IMG/VR virus record: IMGVR_UViG_3300044858_000391
Coordinates: 1 to 22,133 of that record
Length of the DNA: 22,133 nucleotides
Reading direction: 5' to 3' (one strand)
Source of the DNA: a virus
This document shows positions 1 to 22,133 of the stretch, in pieces; within the stretch, counting starts at the first letter, position 1; each line of letters opens with the position of its first letter. Both the position numbers and the translations under genes were made by a program. Below the pieces are notes generated by a model that ran no database searches, was not told where the DNA came from, and saw only the letters and a list, made by a program, of their open reading frames with translations.

Positions 1-3000
1 AATTAAGTTAGGTGTTTCTTTAACAGTCTCTTCAGCTATCTGTGCTTTTGTTTTCTTTTTGCCATCTTTTGTGTAATATTTTTCAGCTACTTTATACACA
101 TAATTATTGCTTGGAAATAAGCGTTCTGTACCTTCTTTGTTATTAAGTAGGTCTAATTTAACTGCTTGGTCAAACATCTTCTTGCCGTGAGTAGCAATGA
201 AGTCATTTACAGTATTTTTATTTGCATTCCATGTATTTTTTGTATAAACCATATCTTTAATGGCATCAACAATAGTCTCTTCTTCAGATTTAGCAAAAGC
301 TTCTTTTTTAGCTTGTTGACGCTCTTGGTTTATTTGCGCTTGTGTTTTAGGCTTTTCAGGTTTAGGTTTCTTAGCATTTCTTTGAGCTATTGATAGCATT
401 AACTCTTCAAGTCTTTCAGGTGTCATCTTACCTGTATAAGGTACACCTGCTTCAGACTTGTATCCTGATGAACTATCTAAGCCTTCACCACGCATTTCAA
501 ATGACAACATACCGCCATCTATGTTATAAATATCTTTATATTTTTCAGGGGATATACCTAAACCTGTCATTGATATATCAATGTCACCTGTACCAAAGTT
601 AAAAGTTTTATTGCTGTCTTTAAATAACTGTGTTGGCTCTACGTTAGGTTGGTTTAATTGATTTAAGTCTGCCCATCCACCATATCTATTAGGCTCACCA
701 CTATCAATTAATGCTTTATCTTTAGTAACAGATAGCACTGTGTTTGTTTGTGCTGTTTTACCAAAGCCACTAATTACAGTGTCACCGACCTTAATCCCTT
801 TAGGATTTTCTTGTTCTTCAACTTGGTGGTATCTATTAGGATTGCCGGCAAGTTCTTGTACACTGCTTTTCCACCCTTCACTAGCGTCAGGATGTTTGTC
901 TAATAAGTCTTGGTAGTAACTTGATACTTTCTTTTCAAGTTCAGATGTATCCTTAACTACTTCTGCAGGTTTAGGCGCAACAGGTGTTTGAATTGTTTCA
1001 GCATACTTAATAGCTTCTTCTTGAGTTTTGAAGTTTTGAAAAGTAGGTAATGTTTCACCACTATCTAAGTCTTTTTGAGCTACATTAAACGTGCCATCAT
1101 CTCTAGGATAAACACTAGCTTCCATCTTGGTTTCATTGTTTACTACTGTATGCAATGGCGTAGTAGGTGATACAGGTGCAGTCTCTACTGGTGTAGCAGA
1201 TACAGGCGTAGTAGATACAGGTGGCGGTGTAGTTATACGATTGTTAGCTCCAACTTGTGTGTCACCAAATAATAAAGATGTAACAGTATCTTGATCAGCT
1301 TGTGACATTTTTTTAGGGTCAATAGCTTTAAGTAATGTTTGTTGATAATCATTACCTGCTGTTTCTTTTATTGCTTCAGCATGTGACCATTCATTTAATC
1401 TTTTTATGGTATTAGTTGTCTGTCTATCACCTTCTAATTTTAATGGTGGAACAGTAATAATACGACCATTAACCGTTCTTAATTGTTCACCACTTTTTAC
1501 CATTCCGTCATCTGGTTTATCTACTGGTGTAACAGTTGGTATTCTTCTTGCCCCAGCTGTAATAGTGCCATCTGGGTTCTTAGTTTCATAGTTTTCCCAT
1601 CCTTCAGGTAAAGGCATAGGTTGTTTAGGTTGTTGAGCTACAGGAGCTTGTGGCTGAACTACTGGCGTTTGTGGTTGTACTACAGGCGTAGGTGTAGGTG
1701 AAGTTGGTGTAGGTGTAGGTGCAGTTGCTACTGGTGTAGGCGCTTGTTCTGCTTGCAAGTCTTCTACATCAGCGTCTGTAAGAACAGGTGCGCTTGTAGG
1801 TAATGGTGGAATTCCTGCTGGTGTTACTACAGGAGGTACTGCAGGCGGAACTACAGGTGGTATTCCCCCTGCTGGAGTAACAGCTGGTGGTACTACTGGT
1901 GGTACTGATGGCTTCATTAAATCTCTAGTAGCAGAGTAAGCTGCTGCAGGAACTTCAATAGCGGCACCACCTAACTCACCCAACATCTCTTGACCAACAT
2001 CGGCTAAGTTTACTTTGCCATATGCCATTTCTTGGCCTGCCGCTTCTGATGCTCCACCACCTGCTACATCAACACCAACGCCTTGAGCGCCAGCTTTTAT
2101 TTTTTGTAATGTGGGTGTATCTTTTACAATTTGCGTTGCACGTTCTGCAATTTTAGCAGCATCAGCACCAGCACCTAATTCTTTCTTAGCGGTTTCAATA
2201 GCGGCTCTTCTTGGAGCAGTAGCCAATCTACCACCAAGCATTGTTGTAGCAGAGTCTACGGCAGCGGTAGTAATACCTTTTGTTCTAGCATCACTAATGG
2301 CTTTGTTTACAAACTGCTTATCTAACAATAATGCTTTAACATTAGCTTCTGTAGGAGCTAACTTTCTATTAGATAACTCTTTGCCTACTAATCCGATAAA
2401 TTCAGAGCCAGTCTCCATTGGAACTTGACCTGCAAATGCACCAGCTACACCGCCAACAACAGCACCTGCTGGAACTGTAAATCCTGCTGATGGGCCACCT
2501 AAAGCACCAAGTCCAGCACCAACTCTAGAACCTGTCATCATACCAACAATAGCAGGAGCCATATTAGCGGCAGACTGTGCTGTTATATAAGCGGCACCTT
2601 TAGGATTGGTTAGTATTTGTTTACCAAACTCACCAAACATACCAGCAGTTGCTACTAAAGCATCTGGAGAATACCAATGTTTAGCTTTTTCAAATGCCTC
2701 TGCTTCGTCAGCAAAGGCTAAATTAGCTTGTTGTAGTTCTTTAGGATTAACAGGTTGAGGTGTAGATAACTCTTTAGCTATTGTTTTAGCTTTGTTTACT
2801 GGGTCTGTGCCTGCAAGTAAAGTAGTAGAAACATCACCTGCCGCAACAGCACTTTGACCGCCTCTTTGTATTAAATTAGCAGCGTTTGAAAAGAAACCTT
2901 TTTCTGCTTGACTAGCTTTATATTGATTTTCAAAGTCTTGTAAGAAGTTACTAGGAGCTTGATTTGATGCATATTGAGCTTCAAAGTCAGCTAGAAAATC

Positions 3001-3024
3001 AGTATTAGCTATAGGTTTTGCCAT
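1..3024 (-). CDS. Very large putative internal virion (ejection) protein, 3' end cut by window edge
   Basis: A single reading frame starts at the ATG at 3024 and stays open to base 1, giving at least 1008 codons with no stop, so the C-terminus lies outside the window. The start overlaps the stop of the 1025-aa gene (TAATG) and follows AAGGAG about 10 bases upstream. About residues 145-205 are rich in Gly, Ala and hydrophobic residues (GAGLGALGG, GAVVGGVAGAFAG), like a membrane-active segment. About residues 370-470 form a proline-rich linker with PPVVPPAV and TPTPTP runs and repeated VVQPQ. The rest is mixed polar and soluble-looking. I recognise no enzymatic motif. Position after three other ejection-block genes, size and the membrane-like segment suggest a DNA-ejection protein comparable in role to large T7 core proteins. 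That role is inference; the open frame is certain. Confidence 0.8.
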   Translation of the reverse strand, partial: MAKPIANTDFLADFEAQYASNQAPSNFLQDFENQYKASQAEKGFFSNAANLIQRGGQSAVAAGDVSTTLLAGTDPVNKAKTIAKELSTPQPVNPKELQQANLAFADEAEAFEKAKHWYSPDALVATAGMFGEFGKQILTNPKGAAYITAQSAANMAPAIVGMMTGSRVGAGLGALGGPSAGFTVPAGAVVGGVAGAFAGQVPMETGSEFIGLVGKELSNRKLAPTEANVKALLLDKQFVNKAISDARTKGITTAAVDSATTMLGGRLATAPRRAAIETAKKELGAGADAAKIAERATQIVKDTPTLQKIKAGAQGVGVDVAGGGASEAAGQEMAYGKVNLADVGQEMLGELGGAAIEVPAAAYSATRDLMKPSVPPVVPPAVTPAGGIPPVVPPAVPPVVTPAGIPPLPTSAPVLTDADVEDLQAEQAPTPVATAPTPTPTSPTPTPVVQPQTPVVQPQAPVAQQPKQPMPLPEGWENYETKNPDGTITAGARRIPTVTPVDKPDDGMVKSGEQLRTVNGRIITVPPLKLEGDRQTTNTIKRLNEWSHAEAIKETAGNDYQQTLLKAIDPKKMSQADQDTVTSLLFGDTQVGANNRITTPPPVSTTPVSATPVETAPVSPTTPLHTVVNNETKMEASVYPRDDGTFNVAQKDLDSGETLPTFQNFKTQEEAIKYAETIQTPVAPKPAEVVKDTSELEKKVSSYYQDLLDKHPDASEGWKSSVQELAGNPNRYHQVEEQENPKGIKVGDTVISGFGKTAQTNTVLSVTKDKALIDSGEPNRYGGWADLNQLNQPNVEPTQLFKDSNKTFNFGTGDIDISMTGLGISPEKYKDIYNIDGGMLSFEMRGEGLDSSSGYKSEAGVPYTGKMTPERLEELMLSIAQRNAKKPKPEKPKTQAQINQERQQAKKEAFAKSEEETIVDAIKDMVYTKNTWNANKNTVNDFIATHGKKMFDQAVKLDLLNNKEGTERLFPSNNYVYKVAEKYYTKDGKKKTKAQIAEETVKETPNLI
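1470..1917 (-). repeat. Proline-rich linker region with short tandem Pro repeats
   Basis: Inside the >1008-aa protein, roughly residues 370-470 and the bases just after them encode runs such as PPVVPPAVTPAGG, PTPTPTSPTPTP and a duplicated PVVQPQ. It separates an Ala/Gly-rich N-terminal half from a more polar remainder. Such stretches usually act as extended, flexible spacers between domains. The boundaries given are approximate. Confidence 0.55.
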
Positions 3025-6000
3025 TATTTAACAACTCCTTGTTGACGAGCGTAGGCTGTAAATGCTTTTTGTTTAACTGGGTCATTAGCATATTGTGAAA
3101 ATGCAGCTTTATATTGATCATAAGTCAATTTTTTTGGCGCATTTGGATTAACTGTGCCTTGTGCAACACCAAGTAATGATAACACTTTTGGGTCAAATTG
3201 TTTATTAGTTTGAGCTGTAGCCATGTCATTAATTTCTTGAATAGTGTACGCATCTATCTTGAAGTTATCTTTGATATATTGTTGAATTTCATCTTTATTT
3301 TTAGCGTGTGCTTGATTGTATATAGCAGAGTATTTAGGTAGCAATGCTGCTTCTCTAGCAGATGCTGCGCTTGCGGCTGATGCCTCTCTAGTTGCCGCAA
3401 TTCCTGCAAGCCCAAGTTTCTTAGCTTGCAACTGTGTTAATGATGTCTGCATGTTATTCAACATTCCTGATTTACGAGCAAAGTCTGCTTTTTCAGCTTC
3501 TACTTGTTGTTGCATAGCTAACTTATTGTTTGCATCTTGTGATTCAGCTCGTTTACCTGCTTGAGTGCTGGCATACTCAAGACCTCCACCTAAGTTAGAT
3601 AAACCATATTGTGATGTACCTTTAGCGGTTCCTATACCAGCATCAATTAAAAAATCTGCAAACTGTGAATTCTTTGCTGCCTTTGCCTCGTCTGACAACG
3701 CTTTTTGCATTTCATCTGATTTAGAAAATGCTGGCTTATCCCATAACTGACTACCATATTTAGCAATATCAGCTTGTAAACGAGCTTCATCATCAATTGG
3801 AGCTACTACTTTATCCCCTTTAGCAAATGCAATGATCCCACCACCTGCCATTGTTTCTGGCACCATATCACCTGTTGGAATAGAACTAATACCTTCATTT
3901 TGTGCCATTATCTGTGGTGTTTGTGGGTTAATCTCCATACGTCTATGTAAAGCAAGTAAGTCTTCTACTGCTTTCATTTCCATAGGATTTAGTTGTGGGT
4001 TACTAAGCAACTCTGTTAATTGCTGATCAGTCATGGTAGATATATCTCCACCAACGCTGTAGCCTACTTTACCGCCATCTTTGTAAGAAGATATGATGCC
4101 GCCTTCTTTATTAAAGCCACCCGCTTTTGTATAAGCGCCAAGGCCAGCCATGCCAAGACCACCAAGCTGTGAAACCATGCTAGGAGGAGCTGTGTATTGC
4201 GTTGCCGCTGATTGTGACAATGGCAAGCCTCGTGTCATGTCTGACATAAAGGCAAGTTGTTGGTAAGGATAGTTTTGTTGTTTCAAGAAGTCTTGATAAC
4301 CTTGGTCTAGGTTTTGCTGTGCTTGCGCTTGTTGTACCGCACCTACTTGTTGTTGTGCTGTGTTGATACCTTGTTGTTGACCAAACTGTGTTTGACCCAA
4401 TTGACCAAGTTGACCTGCACCAGCAAGAATTTGTTGTAGGTTTTGTTGGCCAATATTTGCACCAAACTGTTGTTGATTAGCCGCTAATTGTTGAGCATTA
4501 CCAAATGCACCTTGATTAGCAAGTTGTGCTTGAAGGTTTTGACCAGAACCAAGTCCTTGAGTTTGCAATGCTGATTGCAAGTTTTGTGTGCCAGTAGTCA
4601 AGCCTGCTTGTTGATTAGCCAATGCCGCTTGCATTCTAGCTTGTTGATTAGCTAAACCTGTTTGTTGATTAAATTGACCTTGTTGCAATCCATACTGACC
4701 TAAAATGCCTTGATTAGCCAAGTTCGATTGCTGTGCCAGCTGTGCATTTTGAAGCGCAGTATTGTAACCAGTTTGTTGATTGGCTAATCCTGCTTGTAAG
4801 CCTGCAGCTTGGTTTAATTGTTGCGCTTGTAAGTTTTGACCTGAGCCTAATTGTTGAACGCCTAAATTAGCTTGTAAGTTTTGCTGACCAGTTGTTAGTC
4901 CTGCTTGTTGGTTAGCAAGTGCTGCCTGTAAAGCCTGCTGTGCATTCATGCCTGCAGCTTGGTTTTGTGCTGCTTGATTATTAACAGCAGCCTGTTGTTC
5001 ATTACTTAAATTAGCTAATTGTGCTTGCAAGCCTGTTTGAGTGCCAAGTTGTTGTACGCCTAATTGAGAGGCTAAGTTTTGTTGGCCTGTTGTTAGATTT
5101 GCCTGTTGGTTTGCTTGTTGTGCTTGTAAGTTTGCTTGCTGTTGGGCGTTAAACTGTTGTTGTGCATTTTGGAATGCAGTGTTATATCCTTGGCCAATAG
5201 CTGTATTCATTGCTGTATTTTTATTACGAGCATTTTCAGCTTGCATTAAAGCTTGGCGATTGCCACCAAAGGCACCTTGACCAGTAGCTTGTGATTTTTC
5301 TTGTTGACCAGTGATGTCATATTGACGGCCAATTTCAGCTAACTGTGGCTGTAATGATGCACTTAAGTACGGGTTCATAAATTGCTGTGCAGTACCCGGT
5401 CTATTAAAGTCTTGTGTTCTTACTTGGCTTGCTGGACCCATTTGATATGCAGTAAGGCCGGGCATGTAATTAGTTTTTGCCCCTTGCATTTGTGCGGCAC
5501 TATATCCCGTTCCAGATACGTCCTGAGGGCCTTGCATTTGATAGTTTTGCAAACTAGGTGAGGTTACATTTTGCGAATATACGTTTTGTGGACCTTGAAA
5601 TCCTGCTGATTGAGCCAGTGGAGCGTTGCTTAACTGAGCAGAACGAGCTGTAGGAGCGTATACATTTTGCGGACCCTGCATTGAGTATTGGTTTAAACTA
5701 GGCGCATTAGCACTTAAGTAGCTAGTTTGCATTGGGTTATATTGGTTATTAGCCGCTGCCGCCATGACACCAGCCGTTGCATTAGATGCTTGACCAAGCT
5801 GTGGTGCTGTCTGCATATTTCCAACATTGCTAAATGCTTGTTGTTGCATTGGTGAGAATTCAGCAATACGTTGACCGCCATAGGTCTGGTATGGATTTTG
5901 ATTAATATCAGTAAGTGCTTCAGTCTTACCTAGCATCGTCTCTACATAAGGACGGGCGTATTCAGGAATAGAGGTATTAGTAACTGTTTGGCTACTTGGG

Positions 6001-6101
6001 GCTGCAGAACCTCCACTACCTTTTTTATACAGTTTAATTTTTCCTGACGGGTCTTTTATAAATGCCTCTTCAGGTAACATTTCATCATAGTAGTATGCCA
6101 T
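3024..6101 (-). CDS. Putative internal virion / ejection protein with long hendecad-repeat helix (1025 aa)
   Basis: The ATG at 6101 overlaps the upstream stop (TAATG) and has GGAG 8 bases upstream. Residues 44-92 contain a segment I recognise from other aquatic phage virion proteins (PEYARPYVETMLG, NPYQTYGGQRIAEFSPMQQQAF). Residues 130-240 carry loose repeats of the type MQGPQNVYAP. Residues 296-581 are Gln/Asn/Ala-rich in strict 11-residue units. Residues 601-655 form another family-typical segment (GYQDFLKQQNYPYQQLAFMS, then RGLP and QLGGLGMAGLGAY). Residues 659-685 and 749-764 hold short GG motifs (KEGG, KDGG, MAGGGIIAFAKGD). Residues 845-925 look like a charged coiled coil. There is no signal peptide or enzyme motif. 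Between a GNAT-like gene and a giant protein, it probably belongs to the DNA-ejection apparatus; a tape-measure or scaffold-like role is possible. Gene call very sure, function inferred. Confidence 0.9.
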   Translation of the reverse strand: MAYYYDEMLPEEAFIKDPSGKIKLYKKGSGGSAAPSSQTVTNTSIPEYARPYVETMLGKTEALTDINQNPYQTYGGQRIAEFSPMQQQAFSNVGNMQTAPQLGQASNATAGVMAAAANNQYNPMQTSYLSANAPSLNQYSMQGPQNVYAPTARSAQLSNAPLAQSAGFQGPQNVYSQNVTSPSLQNYQMQGPQDVSGTGYSAAQMQGAKTNYMPGLTAYQMGPASQVRTQDFNRPGTAQQFMNPYLSASLQPQLAEIGRQYDITGQQEKSQATGQGAFGGNRQALMQAENARNKNTAMNTAIGQGYNTAFQNAQQQFNAQQQANLQAQQANQQANLTTGQQNLASQLGVQQLGTQTGLQAQLANLSNEQQAAVNNQAAQNQAAGMNAQQALQAALANQQAGLTTGQQNLQANLGVQQLGSGQNLQAQQLNQAAGLQAGLANQQTGYNTALQNAQLAQQSNLANQGILGQYGLQQGQFNQQTGLANQQARMQAALANQQAGLTTGTQNLQSALQTQGLGSGQNLQAQLANQGAFGNAQQLAANQQQFGANIGQQNLQQILAGAGQLGQLGQTQFGQQQGINTAQQQVGAVQQAQAQQNLDQGYQDFLKQQNYPYQQLAFMSDMTRGLPLSQSAATQYTAPPSMVSQLGGLGMAGLGAYTKAGGFNKEGGIISSYKDGGKVGYSVGGDISTMTDQQLTELLSNPQLNPMEMKAVEDLLALHRRMEINPQTPQIMAQNEGISSIPTGDMVPETMAGGGIIAFAKGDKVVAPIDDEARLQADIAKYGSQLWDKPAFSKSDEMQKALSDEAKAAKNSQFADFLIDAGIGTAKGTSQYGLSNLGGGLEYASTQAGKRAESQDANNKLAMQQQVEAEKADFARKSGMLNNMQTSLTQLQAKKLGLAGIAATREASAASAASAREAALLPKYSAIYNQAHAKNKDEIQQYIKDNFKIDAYTIQEINDMATAQTNKQFDPKVLSLLGVAQGTVNPNAPKKLTYDQYKAAFSQYANDPVKQKAFTAYARQQGVVK
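4359..5216 (-). repeat. Hendecad (11-residue) repeat array, about 26 units, 33-bp DNA period
   Basis: Residues 296-581 of the 1025-aa protein can be cut into consecutive 11-mers without a single insertion or deletion. Examples are LANQQAGLTTG (395-405 and 494-504), LANQQTGYNTA (439-449), LANQQARMQAA (483-493) and LANQGILGQYG (461-471). A higher-order 33-residue block begins at 332, 398 and 497 (QQAxLTTGxQNLQ... GLQAQ/NLQAQ), so copies are 66 and 99 residues apart. An 11-residue period equals about three alpha-helical turns and is typical of right-handed or straight helical bundles. It is Gln/Asn/Ala-rich with very few charges. Confidence 0.85.
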
Positions 6102-6520
6102 TATTCTTTCTCCACAGGCAGTTCATAAAACATGAACCGCTTTTTAAATCCATCTTGTTTAAATATTCTTTCCCATCCAGCCCTACCATAACTTTCTATG
6201 ATCTTGCACCCATTGTCTTTAGCATATCTTTGCAAAATATCTAACATTGGTGTTTTCCATCTTTTTAATTCTATACCACCAGTAAATACCATATCTAATG
6301 CAGTCATATTTGGATAATATGTAAAGGCAGTTACAACAGCACCTAATACTTTTTTATCCTCAAATGCTATCCATAAACTTTGAGGTTTAGTGATTAGCCC
6401 TTCTTTAATGTTTTTTACAGTATATCTACCATATGAATAATCAGCCGCACCTTGTAAATAGCTTTCAATTGAAGGCCATACTTGCTCTATATACTCAACA
6501 GGTACTAATGAAACTTCCAT
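6101..6520 (-). CDS. GNAT-fold phage protein (acetyltransferase-like), 139 aa
   Basis: The ATG at 6520 overlaps the stop of the 569-aa gene (TAATG). The pattern matches a family seen in virion gene blocks of many phages: LWIAFEDKKVLGAVVTAFTY at about 49-68, then YPNMTALDMVFTGGIELKRW, a helix (MLDILQRYAKDNGC) and IIESYGRAGWERIFKQDGF at about 107-125. This beta-strand/helix order fits the GNAT fold. The usual acetyl-CoA-binding Q/RxxGxG/A motif is not visible after the GG-xLKRW strand, so it may not be an active acetyltransferase. T7 gp13, also in a virion gene block, is a GNAT-like protein, so a virion-assembly role is plausible. Fold assignment is moderate; an enzymatic function is not supported. 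Confidence 0.75.
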   Translation of the reverse strand: MEVSLVPVEYIEQVWPSIESYLQGAADYSYGRYTVKNIKEGLITKPQSLWIAFEDKKVLGAVVTAFTYYPNMTALDMVFTGGIELKRWKTPMLDILQRYAKDNGCKIIESYGRAGWERIFKQDGFKKRFMFYELPVEKE

Positions 6521-8229
6521 TATGCAGGAAGATATTTCTCTGCTTTAGAATCAACAGCTACTTTACCTTTGCCTACTGTTTTTTTACGACCAGCTTGTAT
6601 TTTATCCATCATGGCATAAAGGCGTTTAGCACCGGCATCAGTAGAGCCATTACCTAACTCTGAAACAATACGGGCAGGAATAACAAACTCACCATCTGCA
6701 AGTCTTGCTGGTTGTTTATCACCAATAGAAGCAGGGATAGAATCAGATACACCATCGCCCGGACCTTTAAGCAATCTACCGCCATCTGAGTAATCACCTA
6801 AATCAGTCATGCCACCATTAGCCATCTGTTTATATTGTTGTGTAACTGGGTCATAGGTAAAGTTTTGAGCAGTAGATTGTTGTTCTTTAACTTTTCTAAG
6901 CATGTTACCCATAATTCCACCAAAGCCATTCATTCCTACATTGCCCATATTTTGGTTATTATTTTGCATACCTCTATTAGCGCCAATATTAAACATTGCA
7001 CTTGGATTGTTATAAAAAAGTTGGCCCAAAGTTTGTCTATCTGTTGCTACAGGTTCAATTGGTTTAACTTGTGCATACTGTTGTGTAGCAGGGTCATATG
7101 TATATTTGTTATTAGTTTCTGGTTCAGCTGTGCTACTAGCTCTTCCACCTAATGCATATCCAATAGGCTCACCAGTATAAGGATTAGTATTTTGCTCATA
7201 GCCTGAATCCAATACTTCATTACCTATAGGAGTGCTAGTGGATAAAGCATAATCATTTGCGTATTGTTGGCTTTGTGGATACATGTTTCCAAGTCCACCT
7301 GCCGCCATTAAACCGCCATCTGCTGCTTTATAAGCAGGAAGTGCTGTAAAGCCTTGGTTGAAATAACGCTGTTCACTTTTATTTAATATAGGATTACCTG
7401 CTGCATCATACATAGGACCAGTAGGATAAGGTGATGGTGAAGCTGTAGATGAAGCATAGGTATAAGGGCGAACTGAACCCTTGTCTACTTCTACTTGTTT
7501 TTGTTTAGGTGTCATTGCATCACCAAGTATTCCAAGTCCTGCAGTTCCTGCTAAACCATAACCAAGTTTTTCTTTACCAGATAATCCACCCCACCAATTT
7601 GAAACACCTGTTAATGGATTAGATACTGTTTGCGCTACTGGTGCAGTTGCAGCATTTAAAATGCTTGGATTAGTCATCATAGATGTGCCAACTTGATTTA
7701 ACCCAGTATTTACTGCTGTATTTCCTGCTTGTAATGCTGCGGCTTTTGTTGCGGCTTCTGCACCTGATGCTGTTGCCATATTAGCTGTTTGCGCTGCGGC
7801 TGTAGATGGAGCGGTTAATCCACCCATAATGCCACCCATAACACCAGCACCAAGACCTTGTTTAAGACTACCAGTAGCTAATGCTGTAGCTCCACCTGTT
7901 AGAAGGCCCATACCAATACCTGAAGCTAATGCACCTGTTGCACCAAATGCTTCACCAATTCCTGCGGCTAATGGACCAACGCCCGGAACAAAACTTAATG
8001 CTATAGGAGCGGCAACTTTTAATATATCACCAAGCCATCCTGCTTCAGGAAGTCCTGTTTGTGGGTTAATAGTAAGACTGCCACCATGTTGTTGAGCTAG
8101 TTGTTGAAGGGCATCAATCTCACTAGGCATCATGTGAATTAATTGCGAGTCTTCACCACGACCTTTTGAACTAAGGTACTGTGCCGCATCTGCTAGGCCA
8201 CCTTGACCGTATGTAAGTGTATAACTCAT
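6520..8229 (-). CDS. Putative internal virion protein with conserved ADGEFVIPA C-terminal domain (569 aa)
   Basis: The ATG at 8229 follows GAGG by 5 bases and a candidate promoter in the 55-bp gap upstream. Residues 24-64 contain a family-like segment (RGEDSQLIHMMPSEIDALQQ, then INPQTGLPEAGWL). Residues 68-140 are a Gly/Ala-rich hydrophobic stretch with GG and GxxxG spacing, possibly membrane-active. Residues 300-365 and 468-486 contain short GG motifs (ADGGLMAAGG, YALGGR, MANGGM, SDGGRL). A 12-residue element is duplicated: YTYDPATQQYAQ at 376 and FTYDPVTQQYKQ at 457. Residues 487-548 are a recognisable phage domain (GDGVSDSIPA, ARLADGEFVIPARIVSELGN, then AGAKRLYAMMDKI). It is the first gene of the putative ejection block. 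The molecular role is unknown; virion association is inferred from motif and context. Confidence 0.88.
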   Translation of the reverse strand: MSYTLTYGQGGLADAAQYLSSKGRGEDSQLIHMMPSEIDALQQLAQQHGGSLTINPQTGLPEAGWLGDILKVAAPIALSFVPGVGPLAAGIGEAFGATGALASGIGMGLLTGGATALATGSLKQGLGAGVMGGIMGGLTAPSTAAAQTANMATASGAEAATKAAALQAGNTAVNTGLNQVGTSMMTNPSILNAATAPVAQTVSNPLTGVSNWWGGLSGKEKLGYGLAGTAGLGILGDAMTPKQKQVEVDKGSVRPYTYASSTASPSPYPTGPMYDAAGNPILNKSEQRYFNQGFTALPAYKAADGGLMAAGGLGNMYPQSQQYANDYALSTSTPIGNEVLDSGYEQNTNPYTGEPIGYALGGRASSTAEPETNNKYTYDPATQQYAQVKPIEPVATDRQTLGQLFYNNPSAMFNIGANRGMQNNNQNMGNVGMNGFGGIMGNMLRKVKEQQSTAQNFTYDPVTQQYKQMANGGMTDLGDYSDGGRLLKGPGDGVSDSIPASIGDKQPARLADGEFVIPARIVSELGNGSTDAGAKRLYAMMDKIQAGRKKTVGKGKVAVDSKAEKYLPA

Positions 8230-8284
8230 ATTAACCTCACTAATTTACTGAATATTACCATGTTAAACCTTGACTTTCAAACAA
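8230..8284 (-). promoter_or_regulatory. Candidate sigma70-like promoter before the ejection block
   Basis: Read on the minus strand, the gap holds TTGAAA at 8280-8275, a 17-base spacer, and TAATAT at 8257-8252. The bases TGG just before it give an extended -10 (TGnTA). Predicted transcription would start near 8245, leaving a short leader with GAGG 5 bases before the ATG at 8229. It is the largest intergenic gap of the window. The -10 matches consensus at only four of six positions, so it is a candidate. I see no terminator hairpin here. Confidence 0.4.
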
Positions 8285-8974
8285 TTACACTGTTTCAGGT
8301 ATGGCTGATATAAATGTTATTGAGCCAATGGAAGATGGTGTTGCTGGGTATGCCATAGGAGATGTTTGTGCTGCTTTTGCTTCTATGTAAATACCCGTTG
8401 CTCCACCTGATACTGCCGCTTGGTCAGTACCCCACCATAACCCAACTACATCACCTACATTTAACTGAAATACTACCTCAGAATATCCGCATACATAAGC
8501 TGGTAGAAGTGCGCTTTTTCTTGATGGAAGCGTAAAAGTAGTGGTTGAACCTACTAAATTTGTACCATTAATTTGTAACCAAACAACTGCATCATGGATA
8601 GCATTGTCATTATTAACTATTTGCAGGCTGTAAGTAATTTTATAGATACCTTGTACTAATGCTGTTGCCGTATTACCAACATCTAATGTAAACCCATTGC
8701 CATAAGCTAAAGTATTCCATTTAACTATAGTTGGCGTATTTGTAGCTGTTGCATATTGATTAGTAGTATCAGATGCCGCTACATAGGGAAACTTTAAATA
8801 TGAACCACCTGTATTAGAAATAAATGGCAATGTAAAGTTATCTACTTGTGCAAAATACAATCTAAGTACATTATTTAACTGGTCTTGAAACTGTTGGCTA
8901 TACTCCATTGGAGCAAGAGACAAGTTTGGTGCCTTTGATGGACGAAGACTACTAACTTTTAATGCAGTAACCAT
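8285..8974 (-). CDS. C1q/TNF-like jelly-roll virion protein (229 aa)
   Basis: The ATG at 8974 overlaps the stop of the 648-aa gene (TAATG). Residues 1-55 form an N-terminal region likely to attach to the virion (MEYSQQFQDQLNNVLRLYFA). Residues 60-205 match the beta-sandwich pattern of C1q/TNF-like phage proteins: GGSYLKFPYVAASDTTNQ, then a threonine-rich strand, GIYKITYSLQIVNNDNAIHD, VVWLQINGTN, FTLPSRKS, YSEVVFQLNVGDVVGLWWGT and YIEAKAAQTSPMAYPATPS. This fold is used in trimeric phage spikes and decoration proteins. Placement after the tail-hub protein suggests a tail-associated fibre or decoration protein. It has no signal peptide and no catalytic motif. The family pattern is well supported; attachment site and ligand are unknown. 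Confidence 0.85.
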   Translation of the reverse strand: MVTALKVSSLRPSKAPNLSLAPMEYSQQFQDQLNNVLRLYFAQVDNFTLPFISNTGGSYLKFPYVAASDTTNQYATATNTPTIVKWNTLAYGNGFTLDVGNTATALVQGIYKITYSLQIVNNDNAIHDAVVWLQINGTNLVGSTTTFTLPSRKSALLPAYVCGYSEVVFQLNVGDVVGLWWGTDQAAVSGGATGIYIEAKAAQTSPMAYPATPSSIGSITFISAIPETV

Positions 8975-10920
8975 TATCGTCTACCATCATTTTTAATATC
9001 AATTCTAGGACTGCCTAATTGCCAAGCTACACCAACACCATCAGACTCAATTCTAAAGCTCATTTGACGGCCTCTAATGCGTGTATAGACCTGTCCTGTG
9101 AACTCTTGGATATTATATGTGTTTCTTAATGTAAAATTATCTTGGCTAGGTACTGCAGGGCTATCAGCCGATCCATATGGTGTACCAGAGTTCTGTCTAG
9201 GTTTAACGATCATCGTTACAGATGGTCCATTTACATTAGAACCATTAAAGTTTACGTCAGGCAATATGCGCCACACAAACCCAAAGTTATGACCATCACC
9301 AATATCAAAATCTGATGACTGTATATATGAATTAATTGCTACTGGGGTAAGTCCTGACACATCATCAACTGCCGCTTCATGGTACAAAATACGGTTATCA
9401 TAGTTAGCCGCCATTGGGTAGTTTCTAATACCTGAATCTAACCATGCTGTTCTTGCCATAGAGCCATAATACCAAACACGGTCTAAGTAATTGTAAATAA
9501 CATACTTATCAATTTCTGTAGCATTACTTGAGTTACTTACATAAAACCACCAGACTTCGTTATAGCCTTCATTGCCACCAGAAAATACTTGAAATGATTG
9601 GTCTCTATTTAAGTCATTAAATATGTACTGTCTTAATGAACATGGCAGTGTTTCTACACGGCCTGAATACATATAGAACTTATCAACACCCATCCAGTAA
9701 GTAACATTATTAACTGTAATCATTGAGTTTGGTGACATAACAGATATGTTATCCATTAGTATATTAAAGCCCCAAACATATGGCGCACCTAAATACTGCA
9801 TAGAATAAATCGCAGAGTTAGTCCATACCAGTATTTCTTGGCGTGTTGGTATTGCTCCCATAATAAATGAGCCATGCGTTAAAGCAAACTCGCCTGCTTG
9901 GTTTGTAATAGCTGGAACCCACTCATATGGGTTTTCTTGGTCAGACCATCGTACAAGCATAGGGTTAAAGTCTGTATTAGGCGTTCCTGATAAATAAGAA
10001 TTAGCACCAAAAGCAATTAAGAACCGTTGAATAGATGATGCTGATATTTGATTAGTTGTATGTGGAACATAATCACCTGCAAAGCCTTCATCTGTTGATA
10101 AAGTATTTAATGATACTGCTCTAAAATTAACACCTAAAGAGTCTTTCCAATAGTAAATGCCACCACTACGAGGTGCAATTACAAGGTCTTGACCAAAGTT
10201 GTCATTAGACCAAAGGCGTAATTGCTGACCAACACCAATTACTGATGCAGCGCCCCAGCCTGTGTTAGATGCACTGCCTGTACCATAGAACCCACTCCAT
10301 GTACCTGCTCCCCATCCTATACCTGCTGTAAATACATCTAGTCCAGTAGGATATTCATATTCAGCTTTAACTACTGCTCCGCCTTTAAGCGTATCGCTTG
10401 AGTTTGCATTAGCCGATACTACTATAGTGTATGTAGTATTTGATGGAACTGTTGCTACAACATATTCTTGATTTAATATGACAGCAGTTATATTTCCACC
10501 TAGACTAACAGCACCTGAAAATACAATATAATCACCAACTTCAGGGTTATATGATGCATCTGTAACAGTAATAATGTTAGAGCCTGTTGTAGCTGTAAAT
10601 GGTCCTGCGGCAGCGCCTAATGCTGATGATGTATGAATTAAAGGGGTAACATCATTATAGGTACCACCCTTTTCAATATAGTATTTTTTACTTGTGCCTA
10701 TGCCTAAGTAGTTATTACCAGCATCAAAGTCAATCCAGTTCCATAATGCACGAGCAATGCCTAAAAATGTACTTGCAGATAACCTAATCCATCCACCTAA
10801 CTTTTCTGGATAGCCTGAACGAAAGCGTATATTGTCACAGTCATACCAACCGCCTTCGTTGCTGTAATTTGTACCTTCACGATTAACACCGGGACGCATT
10901 TGTATTTTCTGTAATGGCAT
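8974..10920 (-). CDS. Tail hub / nozzle-type structural protein (648 aa)
   Basis: The ATG at 10920 is preceded by GGGAAG and lies 1 base past the Rz stop. The N-terminus (MPLQKIQMRPGVNREGTNYS, then EGGWYDCDNIRFRSGYPEKLGGW) is a hallmark of a large family of phage tail structural proteins. Further typical elements are LRLWSNDNFGQDLVIAPRSG, MLVRWSDQENPYEWVP near residues 320-335, GEFALTHGSFIMGAIPTRQE, LVWTNSAIYSMQYLG, and VTYWMGVDKFYMYSGR. Aromatic-rich repeating beta strands are consistent with a beta-propeller-like platform. In short-tailed phages, proteins of this size and pattern make the nozzle or lower tail tube. An insert at about 95-170 looks like a small beta domain (TATTGSNIITVTDASYNPEV). 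I am sure it is a tail/virion protein and moderately sure of the nozzle-like role. Confidence 0.88.
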   Translation of the reverse strand: MPLQKIQMRPGVNREGTNYSNEGGWYDCDNIRFRSGYPEKLGGWIRLSASTFLGIARALWNWIDFDAGNNYLGIGTSKKYYIEKGGTYNDVTPLIHTSSALGAAAGPFTATTGSNIITVTDASYNPEVGDYIVFSGAVSLGGNITAVILNQEYVVATVPSNTTYTIVVSANANSSDTLKGGAVVKAEYEYPTGLDVFTAGIGWGAGTWSGFYGTGSASNTGWGAASVIGVGQQLRLWSNDNFGQDLVIAPRSGGIYYWKDSLGVNFRAVSLNTLSTDEGFAGDYVPHTTNQISASSIQRFLIAFGANSYLSGTPNTDFNPMLVRWSDQENPYEWVPAITNQAGEFALTHGSFIMGAIPTRQEILVWTNSAIYSMQYLGAPYVWGFNILMDNISVMSPNSMITVNNVTYWMGVDKFYMYSGRVETLPCSLRQYIFNDLNRDQSFQVFSGGNEGYNEVWWFYVSNSSNATEIDKYVIYNYLDRVWYYGSMARTAWLDSGIRNYPMAANYDNRILYHEAAVDDVSGLTPVAINSYIQSSDFDIGDGHNFGFVWRILPDVNFNGSNVNGPSVTMIVKPRQNSGTPYGSADSPAVPSQDNFTLRNTYNIQEFTGQVYTRIRGRQMSFRIESDGVGVAWQLGSPRIDIKNDGRR

Positions 10921-10921
10921 T

Positions 10922-11407
10922 TTACTTCCCTACTGACTCAATGTTTTCGTACCAATCAATCAGTGCGTTTAACTGGTCACGGACTTGTTTATACTGCTCG
11001 AAGTTTTCGATGACGTTGGTGAGGACTTCGGTATCAGTGGCGCTAAAGGTATCGGTGCTGGCGGGCGTTTCAGTAATTCCTGTGGGGGTTTTGGGCAAGT
11101 TGCCTGTAAGGGCGCTGTTGTACAACCCCCAAGCAGCGCTATCAGCAAAACATATGCGATTGTCCGTAACATGAGGCACCTTCCCTTTCAGTGTTCTATA
11201 CTTAATGACTTGTTCAGCTTGTTGTGTTTCAAACTTTACGGCAACTTCTCTAGCATATCTATCATAGGCTTGTTGTAGGTCTATCGTGTCCTGTAATGCC
11301 TTCTTTAAGTTAGCATCATACTTCCAACCATGCACAGTCCAGCCAATACAGAACGCTGTGAAAATAGCCCCTGCTATAAGTAGTATACGAACATTAAGAG
11401 GTAGCAT
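10922..11407 (-). CDS. Rz: Rz-like inner-membrane spanin (161 aa)
   Basis: I place the start at the ATG at 11407 (MLPLNVRILLIAGAIF), preceded by the purine-rich AAGGTAAGAGAG. A TTG at 11425 would add six residues but has weaker support. The gene overlaps the end of the holin gene. Residues 8-25 form one N-terminal transmembrane anchor (ILLIAGAIFTAFCIGW). Residues 30-70 are a charged helical, coiled-coil-like region (NLKKALQDTIDLQQAYDRYA). The rest is periplasmic, with two Cys-free halves and a final helix. This is the architecture of an i-spanin, which joins an outer-membrane lipoprotein to fuse inner and outer membranes in the last lysis step of Gram-negative hosts. The nested Rz1 frame strongly supports the call. 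Sequence identity to lambda Rz is not evident; assignment is by topology and context. Confidence 0.82.
   Translation of the reverse strand: MLPLNVRILLIAGAIFTAFCIGWTVHGWKYDANLKKALQDTIDLQQAYDRYAREVAVKFETQQAEQVIKYRTLKGKVPHVTDNRICFADSAAWGLYNSALTGNLPKTPTGITETPASTDTFSATDTEVLTNVIENFEQYKQVRDQLNALIDWYENIESVGK
10969..11172 (-). CDS. Rz1: Rz1-like outer-membrane lipoprotein spanin nested inside Rz (67 aa)
   Basis: This frame lies entirely within the Rz gene in another reading frame. It starts at ATG 11172 with its own ribosome-binding site (GGGAAGG, 6 bases upstream). Residues 1-17 are a lipoprotein signal peptide ending in a lipobox, ALLGGC, with Cys17 as the lipid-modified residue. The mature part is about 50 residues and proline-rich (PKPPQELLKRPPAPIPLAPL), then serine-rich, as in known o-spanins. 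It would sit in the inner leaflet of the outer membrane and bind the periplasmic end of Rz. A signal peptide, lipobox, Pro-rich mature chain and own RBS together make a chance shadow frame unlikely. Confidence 0.85.
   Translation of the reverse strand: MLRTIAYVLLIALLGGCTTAPLQATCPKPPQELLKRPPAPIPLAPLIPKSSPTSSKTSSSINKSVTS
11179..11186 (-). promoter_or_regulatory. Ribosome-binding site of nested Rz1
   Basis: On the minus strand, AGGGAAGG precedes the Rz1 ATG (11172-11170) by 6 bases. It lies inside the Rz coding sequence, where such a spacing is not needed for Rz itself, and so supports independent translation of Rz1. Confidence 0.6.
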
Positions 11408-11588
11408 CTCTCTTACCTTTCGCAAAGTTATCGGCAGTGTGTCCCGCTACTAAAGATATAATATTAAAATTCACAATACTAGTAAAGTCACCGCTGGTTA
11501 GTTTACCTACATACAACAACGCAGCAGACAGCAGGGTTAAGCCTACTGCAAAAGCAAACCGCCTTCCGCCTATGCTGTAAAAGTTCAT
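11394..11588 (-). CDS. Small two-helix holin-like membrane protein (64 aa)
   Basis: The ATG at 11588 overlaps the endolysin stop (ATGA), so it is probably translationally coupled. The protein starts MNFYSIGGRRFAFAVGLTLL, a pattern I recognise from small phage membrane proteins. TM1 spans about residues 10-30 and TM2 about 36-53 (IVNFNIISLVAGHTADNF). It ends in a short basic tail (AKGKRDATS). The length, two helices and charged C-terminus fit a small holin. Its place directly between the endolysin and Rz supports that role: it would form the inner-membrane lesion that releases the signal-less endolysin. An antiholin or general membrane protein remains possible. Confidence 0.72.
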   Translation of the reverse strand: MNFYSIGGRRFAFAVGLTLLSAALLYVGKLTSGDFTSIVNFNIISLVAGHTADNFAKGKRDATS

Positions 11589-12028
11589 TTTATACCCGTT
11601 GAATAAAGTGTTTTACCGTCTGTAAATCTAGCAGTCAGTAACTGCCGTCTGTTCTGTGGGTCGCAACTGATATGCACCCAAGCGTTGCCTTCGCATATTA
11701 ACTGGTCAAATTTCAAGTTACTTTCAGCTATTTTCTTCGCCACCGTAATAGGCGAGCCAAAAGATGGACAAGTGAAGTCAGCCGCCCAACCACGTACGTG
11801 TGCACTCGAATCAGAACTTCCAATATGGCGATTAAGACTAAGACAACGATAACCACTGGATATACGAATAGCACCGCCACCCAGAAGCTCACGGACTTGC
11901 TCAAGCAATGCAGCCAGCATACGAAGATTCTCCACAACCTTTTCACTTGGCGTGTTGTTGATGCTGTGCCTTGTGGCTGTCTGTGATGCGGTAAATTCGT
12001 CAAGATTAAAGTGCTCCGAAAGGTTCAT
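11585..12028 (-). CDS. Endolysin, peptidase M15 family (147 aa)
   Basis: The ATG at 12028 overlaps the upstream stop (ATGA). This is a compact single-domain M15 (M15A-like) D-Ala-D-Ala-type zinc peptidase that cuts peptidoglycan peptides. It starts with LSEHFNLDEFTASQTA, then VVENLRMLAALLEQVRELLG and the family segment IRISSGYRCLSLNRHIG. The zinc-binding motif SxHxxGxAxD is complete: S75, H77, G80 and D84 in SSAHVRGWAADF. The third ligand is H119 in WVHIS, preceded by acidic E113. All key residues are present, so it is probably active. It has no signal peptide, so it would need the adjacent holin to reach the periplasm. A tail-borne peptidase is less likely given its neighbours. Confidence 0.92.
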   Translation of the reverse strand: MNLSEHFNLDEFTASQTATRHSINNTPSEKVVENLRMLAALLEQVRELLGGGAIRISSGYRCLSLNRHIGSSDSSAHVRGWAADFTCPSFGSPITVAKKIAESNLKFDQLICEGNAWVHISCDPQNRRQLLTARFTDGKTLYSTGIK

Positions 12029-12480
12029 TTTAGTTTTCGTATCCCTAATATACGCCCTGCATACATTTTTCTTGGTTGATTATCGTGTGATTTCCACCCG
12101 AAGTTATAATCGTTATAATATCCAAATATAGCTCTAGTCTTGCCTTGTATTTGAAATCCTTTATCTTGAGCTACACTGAATAACTTTAAGTGCCACCCAT
12201 AAGCAGTATTGCGAGATAGCCACCATACACGGCACAAGTATCTAAGTAGCCATGAGTTGTCGTATTCTGCCTGTGTCTTGTTGGTGAATAAATCGTAATC
12301 GCCATACCAACCCCAATCTACCTCATGGTCAAATGTCTGCCATAAGTAAAAGAATGGAATTAAATTATCTCTACCCAAAGTCCTGACGGTAAACAGACAG
12401 ACAATAGGGTTAGTTATCCAGCATAGCCATGTGACTAGCATTGCAGGGATAAAGTAGAGAATGTAAAGTAGGTAGTACAT
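12025..12480 (-). CDS. Conserved phage membrane protein, possibly DUF7338-like (151 aa)
   Basis: The ATG at 12480 follows AAGGGG. The N-terminus is strongly hydrophobic (about residues 1-34, LLYILYFIPAMLVTWLCW then NPIVCLFTV), predicting one or two membrane segments. The rest is aromatic-rich and soluble: FFYLWQTFDHEVDWGWYGDY at about 43-62, then a tract typical of the family with RVWWLSRNTAYGWHLKL at about 84-100. I recognise this TNP / DWGWYGD / RNxAYGW pattern from phage hypothetical proteins; the DUF7338 label is from memory and not certain. The gene overlaps the endolysin by 4 bases. Function is unknown. Position suggests a link to lysis or to events at the membrane. Confidence 0.75.
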   Translation of the reverse strand: MYYLLYILYFIPAMLVTWLCWITNPIVCLFTVRTLGRDNLIPFFYLWQTFDHEVDWGWYGDYDLFTNKTQAEYDNSWLLRYLCRVWWLSRNTAYGWHLKLFSVAQDKGFQIQGKTRAIFGYYNDYNFGWKSHDNQPRKMYAGRILGIRKLK

Positions 12481-12507
12481 TATTATACACCCCTTGTCAT
12501 TCCCATG

Positions 12508-12753
12508 TTATGCCCCTAATCCTTTAATCTGTTCTTGAATAGCATTTAATTGCGCCTGTAATTCCTCTAATGTAGGCTGTGGCTGTGGGTTATTTTTTAG
12601 AAACTCAGCATTTACTTTTGCTTGTATTTCTGCCCCAATTATATTAGCCTCTTCCTCAGTAATCTGAATTAGGTTTTCTGAAATTAGGTGGTCTTGGGAA
12701 CCATCATCTTCATATGCCCATAAATTATTGTTTTCATCTTTATATGTTTTCAT
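12508..12753 (-). CDS. Small fibre-associated / fibre-assembly-like protein (81 aa)
   Basis: The ATG at 12753 has AAAGGA upstream. The N-terminal half (MKTYKDENNNLWAYEDDGSQ, then DHLISENLIQITEEEANII) resembles small proteins commonly found after phage and prophage tail-fibre genes. The C-terminal half is a short coiled coil (LEELQAQLNAIQEQIKGL). It is acidic, without membrane segments or signal peptide. Proteins of this shape are often fibre chaperones or assembly factors. Position directly after the adhesin cluster supports that. The role is inferred from family resemblance and place. Confidence 0.7.
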   Translation of the reverse strand: MKTYKDENNNLWAYEDDGSQDHLISENLIQITEEEANIIGAEIQAKVNAEFLKNNPQPQPTLEELQAQLNAIQEQIKGLGA

Positions 12754-12763
12754 ACAGATTCCT

Positions 12764-13123
12764 TTATCTTAATTCTGTCCAATATGATATTACTGGTGTA
12801 GCGCTATTTGGCTGTACTAAATAGGTATGCCCATTAGGTACAATAAATGTTATTTGTGATTGTCCGCTTGTATATGATGAACCCGGACCTAAAGCTACCC
12901 CATTTACAGTTACAAATAATCCACTAACAGTATTTATTCCGCATGTAGCCGCTACATATACACATATAGGCTTGCCAGTTGAATTAGTATATGTAGTTGA
13001 TATTAATCTGCCGGGAGTTGTTTTTACATCCGTCCAAGTCTGCCCTACTCCTACACTACCAACGGCTTGCACTGAAGCATTCGGGAAGGTAATTCCGTTT
13101 GTTCCGTCTATTGTCATTGACAT
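12764..13123 (-). CDS. Short tail-fibre tip-like protein (119 aa)
   Basis: It starts at ATG 13123 with GGAG upstream, 2 bases after the preceding stop; a second ATG two codons in (MTIDGT) is possible. MSMTIDGTNGITFPNASVQA is a common start of phage and prophage fibre proteins. The rest, GQTWTDVKTT, then TTYTNSTGKPICVYVAATC, and the end (QPNSATPVISYWTELR), is a small beta-sandwich pattern often found as the C-terminal tip of long fibres. Here it stands alone as a gene. It may be the distal part of a multi-gene fibre or a separate receptor-contacting knob. Confidence 0.75.
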   Translation of the reverse strand: MSMTIDGTNGITFPNASVQAVGSVGVGQTWTDVKTTPGRLISTTYTNSTGKPICVYVAATCGINTVSGLFVTVNGVALGPGSSYTSGQSQITFIVPNGHTYLVQPNSATPVISYWTELR

Positions 13124-13125
13124 AA

Positions 13126-13512
13126 TTAATTACTCCATTGTTCTGCTGGTAAGGTAGGCCAGTTAATATCACCTGCTACTGGATTTACCGCATATTGTCT
13201 AACTGCTAATCGGTATGTATCAAACTCGGCACTATTAAGTAGATGTGGAGTATTAGCAGTGTTTCTTACGTCTGGTTGATTAACCCAATCGGTTGCTTGC
13301 AATAAACTTGTTGCCGTTGCTTTGTTTTGTTCTGCTGTAACTTCAGGAACAGGTATCTTAACAATAGTTCCATTCACATATTCATATTGATATGCAACGG
13401 TAGTATCAGGACAATCAACCCAAAATAAAGGTTCTGCTACTTCAAATATGTTTGCATCTGCTGATACTTCAGCGACTACATTGTCTTGCATTGGTGAGAT
13501 AAGTGCTTTCAT
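13126..13512 (-). CDS. Tail-fibre assembly-like protein (128 aa)
   Basis: The ATG at 13512 is preceded by AAGAAGGA. The N-terminus (ISPMQDNVVAEVSADANIFE, then VAEPLFWVDCPD) and the C-terminus (DTYRLAVRQYAVNPVAGDIN, then WPTLPAEQWSN) match small phage proteins that lie next to fibre genes. The C-terminal half with W-x-N-QPDVRNTANTPH and the WP-x-LP ending resembles fibre-assembly (chaperone) proteins. It has no membrane segments. It lies just after the glycine-rich adhesin, which often needs a dedicated chaperone. Function is inferred. Confidence 0.75.
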   Translation of the reverse strand: MKALISPMQDNVVAEVSADANIFEVAEPLFWVDCPDTTVAYQYEYVNGTIVKIPVPEVTAEQNKATATSLLQATDWVNQPDVRNTANTPHLLNSAEFDTYRLAVRQYAVNPVAGDINWPTLPAEQWSN

Positions 13513-13527
13513 TTTAGTATTTCCTTC

Positions 13528-14442
13528 TTAGTAATAAACAATAACAACACCACCTGCACCACCACCAGCACCGCTAGTAGTAGCATTAGTACCACCACCA
13601 CCACCACCAAAGTAACCACCACCTATTCCACTAATAATAGCAGAGGCCCCACTACCAGCTACAGTTGTTGGAGTGCCTCCAGCCCCCCCATTAGTTACAG
13701 TACCCCCATTTCCTCCACCACCACCAGCCGAACCTGTACCTCCACCACCAGCCGCACCACCAGTAGAGCCACCAGTGCCCGCAGTTACAGTTACTCCATT
13801 AGTTCCAGCTCCACCATTAGTTGTATTACCTGAACCTCCGCCACCGCCACCAACAACAACAGCGTGAGACCCAGCAGGTGATACTGTAAATTGAGCATAA
13901 GCCGCTCCGCCAGCTCCTCCAGATACTGGGTTACTACCTCCTCCTCTACCACCGCCACTACCAAAACCTATTCCACCATTACCAGCAGAACCAACAGGTG
14001 CAGTACCAACACCCCAACTAGCTACTGAACCTGCCTGAACATTAGTACCATTAGTGGAAGAAAAGCGTATAGTAGTACCCGCAATAGCCCCTGTTACCGT
14101 AGGAACTCCACTTGTAGCAAGAGTGGAAGTAATAGGAGCGCCAGCACCGCCTGTACAAGAAATTAAAGTGCCAAATGATGAAGTACCGCCAGCCCCGCCA
14201 GTTCCTCCAGCTACTTGTACATTTCCTCCACCACCACCCGCAATACATAAAACACCAATTTTAGTAATCCCTGTTGGAACTGTGAATGTATCATTTGCAT
14301 TATATACAACTACGTTTGAGAAACCAGATGGCCCCAAAGTCATTGAAGTTGACGGTAAAGTAATTACCGTTGTACCTGCCACATCTGGTGCGGCTAGGGT
14401 AACGCTACCGCTTGTGTTTCCTGAAATTACGACTGAACTCAT
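13528..14442 (-). CDS. Glycine-rich tail adhesin (304 aa)
   Basis: The ATG at 14442 follows AGGGG by 6 bases. Residues 1-35 (SGNTSGSVTLAAPDVAGTTV, then ITLPSTSMTL) form a virion-attachment segment common to phage fibres. Residues 42-70 form a short beta domain (VVYNANDTFTVPTGITKIGV). From about residue 69 to the end the chain is dominated by GGxGG, GGGGGG and GGAGG runs with scattered T, N, V and A, ending AGGVVIVYY. Long Gly-rich runs of this kind pack as polyglycine-II helices in some adhesins, with variable loops that choose the receptor. On the DNA this gives long CCACCA-type tracts on the plus strand. Likely a receptor-binding protein; the target is unknown. Confidence 0.85.
   Translation of the reverse strand: MSSVVISGNTSGSVTLAAPDVAGTTVITLPSTSMTLGPSGFSNVVVYNANDTFTVPTGITKIGVLCIAGGGGGNVQVAGGTGGAGGTSSFGTLISCTGGAGAPITSTLATSGVPTVTGAIAGTTIRFSSTNGTNVQAGSVASWGVGTAPVGSAGNGGIGFGSGGGRGGGSNPVSGGAGGAAYAQFTVSPAGSHAVVVGGGGGGSGNTTNGGAGTNGVTVTAGTGGSTGGAAGGGGTGSAGGGGGNGGTVTNGGAGGTPTTVAGSGASAIISGIGGGYFGGGGGGTNATTSGAGGGAGGVVIVYY
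13540..14238 (-). repeat. Low-complexity glycine-rich coding tract
   Basis: Residues 69-300 of the 304-aa adhesin consist of irregular GG/GGG clusters separated by 3-8 other residues. The plus strand shows clusters of CCACCA, CCTCCA and CCACCG. It creates a long spurious Pro-rich open frame on the plus strand. Such tracts are prone to slippage and recombination. Confidence 0.8.
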
Positions 14443-14451
14443 ATTATTCCC

Positions 14452-15069
14452 CTATGCCCATGTGCCTACAGATGTGTTAGCACCTGATACACCAATTGGT
14501 TTGATTTTCATGTAAGACCCAGCTACCGTTGAATATGCCCCACCCGGAGCTGCTGATAAACTGTATTGTGGAGTAAATGTACCACCAGCGTTGATTGATA
14601 CTGTGCCTTTCCTATAAACACCAAGAGTAAACGCCGCAGATGCAACTGGCGCTGTTATGACTAGGGATACGCTATTAGTAAAAGCTATATTACCTGTAGT
14701 ACCTAAAGGGATTGCACTAAAAGCAGTTCCATACTCAATAAAATCTACAAAATTATTTATTGTTGCTGTACCACCAATATCGGCTGAAACTGTATGTGAT
14801 GTAGCACCAACAGATTTAGTTAGTATATATACAATCTCAAACTCATACACCATAGACGCAACTAGTGTTACACCTACACCAAATACTTTCTGTGCACCTG
14901 TGGCATTAGCACCTACTAAATTAGCATTAAGTCTATAGAACTGTTCCGTAGGAATAATCCCACGAGTTGTTGCTGTTGGTGCACCTGTAAAAATAGTACC
15001 GTTAAATTCTGTTTGCCCTGCACCGGGCGTACCTACTAGTGTTTCTGCTGTTAATATTAAACTAGCCAT
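14452..15069 (-). CDS. Fibre-like beta-structured virion protein (205 aa)
   Basis: The ATG at 15069 has AAGGA upstream and sits 9 bases after the stop of the 642-aa fibre. The pattern IIPTEQFYRLNANLVGANAT, GAQKVFGVGVTLVASMVYEF, EIVYILTKSVGATSHTV and IGGTATINNF is shared with many phage proteins encoded next to tail fibres. The C-terminus (FTLGVYRKGTVSINAGGTFT, then PQYSLSAAPGG and GSYMKIKPIG) looks like a final beta-sandwich strand set. It is Thr/Ala/Gly-rich, without signal peptide or catalytic residues. It probably forms a fibre segment or a receptor-contacting head. The family resemblance is strong; the exact role is inferred. Confidence 0.8.
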   Translation of the reverse strand: MASLILTAETLVGTPGAGQTEFNGTIFTGAPTATTRGIIPTEQFYRLNANLVGANATGAQKVFGVGVTLVASMVYEFEIVYILTKSVGATSHTVSADIGGTATINNFVDFIEYGTAFSAIPLGTTGNIAFTNSVSLVITAPVASAAFTLGVYRKGTVSINAGGTFTPQYSLSAAPGGAYSTVAGSYMKIKPIGVSGANTSVGTWA

Positions 15070-15078
15070 GATTTATCC

Positions 15079-17007
15079 TTATAAAACTACCCAGCGTGAG
15101 CCACTAGGAACTGTAATTGTTACCCCTACATCTAACGTTATTGGTCCAGTAGACATTGCTGATTTACCTGATGATATTGTATATGATGAAGAAATTGTCT
15201 GTGAGTTTTCAATCATTCCCCCACTAGCTACTAACCCTCCAGCTCCTGTCCATAATAACCCTGTACCATCCCAAGTTAATGAAGTATTTGCTGTTGTTGG
15301 AGCGGCTACAAATGTTGTAGTTCCTGCCCCTGATTGATATGCTACCCTATTAGCTGCGCCGCCCGCAAGATTTGTAGCTGTAGAAGCTGAAGTAGCTGTT
15401 GTAGCTGTTGTAGCTGTTGTAGCTGTTGCCGCATTACCGCCAATTGAAAGCCCCGCTGCAGTACCTGTTATATTAGTACCTACTAAAGCACTTGGAGTAC
15501 CTAAGTTTGGTGTTACTAATGTTGGGCTTGTGTTCATTACAAACGTAGACCCAGTACCTGTCTGACTTGCAACACTTGTAGCATTACCTACTGATGTGAT
15601 TGGTCCAGTTAAGTTAGCATTGGTAGCCTTATTACCATTAAGTTTTTGAATAGCTTGTAAGATAGTATCAGTTGCCGCTACTGTTCCTGCACCTGATGTA
15701 TATCCTGTTAATACTTTGCCTATTACTGCAGAGTTAGTCAGCGTAGCCGCATTTCCTACAGAAGTTACTTCACCTGTTAAGTTTGCATTTGTTGTAACTG
15801 TACCTGCTGTTAATCCTGCCGCTGTGCCTGTGATATTAGTACCAACAAGTGCACTAGGTGTTCCTAAAGCTGGAGTTACTAGCGTAGGACTTGTAGATAA
15901 AACAACATTACCTGTACCTGTGCTTGTAGTTACGCCTGTACCACCATTTAAAACAGGAAGCGTTCCAGTTACACCAGTAGTTAACGGGAGACCTGTTACG
16001 TTAGTCATTACACCTGAAGCAGGTGTGCCAAGAGCAGGAGTAACTAAAGTTGGGCTTGTTTGATGAACGCCTGCACCTGTACCTGTAGACGTTGTGACAC
16101 CTGTACCACCATTTAATACTGGTAATGTTCCTGTAACCCCTGTGGTCATAGGTAAGCCGGTACAATTAGTTAATACACCTGATGCTGGTGTGCCTAAAAG
16201 TGGTGTAACTAAAGTTGGGCTTGTAGCAAATACATTTGCACCTGAACCTGTTTCATCTGTCAATGCAGCCGCTAGGTTGGCACTTGATGGAGTTGCTAAA
16301 AATGTAGCTACATTAGCAGCAAGACCAGATATACCAGTTGTAATAGGCAAACCAGTACAGTTAGTTAAAGTACCGCTTGTAGGAGTTCCTAGTAATGGAG
16401 TAACTAAAGTTGGACTTGTTGCTAATGCAACTAACCCAGAACCAGTGTAAGGAAGTGAAACTATTTTTTTACTTGCATCTGAACCTAGTGGGGTTAAAGC
16501 TGTTAATGTTGATAAGGTTGTAGCACCCGTTAAAGTTGTAGCACCTGTTACATTTAATGTTCCGCTTACAGATAAATTTCCAGTAATTACACCACCTGTT
16601 GATGGAAAGCTTGCCGCATAAAACTCTGAACCATCACAATAAACTGTTTGCGTTGCACCATTGGCTATGGTTAAACCAGTACCAGCAGAAGTTTTAATTA
16701 CAATTGCATAACCGCCAACTGTTTTGTTTGCAATAATATAGGTTTTATTAACTGACGGAGCAATAATACTTCTAATAGCAGAGTTAGTACCACCTACTAC
16801 AAGAACTGCATTACGAGCTTCATCTGATACACCGTTAAGGTCTGTAAGTGTATAATTGACATTAGCCATAGTAATAGCTTGTACACCAGTTATGGCTTGT
16901 TCTAATAGCGTACCTAAGTTAGTATTGGTTGTAATACCCCAAGTACCTGACTGATCGCCATTCCCAATAAGTTCTAATTTTAAACTAGGTGAAAAGGTGC
17001 TTGCCAT
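15079..17007 (-). CDS. Long tail fibre with TSPTLVTP repeats (642 aa)
   Basis: The ATG at 17007 follows AAAGGA by 6 bases and a good candidate promoter. Residues 1-132 form a conserved phage fibre N-terminal domain (SLKLELIGNGDQSGTWGITT, then NTNLGTLLEQAI), probably the tail-binding part. About residues 137-195 are small repeats (LSVSGTLNVTGATTLTGATT). From 197 to about 520 come five copies of TSPTLVTPxLGTP, with linked GTLPVLNGGTGVTTSTGTG units in two copies and GTNITGTAAGL in two. These make trimeric beta-helix-like shafts in other fibres. Then a run of TATTATTAT precedes the tip. The last about 40 residues (SYTISSGKSAMS, GPITL, ITVPSGSRWVVL) are nearly the same as the tip of the 459-aa fibre. 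No peptidase or lyase motif is visible. Confidence 0.9.
   Translation of the reverse strand: MASTFSPSLKLELIGNGDQSGTWGITTNTNLGTLLEQAITGVQAITMANVNYTLTDLNGVSDEARNAVLVVGGTNSAIRSIIAPSVNKTYIIANKTVGGYAIVIKTSAGTGLTIANGATQTVYCDGSEFYAASFPSTGGVITGNLSVSGTLNVTGATTLTGATTLSTLTALTPLGSDASKKIVSLPYTGSGLVALATSPTLVTPLLGTPTSGTLTNCTGLPITTGISGLAANVATFLATPSSANLAAALTDETGSGANVFATSPTLVTPLLGTPASGVLTNCTGLPMTTGVTGTLPVLNGGTGVTTSTGTGAGVHQTSPTLVTPALGTPASGVMTNVTGLPLTTGVTGTLPVLNGGTGVTTSTGTGNVVLSTSPTLVTPALGTPSALVGTNITGTAAGLTAGTVTTNANLTGEVTSVGNAATLTNSAVIGKVLTGYTSGAGTVAATDTILQAIQKLNGNKATNANLTGPITSVGNATSVASQTGTGSTFVMNTSPTLVTPNLGTPSALVGTNITGTAAGLSIGGNAATATTATTATTATSASTATNLAGGAANRVAYQSGAGTTTFVAAPTTANTSLTWDGTGLLWTGAGGLVASGGMIENSQTISSSYTISSGKSAMSTGPITLDVGVTITVPSGSRWVVL
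15449..16419 (-). repeat. Fibre shaft repeats (TSPTLVTPxLGTP, five copies)
   Basis: Five copies of TSPTLVTP followed by A/L/N-LGTP lie within this stretch of the 642-aa fibre. Two adjacent copies also share GTLPVLNGGTGVTT. The encoding DNA differs between copies at many synonymous positions, so the repeat is old or maintained at protein level. Confidence 0.85.
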
Positions 17008-17058
17008 GATTTATCCTTTAATTTATGTACATTCTACATCTTTATTGGTTGTCGTCAA
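17008..17058 (-). promoter_or_regulatory. Candidate sigma70-like promoter before the 642-aa fibre
   Basis: On the minus strand TTGACG (17058-17053) is followed by a 16-base spacer and TAGAAT (17036-17031); each hexamer differs from consensus at one position. The -35 lies in the last codons of the 481-aa gene and the -10 in the 34-base gap. A start near 17024 would leave a leader of about 17-20 bases holding AAAGGA before ATG 17007. The 8-base palindrome ATGTACAT (17025-17032) overlaps the end of the -10. Confidence 0.5.
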
Positions 17059-18487
17059 CATCTGTCCAGTCTGAAGTTTGACCAGTATTTACTTCTATCC
17101 AAGTATTTGATTGTGAATTAGTTATTTGAGTCCAACCAGTTGTTTGATTAGTATTAACAGCTAACCATGTATTTATTTGAGAATCATCAATTGGAATCCA
17201 ATTTGCTACGTCATTATTAACAATTTTAATCCAACCAGTTGTTGTAGTTGAATCAAATAAGCCACAATTTTCTATTACTGCAGTGGCAAATTGAGCTTTA
17301 ATAGATGGAGTATCATTAACAGAAAAACCTTCTATAACATTATATAAAGACTGACGACTTATGGAAGTTGCTTCTGCAAGTGTTGTGTTTTCAGTAATAC
17401 TAAAGAAAAATATACTTGCAATTATATAAAGGTCATTAAGCGTGGTTGCTTCTGCTACAGAGGATATAAATTGAGCTGTTATTGTTCTAGCATCATTTAT
17501 TGTTATTTGTTCTACCCTTGTCTGTAAGAATGCTGATTGTTGGGTGCTTGCATCTGCTATTGTTATTGGCTCTACCCTTGTCTGTATAAAAGTAGATTGT
17601 TGGGTGTTTGCATCAGCTAAAGTTATTGGCTCGGTTCTACTTGATGCAAATTGAGCTGTAATGGTTTTTGTATCCGCTATGATTATAGGTTCTGTTAGTG
17701 ATGATATAAATTGAGCAGTTAACGCAGGTACATCAGCTACACTAATAGGTTCTGTTCTTGAGTTTAAAAACTGTGCGGTTATCGTTGGAGTAGCCGCTAA
17801 TACCCCATTTTCTACTAACGCCACACTAAACGTAGATAGCTGAGTACTAAAGTCAGCAATCGTCATTACTTCAGTCATACCAAAGAAGAATGCATCAACT
17901 TCAGAATTAAAGTCTAGCATGGTCACGCCTTCGGCTAATGACGCTACAAAGTCATACCGTTGGGTACTAAAAGCTAATATTGTTCCGTTTTCTACACGAC
18001 TAACTACAAACTGCGCAGTGATTGTTTGTATAGATGCTATTGTAGAGTTTTCAGTTAATGAATTTAAAAACTGTGCTGTTATAGTCTTTACGTCAGCTAA
18101 AGTTATTGGCTCTGTTCTACTTACGCTATAGGTAGATAATTGGGTACTTAAATTAGCTAAAGTTATTGGTTCTACTCGTGAATTTAAAAACTGTGCTGTT
18201 ATAGTCTTTACGTCAGCTAAAGTTATTGGCTCTGTTCGTGTTTGCAAAAAAGCAGAAAGTTGGGTACTTAAGTCAGCTAAAGTTATTGGCTCTACTCGTG
18301 ATTGCAAGAACGCTGATTGTTGTGTGAAATTATCAGCTAACGTAATTGGCTCTGTTCTAGTCTGTAAAAAATTGACTGGGTTAGATTGTGTTGCCGCTAA
18401 TATAATGTTTTCAACTAAAGATAATACATATGCCTGCCCTGCCAATGAAGCAAATGGCGTTTGTGCAAATGATGATATCCCGAACAT
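17042..18487 (-). CDS. Repeat protein with 20-residue and 11-residue units, putative fibre (481 aa)
   Basis: The ATG at 18487 directly follows the stop of the 459-aa fibre (TAA then ATG, no gap) with no strong RBS, so coupling is likely. Residues 1-24 are a short N-terminal cap (MFGISSFAQTPFASLAGQAY). Residues 25-404 are 19 consecutive 20-residue units of the form T/V-E-P-I-T-L-A-D-x-x-T-x-x-x-x-F-x-x-S/T-R, plus a partial one. Residues 418-481 are six 11-residue units each with one Trp (W419, 430, 441, 452, 463, 474), as in GWIKIVNNDVA and TWLAVNTNQTT. There is no signal peptide or enzyme motif. It sits between two fibre genes, so a rod-like fibre segment with a Trp-rich, possibly sugar-binding or assembly end is a reasonable inference. 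Confidence 0.85.
   Translation of the reverse strand: MFGISSFAQTPFASLAGQAYVLSLVENIILAATQSNPVNFLQTRTEPITLADNFTQQSAFLQSRVEPITLADLSTQLSAFLQTRTEPITLADVKTITAQFLNSRVEPITLANLSTQLSTYSVSRTEPITLADVKTITAQFLNSLTENSTIASIQTITAQFVVSRVENGTILAFSTQRYDFVASLAEGVTMLDFNSEVDAFFFGMTEVMTIADFSTQLSTFSVALVENGVLAATPTITAQFLNSRTEPISVADVPALTAQFISSLTEPIIIADTKTITAQFASSRTEPITLADANTQQSTFIQTRVEPITIADASTQQSAFLQTRVEQITINDARTITAQFISSVAEATTLNDLYIIASIFFFSITENTTLAEATSISRQSLYNVIEGFSVNDTPSIKAQFATAVIENCGLFDSTTTTGWIKIVNNDVANWIPIDDSQINTWLAVNTNQTTGWTQITNSQSNTWIEVNTGQTSDWTDVDDNQ
17045..17236 (-). repeat. Six 11-residue tryptophan repeats
   Basis: The C-terminal 64 residues of the 481-aa protein have a Trp exactly every 11 residues, with N/T/Q/D-rich linkers and a V/I two or three residues after the Trp. 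The period is exact across all six units. Confidence 0.9.
17276..18415 (-). repeat. Nineteen tandem 20-residue (60-bp) coding repeats
   Basis: Units start at residues 25, 45, 65 and so on, without insertions or deletions. Two sub-types occur, one with TQQSAF/TQLSAF and one with TITAQF centres. They alternate in the first part, giving a 120-bp higher order. The central units (about 7-11) are the most diverged. AAAGTTATTGGCTC-like cores recur on the plus strand. Confidence 0.92.
18059..18237. repeat. Perfect 59-bp direct repeat, copies 120 bp apart
   Basis: Bases 18059-18117 and 18179-18237 are identical. They code for repeat units 6 and 4 of the 481-aa protein. Identity through synonymous positions suggests a recent duplication or gene conversion, unlike other units in the same gene. 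Confidence 0.9.
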
Positions 18488-19867
18488 TTATAGTACTACC
18501 CATTTAGACCCTGAAGGGACAGTGATTACTACCCCTGCATTTAACGTAATTGGGCCTGCTGACATTGCGCTTGAACCACTAGGAATTGAGTATGAAACAG
18601 TTGCTGTTTTGCTATTTACGATAAATGGTTGTGATGCATTGATAGTTGTACCCGTAACTGTAGTTGTAGCCGCAATAGAACCCGGAGCAATAAAAGTACT
18701 TGGAGTGCTTAATGTAACCGCACCAGTAGATGCTGATGCTGTAATTTGATTGGCTGTACCTGCAAGGCTTGTAACGCCCGATGCTGGAGCTGAACCCCAA
18801 ACTGGAGCGGCACCTGTCTGAGCTAAAAGAACTTGGCCTGTTGTACCTGCGGCTGTTGATGCGTATGCAGTTCCTGTACCAACAATTACACCGCCTAAAG
18901 TAGGTGTGGCTGTACCGTTTGTACCACCGTTAGCGATAGGTAGGGTTCCAGATACGTGGGTAGTTAAACCAATTTTACCGTAACTAGGTGCAACACCAAC
19001 ACCACCTGAAATAAGCGCATTACCTGTAGCAACATCAGCTAATTTAGATAAAGCAGTTGTAGTAGACGCATAAACTAAATCGCCCACTGCATAAGAGCTT
19101 TGACCTGTACCGCCATTTGCTGCAGCGACGACACCTGTTACGTTTGTTGATGTGCCTGTTACGTTACCAGCAGAGGTAATATTTGTCCCAGCTACTGTAC
19201 CAACTGCTGTAAAGTTTCCGCTATCTGTAAAACTAAACCGTGTCGTTGGTGTGCCAGCAACGTTAGTCATAAACCTATATATCCAACCGGAATTATCCCC
19301 AAATTGCAAATGAACTGTATTTGGTGACGTGGTATTAGATAAACTATAATTGCCAGTAATGTTTCCGCCAGTAAGATTACTTGCGTTTGTTGCATTTGTA
19401 ACTGCTGTAGTTCCTATTACTGAAACAACTTGCGCTGCTGTAGCTGCACTAAATGCGGAAGTAGCATTACCATAAGCAAGACCTGTAAGTGTAGCTACAC
19501 CTGTACCTCCTGAAGCAACTGGGAGGATAGAACTATTTGTAGCAGTTAGAGTAGTACCATTAGCATAAATTGACCGTGATGATGGGTAGGTAACAAAAAC
19601 AGTGACCGTACCTGAAAAGGTAACAGCTGCCCCTGCATTGCTTGAGGATAGTATAGTGTTTCTGGTAAGCAACGTACCTACTAAAGTATACGTGCCAATC
19701 CCTACTTCCCAGTTACCGGCTGTATCGGTAGCTCCATAGTATGTAGTGTTTGCGTTACCAATTACTGTAAACGCTTGGTACCCAGAAACCGTTCCGCTAA
19801 AGGTAAAACTAACGGTGGTGTTAGCCGTACCTGTTTGCTGAACTCTATCCGCAAGAACTAGAGCCAT
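18488..19867 (-). CDS. Tail fibre with conserved N-terminal domain and shared C-terminal tip (459 aa)
   Basis: The ATG at 19867 follows AGGAG by 6 bases. Residues 1-100 (MALVLADRVQQTGTANTTVS, GNANTTYYGATDTAGNWEVG, IGTYTLVGTLLTRNTILSSS) form an N-terminal domain widespread in phage fibres, probably for tail attachment. The middle carries fibre repeats: LPVASGGTGVATLTGLAYGN, VAAANGGTGQSSYAVGDLVY and LPIANGGTNGTATPTLGG. Near the end comes GTTGQVLLAQTGAAPVWGSA, also common in such fibres. The last about 38 residues (SYSIPSGSSAMSAGPITLNA, then ITVPSGSKWVVL) closely match the tip of the 642-aa fibre. No enzymatic motif is seen. It is very likely a host-recognition fibre; the receptor is unknown. 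Confidence 0.9.
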   Translation of the reverse strand: MALVLADRVQQTGTANTTVSFTFSGTVSGYQAFTVIGNANTTYYGATDTAGNWEVGIGTYTLVGTLLTRNTILSSSNAGAAVTFSGTVTVFVTYPSSRSIYANGTTLTATNSSILPVASGGTGVATLTGLAYGNATSAFSAATAAQVVSVIGTTAVTNATNASNLTGGNITGNYSLSNTTSPNTVHLQFGDNSGWIYRFMTNVAGTPTTRFSFTDSGNFTAVGTVAGTNITSAGNVTGTSTNVTGVVAAANGGTGQSSYAVGDLVYASTTTALSKLADVATGNALISGGVGVAPSYGKIGLTTHVSGTLPIANGGTNGTATPTLGGVIVGTGTAYASTAAGTTGQVLLAQTGAAPVWGSAPASGVTSLAGTANQITASASTGAVTLSTPSTFIAPGSIAATTTVTGTTINASQPFIVNSKTATVSYSIPSGSSAMSAGPITLNAGVVITVPSGSKWVVL

Positions 19868-19876
19868 TTAGGACTC

Positions 19877-20482
19877 CTAGCTTGTTGCTGTTGTGCTATA
19901 TGTAACCGCTACTGTATCGCCTGCTGTAACTGCTTTAGCTACTGAAAATGCACCTGCACTATACAATGTACCTGCTGTACTTGATTGCGTATTAACTGCA
20001 CCTGTACCTGTCACTAAGAAACAACCCGTCACGTTACCGCCTACACCAGTAATTAAATATGTAATCGCTGTAGCTGTTGAAGTTGTTACGTTTGATGGTG
20101 TTGTACCTGTAGATGAAGCTACACCAAACACTGCTGTACCACGAACTGCTGAACCACCAACTGTGTAGTTGACATATTCTGTCCAACCTGCGTGGGTCAC
20201 CATTGTATCTGCCGCTGCAAAAGTAGGCGATGTAGTTGCAATCAACCCTAAAAAAGGACCTACAACGGTATATGCTGCGCCTTTTAGTAGTGTATCAAAC
20301 ATTAACTGTTTACCAACAGCATTAACTAAATTAGGGATTGTCTCTTCCCATTTTAATTTGCCTTCAGCGTCACGACATTCAACATGGTACGAACCTTCAA
20401 TACCTACTGTTTCTGAAACGGCACCGCTTGTACCTAATGTTGCTTCAATGATATCACCAAAGCCTTGTTGTTCTTTCATCAT
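19877..20482 (-). CDS. Virion protein of a family found beside head-tail adaptors (201 aa)
   Basis: The start is ATG 20482 (AGGAG 6 bases upstream); the next codon is also ATG. Residues 30-65 (EGSYHVECRDAEGKLKWEET, then IPNLVNAVGKQLMFDTLL) and 70-110 (VVGPFLGLIATTSPTFAAAD, then TMVTHAGWTEY) are characteristic of a family I know from many tailed phages. The C-terminus has GTLYSAGAFSVAKAVTAGDT, then VAVTYS. It is Thr/Ala/Gly-rich with beta-strand character and has no membrane segment. Homologues are usually annotated as structural proteins of unknown role. It could be a decoration or tail-associated protein. Confidence 0.82.
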   Translation of the reverse strand: MMKEQQGFGDIIEATLGTSGAVSETVGIEGSYHVECRDAEGKLKWEETIPNLVNAVGKQLMFDTLLKGAAYTVVGPFLGLIATTSPTFAAADTMVTHAGWTEYVNYTVGGSAVRGTAVFGVASSTGTTPSNVTTSTATAITYLITGVGGNVTGCFLVTGTGAVNTQSSTAGTLYSAGAFSVAKAVTAGDTVAVTYSTTATS

Positions 20483-20491
20483 AATAAACTC

Positions 20492-20917
20492 CTAAAATCT
20501 AATAATGGCTGATGTTGCTGTTGCCGTTGGAAAAGTTATTGTAAATCCTGTTACTTGGTTTGGAACTTTATCAGAACCAAAATCTAATACAGCTACTGCA
20601 GAACCTGTTGTACTATTATAAATCAATGCTCCACGAGTAGTAAAACTAGCAGGGTTCCAATTTACATTAGCAAAAGATATATATGCTGTTCCATTACTAC
20701 TTGCAGGCACTGTTGGTGTTAAAATTTTACCACCTGCTATATATCCAGTACCTGTGATCTCACCTTCAGTTGTATATACTAGCGTATCAGCATTTAGCGA
20801 GGCTGTGGCTTGATATAATGCAATCTTGTACACATAAGGTGTGCCAGTGTTAAAGTTCTCTAGAGCGCTTAACATCTTCGTTTTAAACACAGTGCATTGA
20901 GTCTGTACGATAGCCAT
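20492..20917 (-). CDS. Small virion protein of unknown role (141 aa)
   Basis: The ATG at 20917 overlaps the adaptor stop (TAATG), and AAAGGA in the adaptor's last codons serves as RBS. The pattern YKIALYQATASLNADTLVYT, EITGTGYIAGGKILTP, ISFANVNWNPASFTTRGALI and YNSTTGSAVAVLDFGSDKVP is a recognised phage protein type found between head-tail adaptors and fibres. The end is a beta strand pair (TGFTITFPTATATSAIIRF). The family is small, all-beta and often annotated as hypothetical or structural. It probably forms part of the neck or tail surface. Confidence 0.82.
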   Translation of the reverse strand: MAIVQTQCTVFKTKMLSALENFNTGTPYVYKIALYQATASLNADTLVYTTEGEITGTGYIAGGKILTPTVPASSNGTAYISFANVNWNPASFTTRGALIYNSTTGSAVAVLDFGSDKVPNQVTGFTITFPTATATSAIIRF

Positions 20918-21837
20918 TATAGTCCTTTATATGGAAGGCTTGTTTGGCCTTGCCTATAGGCATCATTTCTTTCTAGTCCATCACCAAGACGTTTGGCTTG
21001 CATTAATGCATCTTGATACATTTTTTCATAATAAGTGACCATATCTTGTTCACCTTTCATAAAAATAACAGCTTCACGCATAGCGCCATAAAATAAAACT
21101 GGATCATAGTTATCACCAAGCCAACTTGTGCCAGTTGCATTATTAATTGAAGCTACTGGTACAGAAAATCCTGCTCCAGAATTACCAATATATGTATTTG
21201 ATGCACTTAATATATCACCAACAACATATAGTGAACCACCATTTGTTAAAGTACATTGAGTTACTAATCCACCAGAAATTACAATAGTAGCAACAGCGAA
21301 TGTGCCGTTACCACCTGTTAATGGTACATTTGCATATACACCATTGTTATATCCACCACCGCCAGTAATAGTTCCTAGCGTTAATACAATTCCTTGAACA
21401 ATAGTTTCTGGATAATAAAAATAATGTAATTCAACTGGATAACTATCATTAGGCGTTGGAGCCATAATAAAAGATAGTTCATTAGGATTGGAAATTTGCG
21501 TTCCAAACAATGCGTAATATCTAGGCTCTCCTACATCTGTAGGATTAGGATATGATTCACGTAAAAAATTTACATCTTTATTTAAAAGATATTTATATGT
21601 ACCAGTAGCATCAACAATAGCTACTGAATAAACAGAAAGAAAATCATCTGGGCAAGAAAGATACTTATTGTTTAATGTAGTGTTACCAGTTACATTTTTT
21701 CTAAGCGAAGGAAATTGAACAGTGTTATATATTCTTTCCTCTGCTTGTTGAATAAACATAGGAATACTCTCTACAAATAGAGACTCAGTGTTTTCACTGT
21801 AATTTTGTATTGCCTGATTTAATTCAATGTAGTTCAT
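20917..21837 (-). CDS. Head-tail adaptor protein, SU10-type (306 aa)
   Basis: The ATG at 21837 overlaps the stop of the upstream small gene (TAATG). The N-terminal helical part (NYIELNQAIQNYSENTESLF, ESIPMFIQQAEERIYNTVQF) and PSLRKNVTGNTTLNNKYLSC, PDDFLSVYSVAIVD match the adaptor family seen in SU10-like and many short-tailed phages. Then come YLLNKDVNFLRESYPNPTDV, YYALFGTQ and FIMAPTPNDSYPVELHYFYY. Residues 155-230 form a beta-rich insertion with GGGYNNGVYANVPLTGG. The C-terminal helical part (WLGDNYDPVLFYGAMREAVI, MKGEQDMVTYYEKMYQDALM) is also typical. It would bind under the portal and join the tail. The insertion makes it somewhat longer than simple members. Confidence 0.88.
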   Translation of the reverse strand: MNYIELNQAIQNYSENTESLFVESIPMFIQQAEERIYNTVQFPSLRKNVTGNTTLNNKYLSCPDDFLSVYSVAIVDATGTYKYLLNKDVNFLRESYPNPTDVGEPRYYALFGTQISNPNELSFIMAPTPNDSYPVELHYFYYPETIVQGIVLTLGTITGGGGYNNGVYANVPLTGGNGTFAVATIVISGGLVTQCTLTNGGSLYVVGDILSASNTYIGNSGAGFSVPVASINNATGTSWLGDNYDPVLFYGAMREAVIFMKGEQDMVTYYEKMYQDALMQAKRLGDGLERNDAYRQGQTSLPYKGL

Positions 21838-22022
21838 TACGCCATAGGTCCACGAGCTTTAAGCCCTTTAGTAGCACATCCGTTACCACGAGTAACAATG
21901 CCTTCTTTTTCAATAAAGTCTTTTTTACCACCAATACTTACAGTCATTGCTTCTGTTTCTGGACCAACTTCTTGGGCAGAACGAGTGTTAGGGTCTACGT
22001 TTCTATTATCATTATCAGCCAT
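21837..22022 (-). CDS. Small basic phage protein (61 aa)
   Basis: The ATG at 22022 follows AAAGGA by about 8 bases, and the stop overlaps the adaptor start (TAATG). The N-terminal half is polar and acidic (DNDNRNVDPNTRSAQEVGPE). The C-terminal half is basic and glycine-containing (EGIVTRGNGCATKGLKARGP). Similar small proteins with an RGxGxATKGxKxRGP ending are found between head and tail genes of other phages. No function is known to me. Tight coupling to the adaptor suggests co-expression with neck proteins. Confidence 0.75.
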   Translation of the reverse strand: MADNDNRNVDPNTRSAQEVGPETEAMTVSIGGKKDFIEKEGIVTRGNGCATKGLKARGPMA

Positions 22023-22027
22023 GATTA

Positions 22028-22129
22028 TTATCCTTTGTTTTGTGCTGCAATTTTAGCCAAGCCACGACCTAGCTTTTTCATATCAGCATTAGTTTTACCG
22101 CCTTTACTACCAGTCGCTTTATGACCAGT
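22028..22129 (-). CDS. Small basic protein, 5' part unclear at window edge
   Basis: A frame of 33 residues ends with TAA at 22028-22030, just 5 bases before the next gene. It reads TGHKATGSKGGKTNADMKKL, then GRGLAKIAAQNKG. The lysine/glycine pattern is like small phage proteins found beside head-tail genes. The only ATG in frame (22081) would give 17 residues. An in-frame TAA lies at 22130-22132, right at the edge, so no upstream start can be placed. Either the gene is the short form, or the base order at the edge breaks the frame. Coding is plausible but the start is unresolved. Confidence 0.45.
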   Translation of the reverse strand, partial: TGHKATGSKGGKTNADMKKLGRGLAKIAAQNKG

Positions 22130-22133
22130 TTAA

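Follow-up and report, generated by a model that had tools for sequence, protein, structure and literature searches.

Little is understood about ejection proteins in short-tailed phages, because these proteins refold within the envelope and are difficult to resolve. In SU10, a Kuravirus, gp20-24 are in the virion and missing from the genome-release intermediate, and hence are ejection proteins (PMC9509320). Sf6 gp12 is a decamer with a 25-angstrom channel (PMC4755594), and the phiX174 H tube is a 17 nm decamer of helices in which three hendecads (11-residue units) are followed by eleven heptads; the residues of its lumen are mostly Asn, Gln and Arg, with Gln the commonest (PMC7354561). The protein described here, from a 22,133-nucleotide stretch of viral DNA (the window; IMG/VR record IMGVR_UViG_3300044858_000391), carries a much longer run of hendecads; open-access papers yielded no report of 11-residue units in an SU10-type ejection protein.

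Family assignment and gene neighborhood

The 1025-aa ORF lies at 3024..6101 on the minus strand, with residues 296-581 at window 5216-4359, as in the initial annotation. The intact protein has no match among Pfam and PHROG profiles, probably because its insert blocks the match to PHROG 4287 (DNA ejection protein). That family is reached through short-array relatives (L005 at 1.4e-23, L062 at 5.8e-24, L096 at 5.4e-25), with the matches of close relatives covering positions 1-331 of 392, and through the window protein itself when an array-shortened query (3.1e-9) or a fragment with the C-side anchor (7.3e-8) is used. The best-matching members here are SU10 gp21 and gp22; the phiM5 member, found in that phage's particle proteome, matches at 6.5e-91. 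Membership in this SU10 gp21/gp22-type family can be assigned with high confidence, which bears out the earlier reading of an ejection-type virion protein. Full-protein tblastn against phage records gave no match, tblastn of the N-terminal part gave weak matches only, needing confirmation by family HMMs, and a single-pattern scan of GTDB genomes found no encoding genome. Short homologues of 286-461 aa occupy the corresponding structural region of the cultivated relatives MinM2, DSL-LC04, CRP-901, HTVC027P and CV-1-33. In ct7L0027 (L042, 9188-12742) the core family is fused within a 1185-aa protein annotated as internal virion protein D, with S74-like and transglycosylase-like segments recognizable by eye, and the phiM5_27 annotation also includes an endosialidase-chaperone segment; processing domains may have been joined to the ejection core more than once.

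The gene sits in a structural block beside other ejection-type genes, in an order similar to that in MinM2, DSL-LC04, CRP-901 and phiM5. Upstream is a stabilization or head-closure type protein (8974..10920, minus; PHROG 3287 at 1.4e-64, annotated "stabilization protein" in DSL-LC04), a homologue of which is found near 83 of 98 array loci, and further away an SU10-type portal adaptor (20917..21837, minus; Pfam PF24175 at 2.5e-18). Directly upstream, between structural genes, is a GNAT-like acetyltransferase (6101..6520, minus), annotated GNAT and in the same place in CRP-901, with a similar gene directly upstream in 29/98 loci. Downstream, and cut by the window end, a 1008-aa protein (1..3024, minus) is a candidate further ejection protein, by a position like that of the DSL-LC04 "DNA transfer protein", with only a weak PHROG match; its gene seems readily exchanged, because in the DNA covered a recognizable homologue is present at only one of the 98 array loci. 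Its N terminus carries two copies of a motif (TDFLADFEAQY, SNFLQDFENQY), and around residues 160-210 it is hydrophobic and rich in Gly.

The window has two further features. One segment at the N terminus of a 167-aa protein (10922-11425, minus) resembles a membrane helix, and a 67-aa ORF nested in another frame (10969-11172, minus) has a lipobox-like LLIALLGGC; the two look like an embedded inner/outer spanin pair, beside an M15 peptidase (11585-12028). A 481-aa protein (17042-18487, minus) is made of imperfect 20-residue repeats (ITLADxxTQxSxFLxTRxEP), visible in the DNA as 60- and 120-base tandem repeats.

An 11-residue register between two anchors

Within the ejection-type protein, a conserved N-terminal segment (residues 45-95, IPEYARPYVETMLG ... 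FSPMQQQAF; 5817..5969, minus), with near-invariant columns in A1/A2 and AF2 helices at 50-64 and 84-94, is followed by a variable spacer (residues 119-232; 5406..5747, minus) predicted to be disordered (AF2 pLDDT ~30). The N-side anchor (residues 240-300, MNPY...GAFGGNRQALMQAENARN; 5202..5384, minus) has predicted helices at 237-274 and from 280 on (pLDDT ~85), and its MSPY-to-GAFGG distance is 36 residues in 77/78 homologues. The C-side anchor (residues 595-627, QNLDQGYQDFLKQQNYPYQQLAFMSDMTRGLP; 4221..4319, minus) is likewise conserved in homologues. Between them lies most of a proline-free region (residues 253-611; 4269..5345, minus), with no Pro between 252 and 612 and mostly helical by AF2 prediction. 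A second long helix is predicted in the C-terminal extension (residues 833-947; 3261..3605, minus; pLDDT mostly 80-96); these 115 residues have no 11-residue period, with lag-11 identity near background.

The 11-residue period noted initially is real. Over residues 296-581, lag-11 identity is 0.284, against 0.165 in shuffles (z 5.7; in 99% of shuffles no lag exceeds z 3.9), and the same test picks up phiX174 H at z 4.8. Lag 66 is stronger than lag 11 (z 7.8), lag 33 reaches z 4.5, and lags 44 and 55 also appear. The superimposed 33-residue blocks are equally evident: block 1 (residues 332-364; 5010..5108, minus) is identical to block 2 (398-430; 4812..4910, minus) at 23/33 positions, block 2 to block 3 (497-529; 4515..4613, minus) at 25/33 and block 3 to block 1 at 22/33, and the best 33-mer self-match is 27/33, compared with at most 18 in 200 shuffles. 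Near-absence of charge was also correctly noted: residues 296-581 contain two charged residues only (E368 and R489) and no proline. What needs revision is the extent. About 26 units without indels had been proposed for residues 296-581; the register is indeed unbroken, but should be read as ~19-22 units over ~309-550. Windowed lag-11 identity is raised from ~309 to 550 and at background level beyond, and scanning with a 33-residue profile (LANQQAGLTTG QQNLQAQLGTQ QLGAQQGLQAQ) derived from 161 blocks in other members of the family places 19 units from 329 to 537 (4491..5117, minus), every match in the same phase modulo 11; a match at 572 is one residue off register. Array-bearing homologues also keep the 11-residue register.

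At the DNA level the array copies are old. Tandem Repeats Finder reported no array at the hendecad region of the window, and codons of matching residues at lag 66 are alike in 46/77 cases, no excess over the expected 0.58. Recent tandem duplication is rejected because DNA-level repeats are absent.

Array length and the evidence for a helix

Some 160 relatives were compared, some of them found with search patterns that included array motifs. The array is bounded by MSPY-36-GAFGG and YPYQQLAFMSD, and spacing was measured from GAFGG to YPYQQ, with anchors located by similarity and a few perhaps wrong (e.g., at the extremes of 48 and 848 in the second set below). Across 79 non-redundant homologues it runs from 108 to 576 residues, and its periodogram, like the other statistics counting clusters as independent, has one dominant peak at 3.665 residues, or 11/3, with R 0.84 (maximum of the jittered null, 0.38), whereas R at 11 is only 0.26; the lengths are therefore locked first of all to the helical turn (11/3), and less strictly to the repeat unit. 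A later search supplied 77 further independent spacings and replicated the peak (3.66, R 0.71) at a similar phase (133 degrees, compared with 119 in the first set). The predicted disordered spacer of the same proteins serves as internal control: measured from FSPLQ to MSPY it varies from 66 to 280 residues and is unphased (R 0.10 at 11/3).

The same rule appears between near relatives. In a tree built on the anchors, many of whose forks are weak, the length difference was an exact multiple of 11 for 16 of 24 sister pairs (p 8e-12); among the remaining 8 pairs, it was 3, 4 or 7 modulo 11 in 7. The window protein (spacing 335) nests with L005 and L059 (both 115), array-free close relatives from which it thus differs by a whole number of units (+220, 20 x 11), a difference that gain or loss would explain equally well. 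By alignment, the 220-residue segment absent from these relatives corresponds to residues ~317-536 (4494..5153, minus), its ends being alignment-dependent.

Composition points the same way. Across family arrays proline makes up 0.1% of residues, as against 6.4% in the flanks, a depletion of ~60-fold, and Leu, Ala, Gln and Asn fall on separate helix faces: with a rotation of 98.2 degrees per residue, 326 array windows put Ala 176, Asn 213 and Gln 36 degrees away from the hydrophobic face (z 15-27 when the non-hydrophobic residues are shuffled). The array agrees with a hendecad coiled coil in its strict register (329-537) and in family faces segregated at 11/3. In the window array by itself the single stripe is weak, the hydrophobic Fourier peak of 5.3 being not above shuffles (95% point 7.2). 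Hydrophobic pairs in the family also have an 11/2 component, so that the pattern is not one simple stripe; a helix with two or more contact faces would fit these results, though they do not prove it.

The AF2 monomer model of the window protein has helices throughout (280-351, 358-465, 476-513, 522-543, 552-624) and no strands, with good confidence beside the anchors; mid-array, pLDDT falls to 35-60 with breaks, and a short homologue (L100) behaves similarly. PDB sequence search and Foldseek returned chance-level helical matches only, with no structural or sequence relative, and VIA, used as a further check, yielded uninterpretable helical hairpins of middling score (Z under 8). The alternative of a beta-solenoid is rejected: AF2 predicts no strands, lag-2 hydrophobic pairs are depleted (0.67), and steps of 3, 4 or 7 residues would break an 11-residue coil.

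Could the array simply be a flexible, disordered Gln/Asn-rich linker, expanding and contracting merely by repeat recombination? Its low-complexity composition (Q 28%, A 18%, L 12%, G 12%), the low mid-array pLDDT and the fast length change between sister lineages in the tree would suit such a linker, but its lengths should not then lock to 3.67 residues, beyond a mere 11, while the disordered spacer of the same proteins shows no phase; the depletion of proline, the fixed helix faces and the age of the DNA-level copies also argue against it, and we regard it as very improbable. A helix is indicated because the lengths are phase-locked at 3.67 residues, proline is depleted, residue classes keep to separate faces and AF2 secondary structure is helical: the helix of the initial annotation is supported, and the array very probably forms one. 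More generally, when structure prediction leaves doubt, a spacing periodogram offers a way to recognize a continuous helix with no information beyond lengths.

Possible roles and comparison with known systems

The leading explanation for this helix runs as follows. The core of the protein is two conserved helical anchors (MSPY-36-GAFGG and YQDFL..YPYQQL), whose joint measures ~108-119 residues in the simplest members; in this lineage 11-residue units would have drawn the joint out into a long alpha-helix with no proline and hardly any charge, nearly straight at 3.67 residues per turn if continuous in the folded protein. Copy number is free to change, but only by steps preserving the angular phase between the anchors: mostly 11s, otherwise about one or two turns. 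Because the Leu face has an Ala face roughly opposite, with Gln and Asn stripes between, each helix could pack on two neighbors, and the most likely outcome is that several ejected copies line up alongside one another as a helical bundle or tube whose wall is rich in amides and may contact DNA; like the phiX174 H tube, it would lengthen the path of the DNA into the periplasm. Taken as a whole, an SU10-type ejection protein with a phase-controlled helix and a bundle or tube conduit is the best explanation at hand and is somewhat favored; the bundle or tube, taken as a separate element, we put a little below even chances. Counting against this explanation are the 12% of Gly in the array, the low mid-array pLDDT, the weak hydrophobic peak of the window array and the absence of a PDB relative, besides the length variation and the homologues with no long array described next. 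Alternatively, the helices may fold back or be staggered, or act within the head.

An envelope-spanning rod of ~43 nm, as first suggested, is unsupported: with spacings of 108-576 residues in relatives whose genome sizes are similar, array length is ~five-fold variable. A single straight helix between the anchors would measure 17 nm at 115 residues, 50 nm in the window protein and 86 nm in the longest member, lengths too different to be dictated by one fixed envelope width, and a fixed envelope ruler is rejected. The homologues in SU10, LUZ24 and MinM2 have no long array, and the long array is thus dispensable for ejection as such. Free length would be easier to understand if the array belonged to a T7-like core, stacked on the portal within the capsid, instead of acting as an envelope conduit; until they are ejected, the T7 and PhiM1 proteins do sit on the portal as helical rings (PMC8954989, PMC11440229), but SU10 virions have no resolved core density for their ejection proteins (PMC9509320). 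Such internal packing is compatible with the bundle or tube explanation; as the account of what the array does, it seems distinctly unlikely. Natural variants differing mainly in helical unit number make the role of conduit or bundle length directly testable.

The array might also be a tape-measure-like ruler, its unit number setting how long a tail extension or conduit becomes. Published tape measure proteins differ in how many 11-residue units they have, and some mix periods as 11-11-18 (PMC3271669; Belcaid et al., 2011), with occasional 18-residue (11+7) steps and unit gain and loss; here too lags of 11, 18, 29 and 33 are enriched and unit number changes by whole units. Tape measure units carry W/F markers, but the array contains no W, and its six F are spread over more than one column, at no fixed positions. 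Moreover, the phage markers are of the short-tailed type (the SU10 adaptor and the stabilization protein), with no sign of a long tail, and array length does not follow contig size (n=12, rho 0.33, p 0.29). The window protein also differs in family and gene neighborhood, and a ruler is therefore judged unlikely. Hendecads, and 11-residue units with gain and loss, were already known; new here are the extreme, uncharged array and the phase rule.

P22 gp7/gp20/gp16 and T7 gp14/gp15/gp16 resemble the window protein in general job and in genome position after head-closure genes (in P22, gp10 and then gp26, gp14, gp7, gp20, gp16). They differ in having no lag-11 signal and in belonging to PHROGs 598, 917, 805 and 1339; the P22 gp7/gp20 and T7 gp14/gp15 families, in separate PHROGs, do not match the core HMM.

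Closer is SU10 itself, whose gp21 and gp22 fall in the same PHROG 4287 by profile, with relatives of the window protein matching nearly the whole core; the proteins are alike Gln/Asn/Ala-rich, and both phages have the SU10-type adaptor. SU10 gp21 (350 aa) and gp22 (322 aa) have no significant 11-residue period (z 0.1 and 2.0), while the window protein, at 1025 aa, has the 220-residue expansion and the C-terminal extension.

For the array, the nearest likeness is phiX174 H. By family the two are apart, H matching PHROG 1471 only and the family HMMs having no significant match to H. An ejected protein may nevertheless serve some short-tailed dsDNA phages as material for an amide-lined hendecad helical tube that arose independently of the H tube as its counterpart, and that changes length over evolution by 11 residues at a time, preserving end-to-end angular phase; this broader proposal we consider possible but rather doubtful. 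H has many charges and three hendecads with eleven heptads, whereas the window array has ~20 hendecads, is almost uncharged, and is at most a putative oligomer. H is delivered with the genome and makes a protein tube for DNA; the window protein, which would probably also be delivered with the genome and may form such a tube, has in common with it hendecads and Gln-rich, here predicted, helices.
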